Source: Tamilnaduibacter salinus (GTDB taxonomy: Bacteria; Pseudomonadota; Gammaproteobacteria; Pseudomonadales; Oleiphilaceae). Taken from it: 64,000 bases of DNA. Below are positions 1-64,000 of this stretch, piece after piece (positions within the stretch are counted from its first letter, which is position 1; each line of letters begins with the position of its first letter). Position numbers and translations under genes: made by a program. Under the pieces are notes generated by a model, which was given only the letters and a program-made list of their open reading frames with translations, ran no database searches and was not told where the DNA came from. The DNA lies in assembly GCF_003096655.1 (NCBI RefSeq), contig NZ_QEKQ01000005.1, positions 124,001 through 188,000 of the forward strand, written 5' to 3'.

Positions 1-983
1 GAACTGCCGATCATGCAGTCGAACCGGGTCATGGACACCATTTCGATGATGGTCGGCACGCCCCGGCCTTCCTCGCCAATCATCCAGCCCAGGGCTCCGC
101 GCAGTTCGGCTTCACTGGAGGCGTTGGCAACGTTGCCCATCTTGTTCTTCAGGCGCTGGATCTGCCAGGGATTCTTGGTGCCGTCCGGGCGCCAGCGCGG
201 CATCAGAAAGCACGACAGGCCGCCGGGCGCATGGGCCAGCACCAGGAACGCATCGCACATGGGTGCCGAGACGAACCATTTGTGACCGACCAGTTCATAG
301 GCCTCTCCCGGTCCGCCGGAACCGGTCGGGTAAGCGCGGGTGCTGTTGGCGCGCACGTCCGAGCCGCCCTGTTTCTCGGTCATGGCCATGCCGATGGTGA
401 CCGCCTGCTTCTGGCTGTCCGGTACGTTGCGCGAATCATAGGCCTCCGCGGTCACCTTCGGTCCCCATATCGCCTCCAGCTCCGGCTGCTTACGGATGGA
501 CGGCATGGCCGCGAAGGTCATTGTGACCGGGCAGCAATGGGCTGCTTCGACCTGAGAGTGCAGGTAGTACTTGGCGGCGCGGGCGACGTGGGCGCCCTCG
601 CCAGGCGTGGTCCACGGCCGGCTGTGCAGGCCGTTTTCGAGCGCCATGCCCATCAGCTGGTGATAGGCCGGGTGGAACCGCACTTCATCGATACGATGCC
701 CAAACCGGTCATGGGTATGGAATTCGGGTTTGCTCGCGTTGGCATCGAAGCCAAGAGCGATGATCTCGCGCTGGCCGGTCAGGGCGCCGTAACGGGTCAG
801 GTCATCGTGAGCCCAGGCGGCTCCCTCGCGGGCGACGCCCTCGCTGAGCGCGGGGTCCTGCTCGTAGGAGTTGTAGCCCTCCAGGGCCGGCGGCTGGTTG
901 AACACCGTGTGGGTGTCAGCCAGCCAGGGGTCCCGTTCCTGGTCGGTCATGCTGTTCCGGGCGTTCTGGTCAGGTGCGTTCAT
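1..983 (-). CDS. aidB: AidB-like acyl-CoA dehydrogenase, 3' end cut by window edge
   Basis: The translated minus strand gives about 327 residues of an FAD-dependent acyl-CoA dehydrogenase of the AidB branch. Signatures that match E. coli AidB as I remember it are THTVFNQPPAL near the N-terminus, VRFHPAYHQLM, HSQVEAAHCCPVTMTFAAMPS, MAMTEKQGGSDVRAN and LVGHKWFVSAP. AidB belongs to the adaptive response to alkylation damage, where it binds DNA and flavin; its true substrate is unclear. The start is the ATG at 983, with GGAGGAG just upstream. The frame opens 14 bp before the stop of the TetR gene, so the two are probably translated together. The C-terminal part lies outside the window. An ordinary isovaleryl-CoA dehydrogenase is less likely given the AidB motifs. 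Confidence 0.88.
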   Translation of the reverse strand, partial: MNAPDQNARNSMTDQERDPWLADTHTVFNQPPALEGYNSYEQDPALSEGVAREGAAWAHDDLTRYGALTGQREIIALGFDANASKPEFHTHDRFGHRIDEVRFHPAYHQLMGMALENGLHSRPWTTPGEGAHVARAAKYYLHSQVEAAHCCPVTMTFAAMPSIRKQPELEAIWGPKVTAEAYDSRNVPDSQKQAVTIGMAMTEKQGGSDVRANSTRAYPTGSGGPGEAYELVGHKWFVSAPMCDAFLVLAHAPGGLSCFLMPRWRPDGTKNPWQIQRLKNKMGNVANASSEAELRGALGWMIGEEGRGVPTIIEMVSMTRFDCMIGS

Positions 984-1617
984 TGTCTCCTCCCCGGCCG
1001 GTCAGCGCCTGCATGCAGAAGCGAATGATCGGCTCGATCAGTGTCTCTTGTTGTGCGTTTTCCAGACCGGTATACCGGTCGCGATGTGCTGGCGCCAGCG
1101 GGCCAACCAGGCTCTCTGCAATGGCGCCAACCAGGCAGGTGGCGGTGATGTCCGCGTTCTGCGGCGGAAGCGATGTTTCCCGGATGCCATCGTCGATGGC
1201 CTGCCGGAACTGGAACGCATACGCCTCGCGGTACTGCAATCGCTCCCGTTCCACCTTGGGGTCCACCGGTTCGGCAATCAGCGACCAGGCGATGGTGGGC
1301 CCGCGTAACGCCCGGTGAGCGAACCGGCGCAGTGCCCGCTCCAGACGGGCCGGCGCGGGTTCGTCACCGGCCAGTGCCTCCGTCACCTTGTCCACTTCCC
1401 GTTGCGTGGCCTGGCGGAACACTTCCGCGAACAGTGCTTCCTTGGACTCGAAATGGCGGTAGACGGTTCCCGTTGCAACGTCGGCCTCTCGGGCAACCCG
1501 GGATATCGTGGCCTGCCCGAAGCCTCCCTCCGCCACACAATGGCGGGTGGCTTCCAGAATCCGCTGCCGGGCCGCTGCCTTCCGGCGTCTCATTTTCTCG
1601 GTTTCACGGTAAGGCAT
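970..1617 (-). CDS. TetR/AcrR family regulator upstream of aidB
   Basis: A 215-residue TetR-type repressor. Residues about 10-58 hold the helix-turn-helix (RQRILEATRHCVAEGG, then TISRVAREADVATGTVYRHF and ESKEALFAEVF), followed by an all-helical ligand-binding region. I chose the ATG at 1617 (MPYRETEKMRRRK). A GTG at 1656 would add 13 residues but lies inside the operator candidate. An AGGAG stretch sits about 13 bases upstream of 1617, which is rather far. It overlaps the aidB-like gene by 14 bp and is likely the first gene of an autoregulated two-gene operon. The ligand is unknown; acyl-CoAs would fit the neighbour, but that is inference. Confidence 0.85.
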   Translation of the reverse strand: MPYRETEKMRRRKAAARQRILEATRHCVAEGGFGQATISRVAREADVATGTVYRHFESKEALFAEVFRQATQREVDKVTEALAGDEPAPARLERALRRFAHRALRGPTIAWSLIAEPVDPKVERERLQYREAYAFQFRQAIDDGIRETSLPPQNADITATCLVGAIAESLVGPLAPAHRDRYTGLENAQQETLIEPIIRFCMQALTGRGGDNERT

Positions 1618-1647
1618 GACGGAATGCGATCTCCTGCCTGTAAAGAA

Positions 1648-1663
1648 GTGAATCACTATTCAT
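1648..1663. promoter_or_regulatory. Putative TetR operator upstream of tetR-aidB
   Basis: GTGAATCACTATTCAT is an inverted repeat (GTGAAT, 4-bp spacer, ATTCAT; five of six positions pair) about 30 bp upstream of the chosen tetR start. Size and spacing suit a TetR dimer. No binding data; inference from position and symmetry. Confidence 0.4.
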
Positions 1664-2995
<1,332 letters not shown>

Positions 2996-3019
2996 CCCCA
3001 GACACGGAACGGACCCTAT

Positions 3020-5140
3020 ATGACAGAGCAGAGCCAGCAGACCGCCGAGGCGGTCACACCGATCAGCGACGCGTCGGCGCCGGCCGTGCCCGATCTCCGG
3101 GCCAGCGAGAACTATTTCAACCGGGAACTGAGCCACCTGGATTTCAACTATCGGGTGCTCCAGCAGGCAATGGACGACACCCACCCGCTGATCAACCGGT
3201 TGATCTTCTGTTGCATTTTCAGCAGCAACATGGACGAGTTCTTCGAGATCCGCGTCGCCGGTCTTCGTCAGCAGATGAAGTATGGCCGCGAGATCGTCGG
3301 GCCCGATGGCATCCTGCCCGAGCAGTTGCTGAATGACATCAGCCGGGTGGCCCACGAGTACATTCAGGAACAGTACGAGATCCTGAATGACACACTGATT
3401 CCCGCCATGGAAGAGGAGGGCATCCACTTCGTCCGTCGGCGGGACTGGACTCAGGCCCAGGCCGACTGGGTCCGTCGGTATTTTGAGGATGAAATCCTGC
3501 CGGTCGTCAGCCCGATCGGGCTGGACCCGTCGCACCCGTTTCCCCGGCTGGTCAACAAAAGTCTGAACTTCATCGTTGAGCTGGACGGCAAAGACGCGTT
3601 CGGGCGTGAGACGGGCATGGCGATTGTCCCCGCCCCGCGTTCGCTGCCGCGTCTGGTGCGCCTGCCGGACGACATCTGTAACGGCGGTGACAACCTGGTA
3701 TTTCTCTCGTCAATGATCCACGCCCATGCCGATGAGCTGTTCCCGGGCATGGAGGTCAAAGGCTGCTATCAGTTCCGCCTGACGCGCAATGCGGACCTGG
3801 AGCTGGAAGACGATCTGGAGGATCTGGCCTCGGCGCTACGTGGTGAGCTGCTGAGCCGGCGTTTCGGCGATGGCGTGCGACTGGAGGTGGCGGACAACTG
3901 CCCGCAACCGCTGATCGATCTGCTGCTGGCCGAGTTCAAACTGACCGAGCGTGAGCTTTATCGCGTGCATGGGCCAGTGAACCTGACCCGGCTGATGGCG
4001 GTCAGCAGCCTCGTGGATCGGCCGGATCTGGTTTACCCGGGCTTTTCGCCGACGGTGCCGAAGACGCTGCGCAATCATGAGGTGATCTTCGACGCCATCC
4101 GTCAGAAGCCGATCCTGATGCTCCACCCCTACCAGAGCTTCACGCCGGTGGTGGATTTTCTCAGGCAGGCCGCGCGGGACCCGCAGGTGCTGGCCATCCG
4201 ACAGACGCTGTACCGGACCGGTGCCGATTCAGAGATTGTCGACGCCCTGATGGACGCGGCCCGCCGGGGCAAGGAAGTGACGGCGGTGATCGAGCTGCGT
4301 GCCCGGTTCGATGAGGCGGAAAACCTGGAACTGGCCAGCCGCCTGCAGGAGGCTGGCGTGATCGTGGTCTACGGCGTGGTGGGGTACAAGACCCACTCCA
4401 AAATGATCCTGATCGTGCGCCGCGAGGAAGGCCGTCTGAAGCGTTACGTGCATCTCGGCACCGGCAACTACCACGCCGGCAATGCCAGGCTCTACACCGA
4501 CTACAGCTACCTCTCGTGTGATGAGGCGCTGGGGGATGACGTCAACAAGCTGTTCCAGCAGCTCACCGGCATGGGCAAGGCGCTCAAGGTCAAGAAACTG
4601 TTCCATGCGCCCTTCACCCTGCACGACCGCCTGATCGACCTGATTGATCGGGAAGCCGAGCATGGTGAGGCAGGGCACGTCATCATCAAGGTCAACGCCC
4701 TCACCGAACCCCGTTTGATGGAGGCGCTCTACCGGGCCTCCCAGGCAGGCACGCGCGTTGACATGATCATTCGGGGCATCTGTTGCCTGCGACCCGGGGT
4801 GCCGGGCCTGTCCGATAACATCCACGTCCGCTCCATCGTGGGGCGCTTTCTGGAGCACACCCGGGTCTATTACTTCGCCAACGGCGGGCGGTCAGAGGTC
4901 TACTGTTCCAGTGCCGATGGCATGACGCGCAACCTGGTCAACCGGGTGGAAGTGGCCTTCCCTGTGGAGGACCCCGAACTGGTGAAACGATTGCGCGATG
5001 ATCTGGAGACCTACCTGGCCGACAACTGCCAGAGCTGGGAACTGCAACCGGACGGACGCTACATCCAGAATCAGCCGGGGCCGGAGGAAGAGCGTTTCGC
5101 TTCTCAACTGGTGCTGCTGGATCGACTCTCCGCTCAATGA
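3020..5140 (+). CDS. ppk1: Polyphosphate kinase 1
   Basis: Reversibly polymerises the ATP gamma-phosphate into inorganic polyphosphate. It is 706 residues, the usual PPK1 size. The N-terminal domain shows the typical FNRELSHLDFNYRVLQQA and SSNMDEFFEIRVAG. The two phospholipase-D-like domains carry H459 in YKTHSKMIL, expected to be the phosphorylated histidine, and H613 in LEHTRVYYFANG. HLGTGNYH and SADGMTRNLVNRVE are also conserved. It follows hemB closely, and its TGA overlaps the ATG of the next gene (ATGA at 5137-5140). Confidence 0.97.
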   Translation: MTEQSQQTAEAVTPISDASAPAVPDLRASENYFNRELSHLDFNYRVLQQAMDDTHPLINRLIFCCIFSSNMDEFFEIRVAGLRQQMKYGREIVGPDGILPEQLLNDISRVAHEYIQEQYEILNDTLIPAMEEEGIHFVRRRDWTQAQADWVRRYFEDEILPVVSPIGLDPSHPFPRLVNKSLNFIVELDGKDAFGRETGMAIVPAPRSLPRLVRLPDDICNGGDNLVFLSSMIHAHADELFPGMEVKGCYQFRLTRNADLELEDDLEDLASALRGELLSRRFGDGVRLEVADNCPQPLIDLLLAEFKLTERELYRVHGPVNLTRLMAVSSLVDRPDLVYPGFSPTVPKTLRNHEVIFDAIRQKPILMLHPYQSFTPVVDFLRQAARDPQVLAIRQTLYRTGADSEIVDALMDAARRGKEVTAVIELRARFDEAENLELASRLQEAGVIVVYGVVGYKTHSKMILIVRREEGRLKRYVHLGTGNYHAGNARLYTDYSYLSCDEALGDDVNKLFQQLTGMGKALKVKKLFHAPFTLHDRLIDLIDREAEHGEAGHVIIKVNALTEPRLMEALYRASQAGTRVDMIIRGICCLRPGVPGLSDNIHVRSIVGRFLEHTRVYYFANGGRSEVYCSSADGMTRNLVNRVEVAFPVEDPELVKRLRDDLETYLADNCQSWELQPDGRYIQNQPGPEEERFASQLVLLDRLSAQ

Positions 5141-6027
5141 CGCGTGGTCTCCAGGGGGCAGTGCTGCTGCTCGTGCTGATTCCGCTGGCCGTTGCGGCCG
5201 GGCTGCGAGTCACCGACGACAGCGGGCGCGAGGTGGCGCTGTCGGACCCGCCGGAGCGGCTGATCAGCCTGGCGCCGCACCTGACTGAGCTGCTCTATTC
5301 CCTGGGGCTGGGTGACCGGCTGGTGGGCGTCAGTGCCTACAGTGACTACCCGTCCGACGCCCGATCGCTACCTCGGGTTGGGGGGCACGACCGCTTTGAT
5401 CAGGAGCGCATTCTCGCGCTTGATCCGGATCTGGTGGTCGCCTGGAAAAGCGGAACCGACCGGGCTCTGGTTGACCGTCTGGAGGCTTTGGGCATTCCCG
5501 TTCTCGTCCTGTCTTTTTCCGATCTGCAGAGTATCCCGGATGCATTGGAAACGCTGGGGCGGATGACCGGCACCAGTGGTGTGGCGGGGCGTCAGGCCCG
5601 GGCGTTCCGGGAACGTCTGACCGCCCTGACGAACCGCTATCAGACGCCTCCCAGGATCCGGGTGTTCTATCAGGTCTGGTCCTCCCCACTGATCACCGTC
5701 GCCGGTGACCAGTACATTCAGGATGTCATTCGACGGTGTGGGGGGCGGAATCTGTTCTCGGAGCTGGATGGGGCGACCGCCACCGTCACGCGCGAAGCGG
5801 TTCTGGACCGCCAGCCTCAGTTGATCGTGACCGCCGCGAAAGAGGGCGGGGAACCGCTGGCGGAATGGCGGACGCTTGGCGGCACTCCGGCGGTCCAGTA
5901 CGATCAGCTGGCGGTGTTGCCACCGGACACACTGGCCCGGCCGAGCCTGCGGGTGCTGGAAGGCATGGAACGGGTGTGCCGGCGAATCGAGGCAGCGCGT
6001 CAAGCGATGACAACAACGGGAGAGTAG
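5137..6027 (+). CDS. BtuF-like periplasmic cobalamin/metal-chelate binding protein
   Basis: A 296-residue ABC-type substrate-binding protein of the BtuF/FecB family. An N-terminal hydrophobic segment (residues about 7-21, LQGAVLLLVLIPLAVAAG) looks like a signal peptide. Then come RVTDDSGREVALSDPPERLISLAPHLTELLYSLG and SDYPSDARSLPRVGG, typical of BtuF, and further on YIQDVIRRCGGRNLF. It probably captures cobalamin in the periplasm, but no permease or ATPase gene lies nearby, so the partner BtuCD must be elsewhere. The start overlaps the ppk1 stop (ATGA), implying translational coupling. The ligand is inferred from family only. Confidence 0.82.
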   Translation: MTRGLQGAVLLLVLIPLAVAAGLRVTDDSGREVALSDPPERLISLAPHLTELLYSLGLGDRLVGVSAYSDYPSDARSLPRVGGHDRFDQERILALDPDLVVAWKSGTDRALVDRLEALGIPVLVLSFSDLQSIPDALETLGRMTGTSGVAGRQARAFRERLTALTNRYQTPPRIRVFYQVWSSPLITVAGDQYIQDVIRRCGGRNLFSELDGATATVTREAVLDRQPQLIVTAAKEGGEPLAEWRTLGGTPAVQYDQLAVLPPDTLARPSLRVLEGMERVCRRIEAARQAMTTTGE

Positions 6028-6032
6028 TGCGC

Positions 6033-7331
6033 ATGAAGAAATGGATTCTGGTGGCCGTCGTGGTTCTGGTGGTCGGTGTGGCCGCCCCCTGGGCGACCGG
6101 CAAGCTGACCGAGCAGCAATGGCACGCCGCGGCGAACCAGCTGGACACGGAGGCGTCCCCGGTGACGCTGGACAGCACGCAGTATGAGCGTGACTGGTTT
6201 GGCAGCGACCTTTCGGGCCGGGTGACTCTCAGAAACCCGCAGACTGGCGAGGTGGTTCCGGTCCCCTACACGGGCTCTGTGTCCCACGGCTGGCTCGGCA
6301 GCGAGATCACCCTGACGCCCGAGGTCAACGATCAGGAGCTGGCACAACGCCTGTTTCCGGACGAGCAACCGACAGTCGTCATCAGTACCTCGGTGTGGGG
6401 CACGGGCCGGGTGGATGTGACGGTGCCGTCAATCCACGTTGAGGATAAGGAGACGGGCGAGAGCCTGAATATGTCCGAGGCTTATGGCTGGGCCGAGTTC
6501 TCGGACGGGGGTCGTGATGTGAAGGCCCATCTGAGCTGGCCCGGACTGGTGGTCCGCGCGCCCGGACTGCGTGCCCGGCTTGGCAACCTTCAGTTTGACC
6601 AGGATGCCCGGCGTGTGGCCGAGTCCCTCTGGGCGGGCGAGATGGATATGACGCTCGATTCGCTGGCCCTGGAGAGCGAAACGCAGCCCGACGTTGTGCT
6701 GAGCAACCTGTCGCTGACCGGTGACACGGAGGCATCGGAAGGGAACGAAACCGTGCGCTCGGATTCCACGATGACCGTGGAGTCACTCAAGGTGGCCGAT
6801 CAGGCGACTGGACCGCATCGGATGACCCTGACCCTGGACAATCTGGACGTCGAGTCCTGGACGCGTCTGATGGCCGTCTCAAGGGACGTCCAGCAGTTTC
6901 AGGTGCGGGTGGCCAACAATCCGAACCCGGACGTCAATCAACTGCGCCAGCAGCAGATGCAGCTCATGCAGCGATTCAGCCACGCGGCCAAGGGGCTGGC
7001 CGGCGCCGGTATCGCGTTGCAGCTCAAGGAACTGTCGCTGGAAACCCCTCAGGGCACCGTGTCCGGGCATCTGTCCCTGAGTCACCCCGAGGTGGCGCCG
7101 AACAAGCGGGACAGCATGCCGCTGATCATGCAGCAGCTGACCGGCAAGCTGGACCTGAGCCTGCCGGTGGCGCTGGTGAAACAGGTGCCGCGCCTGGAGC
7201 GTGACGCCGAATCCCTGATCCGCCAGGGCTTCCTCAAACGCGACGGTGAGACCTATTCCGTTGACGTCTCCCTGAAAGACATGCAGGTGAACCTCAACGG
7301 CGAAACCATTCCGGTGCCGCCCCTGATCTGA
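6033..7331 (+). CDS. DUF945 (YdgA-like) family protein
   Basis: A 432-residue protein with one N-terminal membrane segment (MKKWILVAVVVLVVGVAAPW) and a long exported part rich in beta-strand patterns. The composition and phrases such as TEQQWHAAANQL, YERDWFGSDLSGRVTL and the C-terminal YSVDVSLKDMQVNLNG suit the DUF945/YdgA family. Its function is not established; family members are envelope proteins. I chose ATG 6033; the open frame extends further upstream but overlaps btuF. A GGGAGA lies about 9 bases upstream. It is the last gene of the hemB-ppk1-btuF run, and its stop abuts the stop of ggt on the other strand. Confidence 0.75.
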   Translation: MKKWILVAVVVLVVGVAAPWATGKLTEQQWHAAANQLDTEASPVTLDSTQYERDWFGSDLSGRVTLRNPQTGEVVPVPYTGSVSHGWLGSEITLTPEVNDQELAQRLFPDEQPTVVISTSVWGTGRVDVTVPSIHVEDKETGESLNMSEAYGWAEFSDGGRDVKAHLSWPGLVVRAPGLRARLGNLQFDQDARRVAESLWAGEMDMTLDSLALESETQPDVVLSNLSLTGDTEASEGNETVRSDSTMTVESLKVADQATGPHRMTLTLDNLDVESWTRLMAVSRDVQQFQVRVANNPNPDVNQLRQQQMQLMQRFSHAAKGLAGAGIALQLKELSLETPQGTVSGHLSLSHPEVAPNKRDSMPLIMQQLTGKLDLSLPVALVKQVPRLERDAESLIRQGFLKRDGETYSVDVSLKDMQVNLNGETIPVPPLI

Positions 7332-9020
7332 TCAGTCCACGGGTTGGGCAATGGCCTGGCCGATTCCCCGTGGATCGGCCACAGCCTGTGTCTGCCCGCT
7401 TGTGTGATCGGTCAGAATCAGCTGCATATTGCCGTATTTCCGCCCGACGTTCTCCAGGCGATGCCCCAGCGCCTGTAACCGGAAACGCTGATCCGGCGTG
7501 AACGCCTCCGGCTCATGCTGGATCTGATCCGGCCGATACTGGTGGTGGTAACGGGGACGGCTGACGATGGCTCCGGCCGGGTGACCGTCCATGACATCCA
7601 GCAGGCCCAGAAACACCATCGAGATGATGCGGCTGCCGCCGGGGGTGCCAATGATGGCACTGCGCTGCGGCGTGTCGATCAGGGTCGGGCTCATGCTGCT
7701 GAGAGGGCGCTTGCCGGCTTCCACCTGATTGGCTTTGCCGCCCACCAGTCCATAGGCATTCGGTACCCCGGGTTTGATGGCGAAGTCGTTCATCTCGTTG
7801 TTCAGCAGAATGCCCGTCTGGCCGGAAAGGAAGCCTGATCCGAATGGCCAGTTGATGCTCAGCGTTGCGCTCACGCGTCGGCCATCGCTGTCCAGCACCG
7901 AGAGGTGAGTCGTATGTCGCCCGCCGGTTCCGGCGTCGAACAGGGTGCGGCTGTCAGAGGCCGTCAACGGCTCGATGGAGCCGGCCTGGCGAGCGAGGTA
8001 GTCACTTGAGCGCAGCCGCTCGCGGGGGACATCGGTGTACGCCGGATCGCCCATATGGCGGGCCCGGTCCCGATAGGCGCGACGCATGAGTTCTGTGCGG
8101 TAGTGGATACGATCCACCGCGTCAGGTTCCGGATACAGCTCAGTGATGGGCCGCTCCGCCATCATCCCGAACATCTGGGCCAGCGCCATGCCGCCGGACG
8201 AAGGCAGTGACGCTGTCTGGATGACGGCGTCCCGGTAGCGGATGGTCACCGGATCGCGTTCGATGATCTGATACGCCGCAAGATCCGCCTTCGTCCAGAT
8301 GCCGCCTGCTGCCTGAACGTCCTCGACCAACTGACGGGCGACCGGCCCGGAGTAGAACCCCTCGGCGCCGTCCTCGGCCAGTTGCTCCAACGTGTCGGCG
8401 AGGGCGGGTTGACGCAGGAGGGTGCCCGTTTCGGGCACCTTGCCTTTATGCAGGAATACCCGGGCAGTGTCCGGGTGCTGTCGCAGAACCTTCCGTCGCC
8501 AGGACGCCAGCTTCTGGTAACGCTCATCAATCCGGAAGCCCTGGCGGGCCAGTCGAATGGCAGCGGCCAGATTCGCCCGCAGTGGGCGCTCAGCATAGAG
8601 GCGGTTGATGTGTGCAAACGCCGCCGGCTGACCGGGAATGCCCGCGGCGAGCGGGCCGTTGAGGGACGGTTGATCGGAGCGCACCTCGCCGGCCTCGTTC
8701 AGGTACATATCCGGGTGGCTCTGGCCGGGTGCGGTCTCCCGCGCATCAATCATCACCGTCTCGCGGTTGCGCTTCTGGAGCAGCCAGAATCCGCCGCCTC
8801 CCATGCCTGCGCTGTAGGGCTCGACGACCGCCAGCACAGCTGCTGTGGCGATCGCGGCATCGAAGGCATTGCCGCCGGCCTGGAGGGCCTGAAGGCCCGC
8901 CTGTGTGGCGAGTGGGTGGGCGCTGGCGACGGCGTTGGTGCCTGTCGAAAGCGGTGTAGTGGCGCAACCGGCGAGCGCCAGCAGCGTGGCGACGATCAGG
9001 GTACGGGACAGCAGCATCAT
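7332..9020 (-). CDS. ggt: Gamma-glutamyltransferase (lipoprotein form)
   Basis: Cleaves gamma-glutamyl bonds of glutathione and related compounds in the periplasm, as a proenzyme that cuts itself into two subunits. It is 562 residues. The signal peptide ends in LALAGC, a lipobox, so it is probably membrane-anchored by lipid. The conserved AGGNAFDAAIATAAVL and YSAGMGGGGFWLL are present. The autocleavage threonine is T370 in HTTHLSV, followed by the small-subunit motifs LLNNEMNDF and KRPLSSMSPT. It lies 54 bp downstream of coaD on the same strand and ends tail-to-tail with the DUF945 gene. Confidence 0.95.
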   Translation of the reverse strand: MMLLSRTLIVATLLALAGCATTPLSTGTNAVASAHPLATQAGLQALQAGGNAFDAAIATAAVLAVVEPYSAGMGGGGFWLLQKRNRETVMIDARETAPGQSHPDMYLNEAGEVRSDQPSLNGPLAAGIPGQPAAFAHINRLYAERPLRANLAAAIRLARQGFRIDERYQKLASWRRKVLRQHPDTARVFLHKGKVPETGTLLRQPALADTLEQLAEDGAEGFYSGPVARQLVEDVQAAGGIWTKADLAAYQIIERDPVTIRYRDAVIQTASLPSSGGMALAQMFGMMAERPITELYPEPDAVDRIHYRTELMRRAYRDRARHMGDPAYTDVPRERLRSSDYLARQAGSIEPLTASDSRTLFDAGTGGRHTTHLSVLDSDGRRVSATLSINWPFGSGFLSGQTGILLNNEMNDFAIKPGVPNAYGLVGGKANQVEAGKRPLSSMSPTLIDTPQRSAIIGTPGGSRIISMVFLGLLDVMDGHPAGAIVSRPRYHHQYRPDQIQHEPEAFTPDQRFRLQALGHRLENVGRKYGNMQLILTDHTSGQTQAVADPRGIGQAIAQPVD

Positions 9021-9074
9021 GATCGGGCTCCTTGATCGGGACTGGTCTGTCCGCGGCCAGCGTGTGGAGCGACG

Positions 9075-9617
<543 letters not shown>

Positions 9618-9626
9618 TCAAGGAAA

Positions 9627-9659
9627 GGCGGGGCGGTCGCGCCGCCCCGCCGGATTGCT
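9627..9659 (-). terminator. Rho-independent terminator after the aldehyde dehydrogenase gene
   Basis: GGCGGGGCGG and CCGCCCCGCC form a perfect 10-bp stem around a 5-base loop (9627-9651). Read on the minus strand it is followed by TTTCCTT. It lies just past the aldehyde dehydrogenase stop and upstream of coaD. Confidence 0.65.
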
Positions 9660-9660
9660 C

Positions 9661-11106
9661 TTACCGGATAAACAGGCGATAGACCATCCTCTGGAATGCG
9701 GAGCCGTAGGGCGGATAGATCAGTTTGCCGCTGTTGAGCTTCTGGCGGCTGAACACCCCCCGGGCATGGGAGAACGTTTCGAAACCCTCCCGGCCATGGT
9801 AAGCCCCCATGCCGGACTGGCCGACGCCGCCGAACGGCAGGTCGTCCTGAGTGACCTGCATCAGGGTATCGTTCACCGCCATTCCCCCCGATATGGTGTG
9901 CTTGGCCACGTGATCCTGTGCTTCCCGGTCGTAGCCAAAGTAATACAGCGCCAGTGGCCGGGGCCGGTCGTTGATGTAGTCAATGGCCTCGTCGATGCTG
10001 CCATAGGTCACCACCGGCAGGATCGGGCCGAACAGCTCGTCCTGCATCACTAGCATGTCATCGGTGCCACCCAGGACCAGATGTGGAGACATCTTACGGG
10101 TCCCGTCCGTCAGGTTTTCCGAACCTGGGTTCACCTCGATGACCTCTGCGCCTTTCTCGCGGGCATCCTCGAGAACGGACTGTAGCCGCTGATATTGACG
10201 CTCGTTGATGATCGACGTGTAGTCAGTGTTGTCCCGCAGGGTTGGGAACATCGTGGCGATGCGGTCACGGAAGGTGTCGATGAAGCTTTGCCGGCGATCG
10301 GCAGGGACCAGGACGTAGTCTGGCGCCACACAGGTCTGGCCGGCATTGAAGACTTTGCCAAAGGCAATGCGCTCAGCGGCGTCGTCCATCGGTACATCGC
10401 TGGAGATGATGGCCGGCGACTTCCCGCCCAATTCCAGTGTGACCGGTGTGAGATTCTCGGCGGCGGCCCGCATGACATGATGGCCGACGGCCGTGGACCC
10501 TGTGAATAGAATGTGATCGAACGGCCGGCTGGAGAAATCCGCGGCCACATCCGCCTCGCCGTTGATAACGGCGACCAGATCCTGCGGAAACGCCGATTCG
10601 ATCAGCTCGCTGAACAGGGCTGAGGTGTGGGGCGTGAACTCCGACATCTTGATCATCACCCGGTTGCCGGCTGCCAGAGCGGCAGTCAGCGGGCCGATGG
10701 CCAGAAACAGTGGGTAGTTCCAGGGCACGATAATGCCTGCCACACCCTTGGGCTGGTACTGTACCTGATTGCTGGCGGGCTGGAAGAGAGACGTCACGTG
10801 GCGCCGTGACGGCTTCATCCACCCCCGCAGATGTTTCAGCGCGTAGTTGATGCCCTGAACACTGGGCATCAGCTCGGCAATGCGGGTCTCATCGGCTGAC
10901 CGGCAGCTGAAATCCTGGTCGATGGCCTCGATCAGCCGATCCTGATGCGTCAGCAGAAGCCGTTTGAGCCGCCGCAGGTTTTCCCGGCGCTCGACTTCCG
11001 TCGGGTAGGGGTTGCGCCGGAACGCCTGGCGCTGATCCTCGAAGATCCGGGCGGTCTGCTGGATCTGCTTTTTGCTCTCGGTCAGGTGAACGACGCTGGC
11101 AACCAT
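9661..11106 (-). CDS. Coniferyl-type aldehyde dehydrogenase
   Basis: A 481-residue NAD(P)-dependent aldehyde dehydrogenase. The catalytic cysteine is C259 in FNAGQTCVAPDYVLVP and the general base is E225 in TLELGGKSPAII. IIVPWNYPLFLAIGPL and ILFTGSTAVG are the cofactor-site motifs. The C-terminal YPPYG is typical of the membrane-associated fatty/coniferyl aldehyde dehydrogenase subgroup. It probably oxidises long-chain or aromatic aldehydes; the substrate cannot be fixed from sequence. It is divergent from a TetR gene with palindromes between them, as around PA0366/PA0367 of Pseudomonas from memory, so it is probably repressed by that regulator. Confidence 0.88.
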   Translation of the reverse strand: MVASVVHLTESKKQIQQTARIFEDQRQAFRRNPYPTEVERRENLRRLKRLLLTHQDRLIEAIDQDFSCRSADETRIAELMPSVQGINYALKHLRGWMKPSRRHVTSLFQPASNQVQYQPKGVAGIIVPWNYPLFLAIGPLTAALAAGNRVMIKMSEFTPHTSALFSELIESAFPQDLVAVINGEADVAADFSSRPFDHILFTGSTAVGHHVMRAAAENLTPVTLELGGKSPAIISSDVPMDDAAERIAFGKVFNAGQTCVAPDYVLVPADRRQSFIDTFRDRIATMFPTLRDNTDYTSIINERQYQRLQSVLEDAREKGAEVIEVNPGSENLTDGTRKMSPHLVLGGTDDMLVMQDELFGPILPVVTYGSIDEAIDYINDRPRPLALYYFGYDREAQDHVAKHTISGGMAVNDTLMQVTQDDLPFGGVGQSGMGAYHGREGFETFSHARGVFSRQKLNSGKLIYPPYGSAFQRMVYRLFIR

Positions 11107-11183
11107 GTTGGTCCACTCTCCTTGACCCCCGTGTCGAACGACGCGGCCGGGCCTGATTGTCCGGATGACTCACAAAGAAACGT

Positions 11184-11208
11184 CAAACAGGGTATCGTTA
11201 CCCGTTTG
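11184..11208. promoter_or_regulatory. Putative TetR operator, 25-bp imperfect palindrome
   Basis: CAAACAGGGTA at 11184-11194 and TACCCGTTTG at 11199-11208 are reverse complements apart from one extra base. It lies between the divergent aldehyde dehydrogenase and tetR genes, about 80 bp from the former's start. Position and symmetry suit control of both genes; not proven. Confidence 0.5.
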
Positions 11209-11215
11209 CTATTAT

Positions 11216-11231
11216 TAGAGTATATGCTCTA
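11216..11231. promoter_or_regulatory. Second palindrome in the aldehyde dehydrogenase/tetR intergenic region
   Basis: TAGAG and CTCTA are perfect arms around the AT-rich TATATG. It overlaps a stretch (TATTATTAGAGTATAT) that could supply -10 boxes. It could be an operator half-set or just promoter DNA. Confidence 0.35.
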
Positions 11232-11338
11232 GCCCGTCAAACCGAAACCAGTATGCCGGGACTGGTCGTCCCGGTCCGTGTGAATGCGTGCGGGAATGCG
11301 ACCGTGTTCCCGACGATAAAAAAGGTGCTGTCGGATTC

Positions 11339-12010
11339 ATGAAGACACGCGAGAAGATCATCCTGACCAGCCTGGAACTGTTCAATGAACAGGGCGAGCG
11401 CAATGTCACCACCAACCACATCGCCGCCCACCTCGGCATTTCGCCCGGCAACCTCTATTACCACTTCCGGAACAAGTCAGACATCATCTACGACATCTTT
11501 CAGGAATACGAAAAGCTGGTGGACTATTACCTCGATATCCCGACCGATCGCCCCCTGACGGTCGACGACATGATGGGGTATCTGGAGTCGGTGTTCGACG
11601 GTCTCTGGAGCTATCGTTTCTTCCATCGCGACCTCGAATTCCTGCTGGATAATGATCAGCGCCTGAGGGAGGACTACCGGAAGTTCACCTACCGCTGCCT
11701 GGACGCGATCCGGCGCATTTTCGACGGCCTGCGGGACGGTGGCGTTTTCCACGACCAGAGTGAGGAGCTGAAGGAGGCCATGGCGCTGAACGTCTGGCTG
11801 GTGATCACCCACTGGATGGCCTTCCTCAAATCCGCCCAGCCGAGCGACAGCGGTTCCGACAGTATTCGCCCGGAACAGCTCAAAGAAGGGATCTACCAGG
11901 TGCTGACACTCGAAATGCCCTACCTGCGAGAGCCATACCGGGATCAGGTCATGGCGCTGAGGGCGCAGTACCGTCCGTCGGTGATGGCGAAAAAAGCCGT
12001 GAATGGGTGA
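11339..12010 (+). CDS. TetR family transcriptional regulator
   Basis: A 223-residue regulator. The N-terminal helix-turn-helix reads TREKIILTSLELFNEQGERNVTTNHIAAHLGISPGNLYYHF, followed by RNKSDIIYDIF. The remainder is helical, with DMMGYLESVFDGLWSYRFFHRDLEFLLDND and NVWLVITHWMAFLKS, as in the PA0367-like regulators. I chose ATG 11339, since an AAGGTG lies about 14 bases upstream and the product then begins directly with MKTREKI. It is transcribed away from the aldehyde dehydrogenase gene and likely represses it. A perfect stem with a T-run at 12129-12159 would end its transcript. Confidence 0.88.
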   Translation: MKTREKIILTSLELFNEQGERNVTTNHIAAHLGISPGNLYYHFRNKSDIIYDIFQEYEKLVDYYLDIPTDRPLTVDDMMGYLESVFDGLWSYRFFHRDLEFLLDNDQRLREDYRKFTYRCLDAIRRIFDGLRDGGVFHDQSEELKEAMALNVWLVITHWMAFLKSAQPSDSGSDSIRPEQLKEGIYQVLTLEMPYLREPYRDQVMALRAQYRPSVMAKKAVNG

Positions 12011-12128
12011 CCGGGAACTTGTTCGACAATGTGCGGTCAAAGGGAGTGACGCGCATGGGAAGGACTCCGATGGGCGTCTTCCTGAGTTCTCCTCAGGTTT
12101 TAGCTGAAGCGAAAGCAGCTGACGTGTT

Positions 12129-12159
12129 CTCCCGGAGCCCTGCAGCTCCGGGAGCTTTT
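12129..12159 (+). terminator. Rho-independent terminator downstream of tetR
   Basis: CTCCCGGAGC and GCTCCGGGAG form a perfect 10-bp stem with a 6-base loop, followed by CTTTTC on the plus strand. Confidence 0.7.
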
Positions 12160-12173
12160 CCTGAACACCTCCG

Positions 12174-12295
12174 AGAAGGCCCCTGAGGCCATGAATTTCT
12201 GCGTTGCGCGGTACTCGAATGCTCACCTACCAGTCAGGTATGCCTCGCATTCTGCGTTCCGTGCGCCTTGAACTTCATGGCCTCAGGGGCCTTCT
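12174..12295. repeat. Long inverted-repeat element with GCGTTGCGC / GCGCCTTG core (copy 1)
   Basis: Perfect 22-bp arms at 12174-12195 and 12274-12295 (AGAAGGCCCCTGAGGCCATG and so on) enclose 78 bp. Inside are GCGTTGCGC (12201-12209), a small palindromic block CTCACCTACC...CAGGTATGCC (12222-12248) and GCGCCTTG (12263-12270). The block 12222-12248 matches 38325-38351 in 26 of 27 bases. The arms differ between copies but stay self-complementary. It may act as a terminator between convergent genes. Confidence 0.85.
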
Positions 12296-12312
12296 TAGAG
12301 GTTTTCCTTGGT

Positions 12313-12966
12313 CTATGGCGCCCAGGGTTCGATCTCGTCGAGCCAGTCCGCCAGCACCTTCCGGGTCTGGTCCAGTCCGGTCTTCTTCATGGCCGAAAAC
12401 AGAATCACGTTCTGCACGCAGCCGTGACCGGCCAGCTCGCCCCGCATGGTGTTCAGCGCCCGCTTTGCCTGCCCGGATTTGAGCTTGTCCGCTTTGGTCG
12501 CCAGCAGTGTCAGCGGCAGCTGATTGTGCTCGCACCAGTCCAGCATCATCCGATCGAATTCCCCGATCGAGCGTCGGATATCGGTGATCAGTACCATGCC
12601 CTGAAGACTCTGGCGGTGCAGCAGATAGTCCTCCAGATGCTCCTGCCATTCCTCCTTCAACTCACGGGTGACCTTCGCGTAGCCATACCCCGGCAGATCG
12701 ACCAGACGCGCGCCGGGGCGGTTGAGGGAGAAGAAGTTGATCAGCCGCGTCCGGCCCGGCGTTTTGCTGGTTCGGGCCAGCTTGCTGTTGGCGGTCAACG
12801 TATTGATAGCGCTGGACTTGCCCGAGTTGGAACGTCCGGCGAAGGCGATTTCAACACCTTCGTCCGGCGGGCACTGATCAAGCCGGGCTGCGCTGGTCAG
12901 GAACCGGGCGCTGTTGAACGAGATGGGGCGCGGGTTCTCATTCGGGGAATCGGAGGTGTCGGTCAC
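12313..12966 (-). CDS. engB: Ribosome biogenesis GTPase EngB (YihA/YsxC)
   Basis: An essential small GTPase needed for large ribosomal subunit assembly. It is 217 residues from the GTG at 12966. The G motifs are intact: [14 protein letters not shown] (G1), [12 protein letters not shown] (G2), [10 protein letters not shown] (G3), TKADKL (G4) and LFSAMKKTG (G5). The open frame continues upstream for 86 more residues with no family similarity, and GTG 12966 places [11 protein letters not shown] at the usual distance from the start. No strong ribosome binding site is visible. It is divergent from the cytochrome c4 gene, as in Pseudomonas from memory. Confidence 0.94.
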
Positions 12967-13110
12967 GGTTGAACGCTTCGGAGGTGGCTGGATTTCAGTT
13001 ATGATCGAAAAATGTATAATACCATAACGGTTTAAAGCCCGGCGGGTGTGTTCTCCGATCCAACGCGCCTCCGGTCCAAAAATGACGATTGATGAGAGAG
13101 CGGTGCGAGC

Positions 13111-13719
13111 ATGAATAAACTGATCGCAGGTCTGGTTATCGGGTTGAGCCTCGCGGTAACAGCCCATGCTGATGGCGACCCGCAGGCCGGCAAGAAAATG
13201 GCTGGTGTGTGTGCCGGTTGCCACGGACAGAATGGCGCTGAGCCGGTGCAGCCTGCCTACCCCAAGCTGTCCGGGCTCGGTGAGAACTATCTGTACAAGC
13301 AGCTCAAGCTGATTCAGTCGGGGGATCGCCAGGTGATGGAGATGACCGGGATTCTGGATGGCATGAACGATCAGGACCTGCAGGATCTCGCCGCCTATTT
13401 CGATCAGCAGCAGATGCCGATTGGCAAGGCGGACCCGGAGCTCGTTGATCGGGGCCGCAAACTCTATCGTGGGGGGGACCTGTCAAAAGACCTCGCCGCC
13501 TGCGCCGGTTGTCACAACCCGCAAGGACAGGGCAACGAGCCGGCGGCGTTCCCGCGTCTGAGTGGCCAGACCCCTGGCTATGTGGAAGCCCAGCTCAAGG
13601 CCTATCGGGATGGTGAGCGCGACGCGGGTGGCAATGCCCAGATCATGATGGACATTGCGTCGCGACTGAGCGATGAGGACATCAAGGCCTTGGCGGCTTA
13701 CGTGTCCGGGCTGCACTGA
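13111..13719 (+). CDS. Cytochrome c4, periplasmic dihaem protein
   Basis: Carries electrons in the periplasm, probably to terminal oxidases. It is 202 residues with a signal peptide (cleavage expected after VTAHA, residue about 20). Two haem sites are present: C34-A-G-C37-H38 and C131-A-G-C134-H135, one per half, the typical internal duplication of cytochrome c4. [22 protein letters not shown] and [22 protein letters not shown] are the matching segments of the two halves. A clear terminator follows. It is divergent from engB and separate from dsbA, with the bet genes inserted between. Confidence 0.95.
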
Positions 13720-13736
13720 GCGGTTCCAGATGTGTC

Positions 13737-13763
13737 AAAACCCTGCTTCGGCGGGGTTTTTTT
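13737..13763 (+). terminator. Rho-independent terminator of the cytochrome c4 gene
   Basis: AACCCTGC, loop TTCG, GCGGGGTT, followed by a run of seven T, 18 bases after the stop codon. Confidence 0.9.
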
Positions 13764-13877
13764 GTATCTGGAATGGCACCGGGCGGATCATCAACCGCTG
13801 GTCCTGTCTCTGGGTAGTCCCCCGTATTTCAAGGCGTCATGACGGGCGTTAGACTTTCGAGTAGCAAGGGTTGAAGA

Positions 13878-13901
13878 GTGACCGCCGGGTCGGGCGGTCA
13901 C
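13878..13901. promoter_or_regulatory. Hairpin in the region upstream of betB
   Basis: GTGACCGCC and GGCGGTCAC form a perfect 9-bp stem with a 6-base loop, 59 bp before the betB start. No T-run follows. It could be a protein-binding palindrome or a leader structure. Confidence 0.35.
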
Positions 13902-13960
13902 ACGTTGATTCATTTTCCGGCCCCGCAGCAGAGGGGTCGGTCCGTTCAAGGGAGCGCACT

Positions 13961-15424
13961 ATGTCACAGGCACCGGAATATCAGCTCTGGATTGAGGGTG
14001 GCTACCGTCCGGGCCGTCAGGGTCAGTACTTCGACGCACTGAACCCGGCCAATGGTGAGGTGATCGGCCGGGTCGCTCAGGCTGACGAAGAGGACGTGGA
14101 TGCTGCTGTGGCCGCGGCCGTTCGCGGCCAGAAGGTCTGGGGTGCCATGAGTGGTGTGGCCCGGGGACGGATTCTGATGAAAACCGCCACGCTGCTTCGC
14201 GAGCACCGTGACGAGCTGGCGCGCCTGGAAACCCTGGACGGTGGTAAGCCGATTGCCGAGACGCCGGAGGCCGATGTCGACTCCGCCGCGGATTGTCTGG
14301 AGTATTTCGCCGGCCAGGCCAGTTCCCTGCAGGGGGAATACCAGTCGGTGGACGGGGGCTTCTTCTACACCCGTCCGGAGCCGCTGGGTGTGTGTGCCGG
14401 TATCGGGGCCTGGAACTACCCGATCCAGATCGCCGCCTGGAAATCCGCCCCTGCGCTGGCGGCGGGCAACAGCATGGTCTTCAAGCCGGCGGAACTGACG
14501 CCGCTGTCAGCGTTGCGCCTGGCCGAGCTGTTCCGTGACGCGGGGCTGCCGGACGGGGTGTTCAACGTCGTGCAGGGCTTTGCTGAAACCGGCCAGGCCA
14601 TGACGGCGCATCCGGACGTTGCCAAGGTGTCGCTGACGGGCGAAGTGGGTACTGGTAAAGCGGTCATGAAAGCCTCCGCTGACAGCCTCAAGGCCGTGAC
14701 GCTCGAGCTGGGCGGCAAGTCCCCGCTGATCGTTTGGGACGATGCGGACCTGGACAATGCCGTCTCTGGCGCCATGATGGGCAACTTCTACACCCAGGGC
14801 CAGATCTGCACCAACGGGACCCGGGTGTTCGTCCATGAATCCGTTCGCGATGCATTCGTCGAGAAGCTTCTGGAACGCACGGGCAAGCTTCGTGTTGGCG
14901 ACCCCATGGACCCGTCCACGGACGTCGGGCCGATGGTCAGCAAGGGCCATCACGACCACGTCATGAGCTTTATCGAGAAGGGCAGGTTCGAAGGGGGCAA
15001 GGTCCTGATCGGTGGCGAATCGGTGTCCGTGCCCGGGTTTGAGAACGGTGGTTTTGTGGCGCCAACGGTGTTCGACAGCCTGAACGATGACATGACCATT
15101 GTTCGCGAGGAAATCTTCGGTCCGGTGCTGTCGCTGCTGACCTTCCGGGATGAAGACGAGGTGGTGTCACGGGCGAACAGCACGCCGTTTGGTCTGGCGG
15201 CGGGCGTCTTTACCCGCGACCTGAACCGTGGGCACCGCATGGCGGCCGCGCTGGATGCGGGCATTGTCTGGCTCAATGAGTACAACCTCACGCCCATTGA
15301 GATGCCGTTCGGTGGTATCAAGCAGTCCGGCATCGGCAAGGAAAACAGCCGCCGGGCGTTTGAGCATTACACACGCCTGAAAACGGTGTATGTGGCGGAA
15401 GGGGACGTCGACGCCCCGTATTGA
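13961..15424 (+). CDS. betB: Betaine aldehyde dehydrogenase
   Basis: Oxidises betaine aldehyde to glycine betaine with NAD(P), the last step of osmoprotectant synthesis. It is 487 residues. The catalytic cysteine is C283 in TQGQICTNGTRVFVHES, a BetB hallmark, with E249 in TLELGGKSPLIV. GIGAWNYPIQIAAWKSAPALA and the C-terminal EMPFGGIKQSGIGKEN are also characteristic. The start is ATG 13961 with AAGGGAG upstream; the reading frame is open for 30 more codons but shows no family similarity. It converges on betA with a shared terminator. No betI is present in the window. Confidence 0.96.
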   Translation: MSQAPEYQLWIEGGYRPGRQGQYFDALNPANGEVIGRVAQADEEDVDAAVAAAVRGQKVWGAMSGVARGRILMKTATLLREHRDELARLETLDGGKPIAETPEADVDSAADCLEYFAGQASSLQGEYQSVDGGFFYTRPEPLGVCAGIGAWNYPIQIAAWKSAPALAAGNSMVFKPAELTPLSALRLAELFRDAGLPDGVFNVVQGFAETGQAMTAHPDVAKVSLTGEVGTGKAVMKASADSLKAVTLELGGKSPLIVWDDADLDNAVSGAMMGNFYTQGQICTNGTRVFVHESVRDAFVEKLLERTGKLRVGDPMDPSTDVGPMVSKGHHDHVMSFIEKGRFEGGKVLIGGESVSVPGFENGGFVAPTVFDSLNDDMTIVREEIFGPVLSLLTFRDEDEVVSRANSTPFGLAAGVFTRDLNRGHRMAAALDAGIVWLNEYNLTPIEMPFGGIKQSGIGKENSRRAFEHYTRLKTVYVAEGDVDAPY

Positions 15425-15445
15425 TGCGGGCCGTCGACGCTCTGA

Positions 15446-15475
15446 GAAAAAAAGGGGCCGAATGGCCCCTTTTCT
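15446..15475. terminator. Bidirectional terminator between betB and betA
   Basis: Seven A, GGGGCC, loop GAAT, GGCCCC, then TTTT. It works in both directions for the convergent genes; on the minus strand the T-run is longer. Its right edge touches the betA stop codon. Confidence 0.9.
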
Positions 15476-15476
15476 G

Positions 15477-17183
15477 TTACTGGCCGGTCTTCATCGGCCG
15501 TTCCGGTTCGCCTTCCCGCTGCCGGTTCTCCCAGTCCTCGACGAAGAAAGACGGGGCATCCGACGGTGTCAGCATGCCCTGACCGAGAATGTGATCGGCG
15601 CCTTTCTCGCCAATCATGATGGTCGGGGCGTTCAGGTTGCCATTGGTGACGGTTGGCATGATGGACGAGTCCACCACCCGCAGTGATTCCACACCACGCA
15701 CGCGGCATTCCGGGTCCACCACGGCCATCTCGTCGGCCCCCATCCGGCAGGTGCCAGCGGGGTGATAGGCGGTTTCGGCCGACTCGGAGAGCCAGTCGTC
15801 AATCTCGTCATTCGACTGCACGGCGGGCCCCGGTGACAGCTCCTTGCCACGGTAGGGGTCCAGCGCCGGCTGATTGAAAATTTCCCGGGTGAAGTGCAGC
15901 CCGGCCCGGAATGCCTCCCGGTCTTCTTCCCGGTCGAAGTAGTTGAAAACGATTTCGGGGTGATCTTCCGGATTGGCGGAACGCAGTTTCACCCAGCCGC
16001 GACTCTTGGGCTTATTGGCGCCCAGATGCACCTGGAAGCCATGCCCCTTCACCGCGCTGGAACCGTCGTAAGCAATGGCCCCGGCGAGGAAATGATACTG
16101 GATATCCGGGTACTTCAGGCCCGCCCGGCTGCGCAGGTAACCGTTGGCCTCGAAGTGGTTGGACGTGCCCAGTCCCCGCTTGAGGAACAGCCAGTTGGCC
16201 CCAATCCAGGCCTTTGCCAGTGGGTTGAGCCAGCCATTGAGCGTGATTTTCTGAGTGCACTCGTGCTGGACCCAGACTTCCAGGTGATCCTGGAGGTTGC
16301 GCCCGACGCCCGGCAGGTCATGCACCACGTCGATGCCATGTTCCTTGAGGTGCTCGGCCGGGCCGATCCCGGAGAGCATCAGAAGCTTCGGGGAGTTGAA
16401 GGTGCTGGCGGAGAGGATCACCTCCTTGCGGGCGCGAACGCGGAACGTCTGCCCGTTCTTGCGGTATTCCACGCCCACCGCCTTCTTGCCCTCCATGATG
16501 ACGCGCTGGGTCAGCGCGTGCATTTCCAGGGACAGATTGGACCGATTCAATGCCGGCTTGAGATAGGCCATGGCGGTGGAACAGCGCACGCCGTTACGCA
16601 CACTCATGTCCATTTTGCCAAAGCCTTCCTGGCGATACCCGTTGTAGTCCTCGGTGAAGCCATAACCGGCCTGCCTGCCCGCCTCGATGAAAGCGCGGTA
16701 GAGCGGGTTTTTCATGTTATTGCCATTGCAGACAGTCACCGAACCGTCGGCGTTTCGGTAGTCGTCGCTGCCGTAGACGCACTGTTCGGCGCGCCGGAAG
16801 TAGGGCAGCACGCCCGCATAGTTCCAGCCGTTCGCGCCCAGCTGTTCCCACTCCTCGAAATCACCGGCGCTACCGCGGACGAAGGCCATACCGTTGATCG
16901 ATGATGAGCCGCCGATCACCTTGCCGCGGGCTTGGTGAATGCTGCGGCCTTTAAGGCCGGGTTCCGGCTGGGAATGAAATCCCCAGTCGAACCGCTTCAT
17001 ATTGAGCGGAATGGAGAGGGCGGTGGGCATCTGGATAAAGATTGAGTTGTCCTTGCCGCCGAATTCCAGAACCAGAACCTCGTCGTGACCGCTTTCCGTC
17101 AGCCGGCTGGCGAGCACGGAGCCGGCAGAGCCGGCCCCGACCACGACATAGTCCACCTCACGGTCGAACCCTGTGTCAGTCAT
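15477..17183 (-). CDS. betA: Choline dehydrogenase (GMC oxidoreductase)
   Basis: A membrane-associated FAD enzyme that oxidises choline to betaine aldehyde. It is 568 residues. The FAD-binding VDYVVVGAGSAGSVLASRL lies at the N-terminus. HQARGKVIGGSSSINGMAFVRG and LSASTFNSPKLLMLSGIGP are GMC signatures, and YHPAGTCRMG with the final NGNLNAPTIMIGEKGAD hold the active-site region. Two starts are possible. ATG 17204 overlaps the betT stop (ATGA) and ATG 17183 has GGAGG 10 bases upstream; I prefer the latter. It forms an operon with betT. Confidence 0.95.
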   Translation of the reverse strand: MTDTGFDREVDYVVVGAGSAGSVLASRLTESGHDEVLVLEFGGKDNSIFIQMPTALSIPLNMKRFDWGFHSQPEPGLKGRSIHQARGKVIGGSSSINGMAFVRGSAGDFEEWEQLGANGWNYAGVLPYFRRAEQCVYGSDDYRNADGSVTVCNGNNMKNPLYRAFIEAGRQAGYGFTEDYNGYRQEGFGKMDMSVRNGVRCSTAMAYLKPALNRSNLSLEMHALTQRVIMEGKKAVGVEYRKNGQTFRVRARKEVILSASTFNSPKLLMLSGIGPAEHLKEHGIDVVHDLPGVGRNLQDHLEVWVQHECTQKITLNGWLNPLAKAWIGANWLFLKRGLGTSNHFEANGYLRSRAGLKYPDIQYHFLAGAIAYDGSSAVKGHGFQVHLGANKPKSRGWVKLRSANPEDHPEIVFNYFDREEDREAFRAGLHFTREIFNQPALDPYRGKELSPGPAVQSNDEIDDWLSESAETAYHPAGTCRMGADEMAVVDPECRVRGVESLRVVDSSIMPTVTNGNLNAPTIMIGEKGADHILGQGMLTPSDAPSFFVEDWENRQREGEPERPMKTGQ

Positions 17184-17200
17184 TGAACAATGTCCTCCAG

Positions 17201-19243
17201 TCATTCCTCGCCGCTGTCGTTCAGACCGGCGGCCTCGCGTTTCTTGTACAGGAAGTGCAGGTGTGCCTCGAAGTGGTCGACCACGTCCTCAATCACCTGC
17301 TCCTGGTTGTAGCCCATCAGGTCGTAGTTCAGGCCGCCTTCACGAAGGTGTACCTCGACCCGGTAATACGACGACCGGGAATGGCTTGCCTGGACCGTGA
17401 AGGAGGGCATGGCGCAGCGGCGTGGCCAGACCTGGTAGGTAAAGTCCTGCTCGCCACCCAGATCGACATCGATGGACAGGTTACGGCGCTCGCCCCGGTC
17501 GTTGTGGACCGTCACCGGATACCCCTGCTCGCTGAGTTCGTTGCGAACGGCCTCGAATGCCGGCTCAACAACGCTATCCAGAAACTGCGCCATCTGTTTG
17601 TCGTTCGGGAAGCTCAGAGTGCGCGACAGGCGTTTCGCCCAATTGGCCTGTCCAGAGCTTTCGGAGCCAGTCCGGGCCGAGATCTGCCCGGCGAGCACGT
17701 CCTGCATGCTGGCTGTTTTCATGCTTTCGATCTTAAACGCCTTGTAGAGCCCCGCCATCATCAGGAACAGCACGAAGGCGAATGGCAGCCCCATGACGAC
17801 CACAATGCTCTGCAATGCCGTGAGGCCGTCTGTTGCCAGCAGTGCGACCGTAACAACGCCGATAATGGCGGCCCAGGTGATGCGCATCCAGGCGGGTGCG
17901 TCGTTGTTGGGGTTGCGGATGATGCTGGTCAGGTTGGACAGCACCAGCGACCCGGAATCCCCGGAGGTGATGAAAAACACGATTGCGAGAATCGTCACCA
18001 CGATGGTCGTCAGCGTGACCCAGGGCAACTGCTCCAGGAACAGGTAGATGGCCGATCCCGGATTGGATGTTGCCGACTCGGCGAAGGCCTGGGCGCCGCC
18101 GTTGAGCACCAGGTCGATGGCCGAGTTCCCCATGATGGACATCCACGCCATCATGAAGGTCAACGGCAGAATCAGCGTGCCCGCCACAAATGTGCGCACG
18201 GTCCGCCCGCGGGAGATCCGTGCGAGGAACAGGCCAACGAATGGCCCCCAGGCAATCCACCAGGCCCAGAAGAAGACCGTCCAGGCATTGAGCCAGCCCG
18301 TCGGTTGATCGAACGCGTAGGTGTTGAACGACATGGCGACAAAACCGGACAGGTAGTCGCCGACATTCATAACGAAGGCGTTGAGCAGGAACGTGGTGTC
18401 CCCCGCGAACAGCACGAACGCCATCAGCACGATGGCCAGCAGGATGTTGAACTCCGACAGTCGGCGGATGCCTTTGTCAACACCGGTGACAGCGGAGATG
18501 GCCGAGAAGCAGACGATCAGAACCGCCAGAACCGACTGGGTCGCCGTGTTCTCCGGTATGCCGAACATGTAGCTCAGGCCGAAGTTCAGCTGGATGATGC
18601 CGATCCCCAGACTGGTGGCCACACCAAAGACCGTGCCCAGCACGGCGGCGATGTCGACCGTATTGCCAATGGTGCCGTGAATGCGCTTGCCGAAAATGGG
18701 GTAGAGCGCCGAGCGGATGGTCAGCGGCATGCCGTGGCGATAACTGAAGAACGCCAGGCTCATGCCCACCAGCGTGTAGACGCCCCAGCCGGACAGCCCC
18801 CAATGCAGAAACGTCAGTTCCATCGCGTGACGGGCGGCTTCTGCCGTGCCGCCTTCGCCCAGTGGCGGTGCCATGAACTGGCTCAGCGGTTCCACGATGC
18901 AGTAGAAAATCAGGTCAATGCCAATGCCGGCCGAGAAGAGCATGGCCGCCCAGGTGATCAGGTTGAATTCGGGTTCGGAGTGGTCCGGCCCCAGCTTGAT
19001 GCTGCCAAAACGCGAGAATGCGATCACGATGACGAACACGAGATACGCCACCACCGAGAGGAAGTAGAACCAGCCAAAGCTGTTGGAGATCCAGCTCAGG
19101 GCCTGTCCGATGGTGGCATTGGCCTGGTCAGTGAAGACCATCGCCCACAGGGCGAAGACGATGATGCCGATCGTTGATCCGTAGAACACCAGCGGGTTGA
19201 GGCGATCGTCCGGATCGCTCCCATGGAGGGGGTGCTGACTCAT
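17201..19243 (-). CDS. betT: BCCT-family choline/betaine transporter, BetT type
   Basis: An inner-membrane, ion-coupled importer of choline or betaine. It is 680 residues with about 12 hydrophobic segments, starting with NPLVFYGSTIGIIVFALWAMVF. The BCCT aromatic signature region reads FLHWGLSGWGVYTLVGMSLAFFSY, and TVFFWAWWIAWGPFVGLFLARISRGRTVR follows. A cytoplasmic C-terminal tail of about 170 residues is the length seen in BetT of the osmotically regulated kind. Its stop overlaps an ATG upstream of betA, so transport and oxidation are co-expressed. The start is ATG 19243 with GGAG upstream. Confidence 0.93.
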   Translation of the reverse strand: MSQHPLHGSDPDDRLNPLVFYGSTIGIIVFALWAMVFTDQANATIGQALSWISNSFGWFYFLSVVAYLVFVIVIAFSRFGSIKLGPDHSEPEFNLITWAAMLFSAGIGIDLIFYCIVEPLSQFMAPPLGEGGTAEAARHAMELTFLHWGLSGWGVYTLVGMSLAFFSYRHGMPLTIRSALYPIFGKRIHGTIGNTVDIAAVLGTVFGVATSLGIGIIQLNFGLSYMFGIPENTATQSVLAVLIVCFSAISAVTGVDKGIRRLSEFNILLAIVLMAFVLFAGDTTFLLNAFVMNVGDYLSGFVAMSFNTYAFDQPTGWLNAWTVFFWAWWIAWGPFVGLFLARISRGRTVRTFVAGTLILPLTFMMAWMSIMGNSAIDLVLNGGAQAFAESATSNPGSAIYLFLEQLPWVTLTTIVVTILAIVFFITSGDSGSLVLSNLTSIIRNPNNDAPAWMRITWAAIIGVVTVALLATDGLTALQSIVVVMGLPFAFVLFLMMAGLYKAFKIESMKTASMQDVLAGQISARTGSESSGQANWAKRLSRTLSFPNDKQMAQFLDSVVEPAFEAVRNELSEQGYPVTVHNDRGERRNLSIDVDLGGEQDFTYQVWPRRCAMPSFTVQASHSRSSYYRVEVHLREGGLNYDLMGYNQEQVIEDVVDHFEAHLHFLYKKREAAGLNDSGEE

Positions 19244-19593
19244 TCAGTGAACTCCTGTGTCGTTGATGCATCAGTCCCAACACCCTAGCAAACGGTGGGG
19301 CTGGCCTCGGGACAGGCGCGGCGATTATCCCGTGACTGACAGCATAGTCCGGTTCGCGGGGTCGCGGATTGTGCCCGCCGCCAGCCGGCCGATCAAGGGT
19401 TCTGGGTTGGTGTGACGGGGCTGCAGCGGTTGAGATTCCGAATGAAGCCAAAGGCCGCTAAGGTGAGGGGAGAATCCGGTTGTTGGTTGCGTCCTGACTT
19501 CGCGGTGTCAATAATGCGCCTCATCATGGGAACCTCGTCGCGTTGTGCCAGTCCCAGAACTCCGACGCGATTCACTATTAACAGGAGTCCGCT
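19244..19593. other. Intergenic region between betT and dsbA
   Basis: 350 bp between divergent genes. It must hold the promoters for betTA and dsbA. I see no convincing hairpin, repeat, RNA gene or small gene in it. Confidence 0.5.
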
Positions 19594-20220
19594 ATGGCAT
19601 ACCTCTGGAAAGGGTTGATCACTGCACTGATGCTGCTGCCGCTGGTGGCCCAGGCACAATCCTGGGAGTCCGGCACGCACTATCAGACGCTCGACCAGCC
19701 CTTGCCGACTGATAGCGCTGATCGCATTCAGGTCACCGAGGTCTTCTGGTACGGCTGCCCGCACTGCTACTCGTTCAAGCCGCACGTTGAGTCCTGGGAG
19801 CAATCCCTGCCCGAGGACGTTCGGTTTCGGTTGATGCCGGCCATTCTCGGCCAGTCCTGGGAACCACATGCCCGGGCGTTCTATGCACTCAAGGCGCTGG
19901 ATGCGCTTGGAAAGGCCCATTCGCCGCTTTTTGAGGCGCTCGCGGGTGAACGTCGCCCGCTGAACAGTGCCTCTGCGCTGGGTGATTTTCTGTCCGGTGT
20001 TGGTGTCGACCCGGAAGCTTTCGTAAAGGCCTATGACAGTTTCGGGGTCAATGCCCGACTGCAGCAATCGCAGTCCCGCATTCGAGCGGCTCGCATCACA
20101 GGTGTGCCGACCATGTTGGTGAACGGCCGATACAAGGTCACTGCGTCCATGGCAGGCGGTCAGGAAAAAATGCTGGATGTTGTGGATTATCTGATTGAGA
20201 AGGAGCGGCAGGCCCAATAG
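19594..20220 (+). CDS. dsbA: Thiol:disulfide interchange protein DsbA
   Basis: Introduces disulfide bonds into exported proteins in the periplasm. It is 208 residues with a signal peptide (MAYLWKGLITALMLLPLVAQA). The active site is C55-P-H-C58 within FWYGCPHCYSF, and the cis-proline loop is ITGVPTMLVNGRY. The start ATG 19594 has AACAGGAG about 8 bases upstream. An EEP hydrolase gene follows 24 bp downstream on the same strand. The same dsbA-EEP pair is found near cytochrome c4 in Pseudomonas from memory; here the bet genes separate them. Confidence 0.96.
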   Translation: MAYLWKGLITALMLLPLVAQAQSWESGTHYQTLDQPLPTDSADRIQVTEVFWYGCPHCYSFKPHVESWEQSLPEDVRFRLMPAILGQSWEPHARAFYALKALDALGKAHSPLFEALAGERRPLNSASALGDFLSGVGVDPEAFVKAYDSFGVNARLQQSQSRIRAARITGVPTMLVNGRYKVTASMAGGQEKMLDVVDYLIEKERQAQ

Positions 20221-20244
20221 GCCCGCGCCAGACGGGAACCGGTC

Positions 20245-21105
20245 ATGTACCAGCGACTGCGCAGACAGCTCTCGGCGCTCATGGTGAACGATGCCCCTGC
20301 TCGTGGTGCATCATCCGGGCTGGAGCATGTGCCGGATCTGCCGGGGCATGATCATATCCGGTTGCTCACCTACAACATTCAGGTGGGCATCCAGACCTCG
20401 TCTTACCGACACTACCTGACCCGCAGCTGGCAGCACATTCTGCCCCACCGGCAGCGTATCGAGAATCTCGACCGGATCAGTCAGCTCCTGCGCCACTACG
20501 ATGTGGTGGCGTTGCAGGAATGTGATGGCGGCAGCCTGCGCAGTGGCTACATCAATCAGGTCCAGTATCTGGCCGAAGCCAGCCGTTTGCCGTTCTGGTA
20601 TCAGCAACTCAACCGCAATCTTGGTCACCTTGCCCAGCACAGTAACGGGCTGCTGAGTCGGTACCGACCGCTGGATGTCAGCGAACATCGGTTGCCCGGA
20701 CTGATCCCTGGCCGCGGCGCCATCGTGGCGAAGTATGGTGATCCCGATGACCCGCTGGTGCTGGTCATGATGCACCTGTCGCTCAGCGCCCAGGCCCAGC
20801 AGCGGCAGTTGGGGTTCGTCCGCGATCTGGTGGATGACTACGATCACGTCGTCCTGATGGGGGATATGAACAATCACGCCGATCAGCTGCTGAATAAGAC
20901 GCCGCTGAGTGGCACCGATCTGGTCCCACTACCAACGACGGCCCACAGCTTTCCCAGCTGGCGGCCGGAGCGGGCGCTGGACCATATTCTTGTCAGTCCA
21001 ACACTCGAGATCCGCAAGGCCGAGGTGGTTCGTTATCCGGTGTCGGATCACCTGCCGATTGCTATGGATATTGGGGTGCCGAAAGGGCGAGTCCAGTCCT
21101 TTTGA
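20245..21105 (+). CDS. Endonuclease/exonuclease/phosphatase (EEP) superfamily protein
   Basis: A 286-residue metal-dependent phosphodiesterase fold protein. The EEP motifs occur in order: LLTYNIQVG, VVALQECD, MMHLSL, LMGDMNNH, ERALDHILV and SDHLPIAMD. These supply the catalytic Asp, His and metal-binding residues. No signal peptide is obvious. The substrate (nucleic acid, phospholipid or sugar phosphate) cannot be told from sequence. It is probably co-transcribed with dsbA and ends at a shared bidirectional terminator. Confidence 0.87.
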   Translation: MYQRLRRQLSALMVNDAPARGASSGLEHVPDLPGHDHIRLLTYNIQVGIQTSSYRHYLTRSWQHILPHRQRIENLDRISQLLRHYDVVALQECDGGSLRSGYINQVQYLAEASRLPFWYQQLNRNLGHLAQHSNGLLSRYRPLDVSEHRLPGLIPGRGAIVAKYGDPDDPLVLVMMHLSLSAQAQQRQLGFVRDLVDDYDHVVLMGDMNNHADQLLNKTPLSGTDLVPLPTTAHSFPSWRPERALDHILVSPTLEIRKAEVVRYPVSDHLPIAMDIGVPKGRVQSF

Positions 21106-21137
21106 ACCAACCTGCGGGAGACGATTTCTTCGGGCAC

Positions 21138-21174
21138 AAAAAACGGCGGGCACCCAATGGATGCCCGCCGTTTC
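21138..21174. terminator. Bidirectional terminator between the EEP gene and rpmG
   Basis: CGGCGGGCA and TGCCCGCCG form a perfect 9-bp stem, flanked by AAAAAA on the left and TTT on the right. It is strongest for the minus-strand rpmBG transcript. Confidence 0.9.
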
Positions 21175-21197
21175 GTCGATCCGGAAACCCGCTGAAT

Positions 21198-21353
21198 TTA
21201 CTTCAGCTTGGATTCCTTGTAATCAACGTGCTTACGAACAACCGGATCGTATTTCTTCATGGAAATCTTTTCCGGTGTGTTGCGCTTGTTTTTCGTGGTC
21301 GTGTAGAAGTGACCGGTTCCGGCTGATGATACCAGCTTGATTTTCTCGCGCAT
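21198..21353 (-). CDS. rpmG: 50S ribosomal protein L33
   Basis: A 51-residue basic ribosomal protein, translated directly from the minus strand: it begins [20 protein letters not shown] and ends [10 protein letters not shown]. Length and motifs ([30 protein letters not shown]) are typical of L33 without the zinc cysteines. It lies 11 bp downstream of rpmB, with which it forms the usual rpmBG operon. Confidence 0.97.
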
Positions 21354-21364
21354 GATGCGGCTCC

Positions 21365-21601
21365 TCAGACTTTTTCGCCGCGGGCACGCAGATCGGCCAG
21401 CACAGCGTCAATTCCTTTCTTATCGATGATGCGCATACCCTTGGTGGATACCCGCAGCTTCACGAAACGCTTTTCAGATTCGACCCAGAACCGGTGGTTC
21501 TGCAGGTTCGGCAGAAAGCGACGCTTGTTGTGATTCATCGCGTGGGACACATTATTACCAGCAACCGGGCGCTTGCCGGTCACCTGACAGACTCTGGACA
21601 T
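21365..21601 (-). CDS. rpmB: 50S ribosomal protein L28
   Basis: A 78-residue large-subunit protein. It opens [20 protein letters not shown] and contains [18 protein letters not shown] and [17 protein letters not shown], all diagnostic of L28. The open frame runs 15 codons further upstream, but ATG 21601 has GGAGG close by and gives the standard N-terminus. It is the first gene of rpmB-rpmG. A good sigma-70 promoter lies at 21740-21768. Confidence 0.98.
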
Positions 21602-21739
21602 ACTTGCCTCCGACCATTGCGGAAAGCTCGCCACAGGCGGATGCATCAGGCCTGACCCGCGCGCTTTCCCAGTAAACCGCGTTCGATGTTTCCGCGCCTC
21701 TGCGTGTTCTTTCGCCAGACGCCGCCAGAAAGGGCCGCT

Positions 21740-21768
21740 TTTATACCAGAAACGCGCCCTGAACGCAA
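21740..21768 (-). promoter_or_regulatory. Sigma-70 promoter of rpmB-rpmG
   Basis: On the minus strand, TTGCGT (21763-21768), a 17-bp spacer and TATAAA (21740-21745). Transcription would begin near 21733, about 130 bp before the rpmB start. Confidence 0.6.
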
Positions 21769-21803
21769 AGTCCGGTTTGCTTTTTCGAGGCGTGCTGGCC
21801 GGG

Positions 21804-22478
21804 TCAGATCAACCCGCGCTCTGCCAGCGAAACCTGTTCGCCGTGGCCGATCACGATGTGATCCAGAACGCGGATGTCCATCAGACCGAGGGCGTCGGTC
21901 AGCCGTTTGGTCAGGCTGATGTCCGCCTGACTGGGTTCCGCCACGCCCGATGGGTGGTTGTGGGCGAAAATCACGGCCGCCGCATTGTGTTCCAGTGCCT
22001 GACGGACGACTTCCCTCGGATAGACGGCCGCGCCGTCAATCGTGCCGCGGAACAATGGTTCGTAGCGGATGACCCGGTGACGGTTATCCAGGAACAGTCC
22101 CGCGAAGACCTCGTGCGGATGCCCGGCGAGGCGACTGCTCAGATACCGGCGGGTGTCCTCGGGGGATCGCAGCGGCTCGCCCTGGCGGATGGGGTCATCC
22201 ATGACCCGCCGGGCCATCTCCATGGCTGCCTGGACCTGGGCAAACTTGGCGTTGCCAAGACCCTTGACCTGGCAGAAGCGCTGAACCGAGGCGGTCAGCA
22301 AGGGGCGCAGCCCCCCGAATTCCGATAGCAGGTGCCGGGACAGCGCCATAACCGGCTGGCCCGCTGTGCCGGTGCGCAGGAATATGGCCAGCAACTCCGC
22401 GTCGGTCAGGCTCTCGGCTCCGTGCCGGAGCAGTCGTTCCCGAGGCCGCTCGTCGCGCGGCCACTGAGCATCGTCCAT
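21804..22478 (-). CDS. radC: RadC-family JAB1/MPN domain protein
   Basis: A 224-residue protein of the RadC (YicR) family. The N-terminal half has helix-hairpin-helix-like motifs ([45 protein letters not shown]). The C-terminal metallopeptidase-like domain carries the JAMM residues in [20 protein letters not shown]. Despite the name, a role in recombinational repair was not upheld for E. coli RadC; the activity is unknown. The start is ATG 22478 with AGGAGAG 5 bases upstream; an ATG 15 codons earlier is less well supported. It is divergent from coaBC. Confidence 0.94.
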
Positions 22479-22682
22479 GATGACTCTCCTTCTGACTTCT
22501 GAATCTTTCGCCACAGCATCCATGAATGGCGGGCGGTAAGCTATCAGGAGTTCAGCGCCAATGCTATCTTAGGAACCTCTGAGAGAGTACCTGCCCGCAG
22601 GCCGGGCCATAGTGCGCCATGCGCTTTGCCATTCATTTTTCTCGGGGATTCCAGGAGAAATGCAGGACGGAGACACAACCGG

Positions 22683-23879
22683 ATGACACCACAACGGATT
22701 CTGCTGGGCGTGACTGGCGGCATTGCTGCCTATAAAAGCGCCGAGCTGTTGCGCTTGCTGAAAAAGGCCGGTCATGAAGTCCGGGTGGTCATGACCGAAG
22801 GAGCGATGGCGTTCGTTCAGCCGATGACCTTTCAGGCCCTCTCCGGCGAGCCGGTCCGCACCTCATTGCTGGATCCGGAGGCGGAAGCGGGCATGGGGCA
22901 CATCGAATTGGCGCGTTGGGCGGAGCGCATCCTGGTGGCACCCGCCTCGGCCAACTTTCTGGCGCGGCTGGCCCACGGCATGGCGGACGACCTTCTGACC
23001 ACAGTCTGCTGTGCCACAGACGCCCCGATTGTGCTGGCACCGGCAATGAACCAGGCCATGTGGCGGAACCCGCGCACCCTGCGCAACGTCGCCGTGCTGG
23101 ATGACGATGCCCAGATCACCCGTCTGGGGCCTGACGACGGCGATCAGGCCTGTGGTGACACGGGGCCTGGACGGATGCTGGAACCGGAGCAGATCCTGTT
23201 GCGACTGGTTGCGGACCAACCGGTTGATGGGCCCCTGGGTGGGCGCCATGTGGTCATTACAGCGGGTCCGACCCGCGAAGCGCTGGACCCGGTGCGTTAC
23301 CTGACCAATCACAGTTCCGGGAAAATGGGGTATTCCCTGGCCGACGCCGCGCGTCAGGCCGGTGCCCGGGTGACGCTGATCAGTGGTCCCGTCCAACTGG
23401 CCTGTCCGGCGGGGGTGGCCCGGATCGATGTGACGACTGCTGAAGAGATGCTGTCCGCCACCAGCCGTGCGGTGGATGAGGGTTGCGATCTGTTTGTGGC
23501 AACGGCAGCCGTCGCCGATTACCGTCCGGCGGAGGTGGCCGGTGACAAGATCAAGAAAACGGATGGCACCGTCAGCTTGTCGATGGTGCCCAATCCCGAC
23601 ATTCTCGCCACCATCGCCGCCCGGACTGACCGACCGTTCACCGTTGGCTTTGCCGCCGAAACCCGCGATGTGGCCGCTTACGCTCGGGACAAGATGGCCC
23701 GTAAGAAACTCGACATGATCGTGGCCAACGATGTGTCGCAGTCTGGTCTGGGGTTCAACAGCGACCAGAACGCCGTCACGGTTTTCAGTGGCGAAGGCGA
23801 GGCCCGCTTTGGCCCCTCGGACAAACGGGCTCTGGCCGTCGACTTGCTGGATTACATCAGTCATACCATGAACGCATAA
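22683..23879 (+). CDS. coaBC: Bifunctional phosphopantothenoylcysteine decarboxylase / phosphopantothenate-cysteine ligase
   Basis: Joins cysteine to 4'-phosphopantothenate and decarboxylates the product, two consecutive steps of CoA synthesis. It is 398 residues. The N-terminal CoaC flavoprotein half (1 to about 185) shows [31 protein letters not shown], and [13 protein letters not shown] with the catalytic cysteine. The CoaB half (about 190-398) shows [37 protein letters not shown] and VANDVS. I chose ATG 22683 ([13 protein letters not shown]). It is followed 10 bp later by dut. Confidence 0.97.
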
Positions 23880-23889
23880 AAGGATACCC

Positions 23890-24351
23890 ATGACGACGCA
23901 GACATTTCAGGTCAAGGTGCTCGATGACCGTATCGGGCGCGACATTCCCATGCCCACCTATGCCACCGAGGGGTCTGCGGGTCTGGACCTGCGGGCGTGT
24001 CTGGACGAGCCGCTGACGCTGGCGCCGGGCGACTGCGAACTGGTCCGTACAGGGCTGTCCGTGCATATTGCTGACCCCGGGCTGGCGGGCATGATCCTGC
24101 CGCGCTCCGGACTGGGCCACAAGCACGGCATTGTGCTGGGCAATCTGGTGGGGCTGATCGATTCGGACTATCAGGGCGAGCTGATGGTGTCCGTCTGGAA
24201 TCGTGGCGAATCGTCTTTCACGATGGAACCGGGTGAGCGGATGGCCCAATTTGTTCTGGTGCCGGTCGTCCAGGCCCGGTTTGAAGTGGTGACGGCATTT
24301 GATGCCAGCGACCGTGCCGAGGGCGGTTTCGGCTCCACCGGCACGCGCTGA
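23890..24351 (+). CDS. dut: dUTP diphosphatase
   Basis: Hydrolyses dUTP to dUMP, keeping uracil out of DNA and feeding thymidylate synthesis. It is 153 residues, the trimeric type. The five dUTPase motifs are present: [45 protein letters not shown] and the C-terminal [10 protein letters not shown]. It lies 10 bp behind coaBC and shares its transcript. Confidence 0.98.
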
Positions 24352-24433
24352 TCGAGTCTGTCTATACTGGTACTGTTTTCACTGTTCCTGAACCGAGTTT
24401 TTCTGAACGTCAACCGGGAGCCATCGCAAGACC

Positions 24434-27064
24434 ATGACATTCCGAAAGAAAAAGGCGGCGGAGGCGGGCGAGGAGTCACCTGCCCCGAAAAAGAAGCCAT
24501 CAACCGGTCAGAAAAAGAGTCGCAGTCTCCGACATCTTGGGTCTCTGGCGTTGTCCCAGGCGGGTGTGGTGGTCCTCGGTGGCGCGGCGGCGATTGCCCT
24601 GGTCCTGTTTCTGGTGCTGCAGCCGGCGCAGAAGAGCCAGCAGTCGGAGCGTGAAGCGATGGCGGCAGACACGTTGGCCGACCGGGTCAATCAGCGCATT
24701 GCCATTCTGCGGGATCTGGTGAGTGGCTACGCGGCCCAGCCCGCGGTGATGGCAAGCCTCCGAAGCGGGGGCGAGGGCGACCGGATGACGCCGTCATCCG
24801 CCGGGTTGCTGCCCCAGACCCGCGCCACCTTTGTCTTTCCCGACAATCGCATCCGCCGGGATCAGCCAGGCGATTTCCAGCTCAGTTTCGTGAACGTGGA
24901 TCTTGCCCGCCGCGCCGAGCGGGGCAAGATCGTGGGGCCGGATGCTTTCCCACGCGACGGCACCTGGTTTGTCCAGGTCGCTGCCCCCATCCGTTCGGGC
25001 GACGATGTTGCCGGTACGGTGCTGATGGTCTTCGAAGCGAGCGTCCTGCGTCCGGCGCTGACCCATGCCGATGCGGAACTGGATGGTCGCGCGTCGATCC
25101 AGCAGACCGTCAACGGTCAGACCCGCGCGGTGATTGCCGCGGGATCGGGGCAGGGAGAATCTGTGTCGCGGGATCTGTCGCCGTCCGGCTGGACGCTGAG
25201 CTATCAGAGCGGCGGTACGGTGGCGCCGGTTGCCGGGCCGGTTGCCATGGCGCTGGTGATCGGGGTGCCCCTGCTGGTTACAGCGATCGTGGTGTGGTTG
25301 CTTCTGAACCGGGCTCAGAGCGGTCTGCGCCGGGATGTGGCGTTGTTGCTGCAGTGGTCGCACAAGGTGTTCGGCGGCGAGCGGGCGAAAATGCCGACCT
25401 TCCGGTGGGAAATGGTCGGCTCGGTCGGTGAGGCGTTGCAGCGCCTCTCACAGGCGGTCGATAAGCGCATCAGTCGCGCCGAAGCCAACGCCCGTCCGGC
25501 TGCGGCCAAAGGGGGCAAAGGGAAGGCGGCGCCTGCGGGTGGAGACAGCAGTGCGACCGACGAACCCCTGTTCAGCGATTCGGACATGCCGGACATCGAC
25601 ATGCTCGACGGCGATGACGATGTGCTCGGCATTGGCGAATCCGACAGTGGTTCGGGGGATCTGGACGTGGTGGAGTCGTCCGCCCCGTCGGTTTCTGTGG
25701 CGCCGGAGATATTCCGGGCGTATGACATCCGGGGCATTGTCGGCGACACACTCAATGACAATGTGGTCCGAGCGATTGGTCAGGCCATCGGGAGTGAGGC
25801 CCGTGCACGGGGCGTCAGCGATTTCTGTCTGGGATACGACGGTCGCGACTCCAGCCCCGGGCTGGCCGCCGCGCTCGGCGAGGGGATTCTCAGCACCGGC
25901 TGCAACCTGATCGAGCTGGGCGCCGTGCCAACGCCCGTGCTGTATTTCGCGACCCATGAATTCCACACCGGCTCCGGCGTCATGGTGACTGGCAGTCACA
26001 ATCCGCCCGAGTACAACGGCATCAAGATAATGATCGGCGGTGACACGCTCTCGGGGGAGGCCATCCAGAAACTGAAAACCCGTATCGACGCCCAGGATTT
26101 TGAGTCCGGTCAGGGCGAGCGTTCACAGGAGGATATCCGTCGCACCTATCTGGACCGGATCGTCGATGACACCGCTGTGGCGGCACCGTTGCGCGTCGTG
26201 GTGGACGCTGGGAATGGTATCGCCGGCGAGCTCGGGCCGATGCTCATCGAGGAGTTGGGCTGTGAAGTCATTCCACTGTTCTGTGACGTGGATGGCAGTT
26301 TCCCGAACCACCACCCCGATCCGGGCAAGCCGGACAATCTGCAGCCGCTGATCGACAAGGTGGCGGAGACGAAGGCAGACATTGGTATTGCCTTTGACGG
26401 CGACGGGGACCGGCTCGGCGTGGTGTCCAACACCGGCCGGATCGTTTGGCCGGACCGCCTCATGATGCTGTTTGCCCGTGATGTGGTTTCCCGGAACCCA
26501 GGGGCGGATGTGCTTTACGACGTCAAGTGCACCCGGCGTCTGGCGGGGGTCATCAGCGAAGCCGGCGGCCGGCCGATTATGTGGAAGACCGGCCACTCGC
26601 TGATGAAGGCGAAAATGCGTGAGACCGGCGCGCTGCTGGCCGGTGAAATGTCAGGCCACATCTTCTTCAAAGAGCGTTGGTACGGCTTCGATGACGGACT
26701 CTACTCCGCCGCCCGGCTGCTGGAAATCCTCGGCATCGAAGACCGGGACAGCGATGAGGTGTTCGCGGAATTCCCCGAGGACATCAGCACCCCGGAGTTG
26801 AATGTACCCGTGTCCGAGGACACCAAGTTCGGCATTGTCGAAACGCTGAGCGAATCGGGGGATTTTGGTGATGGCAGTGTGTCCGGTATTGATGGGGTCC
26901 GGGTGGACTACCCGGATGGCTGGGGGCTCTGCCGGGCATCCAACACCACGCCAGTGTTGGTGTTGCGCTTTGAGGCCGAGACCGACGAGGCATTGGCCCG
27001 TATCCAGGGGGTGTTCCGGGAGCAGCTCCAGAAAGCGGCCCCGGACATTGCCGTCGACTTCTGA
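24434..27064 (+). CDS. algC: Phosphomannomutase/phosphoglucomutase with N-terminal membrane-anchored extension
   Basis: Interconverts hexose-1- and hexose-6-phosphates for LPS and exopolysaccharide precursors. It is 876 residues. Residues from about 422 are a complete AlgC-type mutase: EIFRAYDIRGIVGD, the phosphoserine S521 in MVTGSHNPPEYNGIK, the metal loop D655-G-D-G-D659-R, GEMSGHIFFKERWYGFDDG for sugar recognition, and RASNTTPVLVLRFE for phosphate binding. The first 420 residues hold a basic head, a membrane span (about 41-63), a periplasmic-size domain, a second span (about 267-290) and a charged, acidic linker. The frame is continuous, so this is one fused protein. Gene order dut-algC-argB is conserved in Pseudomonas from memory. 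Confidence 0.92.
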   Translation: MTFRKKKAAEAGEESPAPKKKPSTGQKKSRSLRHLGSLALSQAGVVVLGGAAAIALVLFLVLQPAQKSQQSEREAMAADTLADRVNQRIAILRDLVSGYAAQPAVMASLRSGGEGDRMTPSSAGLLPQTRATFVFPDNRIRRDQPGDFQLSFVNVDLARRAERGKIVGPDAFPRDGTWFVQVAAPIRSGDDVAGTVLMVFEASVLRPALTHADAELDGRASIQQTVNGQTRAVIAAGSGQGESVSRDLSPSGWTLSYQSGGTVAPVAGPVAMALVIGVPLLVTAIVVWLLLNRAQSGLRRDVALLLQWSHKVFGGERAKMPTFRWEMVGSVGEALQRLSQAVDKRISRAEANARPAAAKGGKGKAAPAGGDSSATDEPLFSDSDMPDIDMLDGDDDVLGIGESDSGSGDLDVVESSAPSVSVAPEIFRAYDIRGIVGDTLNDNVVRAIGQAIGSEARARGVSDFCLGYDGRDSSPGLAAALGEGILSTGCNLIELGAVPTPVLYFATHEFHTGSGVMVTGSHNPPEYNGIKIMIGGDTLSGEAIQKLKTRIDAQDFESGQGERSQEDIRRTYLDRIVDDTAVAAPLRVVVDAGNGIAGELGPMLIEELGCEVIPLFCDVDGSFPNHHPDPGKPDNLQPLIDKVAETKADIGIAFDGDGDRLGVVSNTGRIVWPDRLMMLFARDVVSRNPGADVLYDVKCTRRLAGVISEAGGRPIMWKTGHSLMKAKMRETGALLAGEMSGHIFFKERWYGFDDGLYSAARLLEILGIEDRDSDEVFAEFPEDISTPELNVPVSEDTKFGIVETLSESGDFGDGSVSGIDGVRVDYPDGWGLCRASNTTPVLVLRFEAETDEALARIQGVFREQLQKAAPDIAVDF

Positions 27065-27121
27065 TCGGGCCCGGGAGCCCACAGTAGCGGCGTGCGTTGC
27101 GTCCTCTGCGCTGTGGGTTAG

Positions 27122-28054
<933 letters not shown>

Positions 28055-28058
28055 CGCC

Positions 28059-28526
28059 TTACAGCGTGGATGTCTTGCCCGGGTCGTCTTCCTGATAACA
28101 CCAGTCGTCCTGGGCATAGGAACTGGCGTAGCGATCGATCCATTCGCGGGCGGCCTCCTCCTGGGTGAGCTGGCGTCCTTCCCGTTGCCAGGCATCGTAT
28201 CGGTATTGTTCGATCTGGCACACCTGCTCCACCATCCGCACCTGGTACGCATCGGCCGGACTGTAGAACGCCACACCCAGTTCGTAGCGGTTGCCACGGC
28301 GCTCGCACCAGACGACCTGTCCGCGGATCTGAAGTGGGTTGGGGCAACAGCGGATACACAGGCACAACTCGCTACCCAGCTCGTAGGGCGCCTCGGAGGT
28401 GAATGCCAGACCACCGGGGCTGAGGTTGCGCACATCCCCGGAGCGGCCCGACGGACTGCCTGGCTGGACTTCCAGGGGGATATCGGTGGGATGGCGGATA
28501 TAGGACCGCTCCCGCATCGTCATCAT
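28059..28526 (-). CDS. PilZ domain protein
   Basis: A 155-residue probable cyclic-di-GMP receptor. An arginine-rich N-terminus (MRERSYIRHPTDIPLEV) followed by DVRNLSPGGLAFTSEAPYELGSEL gives the two ligand-binding motifs of PilZ, RxxxR and (D/N)xSxxG. About 50 further residues form a charged, aromatic tail (QVCQIEQYRYDAWQREGRQ, ending WCYQEDDPGKTSTL). I chose ATG 28526, which has GGGAGG 6 bases upstream; the frame stays open for 36 codons before it. The output partner is unknown. Confidence 0.82.
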   Translation of the reverse strand: MMTMRERSYIRHPTDIPLEVQPGSPSGRSGDVRNLSPGGLAFTSEAPYELGSELCLCIRCCPNPLQIRGQVVWCERRGNRYELGVAFYSPADAYQVRMVEQVCQIEQYRYDAWQREGRQLTQEEAAREWIDRYASSYAQDDWCYQEDDPGKTSTL

Positions 28527-28683
28527 TGCCCGCCTCCCGGGAACCGTTCTGGGACGCGCCTCTGGTCCCTGAACGATTCTGCCTTGGGCCCGGCTGGTCA
28601 CACCGTCAGCGTCCGGGCCGAGATTGAGCATCACCTGCTACAGTAGTATAGCTCGTTGGCACTGATCCGGAAGCGGAATTCCC

Positions 28684-29958
28684 ATGAAGAAGCTGTTTGT
28701 TTTCCTCCTCATTGTTGTCATTGTCGGTTACGCGGCATTCAAAGGGGGCGCCTGGTACCAGACCCGTCAGGCGCTGATCGACACCCGTGAACGTCTCGAT
28801 GAAATGGGCGTCCTGCGCTGGAGCGGGATCGGATCCGGCCTGAGCGGGCAGGTGTCGGTCTCCGGTCTGCAGTGGTCGCCGTTTGCGCTTTCCAGTCCGA
28901 TCACGGCGGATCGTGTGGTCTTCCGGCCGGGCGGTGTGGCCGGGCTCTGGCCGATATTGAGCGAGGGGCGGCTGCCGGACGAGTGGTCCTTCAGCGCAAC
29001 GGGCGTTCAGTTGATGCTGAAGGACGAGTTGTTACAGGACTGGATTGCGCCGGATCACCGTCAGGCGCTGGTGCAGTGGCTGCAAATCCCCTGTGGCGGG
29101 CGAGTGCTGGGCGTGTCCGATCTCCGCCAGCTGGGCATCGGACAGTTGAATGGCGATCTGACGCTGCGCTCGTCGGCGGACCGCCCGGGGATTGCGCTGG
29201 AGGTCAATGCCGGTGCGCTGGGTAGCATCGATCTTTACGCGCCGCAGGCGCGGCCATCGACCCTGTCGGAACTGCGTTCGGCCGAGACGCTGTGGACAGG
29301 GCCCGTTCAGGTCACGCTTCGCGATGGTGGCCTGATGCGCAAGCTCTCGGCGTGGTGCGCGGAACAGGGAAAACAGTCAAAATCCGCCTGGACCGCCAGC
29401 GTCCTGAAGGCTCTGGAGAAACCGTTGGCGGCCATGCGGCTCGCGCCGAGTGAACAACTGGCCAGCCTGTATCGCACCTTCCTGCGGGACGGCGGTGCGC
29501 TGAGTACCACGCTGCAAGTGAATCAGCCCTTCTGGGGGGTGCCGGTAAGGGCGCCGGATCAGTCGGGCGAAGGGGCCTCGCTCAACGCCCGATACAATGG
29601 CAACGGTGTGCCCGGCCTTTATCTGAGTCGCACAGAACCGGATGCGCCAACCGTGGTCACGCCGGTTGAACCGGAACCGGAGTCGCCCGCCGCGGGCACG
29701 GCCTCGGACGGTCCCGCCTATCGCGCCGTCGGGCCGGAGGCCTACGGTGACCAGCTGGGCCGGGATGTGCGCATTGAGCTCGATACCGGTCGTGTTGTGG
29801 AGGGGCGCCTCTCCGGTGTTTCCGAGCATGTTCTGGAGGTGACCCGGATGATGGACGGTGGAGAAGTGGCCTACCCGCTGGCTCGGGAGGCCATCGTGCG
29901 GTTCGCGGTCTGGCGGGCGGTGCCGACTGACAGCGCTGACACAGAGAAAGGACAGTGA
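28684..29958 (+). CDS. Membrane-anchored protein of unknown function with LSm-like C-terminal segment
   Basis: A 424-residue protein I do not recognise by name. Residues 1-25 (MKKLFVFLLIVVIVGYAAFK) are a membrane anchor. The body resembles DUF945/AsmA-like envelope proteins (LSGQVSVSGLQWSPFALSSPI, ADRVVFRPGG). A proline/glutamate linker (about 325-350) is followed by residues about 355-410 with GRDVRIELDTGRVVEGRLSG and a GGEVAYPLAREAIVRF strand, which look like an LSm/SH3-type small barrel. It sits 2 bp before argE, as an unnamed gene does beside argE/argA in Pseudomonas from memory. Envelope location is inferred; function is open. Confidence 0.75.
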   Translation: MKKLFVFLLIVVIVGYAAFKGGAWYQTRQALIDTRERLDEMGVLRWSGIGSGLSGQVSVSGLQWSPFALSSPITADRVVFRPGGVAGLWPILSEGRLPDEWSFSATGVQLMLKDELLQDWIAPDHRQALVQWLQIPCGGRVLGVSDLRQLGIGQLNGDLTLRSSADRPGIALEVNAGALGSIDLYAPQARPSTLSELRSAETLWTGPVQVTLRDGGLMRKLSAWCAEQGKQSKSAWTASVLKALEKPLAAMRLAPSEQLASLYRTFLRDGGALSTTLQVNQPFWGVPVRAPDQSGEGASLNARYNGNGVPGLYLSRTEPDAPTVVTPVEPEPESPAAGTASDGPAYRAVGPEAYGDQLGRDVRIELDTGRVVEGRLSGVSEHVLEVTRMMDGGEVAYPLAREAIVRFAVWRAVPTDSADTEKGQ

Positions 29959-29959
29959 T

Positions 29960-31114
29960 ATGACGGCTCATTCCCCCGATATCCGCACCATGCTGGAGCG
30001 GCTGATTGCGCAACCGTCGATCAGCAGCGCCTCGCCTGACTGGGATCACAGCAACGAACCCGTGATCGACACGCTGGCGGAGTGGCTGGAGCCCCTCGGG
30101 TTCCGCGTTGAGCGACTGCCCGTGCCGGGCATGCCGGGCAAGTACAACCTGATCGCGACACTGGGCGAGGGGCCAGGCGGGTTGGTCCTGTCGGGCCATA
30201 CCGACACCGTGCCGTTTGACGACAAGCGCTGGCAGAGTGATCCGTTCCGCCTGGATGAGCGGGACGACCGCTGGTATGGGCTGGGTACGTGCGACATGAA
30301 GGGCTTTTTTCCGCTGGCCATCGAGGCGGCGCGGTCCGTGGCCGTGGGGCAGCCCCTGAAGCAGCCGCTGATCATCCTGGCGACCGCCGACGAAGAAAGC
30401 TCCATGAACGGCGCCCGGGCGCTGGCAGAAGCCGGTCGGCCCGAGGCCCGCTACGCGGTGATCGGCGAGCCGACGGGACTCAAGCCCGTGCGAATGCACA
30501 AGGGCATCATGATGGAGCGGCTGGTGTTCGACGGCCTGTCCGGCCATTCGTCCGATCCGTCGCTCGGCCACAATGCGCTGGAAGGAATGCATGCCGCATT
30601 GGGCGAGTTGCTGAGCCTTCGGCAGCAGTGGCAGCAGCAGTACCGCAATCCGGCGTTCCGGGTCGACGTGCCCACGATGAATCTGGGGTGCATTCATGGC
30701 GGGGATAACCCGAACCGCATCTGCGGCCACTGCGAGCTGCAGTTCGACCTGCGACCGCTGCCCGGCATGTCGATGCCGGAGCTGCGTCAGTCCATCCTGG
30801 ACCGGATGCAGCCGCTGGCCGAGCAGCGTGAACTCAAACTGCGGTTCGAACCGCTGTTTGATGGGGTACCCCCCTTTGAAACGCCCGAAGAGGCGGCCCT
30901 GGTGCGGGCCTGTGAGTCACTGACGGGGCATCCGGCAGAGGCCGTGGCGTTCGCTACCGAGGCGCCCTGGTTGCAGTCAATGGGCATGGAGACACTGGTG
31001 ATGGGCCCCGGACACATTGATCAGGCGCACCAGCCGGACGAATATCTGGCGCTCTCGCAGATCAAACCGGCGGTGCGGATACTGGAGGGGCTGATCCAGC
31101 GGTTCTGCCTCTAA
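29960..31114 (+). CDS. argE: Acetylornithine deacetylase
   Basis: Removes the acetyl group from N-acetylornithine in the linear arginine pathway. It is 384 residues, M20 metallopeptidase fold. The di-metal ligands lie in LSGHTDTVPFDD, GTCDMKGFFPLAIEA, and DEESSMNGARALAEAG with the catalytic glutamate; VIGEPTGLKPVRMHKG and GPGHIDQAHQPDEYL complete the site. I chose ATG 29960 because GAAAGGA lies just upstream. It is linked to the preceding gene (stop at 29958) and to argA 16 bp downstream. Confidence 0.93.
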   Translation: MTAHSPDIRTMLERLIAQPSISSASPDWDHSNEPVIDTLAEWLEPLGFRVERLPVPGMPGKYNLIATLGEGPGGLVLSGHTDTVPFDDKRWQSDPFRLDERDDRWYGLGTCDMKGFFPLAIEAARSVAVGQPLKQPLIILATADEESSMNGARALAEAGRPEARYAVIGEPTGLKPVRMHKGIMMERLVFDGLSGHSSDPSLGHNALEGMHAALGELLSLRQQWQQQYRNPAFRVDVPTMNLGCIHGGDNPNRICGHCELQFDLRPLPGMSMPELRQSILDRMQPLAEQRELKLRFEPLFDGVPPFETPEEAALVRACESLTGHPAEAVAFATEAPWLQSMGMETLVMGPGHIDQAHQPDEYLALSQIKPAVRILEGLIQRFCL

Positions 31115-31130
31115 TGCGAAGGAGAAAGCA

Positions 31131-32444
31131 GTGGATTCAAACGACTGGTTGCACGGATTCCGTCATTCCTCACCCTACATCAACGCCCATCGCGGGCGAA
31201 CGGTGGTGCTCTCGCTGGGTGGTGAGGCGCTGGCGCATGGCAACCTGCTCCACATCATTCATGACATAACCCTGCTCAGCAGCCTCGGCGTGCGCCTGGT
31301 TTTGGCGTTCGGAGCACGGCCCCAGATCCGTGAACGGTTGGACCGGGCCGGGCTGCCCTCACGGATTGAGGATGGCCTGCGCGTGACCCCCGAGGAACAG
31401 ATGCCCAGCGTCATCGACGCGGTGGGGCAGTTGCGCGCGTATCTGGAAAGCCAGCTGTCGATGGGGCTGGTCAATTCGCCCATGCACGGCGCGCGTATCC
31501 GGGTCACCAGTGGCAACCTGATCGCCGCCCGCCCGGTTGGGGTGCTCAACGGCGTGGATTTCGGCCATACCGGTCGCGTTCGTCGGGTCGATGTGGCGGG
31601 CATCAACGGCCTGCTGGACGCCGGTCACATCGTGCTGCTGCCGCCACTGGGCTATTCACCAACCGGCGATATGTTCAATCTCTCCTACGAGGATGTCGGC
31701 AGCCACGTGGCGGCGGCTCTGGAAGCGGAGAAACTCATTATCTTCACCGGTGAGACCGGTGTGCTCGACACGGATGGGCACCTGATCCGGGAACTGACCG
31801 TGGGCCAGGCCCGTCAGCAACTGCATGAGGCCGGCATGGCGGGCCATGCCGGCGACCTCTTGCGGGCCGCCTGTGATGCCTGCGCCCGCGGCGTTCGTCG
31901 CAGCCATATCATCAGCTACAGCCATGACGGCGCCCTGCTCGAGGAGCTGTTCACCCGGGATGGTTCCGGCACCATGGTGAGCGACGACAATTACGAACAG
32001 ATCCGACCGGCCCGGGTGGGGGACATGGGAGGCATTCTGGAGTTGATCCAGCCGCTCGAGGAGCAGGGCATTCTGGTGCGCCGCTCCGAGGATCGCCTGG
32101 AAACCGAGCTGGACCGCTTCATCGTGGTCGAGCGTGACGGCAGCATCGTTGGCTGCGCGGCGCTCTATGCCTACCCGGCAGATAAGGTCGGTGAGCTCTC
32201 CTGCTTCGCGGTGGACCAGCAGTACCGCCGCTCAGGCCGTGGCGATGACATTCTGGCGATGATCGAGAAAATGGCACGTGGCCAGGGGCTGGACCGGCTT
32301 TTCGTGCTCACCACCCAGACCGAACACTGGTTCCGAGAACGCGGGTTCGTGCCCAGCCGGGTGGATGAGCTGCCAGGGCCAAAGTACGAGGGTTACGACA
32401 GTCAGCGCAACTCAAAGGTCTTCGTCAAAGCGCTTGGCCAGTAG
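31131..32444 (+). CDS. argA: N-acetylglutamate synthase
   Basis: Acetylates glutamate with acetyl-CoA, the committed step to arginine. It is 437 residues with the classical two-domain layout: an amino-acid-kinase-like domain (1 to about 290, with VVLSLGGEALAHGNL, VLAFGARPQIRERL and EAEKLIIFTGETGVL) that senses arginine, and a GNAT acetyltransferase domain (about 290-437, with CFAVDQQYRRSGRGDDIL for CoA). The start is GTG 31131 with GAAGGAGA upstream. The 3' end overlaps the convergent aminopeptidase gene by 33 bp. Confidence 0.95.
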   Translation: MDSNDWLHGFRHSSPYINAHRGRTVVLSLGGEALAHGNLLHIIHDITLLSSLGVRLVLAFGARPQIRERLDRAGLPSRIEDGLRVTPEEQMPSVIDAVGQLRAYLESQLSMGLVNSPMHGARIRVTSGNLIAARPVGVLNGVDFGHTGRVRRVDVAGINGLLDAGHIVLLPPLGYSPTGDMFNLSYEDVGSHVAAALEAEKLIIFTGETGVLDTDGHLIRELTVGQARQQLHEAGMAGHAGDLLRAACDACARGVRRSHIISYSHDGALLEELFTRDGSGTMVSDDNYEQIRPARVGDMGGILELIQPLEEQGILVRRSEDRLETELDRFIVVERDGSIVGCAALYAYPADKVGELSCFAVDQQYRRSGRGDDILAMIEKMARGQGLDRLFVLTTQTEHWFRERGFVPSRVDELPGPKYEGYDSQRNSKVFVKALGQ

Positions 32445-33482
32445 GTCGAGCGCCGCGCGGCGCTGCTCAGGGGGTTGCTTGCCCAGTGCACGGACGGCGT
32501 CGTAGAACGCCGAAAAGTCCCCGTTCTGGTCCGCGAGCAGTTGCCGGAAGGCGGGTACGTCCGCGTTGTACTGCCGGAACAGGCCGATGACGGCGTTGTT
32601 GAGATCATCCAGCAGATAGTGAAGTGGCCCCGGCTCGTCCCAGTCGGCCTCCAGCGTCCGGTAGTCGGCGCGCAGCGCATCGAAGAGAGCCGTCTTGCGG
32701 GCCCGGAGCGTGTCGCGCTCGAGTGAGTCTTTGCGGTCATAGAGGGCCTGAAGCCGTTCTGCGGTGTGCTCAATCAAGGCCAGCGTCTCGCGGTGTCGCC
32801 GCTCGTGTTCGAGTGTTTGCTGGAAGAGCGCGGGATCGCCCCCGTCGCGCTGGAGCCAGCGCTTGAGTCCCTCCAGCTCCACCGCTGTCGCGAAGCTCTC
32901 ATTGAATTGGGTGTCGCCATCGATGTAGAGCACGCGGTGGGCCAACTCGTGAAACATCAGGGCCACCATGCGGTGCGGTTCCAGGCGAGTGAAACCGGTA
33001 TGCAGCGGGTCATCGAACCATCCGAGTGTGGAGTAGGCTGTTACGCCACCGATGAACGTGTCCTGTCCGTCGGCCTGGTAGCGGGCTCGCTCGCGGCGGG
33101 CATCGGCCAGGTCAAAATACCCACGGTAGGACTGACAACCGACCACGGGGTAGCACCATTGTTTCGGAGCAAGTCCGTCCGGGGGTGCGACCACCAGGTT
33201 GTAGACGACGTGGGAGCGCTCGAATGCCACGTAATCGAGGAAGGTGTCGCCAACGGGCAGGGAGAGGTCCGTTCGGGCGAATGCCCGAGCGGCCATGGCC
33301 GTCTGCAGCTTGCCTCTGAGGGTGTCGGACGTCGATTCCCGGTCAAGCCATTCGCTGACGGGCTCGCGGTCCCAGAGCAGGGTCATCTGGCCAACGGCGG
33401 CCTGATGGTAATAGCCCAGCGTCTGGCAGCCAGCGAGGAGCGGAATGAGTAGCACAAACAGGGGGATCGGACTACGCTTCAC
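32412..33482 (-). CDS. Predicted aminopeptidase, lipoprotein (COG4324-type)
   Basis: A probable zinc peptidase attached to a membrane. HELAH in MVALMFHELAHRVLYIDGDTQFNESFATAVE is a gluzincin-type site: two histidines, a catalytic glutamate and a downstream glutamate in NESFA. FPLFVLLIPLLAGC-like residues near the N-terminus form a lipobox. Starting at GTG 33482 gives a normal short signal peptide (VKRSPIPLFVLLIPLLAGC); ATG 33530 would add 16 residues and sits on a TATTAT-like box. Phrases such as CYPVVGCQSYRGYFD match the uncharacterised COG4324 family as I remember it. Substrate unknown. Confidence 0.8.
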   Translation of the reverse strand: MKRSPIPLFVLLIPLLAGCQTLGYYHQAAVGQMTLLWDREPVSEWLDRESTSDTLRGKLQTAMAARAFARTDLSLPVGDTFLDYVAFERSHVVYNLVVAPPDGLAPKQWCYPVVGCQSYRGYFDLADARRERARYQADGQDTFIGGVTAYSTLGWFDDPLHTGFTRLEPHRMVALMFHELAHRVLYIDGDTQFNESFATAVELEGLKRWLQRDGGDPALFQQTLEHERRHRETLALIEHTAERLQALYDRKDSLERDTLRARKTALFDALRADYRTLEADWDEPGPLHYLLDDLNNAVIGLFRQYNADVPAFRQLLADQNGDFSAFYDAVRALGKQPPEQRRAALDLLAKRFDEDL

Positions 33483-33535
33483 AGAGGTGGTCCCGGCCGT
33501 AACAGGAATGGGTTCGGTGTCTTGAATCATCGGTT

Positions 33536-33541
33536 TATAAT
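33536..33541 (+). promoter_or_regulatory. Possible -10 box for the PilZ-DUF1631 gene
   Basis: A perfect TATAAT 33 bp before the ATG at 33574. The -35 position (TTCGGT) is poor. Read the other way, the same AT-rich block gives TATTAT for the aminopeptidase gene. Confidence 0.3.
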
Positions 33542-33573
33542 AAAGGCCAGTCGCAGTGGAAGTCAGGTCATCC

Positions 33574-36500
33574 ATGGAATCGAAGGAACGACGCGCCAGT
33601 CCCCGCTATCCCATCTCTCTTGATGCCGAGCTTGTTACTGGGGCCGAGCAGCCCTGGCCCTGCGAGATCGCCGATTTCTGTGCCGAGGGCCTCTTTATCC
33701 GTTTTGACGGAGGGCTCACCGGCCCCCTGCGTGCTCAGCTCGGTGCGGCGCCCGAACGGGAGCTGGTGGTGCGCTTCCGGTCTCAGGAGGCCGGCGATTC
33801 GCACGAGTTGGCGGTCGAGGTCGTGCGCCTGATTGAGGGAGCGGCCGGCGTGCATTTTACCCGTTCCAACCCCGGTGCCGTCGAAGCCATGCTGGCACTG
33901 AGTCAGTCCGTGGCCGCGCCTGAACCGTCGCGACTGCAGCCCGCCAGTGATCAGGTCCAGTTCGTTCTGCACCAATGCTCCCGTGCGGTGATCGAGCATA
34001 TTGAGCCGCTGATGGGGGATTGCCTCCGGGCCATGGTCGGGGATCTGCGTGACGCCGGACTGAACGCGACCTCTGATCAGGCGGCCAACGAGTTCATGGA
34101 CGCGTCCGGCCAGATGGAGGCACGCCAGTCCGCCGTATGGTTGCAGATGAAACGGGCACTGGAGTCCCCCTTGAAACCCGAGCGTGGGGAGGTGCATGGG
34201 GGATCGGAGCTCTCATTGGTGGACAAGGGCGAATTCGAAGACTGGTTGATGCTGCGGGTTATGGTCACGCGCGCCGATACCATGCACCGTTCCGAGCTGC
34301 TGCCGCTGCGGATGCGGCTGGACCATCTGGGCCTGACCAACGAAACCGGCCATCAGAACCCGCTCGGTCCCGCACTGGTCTGCGATGCATTCCACGCCGG
34401 TCTGCAGAACCTGACCATCGGTCGGGAAGTGGAGAAACTCTGCCTCCGCGCGCTGGAGAAGACGGTACTGAATGAGTTGGGACCGCTTTACGAAGCGCTC
34501 AATGATATCCTTATCCGCCAGAATGTGCTTCCGGATCTGGACCTGAGCCGCTACATCAGCCGCGACAATCATCCGGAGCGCCCGGCGAAGCCCGCAACGC
34601 CATCCTCGCGTCCCGAAGAACACGACCCGGTTACCGCTGACTCCGAGCCAGTGGCGCGCCCCCCGGAGCCACCCCCGACCCAGTCAGCCGACGACCCTCG
34701 ACAGGCGACCTTCGCCAGCCACACGGCGCTGGCCAATAACGCATTCGCCACGGTTCGCAACCTCCTGTCCACGTTGTCCGCCAGTCGCCAGGCATCGGGG
34801 ATGGCGCCAGTCAGCGACTTTCCCAGCGATGCCAAGCCTCTGTCGGGCGCGGACCTGCAACGGGAACTCCATGGTCTCCAACAGGCCTCGGCCAGTCGCC
34901 CGGCCGACGAGGAAAGCCGGCCTCTGAAAGAGCAGGTGGTGGAAAAAATCCGGGCCGTCGGCGATGCGGCTCTGGATGACGAACAGCAGGAAACCCTGGA
35001 TGTGGTGGACCGCTTCTTCAGCAGTGTCGTGGACAGCCCTCGGCTGAACGATATGGCCCGCGGTCAGTTACGGAAGTTGGAATTCCCGGTGCTGCGAGTC
35101 GTGATGCGGGACCGTCGCTTCTTTGAAGACACGGGCAGCCCCGTCCGGGGAGTCATGAACCGTCTGGCCCAACTGGGTGCAAAGGACGCCCGGGTCAGCC
35201 CGGTCGTTGAGCGACGCATCGATGAACTGGTGCAGCGCATCGTCACCGAGTTTGATCAGGACACAGGGGTGTTCGAGTCGGCTCAGGAAGAGCTGGACTC
35301 GCTGATTGAACGCCAGAATCTGGTGTACCGCCGAAACGTGGAACGGGTCATGGCCGCCGCCGAGGGCAGCCAGAAAGTCCAGGACTCCAAGCGTGCCGTG
35401 AAGGCGGCGCTGGACAGCCGCTTTGGGGGCCGCGAGGTGCCCAGGGCGCTCCTGACCTTGTTGGAAGGGGGCTGGCGTGACCTCCTGTCGCTGACCTGGA
35501 TACGCCAGGGCGCGGACAGTCCACTCTGGCAGGACTATCTCCAGGTTCTGGACTCGCTCATGGCCTTTGGCGAAGACAGGGACGCCCAGATCAACCTCCC
35601 GGAGCTGCTGCGGACGATCCAGGAGGGGCTGGCGTCCATTTCAAGCAATCACATGCCCTCGGCGAGCATTCGCGAAGAGCTCAAGCAGTACGTGACCCGC
35701 CGAGAGGACGACCCGGTCGAGTGGGTGCCCTATCCCGACACTCCGGGGCCGGTCGAAGAAGGCGATACAGAGCCGGTTCCCCAGCAACAGCGCTGGCTGC
35801 ACCGCGCGCGTCGCCTGCAGACCGGGGAGTGGCTCAGCGATTGCAGCGATGCCGATCATCCCCAGTCCATCCGCCTGGTCTGGATCGCCCGCAATCACAG
35901 TCGTTTCGTGTTTGTGAACCATCAGGGGATGCGCGTCAGTGAGTTGACGCTGGACGAATTGGCGGCGCGTCTCCAGGCCGGTACGCTGGTGCCGGATGAG
36001 GAGCATGACCGGCCTCTGGTGGATGAGAGCATCGACCGGATGGTCAAGCAGGTGTACGACCAGCTGTCGTGGGTCTCCACCCACGACGAGATCACGGGGC
36101 TGCTGACGCGACGTGAGTTTGAGCGTGTGGTCGAGCAGCATCTGGCCCGTGGGGTTGAAGGCCGGACTCTGGTGCAGGTGGCGCTCCGGGGCCTGCGGCT
36201 GCTGAATGACACAGCCGGTTATCAGGCCGGTGATGACGTACTGGGCCGCGTTGCATTGATGCTGCGGGAGCATCTCGGTGAAGGGGCGCTGGCGCGTCTG
36301 GACGGGCATACCTTCGCCTGGCTGACCGATGCCGATTCCGCCGAGGCTCAGACCCGTGAGTTGATCAGAACCATTGAGGGCATGAATCCCGAGCATGAGG
36401 GGCGTCAGTACCAGCTGTCCGCCAGTGCCGGCATCGCTCCCCCGGCAGCGACGCTCGTGACGGCTGATCGTTGGCTGCGGGGGGCCGCCCAGGCCACCGG

Positions 36501-37329
36501 CTCCGCCATGGATCAGGGCGGCGGGAGAATTGTTCACTACGGGCCGGATCCCGCACTGGAAGCGCGACAGGAACAGATCGCCGCCCGGATTGCCGGGCTC
36601 GACAATCCGGGCGGCAACCCCCTTCAACTTCGTTGTCAGAAAATCATTGCGCTGCACGGCCGGACCACCATGGGGACCCAATACGAGGTGCTGATCAGCA
36701 TGTATGACGACCAGGGGGATCTCATTACCGGCGCCGAGTTTGTCCGCATGGCCGAGCGCTATGATCGCATGCAGGCCGTGGACCGATGGGTCGTGGGCCA
36801 GATGCTGGATTGGCTGCGTGGGGGCGACACGGCCGGTGCGGGTGGAAGCGGCCTGAGTATCAACCTGTCTGGCCACTCCCTCAACGATGCGACGTTGCTG
36901 GAATTCATCTACGAAACCCTGAGTCAGCAGGACGCGCCCATCGAGCGACTCTGGTTCGAGATCACCGAGGCGGCGGCCATCCGCAATCTTCAGGAGGTGG
37001 CCGAGTTCATGCGGGAGATGCGCGAACTCGGCTGTCGTTTCTGCCTTGGACAGCTTGGCAGCGGGCCGACCTCCTACGAATTCATGCGGGCGCTGCCGGT
37101 CGAGCTGGTCCGGCTGGACGGCGCCTTCACACGGCATGTGTCCGGCAGTGAACTGGACCGGGCCATGGTGCGCTCCATGGTGGATATGGCGCACTACACC
37201 GGCCGGGAGGTGATCGCCGGTCTCATCGAGGATCGAGAGACACTGGATGTGCTTACCGGCCTGGGGGTGGACTATGGCCAGGGTTATGTCGTCGAAAAGC
37301 CGCAACTACTGGAACAGCTATTGAGCTGA
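33574..37329 (+). CDS. Giant regulator: PilZ, DUF1631, degenerate GGDEF and degenerate EAL domains
   Basis: A 1251-residue cytoplasmic protein with no membrane span. Residues about 5-105 are a PilZ domain (KERRASPRYPISLDAELV, ADFCAEGLFIRF). A long helical region to about 800 matches the DUF1631 type (VQFVLHQCSRAVIEHIEPLMGDCLRAM, DRFFSSVVDSPRLNDMARGQL). About 832-985 is a GGDEF fold (STHDEITGLLTRREFERVV) whose signature is replaced by LDGHTF near 908. About 1020-1251 is an EAL fold (WFEITEAAAIRNLQEV, GLGVDYGQGYVVEKPQ) whose EAL reads YEVL and whose DDFG-type loop reads LGQLGSG. Neither catalytic site looks functional, so it probably binds rather than makes or breaks cyclic-di-GMP. Start ATG 33574 chosen over GTG 33556. 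Confidence 0.88.
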   Translation: MESKERRASPRYPISLDAELVTGAEQPWPCEIADFCAEGLFIRFDGGLTGPLRAQLGAAPERELVVRFRSQEAGDSHELAVEVVRLIEGAAGVHFTRSNPGAVEAMLALSQSVAAPEPSRLQPASDQVQFVLHQCSRAVIEHIEPLMGDCLRAMVGDLRDAGLNATSDQAANEFMDASGQMEARQSAVWLQMKRALESPLKPERGEVHGGSELSLVDKGEFEDWLMLRVMVTRADTMHRSELLPLRMRLDHLGLTNETGHQNPLGPALVCDAFHAGLQNLTIGREVEKLCLRALEKTVLNELGPLYEALNDILIRQNVLPDLDLSRYISRDNHPERPAKPATPSSRPEEHDPVTADSEPVARPPEPPPTQSADDPRQATFASHTALANNAFATVRNLLSTLSASRQASGMAPVSDFPSDAKPLSGADLQRELHGLQQASASRPADEESRPLKEQVVEKIRAVGDAALDDEQQETLDVVDRFFSSVVDSPRLNDMARGQLRKLEFPVLRVVMRDRRFFEDTGSPVRGVMNRLAQLGAKDARVSPVVERRIDELVQRIVTEFDQDTGVFESAQEELDSLIERQNLVYRRNVERVMAAAEGSQKVQDSKRAVKAALDSRFGGREVPRALLTLLEGGWRDLLSLTWIRQGADSPLWQDYLQVLDSLMAFGEDRDAQINLPELLRTIQEGLASISSNHMPSASIREELKQYVTRREDDPVEWVPYPDTPGPVEEGDTEPVPQQQRWLHRARRLQTGEWLSDCSDADHPQSIRLVWIARNHSRFVFVNHQGMRVSELTLDELAARLQAGTLVPDEEHDRPLVDESIDRMVKQVYDQLSWVSTHDEITGLLTRREFERVVEQHLARGVEGRTLVQVALRGLRLLNDTAGYQAGDDVLGRVALMLREHLGEGALARLDGHTFAWLTDADSAEAQTRELIRTIEGMNPEHEGRQYQLSASAGIAPPAATLVTADRWLRGAAQATGSAMDQGGGRIVHYGPDPALEARQEQIAARIAGLDNPGGNPLQLRCQKIIALHGRTTMGTQYEVLISMYDDQGDLITGAEFVRMAERYDRMQAVDRWVVGQMLDWLRGGDTAGAGGSGLSINLSGHSLNDATLLEFIYETLSQQDAPIERLWFEITEAAAIRNLQEVAEFMREMRELGCRFCLGQLGSGPTSYEFMRALPVELVRLDGAFTRHVSGSELDRAMVRSMVDMAHYTGREVIAGLIEDRETLDVLTGLGVDYGQGYVVEKPQLLEQLLS

Positions 37330-37384
37330 CACGACGGCCGGGAGCGGCTACCCTGACGGTTTTGCGACCAATGCGGGGCGGTCC

Positions 37385-38251
37385 ATGTCCAAGCGTCACC
37401 CGATTATTGCCGTGACCGGTTCCTCCGGTGCGGGCACCACCACGACGGGCCGGATCTTCAGCCAGATCTTCTCGGGCGAGTCCATCAACGCCGCCATGGT
37501 CAGCGGGGACAGTTTTCACCGTTTCACGCGTGACCAGATGTCGGATCTCGCCGATGAGGGCCTGTATGGCGCCCGTAATCACTTCGCACTGGCGGCCAAT
37601 CACGTCGACCGGCTGGAAGCGCTGTTCTACGACTACAGCCTGACCGGGACCGGTCAATATCGTGAGTACATCCACGACGAGGATTACGAGCTGATCCGGC
37701 AGGGTTATGAGCCGGGTACCTTTACGCGCTGGGCCTCACTGGCACCGGGGACGGACGTGCTGTTCTATGAGGGGCTACACGGTGGGATCAGCAACGAAGA
37801 ATTCCGCATCGCCGATTATGTGGACCTGCTGATCGGCGTGGTGCCCATCGTCAACCTGGAATGGATCCAGAAGATCCACCGGGACACCTACCACCGGGGC
37901 TATTCCGAGGAGGCGGTCGTCCAGACCATCATCAACCGGATGGACGACTATGTGCAGGACATTGTTCCCCAGTTCTCCAACACCCATGTCAATTTCCAGC
38001 GCGTGCCGATGGTCGACACGTCCAATCCGTTTCAGGCGCGGGATGTGCCGACCGCCGACGAAAGCCTCGTTGTCATCCATTTTCGCGACCACAGCGGTGT
38101 GGACTTCCCCTACCTGCTACAGATGATCCCCAACAGCCACATGTCCCGCCACGACACCATCGTGATTCCGGGCACCAAACTGCCGCTGGCGATGGACCTG
38201 ATCGTCCGGCCGATGGTGCTGGAGCTCATGGCCCACAAACAATTCGCCTGA
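37385..38251 (+). CDS. prkB: Phosphoribulokinase-family protein (PrkB type)
   Basis: A 288-residue kinase of the short proteobacterial phosphoribulokinase family. The P-loop is ITAVTGSSGAGTTTTG-like (IIAVTGSSGAGTTTTGRIF), and FHRF, ARNHFALAANHVDRLEALFYDY, FYEGLHGG and HRDTYHRGYSEEAVVQTI are typical. The biochemical reaction would be ATP-dependent phosphorylation of ribulose-5-phosphate. No RuBisCO gene is in the window, and E. coli has the same gene beside an OsmC-family gene and crp, as here. So I read it as the PrkB orphan, whose role in heterotrophs is unclear. It is followed by a repeat that can act as a terminator. Confidence 0.9.
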   Translation: MSKRHPIIAVTGSSGAGTTTTGRIFSQIFSGESINAAMVSGDSFHRFTRDQMSDLADEGLYGARNHFALAANHVDRLEALFYDYSLTGTGQYREYIHDEDYELIRQGYEPGTFTRWASLAPGTDVLFYEGLHGGISNEEFRIADYVDLLIGVVPIVNLEWIQKIHRDTYHRGYSEEAVVQTIINRMDDYVQDIVPQFSNTHVNFQRVPMVDTSNPFQARDVPTADESLVVIHFRDHSGVDFPYLLQMIPNSHMSRHDTIVIPGTKLPLAMDLIVRPMVLELMAHKQFA

Positions 38252-38404
38252 GGGGCCTCTGAAAAGCCCCTGCTACGGCGAACTTCCGCGTTGCGCGGTG
38301 GGCGTGCGCGCCTCCGATCAAAGACTCACCTACCAGGCAGGTATGCCTCGCCTTCTGTGCTCCGTGCGCCTTGAATGTCACCGCATCAGGGGGCAAAGGC
38401 CCCT
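38251..38404. repeat. Inverted-repeat element with GCGTTGCGC / GCGCCTTG core (copy 2)
   Basis: AGGGGCCT (38251-38258) pairs with AGGCCCCT (38397-38404), followed by TTT; an inner GCCCCTG (38266-38272) pairs with CAGGGGGC (38387-38394). Inside are GCGTTGCGC (38288-38296), the CTCACCTACC...CAGGTATGCC block (38325-38351) and GCGCCTTG (38366-38373), in the same order as at 12174-12295. It begins on the last base of prkB and probably terminates its transcript. Confidence 0.8.
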
Positions 38405-38859
38405 TTTATGAGGTTTATCGCGGATTAGCGTGATAGTACCTGTAGCCGATGTCTCCGACTTCGGAGTCGTCCGCAGGACGACCGGGTTTGCAGGCAAATT
38501 CCGGTCAACATACAAGGAGCAAGCTTGCTCGCGACCAATCCGACGGGCGAGGCCAGGTATTCGCATGAGATTGGTCGCTTGCAAGCAAGCACCTGCGGGC
38601 TGGGTCAGTCCTGTTGATCCGGCAGGCCTGACGGCCTGCTCCGAAGTCAGAGACATCGGCTACAGGTGCGGCACCGTTGGCATGACGACCTGCCGCTTCC
38701 TCTGCGTTTTCACGCGGATCGGCGAGAACGTTTAATGATGCTGGCCAGTCGAACAAAAAATCTGAACAACCCCACCATAACGTTTCGATTTTCCCGGGAG
38801 CGGAATGGGCGTTTAATAAAGGTCAGTGGAATCGGGGCTGTTCCCCGGGGAGGTGCGAA
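38252..38859. other. Intergenic region between prkB and the pirin gene
   Basis: About 610 bp without a gene. It carries the copy-2 repeat (38251-38404), a 230-bp nested palindromic element (38438-38667), and about 190 bp of AT-richer DNA before the pirin gene, where its promoter should lie (for example near 38815-38825, TTTAATAAAG). Confidence 0.7.
38438..38667. repeat. 230-bp element with 28-bp terminal inverted repeats enclosing REP-like palindromes
   Basis: Arms 38438-38465 and 38640-38667 are reverse complements at 27 of 28 positions. Inside lie a hairpin GTCGTCC-GCA-GGACGAC (38466-38482), a pair of inverted units meeting at GCGACCAATC (38531-38540) and GATTGGTCGC (38569-38578), and a hairpin GCAGGCC-TGAC-GGCCTGC (38622-38639). 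The inner units, with GGAGCAAGCTTGCTCGCGA, resemble Pseudomonas-type REP sequences arranged as a BIME. The whole can fold as a four-armed structure. Confidence 0.8.
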
Positions 38860-39723
38860 ATGACTGACCGTGTTGTGAAGCGGTCCATCCCGTCCAGGGA
38901 AACGTCCGACGGCGCCGGTGTGCGCATCCGCCGTTCCATCGGCCAGCAGCCGACGATCCGGCTGGATCCGTTCCTGATGCTGGATGAGTTTGGCTCGGAG
39001 GACGCGGCCGATTACATCGCCGGGTTTCCGTCCCACCCCCATCGGGGTTTCGAGACGGTGACCTACATGATCGACGGGCACATGCTGCACGAGGATCACA
39101 TGGGCAATCGGGGCGATCTGCGCAACGGTGGCGTCCAGTGGATGACCGCCGGGCGCGGCATCATCCATTCAGAGATGCCCCAGCAGGAATCCGGTGCCAT
39201 GCGTGGCTTCCAGCTCTGGCTCAACCTGCCGGCGGCGGAAAAGATGACGCCCGCCAGGTATCGTGACATCCAGCCCGGGGACATCCCCGTGGTGTCCTTC
39301 GACGGCGGCCGGGCACGTCTGATCGCGGGTGTTCTGACTCTGGCCGGAGAGGCTCACTCCGGAGCAGTGACCGGGGGCACAACCGAGCCGCTTTATGCCG
39401 ATGTGCAGCTGGACCCGGGTGGCGCCGTGACGCTGCCCGTCCCTTCGCGTCTGGATGCCATGGTGTATCTCTACGAAGGCACGGCCAGTCTCGGGGATTC
39501 AGCGCTTGAACGTCAGGCGGCCAGTATTCTCGATGATGGCAACCAGGTGAGCGTTCGGGCCGGTCAGGAGGGCGCGCGATTGCTGCTGCTGGCGGGACGG
39601 CCCATCAACGAACCGGTCGTGCAGTATGGTCCGTTCGTGATGAACACCCGCGATGAAATCGAGCAGACGCTACGGGACTATCGGGACGGGGTGCTGGCGG
39701 CGGAACAGCCGCAGGCATCGTGA
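38860..39723 (+). CDS. Pirin family protein
   Basis: A 287-residue bicupin. The metal-binding residues of the N-terminal cupin are in SHPHRGFETVTYMIDG and IIHSEMPQ, with the typical GNRGDLRNGGVQWMTAGRGI between. The second cupin ends with GRPINEPVVQYGPFVMNTRDEIEQTLRDY. Bacterial pirins are cofactor-type regulators or quercetin-2,3-dioxygenases; which applies here is not decidable. The start ATG 38860 has GGGGAGG upstream. A terminator at 39743-39779 closes it against vfr. Confidence 0.93.
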   Translation: MTDRVVKRSIPSRETSDGAGVRIRRSIGQQPTIRLDPFLMLDEFGSEDAADYIAGFPSHPHRGFETVTYMIDGHMLHEDHMGNRGDLRNGGVQWMTAGRGIIHSEMPQQESGAMRGFQLWLNLPAAEKMTPARYRDIQPGDIPVVSFDGGRARLIAGVLTLAGEAHSGAVTGGTTEPLYADVQLDPGGAVTLPVPSRLDAMVYLYEGTASLGDSALERQAASILDDGNQVSVRAGQEGARLLLLAGRPINEPVVQYGPFVMNTRDEIEQTLRDYRDGVLAAEQPQAS

Positions 39724-39742
39724 ATCCCCTGCCGGGGGAGCG

Positions 39743-39779
39743 CGGCCAGCCGGGCAGGATGCCGGGCTGGCCGTTTTTT
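39743..39779 (+). terminator. Rho-independent terminator of the pirin gene
   Basis: CGGCCAGCCGGGCA and TGCCGGGCTGGCCG form a 14-bp stem with one mismatch and a 3-base loop, followed by six T on the plus strand. Confidence 0.9.
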
Positions 39780-39796
39780 CTTGGGGTGAGGGCGGT

Positions 39797-40438
39797 TCAG
39801 CGTGTGCCGTACACCACCATGGTCTTGCCTTTGACCATGACCAGTCCCTGGTCCTCCAGCGTCTTGAGTACCCGTCCCACCATCTCGCGGGAGCAGCCGA
39901 CGATGCGACCGATTTCCTGACGGGTGATCTTGATCTGCATGCCGTCCGGGTGGGTCATGGCGTCAGGCTCCTGGCACAGATCCAACAGGGTGCGGGCCAC
40001 GCGGCCGGTGACGTCGAGAAACGCCAGGTCGCCGACCTTGCGGGTGGTCTGGCGCAGTCGGCTGGCCATCTGTTCGCCGATAAAGTAGAGCACACGCGGG
40101 TCTTCCTGAGAAATCTCCCGGACCTTTGTGTAGCTGATCTCGGCCACCTCGCACTCGGTTTTCGCCTTCACCCAGGCCGTGCGGTAATCCATGCTGTCGA
40201 ACAGGCCCATTTCGCCGAAGAAGTCGCCGGCGTTGAGATACGCCATGATCATCTCGCGACCGTCGTCGTCTTCGATGATGACGGTAACGGATCCTTTGAC
40301 GATGTAGAACAGCGAATCGCTCTTGTCACCGGCGTAGATGATCGTGCTCTTGGCCGGGTAGCGTCGGCGGTGACACTGGGATAGGAAGTAGTCGAGATGC
40401 CTGGTCTTCTGCTCGACCGGTTTGAGTATCGTGGCCAT
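39797..40438 (-). CDS. vfr: CRP/Vfr family cyclic-AMP receptor protein
   Basis: A 213-residue global regulator. The cAMP-binding domain has [39 protein letters not shown] and [17 protein letters not shown], retaining the Glu and Arg-Thr contacts for cAMP. The C-terminal helix-turn-helix is [29 protein letters not shown]. The length, and the OsmC and speD neighbours across the divergent promoter, match Pseudomonas vfr from memory. It probably controls carbon use and virulence-type functions; targets cannot be read here. Confidence 0.94.
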
Positions 40439-40638
40439 AAGCTGTGTGTGCCTCCTACTATCTATGCAGTCCCGGTAGTTGTTGTATTGAGGTTCCTTGA
40501 GCCCCGCAGTCCGTGCGGAATTGGCACTGCATTCCGGGAACGGTGTCCGGGGGAGTATAGAACAATCGTACGGGTTTTCCGAAGCCGGTCCGTCGAGCGG
40601 TGTGATAGCATGCGGAGTTTTCAGCGCCGGAGGTCAGG

Positions 40639-41061
40639 ATGAAAACGACGATCGAGTGGACCGGGGATGCCGGGTTCCGGGCCGACAGCGGTTCCGGCCA
40701 CAGCGTTCAGATGGATGGCCCGCCCGACCACGGTGGCCGGAATCAGGGGCCACGGCCGATGGAGATGATGCTCATGGGTCTGGGTGGCTGTTCCTCGTTC
40801 GACGTCATGAGCATCCTGAAGAAGTCCCGCCAGGACGTGACTGACTGCCATGCCGAGCTTGAGGCGGAGCGGGCGGACGCGGTGCCGGCCGTTTTCACCC
40901 GTATTCACCTGCACTTCGTCGTGACCGGTCGTGGCCTGAAGGAGAATCTGGTCAAGCGGGCCGTGTCGCTCTCGGCCGAGAAATACTGCTCCGCCTCGAT
41001 CATGCTCGAAAAGGCCGGCGTGTCGATCACCCACAGCTATGAAGTCCGCGAGGCGGAATAG
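40639..41061 (+). CDS. OsmC family peroxidase-like protein (YhfA type)
   Basis: A 140-residue protein with the two redox cysteines of the OsmC/Ohr superfamily, C51 in LMGLGGCSSFDVMS and C117 in SAEKYCSASIML. GPRPMEMMLMGLGGCSSFDV is typical of the YhfA branch that sits beside crp in E. coli. It may reduce organic hydroperoxides or act on thiols; not tested. Divergent from vfr, with speD about 90 bp downstream. Confidence 0.92.
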   Translation: MKTTIEWTGDAGFRADSGSGHSVQMDGPPDHGGRNQGPRPMEMMLMGLGGCSSFDVMSILKKSRQDVTDCHAELEAERADAVPAVFTRIHLHFVVTGRGLKENLVKRAVSLSAEKYCSASIMLEKAGVSITHSYEVREAE

Positions 41062-41154
41062 GTCAGCCCGGGGGCGATGCGCTACACTGTCAGACGGACG
41101 TGGGGGCCGGTTCGGCGCACCGCCCATACATTCTCTCCAGCCTGGAATGTGGCG

Positions 41155-41943
41155 ATGGAATCCAATCTCGAACTGCACGGTTTTAATAACCTCACCAAGT
41201 CCCTGAGCTTCAACATCTATGACATCTGCTACGCGCGCACTGAAGAGCAGCGCAAGGCCTACATTGAGTACATCGATGAGACCTACAATGCCGAGCGACT
41301 GACACAGATTCTTACGGATGTGGTCAAGATCATCGGGGCCAACGTGCTCAACATCGCCCGGCAGGACTACGAGCCCCATGGGGCGTCGGTGACCATGCTG
41401 ATCGCAGAGCATGAGTTTGAATCGGAACCGGACAACGCCGAGTCACCGGGTCCACTTCCAGATGCCATCGTCGCGCACCTCGACAAGAGCCACGTGACGG
41501 TGCACACCTACCCGGAGAGCCACCCGCACGAAGGAATCAGCACCTTCCGGGCCGATATTGACGTGTCCACCTGTGGTCTGATCTCACCACTGAAGGCGCT
41601 GAATTACCTGATCCACAGTTTCGACTCGGATGTGGTCACCGTGGACTATCGCGTGCGGGGCTTTACGCGGGATGTGGATGGCAAGAAGCATTATATTGAC
41701 CACGACATCAATTCGATCCAGAACTACCTGACCGAGGACACGCGCAACGCGTACAAGATGATCGACGTGAACGTCTATCAGGAGAACCTCTTCCACACCA
41801 AGATGAAGCTCAAGGACTTCGAGCTGGATCGCTATGTGTTTGGTGTGAGCGCGGAGGATCTGCCCGAAGAGGAGGCGGACAGCATCTCCGAGCGCCTGCA
41901 GCGCGAGATGCTGGAAATCTTCTACTCGCGCAACGTCGAGTAG
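41155..41943 (+). CDS. speD: S-adenosylmethionine decarboxylase proenzyme (E. coli type)
   Basis: Makes decarboxylated SAM, the aminopropyl donor for spermidine. It is 262 residues from ATG 41155, giving the N-terminus [20 protein letters not shown] that lines up with E. coli SpeD. The proenzyme cuts itself at K111-S112 in [14 protein letters not shown], creating the pyruvoyl cofactor. [13 protein letters not shown] with the catalytic cysteine and [11 protein letters not shown] follow. The frame is open further upstream without similarity. No speE is next to it. Confidence 0.97.
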
Positions 41944-41948
41944 TCTCC

Positions 41949-42554
41949 TCAGGCCGGCCCGGTCCGAACCCAGACCAGGCACTGGTTGTTGGCCGGCATG
42001 GGGTACCGGTCGGCCAGGGCCAGATTGCTGAAGCGCGCCAGGACGTTAAGGTCGTCGATGTCCCGGATGCCCATCGCCGCATCCTGCGCCCGCAGATGCT
42101 GGTCAAACCGGGCATTGCTGTCGCTGGTGAACCGGCCGTTTTCATTGAACGGCCCATACAGGCAGAACGACTGCCCAGGTCCGAGCAGCTCTCCCACCCC
42201 CGCGAACAGCGCCTCCACAGCCTGCCACCCCATGATGTGTGCCGTGTTGGCGGAAAATACGCCATCCACATGCCCGACCGGCCAGGGCCGGTGACGCACA
42301 TCGAGCGCGATCGGTTCGAGGACATTGGGCAGATTGGCCCGGCCCAGCCGGGCCCGACAGGTATTGTGGTGGTCCGGCTGGTCACTGGGCTGCCAGGTCA
42401 AATGGGGCAGCGAGCGCGCAAAGTGCTCGGCGTGCTGGCCCGTACCGGCGCCAATCTCGAGAATCACCCCGGGGTCGGTGAATACCGTCCGGAGCACGGA
42501 AAGAATCGGTGCCTTGTTGTTCTCGCAGGCCTGTGAGAAGGGGATCGTTTCCAT
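41949..42554 (-). CDS. DUF938 SAM-dependent methyltransferase-like protein
   Basis: A 201-residue protein of the DUF938 family. Opening motifs are METIPFSQACENNKAPIL and the SAM-binding VILEIGAGTGQHAEHFARSLP; then SANTAHIMGWQAVEALFAGV and FNENGRFTSDSNARFDQHL, which are characteristic of the family. The acceptor is unknown. I chose ATG 42554, which has GGACGAG at good spacing; ATG 42560 is equally open. It converges on speD with a 5-bp gap and is divergent from the alcohol dehydrogenase gene. Confidence 0.87.
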   Translation of the reverse strand: METIPFSQACENNKAPILSVLRTVFTDPGVILEIGAGTGQHAEHFARSLPHLTWQPSDQPDHHNTCRARLGRANLPNVLEPIALDVRHRPWPVGHVDGVFSANTAHIMGWQAVEALFAGVGELLGPGQSFCLYGPFNENGRFTSDSNARFDQHLRAQDAAMGIRDIDDLNVLARFSNLALADRYPMPANNQCLVWVRTGPA

Positions 42555-42637
42555 GGTCATCTCGTCCGGGGTATGGTGGGATTGTCGCACAACAACCTAC
42601 AACAATGCGTCGGTTTCGACGACCGGGAGGATCCGAC

Positions 42638-43777
42638 ATGAACGGTTTTACGTTCAATACCACCCCCAGCATCCTTCACGAAGCGGGCGGCACGGAAAGG
42701 CTGGCGTCGCTGTGCCGCGAGCACGGCGCCCGATCGGCACTGGTGATCACCGACCGTGGGATCGTCGGGGCCGGCTTGCTCGGCGCTGCGGAGCGCTCCT
42801 TCGCCGATAGCGACGTGGCGGTGGACTGGTTTACCCGGGTGGAGGCCGACCCGCCCGATACAACCGTCCGGGCGGCTGCGGAACAGGCTCTTGCGGCCGG
42901 TGCGGATATCATCATCGGGTTTGGCGGTGGCAGTTCCATGGATGTGGCCAAGGTCGTGGCGCTGCTGGCCTCCGGGGATTGCCGTCAGAGCCTGGAAGAA
43001 CTCTATGGCGTTGGCAGTGCACAAGGGAAACGGCTGCCCCTGATCCAGGTTCCCACCACGGCCGGCACGGGCTCCGAGGTGACCCCGATCGCCATCATCA
43101 CCACGGGCGAGACCACCAAGTCCGGTATCGTATCGCCGCTGCTGCTGCCGGACATCGCCCTGCTGGATCCGGCCCTGACACTGGGCCTGCCGCCCCACGT
43201 GACGGCGGCCACGGGGATTGATGCGATGGTCCATGCCATCGAGGCCTATACCAGTAAAATCCGGAAAAACCCGGTGTCTGATGCCCTGGCGCGTGAGGCG
43301 CTCCAGTTGCTTTCCAACAACATCGTCACGGCCGTGCATCAGGGCGACAATCTGGAAGCGCGCTCCGCGATGCTGTTAGGGGCATTGCAGGCCGGCCAGG
43401 CCTTCGCCAATGCGCCGGTGGCGGCAGTCCACGCGTTGGCCTATCCATTGGGCGGGCATTTCCACATCCCGCATGGCCTCAGCAATTCCCTTGTGTTGCC
43501 TCAGGTGTTGCGCTTCAACGAACCGGCGGCGGCCACGCTTTACGACGAGCTGGCACCGCTGGTGGGCGGGCCGGAGCCCACCGGTGATCTGATTCACCGG
43601 ATGGAGAGCCTGATCGGTGCGGTGGAACTGCCCAGGCGCCTGCGGGATATGGACATCGGCGAGGATGTTCTGCCGACGCTGGCGGCGGATGCGATGAAAC
43701 AGCAGCGGCTGCTGGTCAATAACCCCCGTGAGGTATCCGAGGCGGATGCCCTGGCAATCTATCGGGAGGCCTACTGA
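42638..43777 (+). CDS. Iron-containing alcohol dehydrogenase
   Basis: A 379-residue NAD-dependent dehydrogenase of the group III (iron) family. The dinucleotide site is IIGFGGGSSMDVAKVVALL, with PTTAGTGSEVTPIAII. Metal ligands come from GIDAMVHAIEAYTS and HALAYPLGGHFHIPHGLSNSLVLP, giving Asp and three His. Substrate could be short alcohols, lactaldehyde or 4-hydroxybutyrate. ATG 42638 has GGGAGG upstream. Its TGA overlaps the next start (TGATG), so a thioesterase is co-translated. Confidence 0.93.
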   Translation: MNGFTFNTTPSILHEAGGTERLASLCREHGARSALVITDRGIVGAGLLGAAERSFADSDVAVDWFTRVEADPPDTTVRAAAEQALAAGADIIIGFGGGSSMDVAKVVALLASGDCRQSLEELYGVGSAQGKRLPLIQVPTTAGTGSEVTPIAIITTGETTKSGIVSPLLLPDIALLDPALTLGLPPHVTAATGIDAMVHAIEAYTSKIRKNPVSDALAREALQLLSNNIVTAVHQGDNLEARSAMLLGALQAGQAFANAPVAAVHALAYPLGGHFHIPHGLSNSLVLPQVLRFNEPAAATLYDELAPLVGGPEPTGDLIHRMESLIGAVELPRRLRDMDIGEDVLPTLAADAMKQQRLLVNNPREVSEADALAIYREAY

Positions 43778-44214
43778 TGGCGAAACCGGAGCCGTTTCCG
43801 CGTGAGGCGTTCAGCGCGTTCCAGACGATCACCACGCGCTGGAAGGACAATGACGTCTACGGTCACGTGAATAACGTCACCTACTACGCCTGGTTCGATT
43901 CCGCGGTTAACCGCTACCTGATCGAGGAGGGCGGGCTGGACATCCACAACAGCCCGGTGATCGCGTTTGTCGTCAGTTCCAACTGCCAGTATTTCAGCCC
44001 GGTGGCCTATCCGGAGCCGGTTGAGGCCGGGCTGCGTATCGAGCGGCTCGGGCGCAGCTCCGTCACCTATGGCGTCGGCATATTCCGACCGGGCGACGAC
44101 ACGCCCTGCGCCCAGGGCGAGTTCGTCCACGTGTTCGTGGATCGTGAAACGCAGGCCTCCGTTCCCATGCCCGAGCCCATACGTGCGGCCCTGGCGTCCC
44201 TGCCGACGGGCTAA
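43777..44214 (+). CDS. Acyl-CoA thioesterase, hotdog fold
   Basis: A 145-residue 4-hydroxybenzoyl-CoA/YbgC-type thioesterase. The active-site region is TTRWKDNDVYGHVNNVTYYAWFDSAVNRYL, with the catalytic aspartate and the HVNN element; GEFVHVFVDRETQASVPMPE closes the hotdog. It overlaps the alcohol dehydrogenase stop by one base, suggesting a shared pathway, perhaps clearing a CoA ester. Substrate unknown. Confidence 0.92.
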   Translation: MAKPEPFPREAFSAFQTITTRWKDNDVYGHVNNVTYYAWFDSAVNRYLIEEGGLDIHNSPVIAFVVSSNCQYFSPVAYPEPVEAGLRIERLGRSSVTYGVGIFRPGDDTPCAQGEFVHVFVDRETQASVPMPEPIRAALASLPTG

Positions 44215-44226
44215 GAAAGATTGGGT

Positions 44227-44694
44227 TCAGAGGTTCCTGACCGACTCCAGCACCTCGTCAACATGCCCCGGTACTTTGACGCCCCGCCACTCCTGGCGCA
44301 GGACGCCGTCCCTGTCGATCAGGAAGGTGCTGCGTTCGATGCCCTGGCGCTCCTTGCCGTACATCATCTTGGTCTTGATGACGTCAAACTGCCGACACAG
44401 CGTTTCATCCTTGTCAGAAATCAGGTGAAACGGGAAGTCGTGTTTGGCCCGGAAGTTCTCGTGGGCTTTCAGCCCGTCCCGGGAGACGCCGATCACCACC
44501 GTGTCCAGAGCGTCAAAATCGGCGTGCCGGTCCCGGAAGTCCTGCCCTTCTGTGGTACAGCCCGGGGTGTTGTCCTTGGGGTAGAAATACAACACGACAT
44601 GTTTCCTGCCCCGGAAATCCGCCAGCGACAGGGTCTGATCGCCGGTGGCCGAGCCTGAAAAGTCCGGGGCTGCGTCTCCGATGGTCGTCGTCAT
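44227..44694 (-). CDS. bcp: Peroxiredoxin, BCP/PrxQ type
   Basis: A 155-residue thiol peroxidase. The peroxidatic cysteine is C46 in YFYPKDNTPGCTTEGQDF. The cysteine five residues later, found in many BCP proteins, is missing (Q51). C100 in DETLCRQFDV is the only other cysteine and may resolve the sulfenic acid, or the enzyme may be of the 1-Cys kind. It converges on the thioesterase gene with a 12-bp gap. Confidence 0.93.
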   Translation of the reverse strand: MTTTIGDAAPDFSGSATGDQTLSLADFRGRKHVVLYFYPKDNTPGCTTEGQDFRDRHADFDALDTVVIGVSRDGLKAHENFRAKHDFPFHLISDKDETLCRQFDVIKTKMMYGKERQGIERSTFLIDRDGVLRQEWRGVKVPGHVDEVLESVRNL

Positions 44695-44814
44695 GGGTTC
44701 TCCTTATCGCCAGTGTATGATGGCGCCTACTTTAACCGGTTCGGAAGTGCCTTTCAGCCATCAGGGCGTCGCGCTACCCTACCGATAGCGATTGGACGGC
44801 AGGGAGAGATGACA

Positions 44815-45798
44815 ATGGGAACGGCTCGGGCGTTGCTGGCCACATTGGTCATGACGGGGTTGGGCGGCTGCGCGGGGCTGGAGGCACCCTCCGACACGGT
44901 GCCAACGCCGGACGCGGGACCACTGACGATGCAGTGCGGCACCCTGTCAGCCGCTTTTGAAAACCGCGGAGACCAGCCCGTTCTGGCGGTCGCGGGCGAG
45001 CGCTACCCGCTGGCGCGCGTGCGCTCGGCATCCGGTGCCCGGTATGAGGCGGTGGGTGATTCCGGGACGACGTTCTGGAACAAGGGCGACCGCGCCCGTC
45101 TGACGCTCAATGGGGAGCCCCGACCGGTGTGCCTGTCACCGGGCGCCGTGGCCCAGCCATTCGAAGCGTCTGGCAACGAGCCCTTCTGGCATGTCGTGCT
45201 GGACGGCGGCACACTGACGCTGGAACGACCCGGTGAGGCATCGGTGACCGGTCCGTTCCGATGGCATTCGCAGTCCGCGTCGGTGTCCCGGGGCGCCGTC
45301 TCACTCAACGGTGATGAGGCGGAGGTCACCGTGCGGCACGAGGCGTGCCAGGACTCCATGAGCGGTATGCCGCACCCACGTCAGGTGGCGATCTCGTGGC
45401 AGGGAAGGACTCTTTCCGGTTGTGGTGGTGATCCGGCCCGGCTGCTGCGGGGTGGCACCTGGATTGTCGACGACCTGCCCGGTCGAGGGATCGTCGATGG
45501 GTCTCGAATGAGCGTGACGTTCCTCGAAGACGGCCGCCTGACCGGAATGGCCTCATGCAATCGCTACATGGGCGTCTATAGGCTGACGGGCGAGGGGCTG
45601 ACCATCCGTCGTCCCGCCTCGACCCTGAAGGCCTGCGCCCCGGCCCTGATGGATCAGGAACAGCGGTTTCTGGAGCGTCTCAGGGCGGTGCAGCATTTTC
45701 GCCTCGCCAAAGGCGGTCTCCTTGAACTGGTCGGGGCGGACGGTACCTTGGTTCGGCTTCATCGACAGTCTGTGCCCAGTGTCTATACTGACGGTTGA
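44815..45798 (+). CDS. Lipoprotein with MliC-like, COG3650-like and META domains
   Basis: A 327-residue exported lipoprotein; the signal peptide MGTARALLATLVMTGLGGC ends in a lipobox. Residues about 35-105 resemble MliC, a lysozyme inhibitor (MQCGTLSAAFENRGDQPVLA, ARYEAVGDSGTTFWNKGDRARL). About 110-210 match the COG3650 type (FEASGNEPFWHVVLDGGTLTL, CQDSMSGMPHPRQVAISW). About 215-320 are a META/HslJ domain (TWIVDDLPGRGIVDGSRMSV, GMASCNRYMGVYRL, TLKACAPALMDQEQRFLERL). I chose ATG 44815 over 44809 because AGGGAGAG then has normal spacing. Probably an outer-membrane protection protein; this is inference. Confidence 0.85.
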   Translation: MGTARALLATLVMTGLGGCAGLEAPSDTVPTPDAGPLTMQCGTLSAAFENRGDQPVLAVAGERYPLARVRSASGARYEAVGDSGTTFWNKGDRARLTLNGEPRPVCLSPGAVAQPFEASGNEPFWHVVLDGGTLTLERPGEASVTGPFRWHSQSASVSRGAVSLNGDEAEVTVRHEACQDSMSGMPHPRQVAISWQGRTLSGCGGDPARLLRGGTWIVDDLPGRGIVDGSRMSVTFLEDGRLTGMASCNRYMGVYRLTGEGLTIRRPASTLKACAPALMDQEQRFLERLRAVQHFRLAKGGLLELVGADGTLVRLHRQSVPSVYTDG

Positions 45799-45972
45799 GG
45801 GCCTGACAACAGCGGGGCAAGGATGGAGTTCAAGGCACGCGATTGTCGCCTGGGAGTTTGCGCGATAGAAAGTCGAACCGCTGCGACTGTCCCTCTGCGG
45901 TCCCTTGTGAGCGCTCATTGTCGTCACATCGAACCACTATGCACCTCAAGTGACCGTCAGGATGGCCTCGCA

Positions 45973-46758
45973 GTGGGACGATCTCGCCTGGCACGATTTC
46001 TACCGCGCAGATTCCTGGCGGTTCTTTTTGTCGGACTGTTGCTCCCGGGGTGGCTCTCCGCCGAGCCAGCTTCTCTGATCCGAATGGTGACGGGCAGTGA
46101 TTATCCGCCGTTTGCCGACAAAGCGATGCCCGGCCAGGGGATCGCCACGGAGCTGGTGCGAATGGTTTACCGTGAGCGCAATCAGCCCACCAAGCTGACG
46201 ATCACACCCTGGAACCGGGCGCTGAGGGATCTGAAGACAGGTCGGGCCGATGTGGCATTTCCGTTTGTTCCTTCCTTTGAACGTCATCGGGAATTCCTGT
46301 TCTCCGATCCGCTGTTCCATGTCCAGTCCACGATGTTTCGTCGCCACGACGACCACGCCTTCCCCGAATCGTTGGAGGCGCTATCCGACGTCCGTATCTG
46401 TCGTCCAACCGGCTATGCGCTCATCCCTCAGTTGCGATACCGGCTGCAAATGGACGAGATTGACTGGGTGCGTCCCCAGACCATGAAATCCTGTTTCAAT
46501 ATGCTGCGTCTGGACCGGGTGGACATGGTGCCGTCCAATCGCCGTACCGGCTGGTACACGATTGATCATTCCGGTATGGACCCGAGCCTTTTCGCCACTT
46601 GGCCGGTTTTTGAGGAGGAAACGGCGCTTTACCTTGTTGTCAGTCGGGATCATCCAGAGGCGAGACGGGTCGTCCGTGAATTCAACCAGACATTGCGGCA
46701 GGTCAGGGAAACCGAGGCGGGGCGGGCGTTGATCAATCGGTACCGGAGCCCGCACTAA
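45973..46758 (+). CDS. Periplasmic solute-binding protein, SBP_bac_3 family (first of a convergent pair)
   Basis: A 261-residue substrate-binding protein. The signal peptide is RSRLARFLPRRFLAVLFVGLLLPGWLSA from the GTG start at 45973, with AGGA 10 bases upstream; the frame is open to 45823 but without any similarity. The mature part begins SLIRMVTGSDYPPFADKAMPGQGIATELVRMV, the usual opening of this family, and has WNRALRDLKTGRADVAFPFVPS. No permease or ATPase genes adjoin it, so it may serve as a sensor or share a distant transporter. Its stop codon lies in an inverted repeat that also encodes the end of the opposing gene. Confidence 0.82.
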   Translation: MGRSRLARFLPRRFLAVLFVGLLLPGWLSAEPASLIRMVTGSDYPPFADKAMPGQGIATELVRMVYRERNQPTKLTITPWNRALRDLKTGRADVAFPFVPSFERHREFLFSDPLFHVQSTMFRRHDDHAFPESLEALSDVRICRPTGYALIPQLRYRLQMDEIDWVRPQTMKSCFNMLRLDRVDMVPSNRRTGWYTIDHSGMDPSLFATWPVFEEETALYLVVSRDHPEARRVVREFNQTLRQVRETEAGRALINRYRSPH

Positions 46759-47761
46759 GGAAGTGCTGATCCATTCCCGGAGCCAGAGGCATGCGGGAAT
46801 GGATCAGCACTTCCTTAACCGGGCTTCTGACGACGGACAGCCTGGACGTCTCCGCGGCAGCCCCTTTACCGTCATCCCGCCAGTCCTCAAGACCATAACG
46901 CGCCAGAATTGCGTCGAGGCGTCCGGACTCACGCAGCGTCACCATGCCGTCAGACAGAAGACTGGCGTGCCGGGCGGACTGGGGGAGTTCCGGTGAGAAG
47001 GCAACAAAGGCTCGTGTGGAAGGAAGACCGCCGGCGTCGCGAAGCGCTGGCAGGTCCGGGTTTTCCTGCCTCAGGAAGGTAAAGACCGCTCGTTCCTCAA
47101 CCAAAACATCGGCTCGGCCCTGTGCGACCAGTTGCGCGGCCCGGTCGAGTGGCGAGGGGCCTGACAGCACCCAGATCCGCTCCGGGTCCTCGCGGTGCTG
47201 CTGAATATAGGTATCAAGCAACGCTGTGTAGGAATAGTCGTTGATCACGACGAGTAACTGGTTGCTTAGAGAGGGCACCCCCTGGAATGACCAGTCATCG
47301 TCTGGGCGCTTGTAAAAATGTACGGTCGCCTGGCCCTGTTCATTCTCTGGAAAGACAAAGCCTGGGGCGTCTTCGTGATAGGCGCCGACGACGGCGTCCA
47401 GCTCTCCCGCGTTGACCAGTCTCAACGCCCGGGCCCAGCTGGTGTTCACATACTCCACCGTCAGACCGTGTGACTCGAACACTTCGCGTGCGATGTCGAT
47501 CATGTAGCCCTCGTGGTCGCTGCCGGCGGTGCAGTTATGCGGGCACCATGGGTCGGCGGCAATGGTGATCACATCGGGCCGGTTTTCCCCCACCGCGGCC
47601 TCCACTGCCGTCAGCGAAGCCCTTTTGTCGAGACCGGTCTCCCCTGCGAGGTCGGAGGCTGCAACCGCTGTAGCAGCCAGCATCAGCAGCGTGAGGCCGA
47701 GCAGCGGGGCACGTATCCGGTCAGACAGGAACAGGGCAGAGGCTGTCATCGCATCAATCAT
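46733..47761 (-). CDS. Periplasmic solute-binding protein, SBP_bac_3 family (second of a convergent pair)
   Basis: A 342-residue binding protein with a signal peptide ending near ATAVAA (residue about 35). The mature sequence has ITIAADPWCPHNCTAGSDHEGYMIDIAREVF, VNTSWARALRLVNAGELDAVVGAYHEDAPG and LVAQGRADVLVEERAVFTFLR, typical of the family. It differs greatly from the convergent gene, so it is no recent duplicate. The last 26 bp overlap the other gene's 3' end. Start could also be ATG 47749. Confidence 0.82.
   Translation of the reverse strand: MIDAMTASALFLSDRIRAPLLGLTLLMLAATAVAASDLAGETGLDKRASLTAVEAAVGENRPDVITIAADPWCPHNCTAGSDHEGYMIDIAREVFESHGLTVEYVNTSWARALRLVNAGELDAVVGAYHEDAPGFVFPENEQGQATVHFYKRPDDDWSFQGVPSLSNQLLVVINDYSYTALLDTYIQQHREDPERIWVLSGPSPLDRAAQLVAQGRADVLVEERAVFTFLRQENPDLPALRDAGGLPSTRAFVAFSPELPQSARHASLLSDGMVTLRESGRLDAILARYGLEDWRDDGKGAAAETSRLSVVRSPVKEVLIHSRMPLAPGMDQHFLSAGSGTD
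46756..46817. terminator. 24-bp perfect inverted repeat, probable bidirectional terminator
   Basis: Arms 46756-46779 and 46794-46817 (TAAGGAAGTGCTGATCCATT and onward, 24 bases each) are perfect reverse complements with a 14-base loop. The first arm starts with the TAA stop of the plus-strand gene; the whole repeat lies inside the coding end of the minus-strand gene. No T-run follows. Confidence 0.7.
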
Positions 47762-47926
47762 CCGGGCAAATAACTGTCAAAATAGACCTTCACGAAGTAA
47801 AGCACATATTCGGCAACCGGTCTGGCGATCCTGGCGCTTGGGGCCCGTTATGGAATGTCCGCCAATTGCGTTAGTCTTTCCCCTGGATTCATGAGTGCCG
47901 GACGGGCACTGAACAGGAGCAACACC

Positions 47927-50900
47927 ATGGCAACCGGGGAAGGTGACGTGCCCGTCGGCCTGCAGGCCATCCACGCCAACCATCTGGAGGATCTTCGCCG
48001 GACGGTGGTCTGGGTCAGCCGTCAGTACCCGGTGCCGCCGCTGGCGCAGGAGACCTTCCTCGTCCAGTCCAACGGTATCGCCCAGTGGCTGAAGCTGGCT
48101 CTTGCCGAGGACCCGCAGGATGATCGGGAGGGCGGTCTGGGAATTGCCGCCTCAACCCGGTTCCTGCTGCCGTCGCGCTTCATCTGGGAGGCCTATCGGA
48201 ACGTGCTGGGAGCCGATCAGGTTCCCGAGCAGTCGCCGTTCGACAAGGACCGATTGATCTGGCGCCTGTACCGATTGCTGCCGGATCTGCTGGATGAGCA
48301 AGCGTTCGCGCCCCTGCGCCGTTTCATGGACGGTCCTCGCCCGGAGCAGCGACGGTACCAGCTGGCTGGCCGGGTTGCGGACCTGTACGACCAGTACCAG
48401 GTATTCCGGGCCGACTGGCTGGCGGACTGGGAGCAGGGCGCCGACCACATCACCTTGGCGCGGGGCGAGCAGCAGCCGCTGGACGATGAACTGCGTTGGC
48501 AGCCCCGGCTCTGGCGGGCACTGGTGGCCGACATGGACGACGCCGGCGCAGGGACCAGTCGCGCGGCCATCCATCGCCGGTTTTTAGAGGCCGGGCGGGG
48601 CCCTGTCACCGACCTCGACACCCGTTCGCTGCCCGAGCGCATCATCGTCTTCGGTGTGTCGTCGCTGCCGCAGCAGACCCTGGAAGCTTTGGATATCCTG
48701 GGTCGCTTCTGTCAGGTCATTCTCTGCGTACACAACCCCTGCGAATTCTACTGGGCGGACATCGTCAGCGACCGGGACCTGCTGCGCTCGGCCCGTAAAC
48801 GCGGGGCGCAGCGTCCGGGCATGCCCGTCGATCCCGATCCCGAGGAACTGCACCTGCATGCCCAGCCGTTGCTGGCCGCCTGGGGGAAGCAGGGGCGGGA
48901 CTACATCCGGCTGCTCGACACCTTTGACGACCCGGAAAGCTACCGGGCCCGCTTCGAGAATGTCGGCCAGCGGGTGGACCTGTTCGCGCCGCCCGCGGGA
49001 CAGGGGCTGCTCCATCAGATCCAGGACGACATCCGGGCGCTCCGCCCGCTGGCGGAGAGCCGCGAGCACTGGCCGGCCTGCGATCCGGTGCGGGACCAAT
49101 CCCTGGTCTTTCATCAGGCGCACAGTCCCCAGCGCGAGGTGGAGATCCTGCACGACCAGCTGTTGGCCGCGTTCAATGCGGACGACACCCTGCGCCCACG
49201 GGATGTGATTGTCATGGTCCCGGACATCAACGCTTACACGCCTCATGTACAGGCGGTCTTCGGCCGTTACGAGCCGGACGACCCGCGCCATATTCCCTTC
49301 ACCCTGTCCGATCAGGGGCAGCGCCACCGTCAGCCAGTGCTGGTGGCGCTGGAAACCCTGCTGTCGCTGCCGGAATCCCGGTTTGGTGTCAGCGAGATTC
49401 TCAGTCTGCTGGAAGTCCCGCCGGTACGGGCGCGCTTTGGCATTGATGAAACGGACCTGCCGCGCTTGCGCGAATGGGTGGAACAGGCGCACATCCGCTG
49501 GGGACTGGACGCCAGTCAGCGGGCCAGTCTGGATCTGCCCGAGGGTATGACCCGTAACACCTGGGCCTTCGGGCTGCGCCGTATGCTGCTGGGGTATGCG
49601 GTCGGTGCGGGAGAGGACTGGCAGGGCATTGAGCCCCTCGGTGACGTTGGCGGTCTGGAGGCCCGGCTGGCCGGCGACCTGGACCGGTTCATCGACCGGT
49701 TGGCGGCGCTGCGGAGTCAACTGGCGGCCGACGCGCCCCCCCAGGAATGGGCGCAGCGCCTGCACTGGATTCGCGACACCTTCTTTGGGGCGCTGGACGG
49801 CGCGGACCTGCTGCTGTTCAACCGCCTGCAGGAGACGCTGGCGCACTGGCTGGCGGCCTGCAGCGAGGCACACATGGAGGAGCCGGTGGCCCTCAGTATC
49901 GTTCGGGAATCCCTGCTGGAAGGGCTGGAAGCAGGCGGCCTGAACCAGCGCTTCCTTGCCGGCAAGGTCAACTTCGCCACCCTCATGCCCATGCGGGCCA
50001 TCCCCTTCCGGCGGGTCTGTCTGCTGGGGATGAACGATGGCGACTACCCTCGTGTCCGCCCGCCGCTGGATTTCGACCTGATGGCGAAGGACTACCGCCC
50101 GGGGGATCGCTCCCGGCGGGAGGACGACCGTTACCTGTTTCTCGAGGCGCTGCTCTCGGCCCGGGAACAGCTCTACATCAGCTGGGTCGGGCGGAGCGTC
50201 CGGGACAATGCCGAGCGTCCGCCGTCCGTACTGGTCTCGCAGCTTCGGGATCATATCGACGCGGCCTGGTCCACCGAAAGCGGGGCTGTGACCCCGGCGC
50301 TCACCACCGTCCACCCGCTGCAGCCGTTCAGCCCGGCCTATTTCCCAACGACCAGCGGCGGGCTGTTCACCTACGACCGGGAGTGGCGCCAGGCCCACGA
50401 TGCGGTGGCCACCACCGGCCCGGATCAACCTCTGGCGGTGTTCACACCCGAGGACCCGCTGTCGGTCGGTGCACTGGTGGCGTTTCTCCGGTCCCCGGTT
50501 CGGGCGTTCTATGAGCAGCGCCTTCAGATCCGTTTCAACGAGGGCGAAGCGGCTCTGGATGAAACGGAACCGTTCGGCCTGACCGGTCTTGATAACTGGC
50601 GATTGCAGCGTGAGCTGGTGCAGGAGGCGGTGATCAGGGCCGACGATGAGACGGACCTGGCCGAGCGGCTGGACCGGGTCCGCGATCGCATGGCGCGGCG
50701 CGGCGAGCTGGGGATGGCCACCACGGAGAATGCCCTGCGCGAGCGCCTGGTTGAGCCGATGGCGGACATGTTCCGGCGTTATCAGGCCGCACTGGCGGAG
50801 TGGCCGCAGGCGCTGGAGGGCCACCGGACACTGTCGTTGACGCATGATGGGGCGGGCGTGTCGCTGACACTGGAAGACACCATCGACGGCCTGCGCACGA

Positions 50901-51403
50901 ATGACCAGGGAGAGTTGGCCCGGCTGGTGGTCACCGACGGTGATCTGCTACGCCGCCAGGGCAGCGGCAAGACCTATCACTACGCCAACATGCTGGACGG
51001 CTGGGTGCGGCACCTGGCCGCCCATTGTGCCGGCGGGCCGCTGACAACACGGCTGATCAGCCGGCGTACGGACGTGACACTGCCGCCCCTGGAAAGAGAC
51101 CAGGCGGAAACCTGGCTGCGCACGCTGCTTGACGCCTGGGTGGTGGGCATGACCGAACCGTTGCCGGTGACGCTCCAGGGGGCGATGGCCTGGTTCGATG
51201 GTCAGGCGCAGCGCAACGGCGGTGAGGAAAAGGCATGGGAGCGCGCCTCCGACGCGCTGGACAACGACTGGGCCTACGACCCCGGTTACCTGCGGCGCGC
51301 ATGGCCGGATGCCGGGGCGCTTCTCGGGGATGAGCGTTTCGTGGAATGGCGCGATGCGCTCTATCGCCCGCTCTGGCAGCTCGTGAAGGGAGAACGGACA
51401 TGA
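47927..51403 (+). CDS. recC: Exodeoxyribonuclease V, gamma subunit
   Basis: RecC of the RecBCD helicase-nuclease, which recognises Chi and processes double-strand ends. It is 1158 residues. The N-terminal LQAIHANHLEDLRRTVVWV and LVQSNGIAQWLKLALAED, then FLLPSRFIWEAYR, are diagnostic; later GVSSLPQQTLEALDILGRFCQVILCVHNPCEFYW and FCLLGMNDGDYPR-like residues (RRVCLLGMNDGDYPR) follow. Start ATG 47927 has CAGGAG upstream. Its TGA overlaps the recB start. Confidence 0.96.
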   Translation: MATGEGDVPVGLQAIHANHLEDLRRTVVWVSRQYPVPPLAQETFLVQSNGIAQWLKLALAEDPQDDREGGLGIAASTRFLLPSRFIWEAYRNVLGADQVPEQSPFDKDRLIWRLYRLLPDLLDEQAFAPLRRFMDGPRPEQRRYQLAGRVADLYDQYQVFRADWLADWEQGADHITLARGEQQPLDDELRWQPRLWRALVADMDDAGAGTSRAAIHRRFLEAGRGPVTDLDTRSLPERIIVFGVSSLPQQTLEALDILGRFCQVILCVHNPCEFYWADIVSDRDLLRSARKRGAQRPGMPVDPDPEELHLHAQPLLAAWGKQGRDYIRLLDTFDDPESYRARFENVGQRVDLFAPPAGQGLLHQIQDDIRALRPLAESREHWPACDPVRDQSLVFHQAHSPQREVEILHDQLLAAFNADDTLRPRDVIVMVPDINAYTPHVQAVFGRYEPDDPRHIPFTLSDQGQRHRQPVLVALETLLSLPESRFGVSEILSLLEVPPVRARFGIDETDLPRLREWVEQAHIRWGLDASQRASLDLPEGMTRNTWAFGLRRMLLGYAVGAGEDWQGIEPLGDVGGLEARLAGDLDRFIDRLAALRSQLAADAPPQEWAQRLHWIRDTFFGALDGADLLLFNRLQETLAHWLAACSEAHMEEPVALSIVRESLLEGLEAGGLNQRFLAGKVNFATLMPMRAIPFRRVCLLGMNDGDYPRVRPPLDFDLMAKDYRPGDRSRREDDRYLFLEALLSAREQLYISWVGRSVRDNAERPPSVLVSQLRDHIDAAWSTESGAVTPALTTVHPLQPFSPAYFPTTSGGLFTYDREWRQAHDAVATTGPDQPLAVFTPEDPLSVGALVAFLRSPVRAFYEQRLQIRFNEGEAALDETEPFGLTGLDNWRLQRELVQEAVIRADDETDLAERLDRVRDRMARRGELGMATTENALRERLVEPMADMFRRYQAALAEWPQALEGHRTLSLTHDGAGVSLTLEDTIDGLRTNDQGELARLVVTDGDLLRRQGSGKTYHYANMLDGWVRHLAAHCAGGPLTTRLISRRTDVTLPPLERDQAETWLRTLLDAWVVGMTEPLPVTLQGAMAWFDGQAQRNGGEEKAWERASDALDNDWAYDPGYLRRAWPDAGALLGDERFVEWRDALYRPLWQLVKGERT

Positions 51404-54400
51404 CCGACGACGTCCGCCCACTCGACCTGCTGCGCTTTCCGCTGCATGGCAGCCGCCTGATCGAAGCCAGCGCCGGCACCGGCAAGACCTTCACCATTGC
51501 GCTGCTGTACGTCCGCCTGGTGCTTGGCCATCGCGGCGACGCCGACACTCTGGACCGGGGCTCGGTGCCGCCGGAGATCCTGGTGGTCACCTTTACCGAG
51601 GCGGCCACGCGGGAGCTGCGTGACCGGATACGCGCCCGCCTGACCGAGGCCGCCGCGTGTTTCGCGGAGGACCCCGGGACGGCCGATCGCTCGCCCGAGA
51701 TCGGCGACCCGCTGTTGGCGCTCCGTAATGACATCCCGGCAGAGCAGTGGCGGGCCTGCGTGCGCAAGCTGCAGCTGGCCGCTGAATGGATGGACGAAGC
51801 AGCGGTGGCCACCATCCACGGCTGGTGCCATCGCATGCTGAACGAACACGCGTTCGACAGTGGCAGCTTCTTCCGCCAGACCCTGGAGACGGATCAGAGT
51901 GAGTTGCTGGCCGAGGCCGTCCGGGACTATTGGCGGACTCACGTGTATCCGCTCGATGATCAGAGCTGGTCACTGCTCAATACCTTCTGGGACACCCCGG
52001 ACGCGCTGAGTGGTGCCCTTGGACCGCTGCTGGATCAACGTGATGCACTCACGGTGGCCGCCCAGTCACCGCAGGACGCGCTCAGTGACATGGCCTCCGG
52101 GGTGCGCGAGCTCAAAACCCGCTGGCGGGACCTGGTACCGGAGCTGAGCGCCACCATGGACCAGGCGATCCAGAAGAAAGCCGTGGATGGTCGCAAGCTG
52201 CGCCGGGACTGGTGGGCCAACTGGTTCGATGCCCTCAACGGCTGGAGTGAGAGCGCGGATGCGATTCTGCCGGACCTCAGCGCCAGCGCCTGGAAACGGC
52301 TGACCCCTGAGGGGATCGCGGAGATCCTGAAAACGGACTCGGACCTGGCCGGCCACGAGGCCTGGGCACTGGTGGAACAACTCGGCGAATGGTGGGAGAC
52401 GCTGAAAACCCGGCGCACCCCGCTCCTCGTTCATGCCACCCATTGGGTTGGTGAGCGACTGGCGTCGGAGAAGCAGCGCCGGGCCGAAATGGGCTTCGAC
52501 GACCTGCTGACCGGACTGGATGACGCCCTGGCGGGCGCGCACGGCGAACGGCTTGCGTCGGTGATCCGCCGTCAGTTCCCCATGGCCCTGATTGATGAGT
52601 TCCAGGATACCGATCCGGTGCAGTACCGCATCTTCAACCGCGTCTATCGCGTGGCGGACAACGACGCCGACACCGGCCTGTTCCTGATTGGCGACCCGAA
52701 GCAGGCCATCTATGCGTTCCGGGGCGCGGACATCCACGCCTACCTGACGGCCCGTGAGGCCACGGCGGGCCGGCATTATTCCCTGGCGACCAACTTCCGT
52801 TCCGCCGACGGCATGGTCGGCGCCGTGAACACCCTGTTTGGCGCCTCTGATCAGGCGTTGGAAGCGGGCGCCTTTCTGTTCCGCCGCGGCGACCGCAATC
52901 CGCTGCCGTTTCTGCCGGTGGCGGCCAAAGGGCGCTCGGATCGCTGGCAGGTGGCGGGCGAGCCTGCGCCAGCACTGACGGTCTGGCATTTTCCGGAGGA
53001 GGACGCCCCGCTGCCCAAGAACCGGGCGGAGCCGGAACTGGCCGAGGCCTGCGCCTCGCGGATCGTCGAGCTGCTGCAGGGCGGCCAGCAGGGCCGGACC
53101 GGGTTTGAGGACCCTGAAGCGGGCTGGCAGCCGGTTCGGGCCCGGGATGTGGCGGTGCTGGTGAACAAGGGCAGTGAGGCACGACTGGTCCGGGATGCAC
53201 TGGCCCGTCGGGGCGTTCGGAGCGTGTATCTGTCGGACCGGGATTCGGTGCTGAACACGACGGTCTCGGATGAGCTGGCCCGCTGGCTGAATGCCTGTGC
53301 CGAACCCGAGACCATTGCCTGGCTCCGGTCGGCCCTGGCCACACCCACGCTGGGGTTGTCGGATGCGATGCTGGACCACCTCCAGCAGGACGAGCTGGCG
53401 CTGGAGGACACCATTGAACGCTTCCGTCATTATCGGGCCCTGTGGCAGGCGCAGGGGGTGCTGCCCATGCTGAGACGGCTGCTGATGGACTATCAGGTCC
53501 CGGCCCGCCTGCTTGCCCAGCCCGATGGTGAACGGGTACTGACCGACATCCTGCATCTGGCCGAAGTGCTGCAACAGGAAAGTCAGCACCTGGACGGCGA
53601 GCATGCCCTGATCCGTCACTTCGCCGATATGAAGGACAACGCCCGGGGCGATGCGGAGCTGCTGCAGGTGCGTCTGGAGAGCGATGCGAGTCTGGTGCAG
53701 GTGGTGACCGTCCATAAGTCCAAGGGGCTGGAATATCCGCTGGTGTTTCTGCCGTTTCCCTTCAACTACCGTCCGGAGAAACGGAGCCAGTCGTTCATCA
53801 AATGGCACGATGACGAGGGTCGGGTGCAGGTCTCTCTCGACCCGGATGACGAGACACTGGCCCGCGCCGACCGGGAGCGCCTCGGGGAGGACATCCGCAA
53901 GCTGTACGTCGCGCTCACCCGCGCCTGTCACGCCACATGGGTTGGTACGGCGCCGGTGAAAGGCTGGCCCCTGAGCGGCCTCGGTCATCTCCTCGCGCCC
54001 GAGGCGGACGAAGACGATGAACCGGTCGAGGCCTACCTCCGGGCACGCCTGGGCGACTCGCCCGATATCCGGATTGAGCCGCTGCCCGACTCCGTGGAAG
54101 ACCAATGGATGGCAACCGACCCCGTAGAACTGGGGGAGGCCCGGGTGGCTCACCGGGATCCCCGGGAAAACTGGTGGATCGCCAGTTACTCCGCACTGCG
54201 TCTGGCTGACGAGGACGAACCGACGGACGCGGGCGACTCGCCAGAGGAAGAAACCGCGCGGGAAGAAACGGACGACCCCGCCCACCAGACGCTACCAGCG
54301 GAGCCGGACAGCCCGCACGGGTTTCCGCGGGGCGCCGATCCCGGTACCTTCCTGCACGGTCTGCTGGAGTGGTGCGCCGAGCGCGGGTTTGATCGGGTCC

Positions 54401-55050
54401 CGGGGCAGCCGGACGCCCTTGGCGACATGCTCACAAGCCGTTGTGAGATCCGGGGCTGGGACGCCTGGGTGCCGATGCTCCAGCGCTGGGTGCTGACCCT
54501 GCTGAACAATGAGATGCCCACCCCATGGGGCGTCTGCCGACTCCGGGACCTGAGGGTGTACCAGCCCGAGCTGGAGTTCTGGTTCGAGAGTCACCACGTT
54601 GACACGCGCGTGCTCGACCGTCTGGCCCGCGACCACACGCTGGACGGGGCACCGCGCCAGCCATTGGCACCGGACGCGCTCAACGGCATGCTCAAGGGGT
54701 TCATTGACCTGGTGTTCGAGGTGGACGGGCGTTTCTACGTGCTGGACTACAAATCCAACGCCCTCGGCGATCAGAATGGGGACTACACGGCACAGACCAT
54801 GACCGGGGCGATACTCGACAAACGCTACGACCTGCAGTATCTGCTTTATCTGCTCGCCCTGCACCGGCTGCTGAAAGCCCGGCTGCCGGATTACGACTAC
54901 GAGCGCCATGTGGGCGGCGCCATCTACCTGTTCCTGCGCGGTTGCGATGCCGACAGCGCCGGTGTCTTCCACGACCGGCCGTCGAGAGCGGTGATTGAAT
55001 CGCTGGACCGCCTGTTCCGGGGCGTGCCGGTCAGTGAGGTGACGGCATGA
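51400..55050 (+). CDS. recB: Exodeoxyribonuclease V, beta subunit
   Basis: The 3'-5' helicase and nuclease subunit. It is 1216 residues. The Walker A motif is ASAGTGKT at residues 23-30. FPMALIDEFQDTDPVQYRIF (motif II) and LIGDPKQAIYAFRGADI, VVTVHKSKGLEYPLVFLPF, and KLYVALTRACHATWVG are further helicase motifs. The nuclease site is DLVFEVDGRFYVLDYKSNALG near the C-terminus, with the catalytic DYK intact. It overlaps recC (ATGA) and recD (ATGATG). Confidence 0.97.
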   Translation: MTDDVRPLDLLRFPLHGSRLIEASAGTGKTFTIALLYVRLVLGHRGDADTLDRGSVPPEILVVTFTEAATRELRDRIRARLTEAAACFAEDPGTADRSPEIGDPLLALRNDIPAEQWRACVRKLQLAAEWMDEAAVATIHGWCHRMLNEHAFDSGSFFRQTLETDQSELLAEAVRDYWRTHVYPLDDQSWSLLNTFWDTPDALSGALGPLLDQRDALTVAAQSPQDALSDMASGVRELKTRWRDLVPELSATMDQAIQKKAVDGRKLRRDWWANWFDALNGWSESADAILPDLSASAWKRLTPEGIAEILKTDSDLAGHEAWALVEQLGEWWETLKTRRTPLLVHATHWVGERLASEKQRRAEMGFDDLLTGLDDALAGAHGERLASVIRRQFPMALIDEFQDTDPVQYRIFNRVYRVADNDADTGLFLIGDPKQAIYAFRGADIHAYLTAREATAGRHYSLATNFRSADGMVGAVNTLFGASDQALEAGAFLFRRGDRNPLPFLPVAAKGRSDRWQVAGEPAPALTVWHFPEEDAPLPKNRAEPELAEACASRIVELLQGGQQGRTGFEDPEAGWQPVRARDVAVLVNKGSEARLVRDALARRGVRSVYLSDRDSVLNTTVSDELARWLNACAEPETIAWLRSALATPTLGLSDAMLDHLQQDELALEDTIERFRHYRALWQAQGVLPMLRRLLMDYQVPARLLAQPDGERVLTDILHLAEVLQQESQHLDGEHALIRHFADMKDNARGDAELLQVRLESDASLVQVVTVHKSKGLEYPLVFLPFPFNYRPEKRSQSFIKWHDDEGRVQVSLDPDDETLARADRERLGEDIRKLYVALTRACHATWVGTAPVKGWPLSGLGHLLAPEADEDDEPVEAYLRARLGDSPDIRIEPLPDSVEDQWMATDPVELGEARVAHRDPRENWWIASYSALRLADEDEPTDAGDSPEEETAREETDDPAHQTLPAEPDSPHGFPRGADPGTFLHGLLEWCAERGFDRVPGQPDALGDMLTSRCEIRGWDAWVPMLQRWVLTLLNNEMPTPWGVCRLRDLRVYQPELEFWFESHHVDTRVLDRLARDHTLDGAPRQPLAPDALNGMLKGFIDLVFEVDGRFYVLDYKSNALGDQNGDYTAQTMTGAILDKRYDLQYLLYLLALHRLLKARLPDYDYERHVGGAIYLFLRGCDADSAGVFHDRPSRAVIESLDRLFRGVPVSEVTA

Positions 55051-57140
55051 TGGATTCCGAAGCCCTCGTTCGCCCCGGCGTCGGTCGGGTTGAAAGTGTG
55101 CAGGCACTGCTCGATGCCTGGGTCGGCGCCGGTTGGCTGCGGGCACTGGATCGGTCGCTGGCGTGTTTCCTGTTGGATGAAGTAGACGGGGAACTGCCGC
55201 CCCTGACGATGCTGGCCGTCGCCCTCGTGTCCCATCAGGTGGGGCGGGGGCATGTGTGTCTGGATCTTTCGGGACTGGTGGCCGGTCGGGCGGATGATGT
55301 GTTGGCCTTGCCGCCGGAGGCGGCCGGCGTCAGCGATGGGGTTCCGGCCCCTTCGTCGGTGCTGGCGGGCGTTTCGGAGGCGGACTGGCAGGCGGTGCTC
55401 ACCGCCGTGCCCTCGGTCATTGGCACCGGGGAAGGGCGAACGCCGTTGGTATTGGCGGCCAATCGCCTCTACCTGCGCCGCTACTGGCAGTACGAGCAGA
55501 CGATCGCAGCGGGGATTCGGTCCCGTCTGACGCCGGTCGAGGATTTGTCCGATCCGGAGGGGGCCGCGGCCCGGGCGTTGGCCGCCACGCTGGGGACTCT
55601 CTTCCATACGCCGACGGACAGTCTGGACTGGCAACGACTGGCCTGCGGGCTTGCCGCCCGGACGTTGTTCAGCATCATTACGGGCGGTCCCGGCACCGGG
55701 AAGACCACGACCGTCCTGCGTCTGCTGGCGGCCCTTCAGTCGGTCGAGCAGGCAACCACCGGCGCTCCCGGACTGCGTATCCGACTGGCCGCACCGACGG
55801 GCAAGGCCGCCGCGCGGCTTGGCGACTCCATCGTTGGCAAGCGGGACGAGCTGCGAGAGGTCGGCCTGCCCGGTGGCGATGCACTGGTCGACAGCCTGCC
55901 GGACCGGGTCACTACCCTGCACCGGCTGTTGGGGAGCCGGCCGGGCACCCGCCAGTTTCGCCACAACCGGGATCATCCCCTGCCACTGGATGTACTGGTG
56001 ATCGACGAAGCGTCCATGGTGGATGTGGAAATGATGGCCTGCGTGTTCGACGCGCTGCCGCCATCGGCCCGTATCATTCTGCTGGGCGATAAGGATCAGC
56101 TCGCCTCCGTGGACGCTGGCGCGGTGCTGGGCGACCTGTGTCGCCGGGCCGACGGCGCGCATTACCGGGCGGATACGGCACAGTGGCTGGCTGCTGTGAC
56201 CGGGCAGGCGCCGGGGGATGAATGGCTGGATCAGCAGGGCGCTGAATTGGATCAGGCGGTCGCCATGCTAAGGGTCAGTCACCGCTTTGGTGCGGACAGC
56301 GGCATCGGCGCGCTGTCGCAGGCGGTGAATGGTGCGGGGCTGGACCGGGGGACTGCGGCGCCCTTCCGGGAAGGGCGCTGGCCGGACATTGCCTGGCACC
56401 CCGTCAATGCCTCCTCGATCGGTGCGACCCTGTCCCGGCACGTGCTCGACGGCTCACCGTCCCTGTTCGGCAGAACGGATACCCCATCCGATGCGGCTGG
56501 CGGCTATCGCAGCTACCTGATGCGCATGGCCGAGCGCCCGTCGGCCGAGGATCGTGAGACGCTGGATGCCTGGGCCGCCAATGTCCTGTCGGCGTTTGAC
56601 CGCTTTCAGGTCCTCTGCGCACTGAGAGGCGGGCGCTTTGGCGTTGAGGGGCTGAACGAGACCATCGCCGGCGCGTTGCAGCGGGCGGGGCTGATCGAGC
56701 GAACCCACGGCTGGTACGCGGGTCGCCCGGTGCTGGTCACCCGCAATGATTACAATCTGGGGCTGATGAACGGCGACATTGGTGTGACCCTGCCGGTGCC
56801 CTGGGGGCGACCCGATTCGCCCGGCGATGTCCTGCGCGTCGCCTTTCCCTCCGGCGACAGCCCGACCGGCGTGCGCTGGGTATCACCCAGCCGGTTGCAG
56901 TCGGTGGAGACGGTGTACGCGATGACGGTCCATAAATCCCAGGGGTCGGAGTTCCACCACACCTGTCTGGTGGTACCCGACCGCCGCAATCCGGTGCTCA
57001 CGCGGGAATTGCTATACACCGGGATCACCCGGGCCAGTCGCTGGTTCAGTCTGATGGTGCCGGATGAACGGGTGCTCCTGGAGGCGACCGGGGAGCGGGT
57101 GATGCGGACTTCTGGGTTGGCGTCTCTGGTGCATCTGTGA
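55047..57140 (+). CDS. recD: Exodeoxyribonuclease V, alpha subunit
   Basis: The 5'-3' helicase subunit of RecBCD. It is 697 residues. The Walker A motif is TGGPGTGKTTTVLR with K219, and Walker B is LDVLVIDEASMVDVEMM; LLGDKDQLASVDAGAVLGDL, TVHKSQGSEFHHTCLV and TRELLYTGITRAS complete the motor. The N-terminal 200 residues form the RecB-contacting region. ATG 55047 overlaps the recB stop. The 588 bp beyond are filled with nested palindromes. Confidence 0.97.
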   Translation: MMDSEALVRPGVGRVESVQALLDAWVGAGWLRALDRSLACFLLDEVDGELPPLTMLAVALVSHQVGRGHVCLDLSGLVAGRADDVLALPPEAAGVSDGVPAPSSVLAGVSEADWQAVLTAVPSVIGTGEGRTPLVLAANRLYLRRYWQYEQTIAAGIRSRLTPVEDLSDPEGAAARALAATLGTLFHTPTDSLDWQRLACGLAARTLFSIITGGPGTGKTTTVLRLLAALQSVEQATTGAPGLRIRLAAPTGKAAARLGDSIVGKRDELREVGLPGGDALVDSLPDRVTTLHRLLGSRPGTRQFRHNRDHPLPLDVLVIDEASMVDVEMMACVFDALPPSARIILLGDKDQLASVDAGAVLGDLCRRADGAHYRADTAQWLAAVTGQAPGDEWLDQQGAELDQAVAMLRVSHRFGADSGIGALSQAVNGAGLDRGTAAPFREGRWPDIAWHPVNASSIGATLSRHVLDGSPSLFGRTDTPSDAAGGYRSYLMRMAERPSAEDRETLDAWAANVLSAFDRFQVLCALRGGRFGVEGLNETIAGALQRAGLIERTHGWYAGRPVLVTRNDYNLGLMNGDIGVTLPVPWGRPDSPGDVLRVAFPSGDSPTGVRWVSPSRLQSVETVYAMTVHKSQGSEFHHTCLVVPDRRNPVLTRELLYTGITRASRWFSLMVPDERVLLEATGERVMRTSGLASLVHL

Positions 57141-57217
57141 GCTTGGGATTCGGGGTGTCGGGAGGGTGATTCGTTTCAAAAACCGCCCGCAAGTACGTCC
57201 CTGTAGGGCTTGAGTCC

Positions 57218-57483
57218 AGTGTCCTGTCTGGCTCATTCGCTGATCGCCTGCGCGTCGCTGACGGTTCTGGACAAGGCGCCGGACCGCAGGCGGGGTTATT
57301 CCCCGTCAAGGGATGGCAACGCAGGCCCAGAGCCGTCAGCGACGCGCCCGTCGGGAGCCCCTGAGAGTACAGATAGCCGCGTTGCGCTGACTCGATTTGG
57401 AACCACCAAACCTTCGCCATCGCGCCTTGCTCTCAGTACTCTCAGGGGCTCAGGCGATCAGCGAATGAGCCAGACAGGGCACT
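57218..57483. mobile_element. 266-bp MITE-like element with 33-bp terminal inverted repeats and two internal stems
   Basis: The arms 57218-57250 and 57451-57483 are reverse complements at 32 of 33 positions. Inside, 57250-57270 pairs with 57327-57347 (20 of 21), and 57355-57370 pairs with 57436-57451 (16 of 16), so the whole folds into a three-way junction. The second stem carries the GCGTTGCGC (57379-57387) and GCGCCTTG (57422-57429) core shared with the elements behind engB and prkB. No open frame of useful size and no clear target duplication are seen. Calling it mobile is inference from its position inside another repeat. Confidence 0.6.
57355..57451. repeat. GCGTTGCGC / GCGCCTTG core element (copy 3, diverged centre)
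   Basis: Perfect 16-bp arms GAGCCCCTGAGAGTAC and its complement enclose GCGTTGCGC, a small hairpin TTTGG-AACCA-CCAAA and GCGCCTTG. The order equals copies 1 and 2, but the CTCACCTACC block is replaced. It forms one arm of the larger element. Confidence 0.65.
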
Positions 57484-57577
57484 AACCTTCCCTGGCCAGG
57501 CTGCATTTTTGACCCCAATCAGCACCCCGACACCCCGTTAGAGTCCACTCGTGCCTGAGATACCAACCAAGTTCGAC

Positions 57578-57697
57578 GCGGCTGCTGGGAGGTTTGTTGA
57601 GCTCAAAAATGCAGCATGGCCTGGACGGCCATGCTCAAGCCGCACATGGACGTGCTTGCAGGCGGTTTTTGAGCTCAACAAACCTCCCAGCAGCCGC
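57578..57697. repeat. 120-bp palindromic repeat, intact copy, 32-bp perfect arms
   Basis: Arms 57578-57609 and 57666-57697 are perfect reverse complements over 32 bp (GCGGCTGCTGGGAGGTTTGT and onward). Inside are hairpins GCATGGCC-TGGAC-GGCCATGC (57614-57634) and GCAC-ATGGAC-GTGC (57642-57655). It lies in inverted orientation to the interrupted copy at 57151-57537, with different outer arms but the same core. It ends 32 bp before the sirtuin start and could influence that mRNA leader. Confidence 0.85.
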
Positions 57698-57728
57698 TCC
57701 CCCAATGTTGGAGAGCATAGGAGGCAGG

Positions 57729-58412
57729 ATGAAACACCACATCGTCGTCATCACCGGCGCCGGCATCAGCGCCGAAAGCGGCCTGTCCACGTTCCGCGAT
57801 AACGGTGGCCTCTGGGAGCAGGTCCGCCTCGAAGACGTGGCCACACCGGACGCCTTCGAACGCGATCCCGAGCGCGTGCTGTCGTTCTACAACCACCGTC
57901 GCCAGCAGCTCCGGGATGCCGAACCCAACGACGCCCATCGCGGCCTGGCGGAGCTGGAAGAGCGCTACCGCGTCTCGGTGGTCACCCAGAACGTGGACGA
58001 CCTGCACGAGCGCGCCGGTTCGTCCAACGTGCTTCATCTGCACGGAAAACTGACCCAGGCGCGGGGCGCCGCTCACCCCGAGCCGGTCTACGAGATCGGC
58101 TATCGTGACATCTCCCCCGGCGACACCTGCGAGCGGGGCACCCCCCTGCGGCCCAACGTCGTCTGGTTCGGGGAAGAGGTTCCCATGATGGGGCCCGCCG
58201 CCGAAACCGTCGCCACCGCCGATCATCTGCTGGTCATCGGCACCTCCCTGCAGGTGTACCCTGCGGCCGGGCTGGTCAGCCTCGCCGAACCGGGGATTCC
58301 CGTCACCGTGATCGACCCGGCCGCCGTGGAAGCGGTACCCGGCGCCCACGCCATCCGAAAGACGGCCACCGAAGGGCTGCGTGAGTGGATCGACCGACTT
58401 GGCGATACTTGA
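57729..58412 (+). CDS. NAD-dependent sirtuin deacylase, class III type without zinc cysteines
   Basis: Removes acyl groups from lysines using NAD. It is 227 residues from ATG 57729 with AGGAGG upstream. NAD-site motifs are ITGAGISAESGLSTFRDNGGLW, TQNVDDLHERAG (86-90 TQNVD) and the catalytic H105 in HLHG. Y54 and R57 (FYNHRR) are the class III residues that favour succinyl/malonyl groups. The zinc-ribbon cysteines are absent: the region LTQARGAAHPEPVYEIGYRDISPGDTCERG holds only one. So it is CobB-like, but of a zinc-free subgroup. Confidence 0.9.
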   Translation: MKHHIVVITGAGISAESGLSTFRDNGGLWEQVRLEDVATPDAFERDPERVLSFYNHRRQQLRDAEPNDAHRGLAELEERYRVSVVTQNVDDLHERAGSSNVLHLHGKLTQARGAAHPEPVYEIGYRDISPGDTCERGTPLRPNVVWFGEEVPMMGPAAETVATADHLLVIGTSLQVYPAAGLVSLAEPGIPVTVIDPAAVEAVPGAHAIRKTATEGLREWIDRLGDT

Positions 58413-58475
58413 CCATTCGTTCAAGACCCGGGCATGCTCGGATACGTATCAACCTAACGGCAGCGAGAGAACAAC

Positions 58476-59093
58476 ATGAAGATTCTGGAAACCAAGACCG
58501 CGCCCAACCCACGCCGCGTGCGCATGTTCCTGGCCGAGAAAGGCCTGGTGGATCAGGTGACCTTCGAGCAGATCGACCTGCTCAAGGGCGAGAACCTGAC
58601 ACCGGAATACGCCGCCAAGAACCCCATGAAAAAAGTCCCGGTGATGGAGCTGGACGACGGCACCTGCATTGCCGAAACCATGGCGATCTGCCGGTACTTC
58701 GAGGAGCTGTATCCGGAGAGCACCCCGATGCTCGGCCGCGATCCACTCGAAAAAGCACAGATCGAGCAGTGGCTGCGCTGGATTGAGTTCTATTTCTTCA
58801 TGCCGACGGGCATGTGTTTCCAGCACACCAGCGGTTACTTCAAGGACCGCATGAACTGCTATCCGGACTGGGGCGAGGAGTGTCGCACGAACGTTGAGAA
58901 GTTTCTGCACTTCCTCAACAAGCACCTGGAAGGCCGGGAATACATCTGCGGCGATTCGCTGACCGCCGCCGACATCAACGCCTTCACCACCGTGGACTTC
59001 AACAAGGTCAACGACATCCGGATCAAGCCCGAGCAGACCCATCTGCAGGCCTGGTACGACCGTATCAAACAGCGCGAATCCGCATCCGTCTGA
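58476..59093 (+). CDS. Glutathione S-transferase family protein
   Basis: A 205-residue GST. The thioredoxin-like N-terminal half shows [55 protein letters not shown] with the glutathione-binding E-T(S) pair; the helical C-terminal half ends with [20 protein letters not shown]. Substrate unknown. It lies 11 bp upstream of a second, different GST gene; the two probably share a transcript. Confidence 0.9.
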
Positions 59094-59104
59094 GCGAGGT
59101 CTCC

Positions 59105-59770
59105 ATGATAGACGTCTACACATCGCCCACTCCGAACGGCCACAAGGTCACCGTGGCGCTCGATGAAATGGGTGAGGACTACAACCTGATTCCGGTGGAT
59201 CTGTCGAAGAATGAACAGAAAACGCCGGAGTTCCTCAGGATGAACCCCAATGGCCGGATCCCCGTGATCGTGGATCGGGACAACGACGATTTCGTGGTCT
59301 TTGAGTCCGGCGCGATTCTGATCTATCTGGGGGAGAAATTCGGCAAGCTCTACCCGAGCGACCCGAAAACCCGGTCGGTGGTGCAGCAGTGGCTGATGTT
59401 CCAGATGGGTGGCCTGGGGCCGATGATGGGGCAGGCCAACGTCTTCTATCGGTATTTCCCCGAGAAGATCCAGCCGGCCATCGACCGCTACCAGCATGAG
59501 ACGCGCCGTCTGTTCGAGGTCCTGGATCACCGGCTGTCGGAAGCGCGCTATCTGGCGGGCGACGAATTCACCATCGCCGACATCGCCAACTGGACCTGGG
59601 CCCGTACTCACAAGTGGTCCGGCGCCTCCGTGGAGGGTCTGGAGCATCTGAACCGCTGGCTCGACGAGTTGGCCGAACGTCCGGGATGCCAGAGCGGCAT
59701 CAGCAAGCCGGAACGGATTCAGGACCCGGACAAGATGGTCAGCCATGCCCAGAAGATGGTGACACGGTAA
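59105..59770 (+). CDS. Glutathione S-transferase, YfcG/YghU (Nu) type
   Basis: A 221-residue [24 protein letters not shown] is the Nu-class opening, where a Thr/Asn pair replaces the usual Tyr or Ser; then [55 protein letters not shown] and [17 protein letters not shown] are all typical of YghU/YfcG. These proteins have disulfide-bond reductase activity with glutathione. Second in the two-gene GST run. Confidence 0.92.
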
Positions 59771-59860
59771 TCCCTGGTGTATTGCCAGCAGGGCACACAA
59801 CCGGTGAACCACAGGCCGAATACCGCGTATCTCCTCCGACACACCTTAACGGAGAGTTTC

Positions 59861-60031
59861 ATGTTCGGCCTTTTCAAATCCAATCCCGTCAAAGCCCTCA
59901 AAAAAGAATACGAACGCAAGCTCGAAGCCGCGATGAAAGCACAGCGCAACGGCGATATGAGAACGCATTCCGACCTGATGACCGAGGCCGATGAACTGTA
60001 TAAACGCCTCCTCCAGCAACAGCAGGAGTAA
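59861..60031 (+). CDS. Small DUF6435-type protein
   Basis: A 56-residue, highly charged helical protein: MFGLFKSNPVKALKKEYERK at the start, then KAQRNGDMRTHSDLMTEADE. I recall the same opening and QRNGD motif in the short DUF6435 family; function is unknown. ATG 59861 has GGAG close upstream, although the frame is open from 59777. Confidence 0.78.
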   Translation: MFGLFKSNPVKALKKEYERKLEAAMKAQRNGDMRTHSDLMTEADELYKRLLQQQQE

Positions 60032-60081
60032 TTCTCCGGTCGTCATGCGCGCCACCCCCTCATAGACGGTAAACTGGCGCC

Positions 60082-60972
60082 ATGGCGACACTGAATTACA
60101 AACATCTTCGGTATTTTCATGCGACGGCGCACGAGGGAAACCTGACGAGGGCGGCCGAAAAGCTTCATGTGTCCCAGTCAGCGCTCTCCTCGCAGATCCG
60201 TCAGCTCGAACATCAGTTGGGGCAGGCACTGTTCGAGCGCCGGGGTCGGCGACTTGTGCTGACTGAGGCGGGGCGCATCGCTCTCGATCATGCGGATCGT
60301 ATTTTTTCAACGGGGGAGGAGCTGCTGGCCGTTCTGACCCACCGCATGGCGGCGCGCCAGCACGTTCTTCGGGTCGGTGCGCAGGCTCACCTGTCCCGAA
60401 ACTTCCAGATTGAATTCCTGAAACCGCTGCTGGCGCGGAACGACGTTGAAATCGTCGCGCGTTCAGGCAACGTCAGGGATTTGCTTGCCAGCCTGGAATC
60501 CCACAACCTTGATGTCGTTCTTACCAACGTGGCGCCAGCCTCCGATGCGGCGACGCCGTGGGTGATCCACAAGATCGCTGAGCAACGGATCAGCCTGGTC
60601 GGTCCGGTCGAGTTGGACCAGCGCTATGAGGGGGTTGAAGACCTGTTGCAGTCGGAACCACTGATACTCCCGACGCTGGGGTCGAGTATCCGGTCCCGTT
60701 TTGACGCCATGGCGCACCGGCTTGGTGTGACGCCCATGATTGCCGCTGAGGTTGAGGACATGGCGATGTTGCGCCTGATGGCCCGCGAGGCCCGACAGGT
60801 CTGTGTTCTGCCGCCCATTGTCGTGCGTGACGAGCTTCGCAGCGGTAGTCTCACAGAAATCGCACAACTGCCCGACCTTCGGGAAACGTTCTACACCATT
60901 ACCCTTGATCGACAGTTTCCCAATCCGCTTCTGAGAGACCTCTGGGCGGAGGGTGGTGGCGATTTTCGCTGA
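60082..60972 (+). CDS. LysR family regulator (NhaR-like), upstream of dabBA
   Basis: A 296-residue regulator. The winged helix reads LNYKHLRYFHATAHEGNLTRAAEKLHVSQSALSSQIRQLEHQLGQALFERRGRRLVLTEAG-type, very like NhaR in its opening. The effector domain follows (RVGAQAHLSRNFQIEFLKPLL, DVVLTNVAPASD). It lies 115 bp upstream of dabB in the same direction, so it probably controls inorganic carbon uptake. The inducer is not known; a link to CO2/bicarbonate or sodium is inference. Confidence 0.9.
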   Translation: MATLNYKHLRYFHATAHEGNLTRAAEKLHVSQSALSSQIRQLEHQLGQALFERRGRRLVLTEAGRIALDHADRIFSTGEELLAVLTHRMAARQHVLRVGAQAHLSRNFQIEFLKPLLARNDVEIVARSGNVRDLLASLESHNLDVVLTNVAPASDAATPWVIHKIAEQRISLVGPVELDQRYEGVEDLLQSEPLILPTLGSSIRSRFDAMAHRLGVTPMIAAEVEDMAMLRLMAREARQVCVLPPIVVRDELRSGSLTEIAQLPDLRETFYTITLDRQFPNPLLRDLWAEGGGDFR

Positions 60973-61087
60973 TCGAGCCTGCCTCTGTTCTGTTTTTGTG
61001 AATGATTTGTCGAAAAATATCTATTTTCTTGTTTTCACGGGTTGCTTGATACTGCTCCAACGATGATTTCCGAGTCGGAGGGGCAAT

Positions 61088-62677
61088 ATGCTGGAACGGT
61101 TCGAGGGGATCCAATGGCTGTCGTTGTTGTGGCTCATGGTGCCTTTGGGGCTATTCCTACTCTCCGGACTGACCTCGCGTCATCGACTCCGAATCGTCAG
61201 CAGCTGTGCGCAGGCGCTTTTTCTGACTGGGGCGACTCTGAACGTACTCGCCATCATTCTGATCGCCGCTGGCCAGGGACCAATGACGGTCGGCCCCTGG
61301 CTGAGGCTGGATGGCCTGACCGCCTGGATGGGGTTACTGGTTGTATTTCTCGGATGGGTGAACCTCCGGTATAGCCGTCGCTACCTGGCTGGCGACCAAG
61401 CCGGGATCCCTTTCCAACGCTGGTTTCTTGCGACCATCGGCTCGGTACTGATTCTGGTCTCTACCGGGCACCTGCTGCTGCTTGCCGGCTCCTGGCTGCT
61501 GATCAGCCTGACACTGCATCCATTGCTTTGCCTGTACCCGCGCCGGGGGGCAAGGGAAGCGGCCTGGCAGAAGTTTCTTGTCAGTCGGCTCGGTGACCTG
61601 GCTCTTTTTGTCGGAGTCATCTGGTTGCATCAACGGTTTGGTAGTTGGGAGCTCGCTGTGATCACGGAGGCCGTGAGCGCTGGCCATGCTCCCTCGGTGA
61701 CGGCGCCGGCTGCCGCCTTTGCGCTGGCGGCTGTTCTCAAGTGCGCGCAGATCCCGTTCCATGGCTGGTTGGTGCGCGTTATGGAGGCGCCCACGCCCGT
61801 CTCAGCACTGTTGCATGCGGGCATTATCAACCTTGGCGGTTTCCTCTGGTTGAGAATGGTGCCCGTGTTCGAGTCCAGCATGGTGGGGCATGCGGTTCTT
61901 CTTGGGTTTGGGGCAGTGACGGCGGCGATGGCTGGGCTGATTATCATCACCCAGTCCAGCATCAAGCACTCGTTGGCGTGGTCGACCAACGCGCAGATGG
62001 GGTTCATGTTGCTGGAGTTGGGGCTCGGAGCCTACACGCTCGCGCTGCTGCACCTGATCGCGCACTCGCTTTACAAGGCCCACGCCTTTCTGAGCACGGG
62101 GCGGATTGTTGTGTCGTCCCGTGTCGGAGACCTGAAGCAGCCCGTTGCCAGTCCGGGACTGCTGCCTGCCGGGGTCGTTGCCATTATCGTGCCCGTCGCC
62201 GCAATGACTGCGGGCCACTTCGGATGGTTCAGCCCGGTTCCTGGGCTGGTTTTTATGATGGCGATGGCCTACGTGTTGATCTTTTCGGTTCCGGCATTGC
62301 CCAGACGCTCTCGCACGACGGTCGCCGCACTCGTGGTCTTGCTGCCAATGGCTCACGGTCTTGGGCAGGCCGTTCTGTCTCCCTCGGTGCCGGTGGCCGA
62401 AACTCCCTTTGGACCGTGGCATGGCGCTGTCACCGGTGTCATGGTGTTGGGGGCGGCGGTTTACTGGTTTGTCTTGACCAGCATTATTCGACGGTCGGAC
62501 CTGGCCATCTGGCAGCCTCTACTGGCCCACAGTCGCAACGCGTTCTATCTGAGTGTCCCTCTTGACCGACTCATTCAGATGGTGCGCCAGTGGCTCCTCA
62601 GCGGACCCCATCGCGAACCACGCAATGACGGCAGGTTTTCAGGCGTCGAGCGCAAGCCCCGGGGAGCCGAGACATGA
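61088..62677 (+). CDS. dabB: DabB, membrane subunit of the dissolved inorganic carbon transporter
   Basis: A 529-residue protein with about a dozen membrane segments, of the proton-antiporter/NuoL (complex I subunit) family. It shows the conserved lysine region AAVLKCAQIPFHGWLVRVMEAPTPVSALLHAG and HLIAHSLYKAHAFLSTG. It forms a proton- or cation-driven complex with DabA that turns CO2 into trapped bicarbonate. The start ATG 61088 has GGAGGGG upstream. Its TGA overlaps the dabA ATG. Confidence 0.93.
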   Translation: MLERFEGIQWLSLLWLMVPLGLFLLSGLTSRHRLRIVSSCAQALFLTGATLNVLAIILIAAGQGPMTVGPWLRLDGLTAWMGLLVVFLGWVNLRYSRRYLAGDQAGIPFQRWFLATIGSVLILVSTGHLLLLAGSWLLISLTLHPLLCLYPRRGAREAAWQKFLVSRLGDLALFVGVIWLHQRFGSWELAVITEAVSAGHAPSVTAPAAAFALAAVLKCAQIPFHGWLVRVMEAPTPVSALLHAGIINLGGFLWLRMVPVFESSMVGHAVLLGFGAVTAAMAGLIIITQSSIKHSLAWSTNAQMGFMLLELGLGAYTLALLHLIAHSLYKAHAFLSTGRIVVSSRVGDLKQPVASPGLLPAGVVAIIVPVAAMTAGHFGWFSPVPGLVFMMAMAYVLIFSVPALPRRSRTTVAALVVLLPMAHGLGQAVLSPSVPVAETPFGPWHGAVTGVMVLGAAVYWFVLTSIIRRSDLAIWQPLLAHSRNAFYLSVPLDRLIQMVRQWLLSGPHREPRNDGRFSGVERKPRGAET

Positions 62678-64000
62678 ATACGAGCGCCACCATCACATCA
62701 TCGGTTGAGCAGGGAATGCGGGCGGGCCGGAATATGGTGGCCGCGGTCGGGCATATTGCGCCGTCATGGCCGTTGGACCGCTGGGTTGCTGTGAATCCCT
62801 GGTGGCCCTTGCGAGCGTCCCGTTTCCAAAATGTGGCACTTGATCTGCAAGAGCGTTGCGGGATTCGTCCGTTGATGGACACCGAATACTATCGGCGCCG
62901 ATTTGAGGACGGTGCCATTTCGGAGCAATCGCTACGCCGGGCGCTGGCGGACGAGAGGGGGACCGGCGACGGCGAGCACGCCCTGAACGATCTGAAACGA
63001 GACGAGGCTGTGAATGAGCCGATCGTCCCCCTGTGGTCCCGATTGCTGGATCAGGCCTTGGCACCGGACCCGATGGCACAGGTTGTTTGCGGGATCCGGG
63101 ACCAGATCAGTCGGTTCTGTGGCGGATACTTTGACTCGCATCAGGCGCTGATACAGAGCAAACGGCCTGCCTGCATGCTGCGGGCCTGGCTTGATCAGAT
63201 GCGCCACGGCCGTGATCTCGAGCAGGTTTTACGCAGTCGCCGTGCCCGCCCCTTTCTGGAGGCCTTTCCCGATCAGCCGGATGAGTTGATCGCGCTGGGG
63301 TGCCAGTGGCTGGAGGTCCGGGTTGATCGGGCTCAAGCGATCGGTCATGCACTGCTGCTGGATATCAACGGATGGGCCTCATACTGTGCCTGGCTGGCCT
63401 GGGAGGCGCATCTTGTGGGTGAGCGTGATGACAATCTGAAAGCGCTACTGGCAATTCGTTTCGCCTGGGAAGTTCTTGTCTGGGCCAGTCGCACCCGCAC
63501 AGACTGGCATGAACCCGCCGAGAAGGCATGGAAGAGACTTGAATCGACACGCCAAGTCCGGGAAAAGCAGGCGCACCGCATCTGGCGGTGGCAGCGGGCA
63601 TTGGAGTGGTCCTACCAGAGCGATATGATCGCCCGGCTGAACGAACCCACCGAACTGCCAGCCCCCGATATTCCAGAGCTTCAGGCCGTTTTCTGCATTG
63701 ATGTGCGCTCCGAAGTGATCCGGCGGAACCTGGAAGCCCAGTCGGACGGTATCCAGACGTTGGGCTTTGCGGGGTTCTTTGGTTTGCCCATGGATTATCA
63801 GTCCCTGGATGCGTCAGCGCCGTCGCCCCAGCTACCCGGTCTGCTCTCCCCGGTATATCGGGTTCAGCAAACCTCGGGCAGTCAACGCCGTGATTGGTCG
63901 TTGCGGGCGCTCAGGCAGGGCAAACTGGAGCGCTCAAGAAGCTTTTCACACTTGAAAAGGAACACGCTGACGATGTTCCCGTTCGTGGAAGGGTTTGGGG
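62674..64000 (+). CDS. dabA: DabA (DUF2309), zinc-binding subunit of the inorganic carbon transporter, 3' end cut by window edge
   Basis: I translated 442 residues from ATG 62674 with no stop before the window end. The protein opens MNTSATITSSVEQGMRAGRN and has VGHIAPSWPLDRWVAVNPWW, typical of DUF2309/DabA. GWASYCAWLAWEA and the metal site FCIDVRSEVIRRNLE (C341 and D343) correspond to the beta-carbonic-anhydrase-like zinc ligands described for Halothiobacillus DabA. The remaining His and Cys ligands would lie beyond 64000. It overlaps dabB by four bases (ATGA), a co-translated pair. Confidence 0.93.
   Translation, partial: MNTSATITSSVEQGMRAGRNMVAAVGHIAPSWPLDRWVAVNPWWPLRASRFQNVALDLQERCGIRPLMDTEYYRRRFEDGAISEQSLRRALADERGTGDGEHALNDLKRDEAVNEPIVPLWSRLLDQALAPDPMAQVVCGIRDQISRFCGGYFDSHQALIQSKRPACMLRAWLDQMRHGRDLEQVLRSRRARPFLEAFPDQPDELIALGCQWLEVRVDRAQAIGHALLLDINGWASYCAWLAWEAHLVGERDDNLKALLAIRFAWEVLVWASRTRTDWHEPAEKAWKRLESTRQVREKQAHRIWRWQRALEWSYQSDMIARLNEPTELPAPDIPELQAVFCIDVRSEVIRRNLEAQSDGIQTLGFAGFFGLPMDYQSLDASAPSPQLPGLLSPVYRVQQTSGSQRRDWSLRALRQGKLERSRSFSHLKRNTLTMFPFVEGFG

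Follow-up and report, generated by a model that had tools for sequence, protein, structure and literature searches.

How one palindromic repeat came to be cut in two by another inverted repeat is the question raised by a locus of Tamilnaduibacter salinus. The window, meaning the whole 64,000-nucleotide stretch of DNA that was analyzed, contains two related palindromic repeats in opposite orientation between recD (57140 being its last base and 55047 its first; forward strand; PF21185 RecD_N match) and a gene of the Sir2 family (57729-58412, forward strand; PF02146 match). The best RecD matches in named genomes came mostly from Marinobacter, at 50-58% identity, and the nearest records are possibly absent from the collection. 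The repeat closer to the Sir2-family gene (57578-57697, reverse strand) is uninterrupted and consists of a 56-nt core within perfectly paired 32-bp arms (57578-57609 and 57666-57697, 100% complementary). The other repeat lies on the forward strand in two parts. Its 5' part (57151-57218) holds an outer arm (57151-57182), the first small hairpin and the start of the second, and its 3' part (57483-57537) holds the remainder of the second small hairpin and the other outer arm (57506-57537). The 264 bp between them (57219-57482, forward strand) are a small, gene-less transposon that inserted into one of the paired repeats. The explanation that best accounts for both elements together, to which we assign a probability of roughly 0.75, is that a non-autonomous MITE entered an existing palindrome by ordinary DNA transposition at a CTAR word, with duplication of TA or CTAG.

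Sequence comparison within the window recovered, in place, every feature that the initial annotation had named. The 12-bp outer arms of the split repeat pair exactly, and pairing extends over 32 nt at 81% (57151-57182 with 57506-57537); an exact 12-bp terminal pairing at a spacing of 387 nt occurs at one of 63,613 window positions, namely 57151-57537. The flanks are the two halves of the intact repeat, as had been proposed, and they stand in order once the intact repeat, which is an inverted copy, is flipped: 57153-57214 is 76% identical to the reverse complement of 57634-57695, and 57491-57535 is 73% identical to that of 57580-57624. Nine bases (57625-57633) separate the halves in the intact repeat versus 276 in the split copy. 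A palindrome model (R1) was built from 19 copies, two of them from the own genome and others from the relatives searched; these match by construction. R1 matched the split copy at 57181-57237 (forward) and the uninterrupted copy, itself among the 19, at 57598-57677 (reverse, 69.2 bits); apart from these two copies, the 64-kb window gave one weak match (E = 0.076).

The boundaries of the inserted element were set by alignment to other copies. It starts with GTGTCC and finishes with GGCAC, its end sequence being GTGTCCCGTCTGGTTAATTC, and its terminal inverted repeats lie at 57219-57253 (forward) and 57448-57482 (reverse). The inner inverted repeat had been given as 33 bp; its presence was borne out, whereas its length came to 36 nt at 94% (57218-57253 and 57448-57483), i.e. 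about 35 bp. Two internal hairpins, A (57250-57347, 21-nt arms) and B (57355-57451, 23-nt arms), lie inside it. The element is thus short (<300 bp), non-coding with no coding capacity recognized, present in multiple copies of fixed size and bounded by terminal inverted repeats, which are properties expected of a MITE, and it is best read as a new member of this known kind. The region had 55 matches in the own genome, mostly to the MITE alone, the best of them showing 78-85% identity over nearly the full length. Its terminal repeat gave 46 matches there (22 + 24) at up to three mismatches, and the reversed pattern gave none. Twenty two-ended copies were measured in the own genome, of which 16 are exactly 264 bp long and the other four span 108-194 bp; two diverged own copies (L015 and L020) exceed the mismatch limit of the end pairing and are outside the 20. 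Copies of the same size also occur in relatives, and 51 of the 151 genomes of the family, the own genome included, had a MITE match, while plasmids gave no match to the window region. Eight loci of relatives (L101, L104, L114, L116, L118, L120, L126 and L128) carry palindromes of 38-53 bp that contain little beyond two MITE ends, several of them with CTA...TAG flanks. At the own loci L004, L011, L077 and L082, a different palindromic element directly adjoins MITE copies or single ends; on its outer side it terminates in CTAGGAGTCTGCGCGG or a close variant, as though a single CTAG served the two.

The flanks of the 264-bp copies in the own genome point to a short target word. CTA on the left together with TAG on the right was found in 12 of the 16 copies, and TAG on the right in 14. 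These flanks are compatible with duplication of a 2-bp TA or a 4-bp CTAG, or with being part of the element; CTAG occurs five times in the 64-kb window versus 218 expected from base composition, and with a word this rare CTA and TAG might belong to the MITE rather than to its target. A CTAG is contained in one of 94 palindrome units. The copy in the split palindrome is flanked by CCA and TAA, which no longer match each other, so that we infer its target duplication from the other copies: the left CA (57217-57218) is presumably a decayed TA and the right TA (57483-57484) its presumed counterpart. A search for an empty orthologous MITE site, from which the length of the duplication could be read, found none.

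The core of other palindrome copies forms two small hairpins above the outer stem. Alignment places the insertion point within the 5' arm of the second hairpin, a few bases from the hairpin base and not in the loop. The initial annotation had one palindrome inserted into the tip of another; the insertion stands, but a placement exactly at the hairpin apex overstates the case. With the MITE removed, the second small hairpin of the split copy folds only partly. If one 2-nt flank is removed as well, 20 nt remain between CTTGAG and CTGCA versus 19 in the partner copy (manual count), which indicates that little or nothing was lost at insertion; the restored core reads TCTAACC... when the right TA is kept and TCCAACC... 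when the left CA is kept.

Among 55 loci, a palindrome lacking the MITE lies directly 3' of recD at L130, L143, L145, L147, L152, L153, L154, L167 and, weakly, L137, several of these copies being in Marinobacter genomes, and L152 shows the same pair of a forward and a reverse copy after recD. The next gene in these relatives differs from that of the window, so the correspondence is one of placement with respect to recD and does not amount to proven orthology of the sites. At L154 and L143 the palindrome arms just after recD overlap its end and apparently also the end of the convergent neighbor, and the gene ends therefore change together with the arms. The proposed course of events is that the pre-existing repeat sat downstream of recD and that the 264-bp MITE entered this repeat at a CTAR word, within the 5' arm of the core's second small hairpin, where it would have duplicated TA in the manner of IS630/Tc1-mariner elements or CTAG in the manner of the IS5 group. 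The type of transposase and the length of the duplication are both presumed in this scheme, and the target word, not the hairpin, would have been recognized.

The MITE flanks would fit either an IS630/Tc1-mariner or an IS5-like element, the latter by analogy with MITEPsy1. A preference for TA within CTAG was reportedly described by Tenzen and Ohtsubo in 1991. The present family and IS630/Tc1-mariner would have in common a duplicated TA and a preference for TA within CTAG, with the duplication presumed here; the two differ in that no DDE_3 transposase was found in the own genome. Duplication of TA by IS630/Tc1-mariner elements is described in part of PMC2170065. MITEPsy1 of Pseudomonas syringae, as portrayed in sections of PMC3189936, is 100 bp long with 18-nt ends and inserts at CTAG or YTAA with a 4-nt duplication. 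Both MITEs are small and non-autonomous and have terminal inverted repeats and a CTAG-type target, but the present one measures 264 bp and has ends of about 35 nt and of another sequence, with a presumed duplication of 2 or 4 nt. No transposase with MITE-like ends was found among the families PF01609 and PF13358 in the own genome or at the loci with end matches. The own genome has no PF13358 (DDE_3) gene and one PF01609 gene (DDE_Tnp_1), with ends unlike those of the MITE; this gene (L245, own contig 1 near 308280) is an open frame of 460 aa whose 19-bp inverted repeats bear no relation to the MITE. A search for an autonomous partner, covering ends 450-4500 bp away in 40 loci, gave pairs whose weaker end mismatched at 6 or 7 of 20 positions in all cases but one. 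The exception, L263 (2 + 4 end mismatches), was rejected as an autonomous element, the enclosed open frames looking like ordinary genes by eye. A scan of 15 loci of relatives revealed no autonomous relative beside the end matches. Given this negative result, the MITE may derive from either an IS630/Tc1-mariner or an IS5-like element and may be stranded in the own genome.

A second way to arrive inside a palindrome is a transposition route that prefers hairpins, as raised by the initial annotation, or cruciforms, with the folded palindrome forming part of the target. Copies were scored as lying inside a palindrome if a stem spanning the insertion point reached a score of at least 12. Two of the 20 two-ended own copies did so, the split copy (score 14) and L006 (score 16), which sits in a REP-like palindrome. 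The diverged copies L015 and L020 scored 12 and 17; they were noticed only on re-checking, after the fact, and are counted as one case since they share one repeated unit. The stem there is placed asymmetrically around the element, at 12 nt on one side and 50 nt on the other. The flanks of this repeated unit pair as ACCGGCTGGT.GTCATTGCC, which is another nested arrangement. Among relatives, none of 38 testable copies (21 + 17; L056 was left out with its 3-nt right flank, and three of the 20 later loci repeated earlier ones) lay inside a palindrome, the highest score being 8. Elsewhere in the window, a larger inverted repeat with 36-nt arms (38438-38667) surrounds a REP-like palindrome (38515-38594) that resembles the joined MITE flanks of L006 (72% over 83 nt), and positions 46756-46817 form a perfect 24-bp inverted repeat around a 14-nt loop.

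The choice of control matters for reading these counts. A first control in redundant, repeat-rich loci (35 of 1,500 positions and 3 of 93 CTAG sites) gave too high a background. Fairer controls gave 3 of 1,500 for window positions, 6 of 1,500 for other stretches of the own genome and 0 of 59 for non-redundant own CTAG sites. An intergenic control gave 52 of 2,500 (about 2%), with a background raised by some positions beside MITE pieces. Two of 20 corresponds to p = 0.0007 against unselected window positions and p = 0.003 against the other own stretches. Against the intergenic control, p is 0.06 for two of 20, 0.009 for three of 21 and 0.12 for three of 59 when relatives are pooled. Own MITE members are thus found inside palindromes more often than fair controls, and the hairpin may matter; a mild preference for palindromes is possible in the own genome, whereas relatives give no such sign.

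Two Marinobacter palindrome copies also speak for hairpins as targets, as their apical hairpins carry palindrome-containing expansions of about 80-90 nt (L144:5177-5373 and L133:5172-5368, with 0 and 2 stem mismatches). The expansions are apparently unrelated to the MITE: the insert of L144 had no match among the sequences compared, and that of L133 shows no MITE ends by eye. Apical hairpins of the palindrome family have gained palindromic DNA more than once, but insertions into stems would escape the search, so that a hotspot does not follow. Published cases of elements inside palindromes point the same way. Several IS are described, in the portion of Tobes and Pareja 2006 (PMC1525189) consulted, as inserting specifically into REP sequences, likewise a transposable element within an extragenic palindromic repeat; those IS are specific for REP, whereas most MITE copies here lie outside palindromes. 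REP dimers inside longer palindromes are reported for A. variabilis, H. neapolitanus and T. roseum (PMC3733652, in part) and resemble the present locus in their nested palindromes and their dimers in opposite orientation. The outer palindromes in those passages fit a consensus, but in the present family no two of the copies compared had the same outer stem. CTA...TAG flanks are a stronger and commoner rule than location in a hairpin and suffice for most copies, and at the present locus the insertion lies in a stem arm. Hairpin-directed transposition is therefore an unlikely explanation, given also the absence of such cases in relatives and the late discovery and lopsided stem of L015 and L020; landing inside the palindrome is most simply ascribed to the short target word.

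On-site formation of the inner inverted repeat, whether through template switching or through copying of a folded single strand with no transposition, is very improbable. Strong palindromic character is common to both elements and the outer one bears signs of template switching, but the insert has ends and a size typical of a dispersed family, together with 78-85% identity to own copies in its best matches, which largely refutes this reading. The suggestion of copying during single-stranded folding is thus unneeded for the inner element, although it explains the outer palindrome arms well. Still less credible is a composite element evolving and moving as one block (57151-57537): its outer arms pair at 81%, but it is refuted by the MITE matches elsewhere, which never coincide with palindrome matches. 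Searched separately, MITE and palindrome were each found apart in the own genome and in relatives, and among the seven R1 matches in the own genome at E≤1, which include the split copy, this copy is the only one that coincides with a MITE match. Transposition of a MITE into an existing palindrome remains the preferred reading.

The host palindrome belongs to a dispersed family. R1 matched 14 of 38 genomes, the own genome included, at E≤0.01, with up to 122 matches in one genome (no more than 124 candidates were scored per genome), and 44 of 274 genomes of the class, or 39 of 222 genera, at E≤1e-6 with stricter filters. Comparison of a palindrome copy with other sequences gave one weak Halomonas match. 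At R1-match loci, a forward copy is followed by a reverse copy within about 350 bp in 13 cases (five of them fetched because the pair was visible beforehand) and the reverse order occurs once; the pair in the window follows the common order. The literature searched contained no description of the family that we saw, which is no proof of absence. Rfam returned five matches for window positions 56900-57900, all below the gathering threshold, and tRNA only for 15 palindrome loci. GTAG- or CGTC-tagged REP sequences, given in part of PMC3733652 as small palindromes of 20-40 bp with an unpaired tag at one end, were considered and rejected: the unit here is about 110-120 bp, and its CGTC lies inside an apical hairpin and is not an end tag. 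A role as gene terminator finds at most a weak 3'-end preference in 42 copies (14 convergent, 21 tandem and 7 divergent by crude open-frame calls).

What sets the family apart is its outer stem of about 28 bp, which surrounds the two-hairpin core with good to near-perfect pairing and a private sequence in each copy. The 108 R1 matches yielded 96 listed and 94 distinct copies after eleven presumed repeats and the split copy were left out; one of the omitted loci, L150, is really a near-identical copy of another species. The 94 copies are not all independent, because orthologous copies of related species are included. The A1 sequences were chosen by an exact 12-mer stem match and R1 searches favor paired stems, so that covariation in the 12 modelled stem pairs is partly built in. 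The claim of private paired arms is for this reason based on positions outside the model and on comparisons between species. Outside the model, at offsets -15 to -1, the arms pair in 1,282 of 1,410 cells (91%), or in 81-97% of copies per position, and pairing falls to background beyond about -19. At many of these outer positions the chance that two copies have the same base is only about 30%, -6 and -5 being conserved. All 89 copies compared have different arms, five of the 94 with more than eight mismatches being left out. Of the 25 stem positions, 12 belong to the model. Among the 2,225 stem cells of these 89 copies there are 2,156 Watson-Crick pairs; G.U pairs number 7 when one strand is read and 32 when the other is. 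The rarity of wobble pairs speaks against ordinary RNA structure conservation as the only cause of the stem, but the strand asymmetry still allows it some part.

Two sites shared between species, with 12 species pairs having arms of equal length, allowed arm changes to be followed. Between the arms of L154 and L144 there are two double and no single changes, between those of L154 and L153 eight double changes and two single ones, and between those of L150 and L143 one double and no single change, while L144-L143 and L145-L167 show a single change only. Most arm differences between species are thus paired double changes. At both sites the core lies in either orientation, depending on the species, a pattern that might also result from independent insertions. 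Between inverted repeats, template switching is reported to homogenize the arms and invert the spacer (PMC8604942, in part) and to be able to create compensatory double changes (PMC8794818, in part). These three features match the palindrome family, although the portions of these studies consulted concern yeast coding DNA and RNA genes, respectively, and not a dispersed bacterial repeat with a conserved core. Template switching is the likeliest cause of the arm pattern; selection on pairing is a rival. Insertion of the core into existing hairpins was considered at one shared site, where L130 has a plain 15-bp hairpin in place of the full repeat carried by others, and where L145 and L131 are shorter. 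This reading was not used, since a central deletion of the palindrome fits equally.

The split copy may offer a glimpse of what happens when the arms are moved apart. It has 6 mismatches in 25 stem positions, versus 0, 0, 0, 2, 3 and 4 in six intact own copies. Among the 94 palindrome copies, 89 have up to four mismatches and five have at least nine; the latter, among them L154 near 7126 with shifted or mismatched arms, have normal short cores, which shows that close arms are not always kept matched. The outer stem may have decayed after the insertion, when its arms, now 323 bases apart, would have lost homogenization by template switching. That distance stops homogenization is predicted by the model, and the one split copy fits but cannot prove it. 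A wider scheme can be put forward tentatively, at somewhat less than even odds: an unnamed repeat family, present in many families of the class, would have a conserved two-hairpin core that rewrites its own arms by fold-back synthesis, giving each copy a private and nearly perfect stem of constant length (about 28 bp), and that can flip, and the MITE insertion would have acted as a knock-out that ended the rewriting by separating the arms, after which the stem decayed.

The nested insertion adds one more case of a mobile element inside a palindromic repeat. Its location near the apex can arise from a short target word, and the question of a palindrome preference is testable. The host palindrome family, with arms that differ in every copy compared, is of more interest than the insertion. 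In stems of this kind, covariation alone would not demonstrate a functional RNA. The private self-complementary arms, paired double changes and both core orientations of the family would provide a means to measure the rate at which template switching rewrites bacterial inverted repeats from genomes alone.
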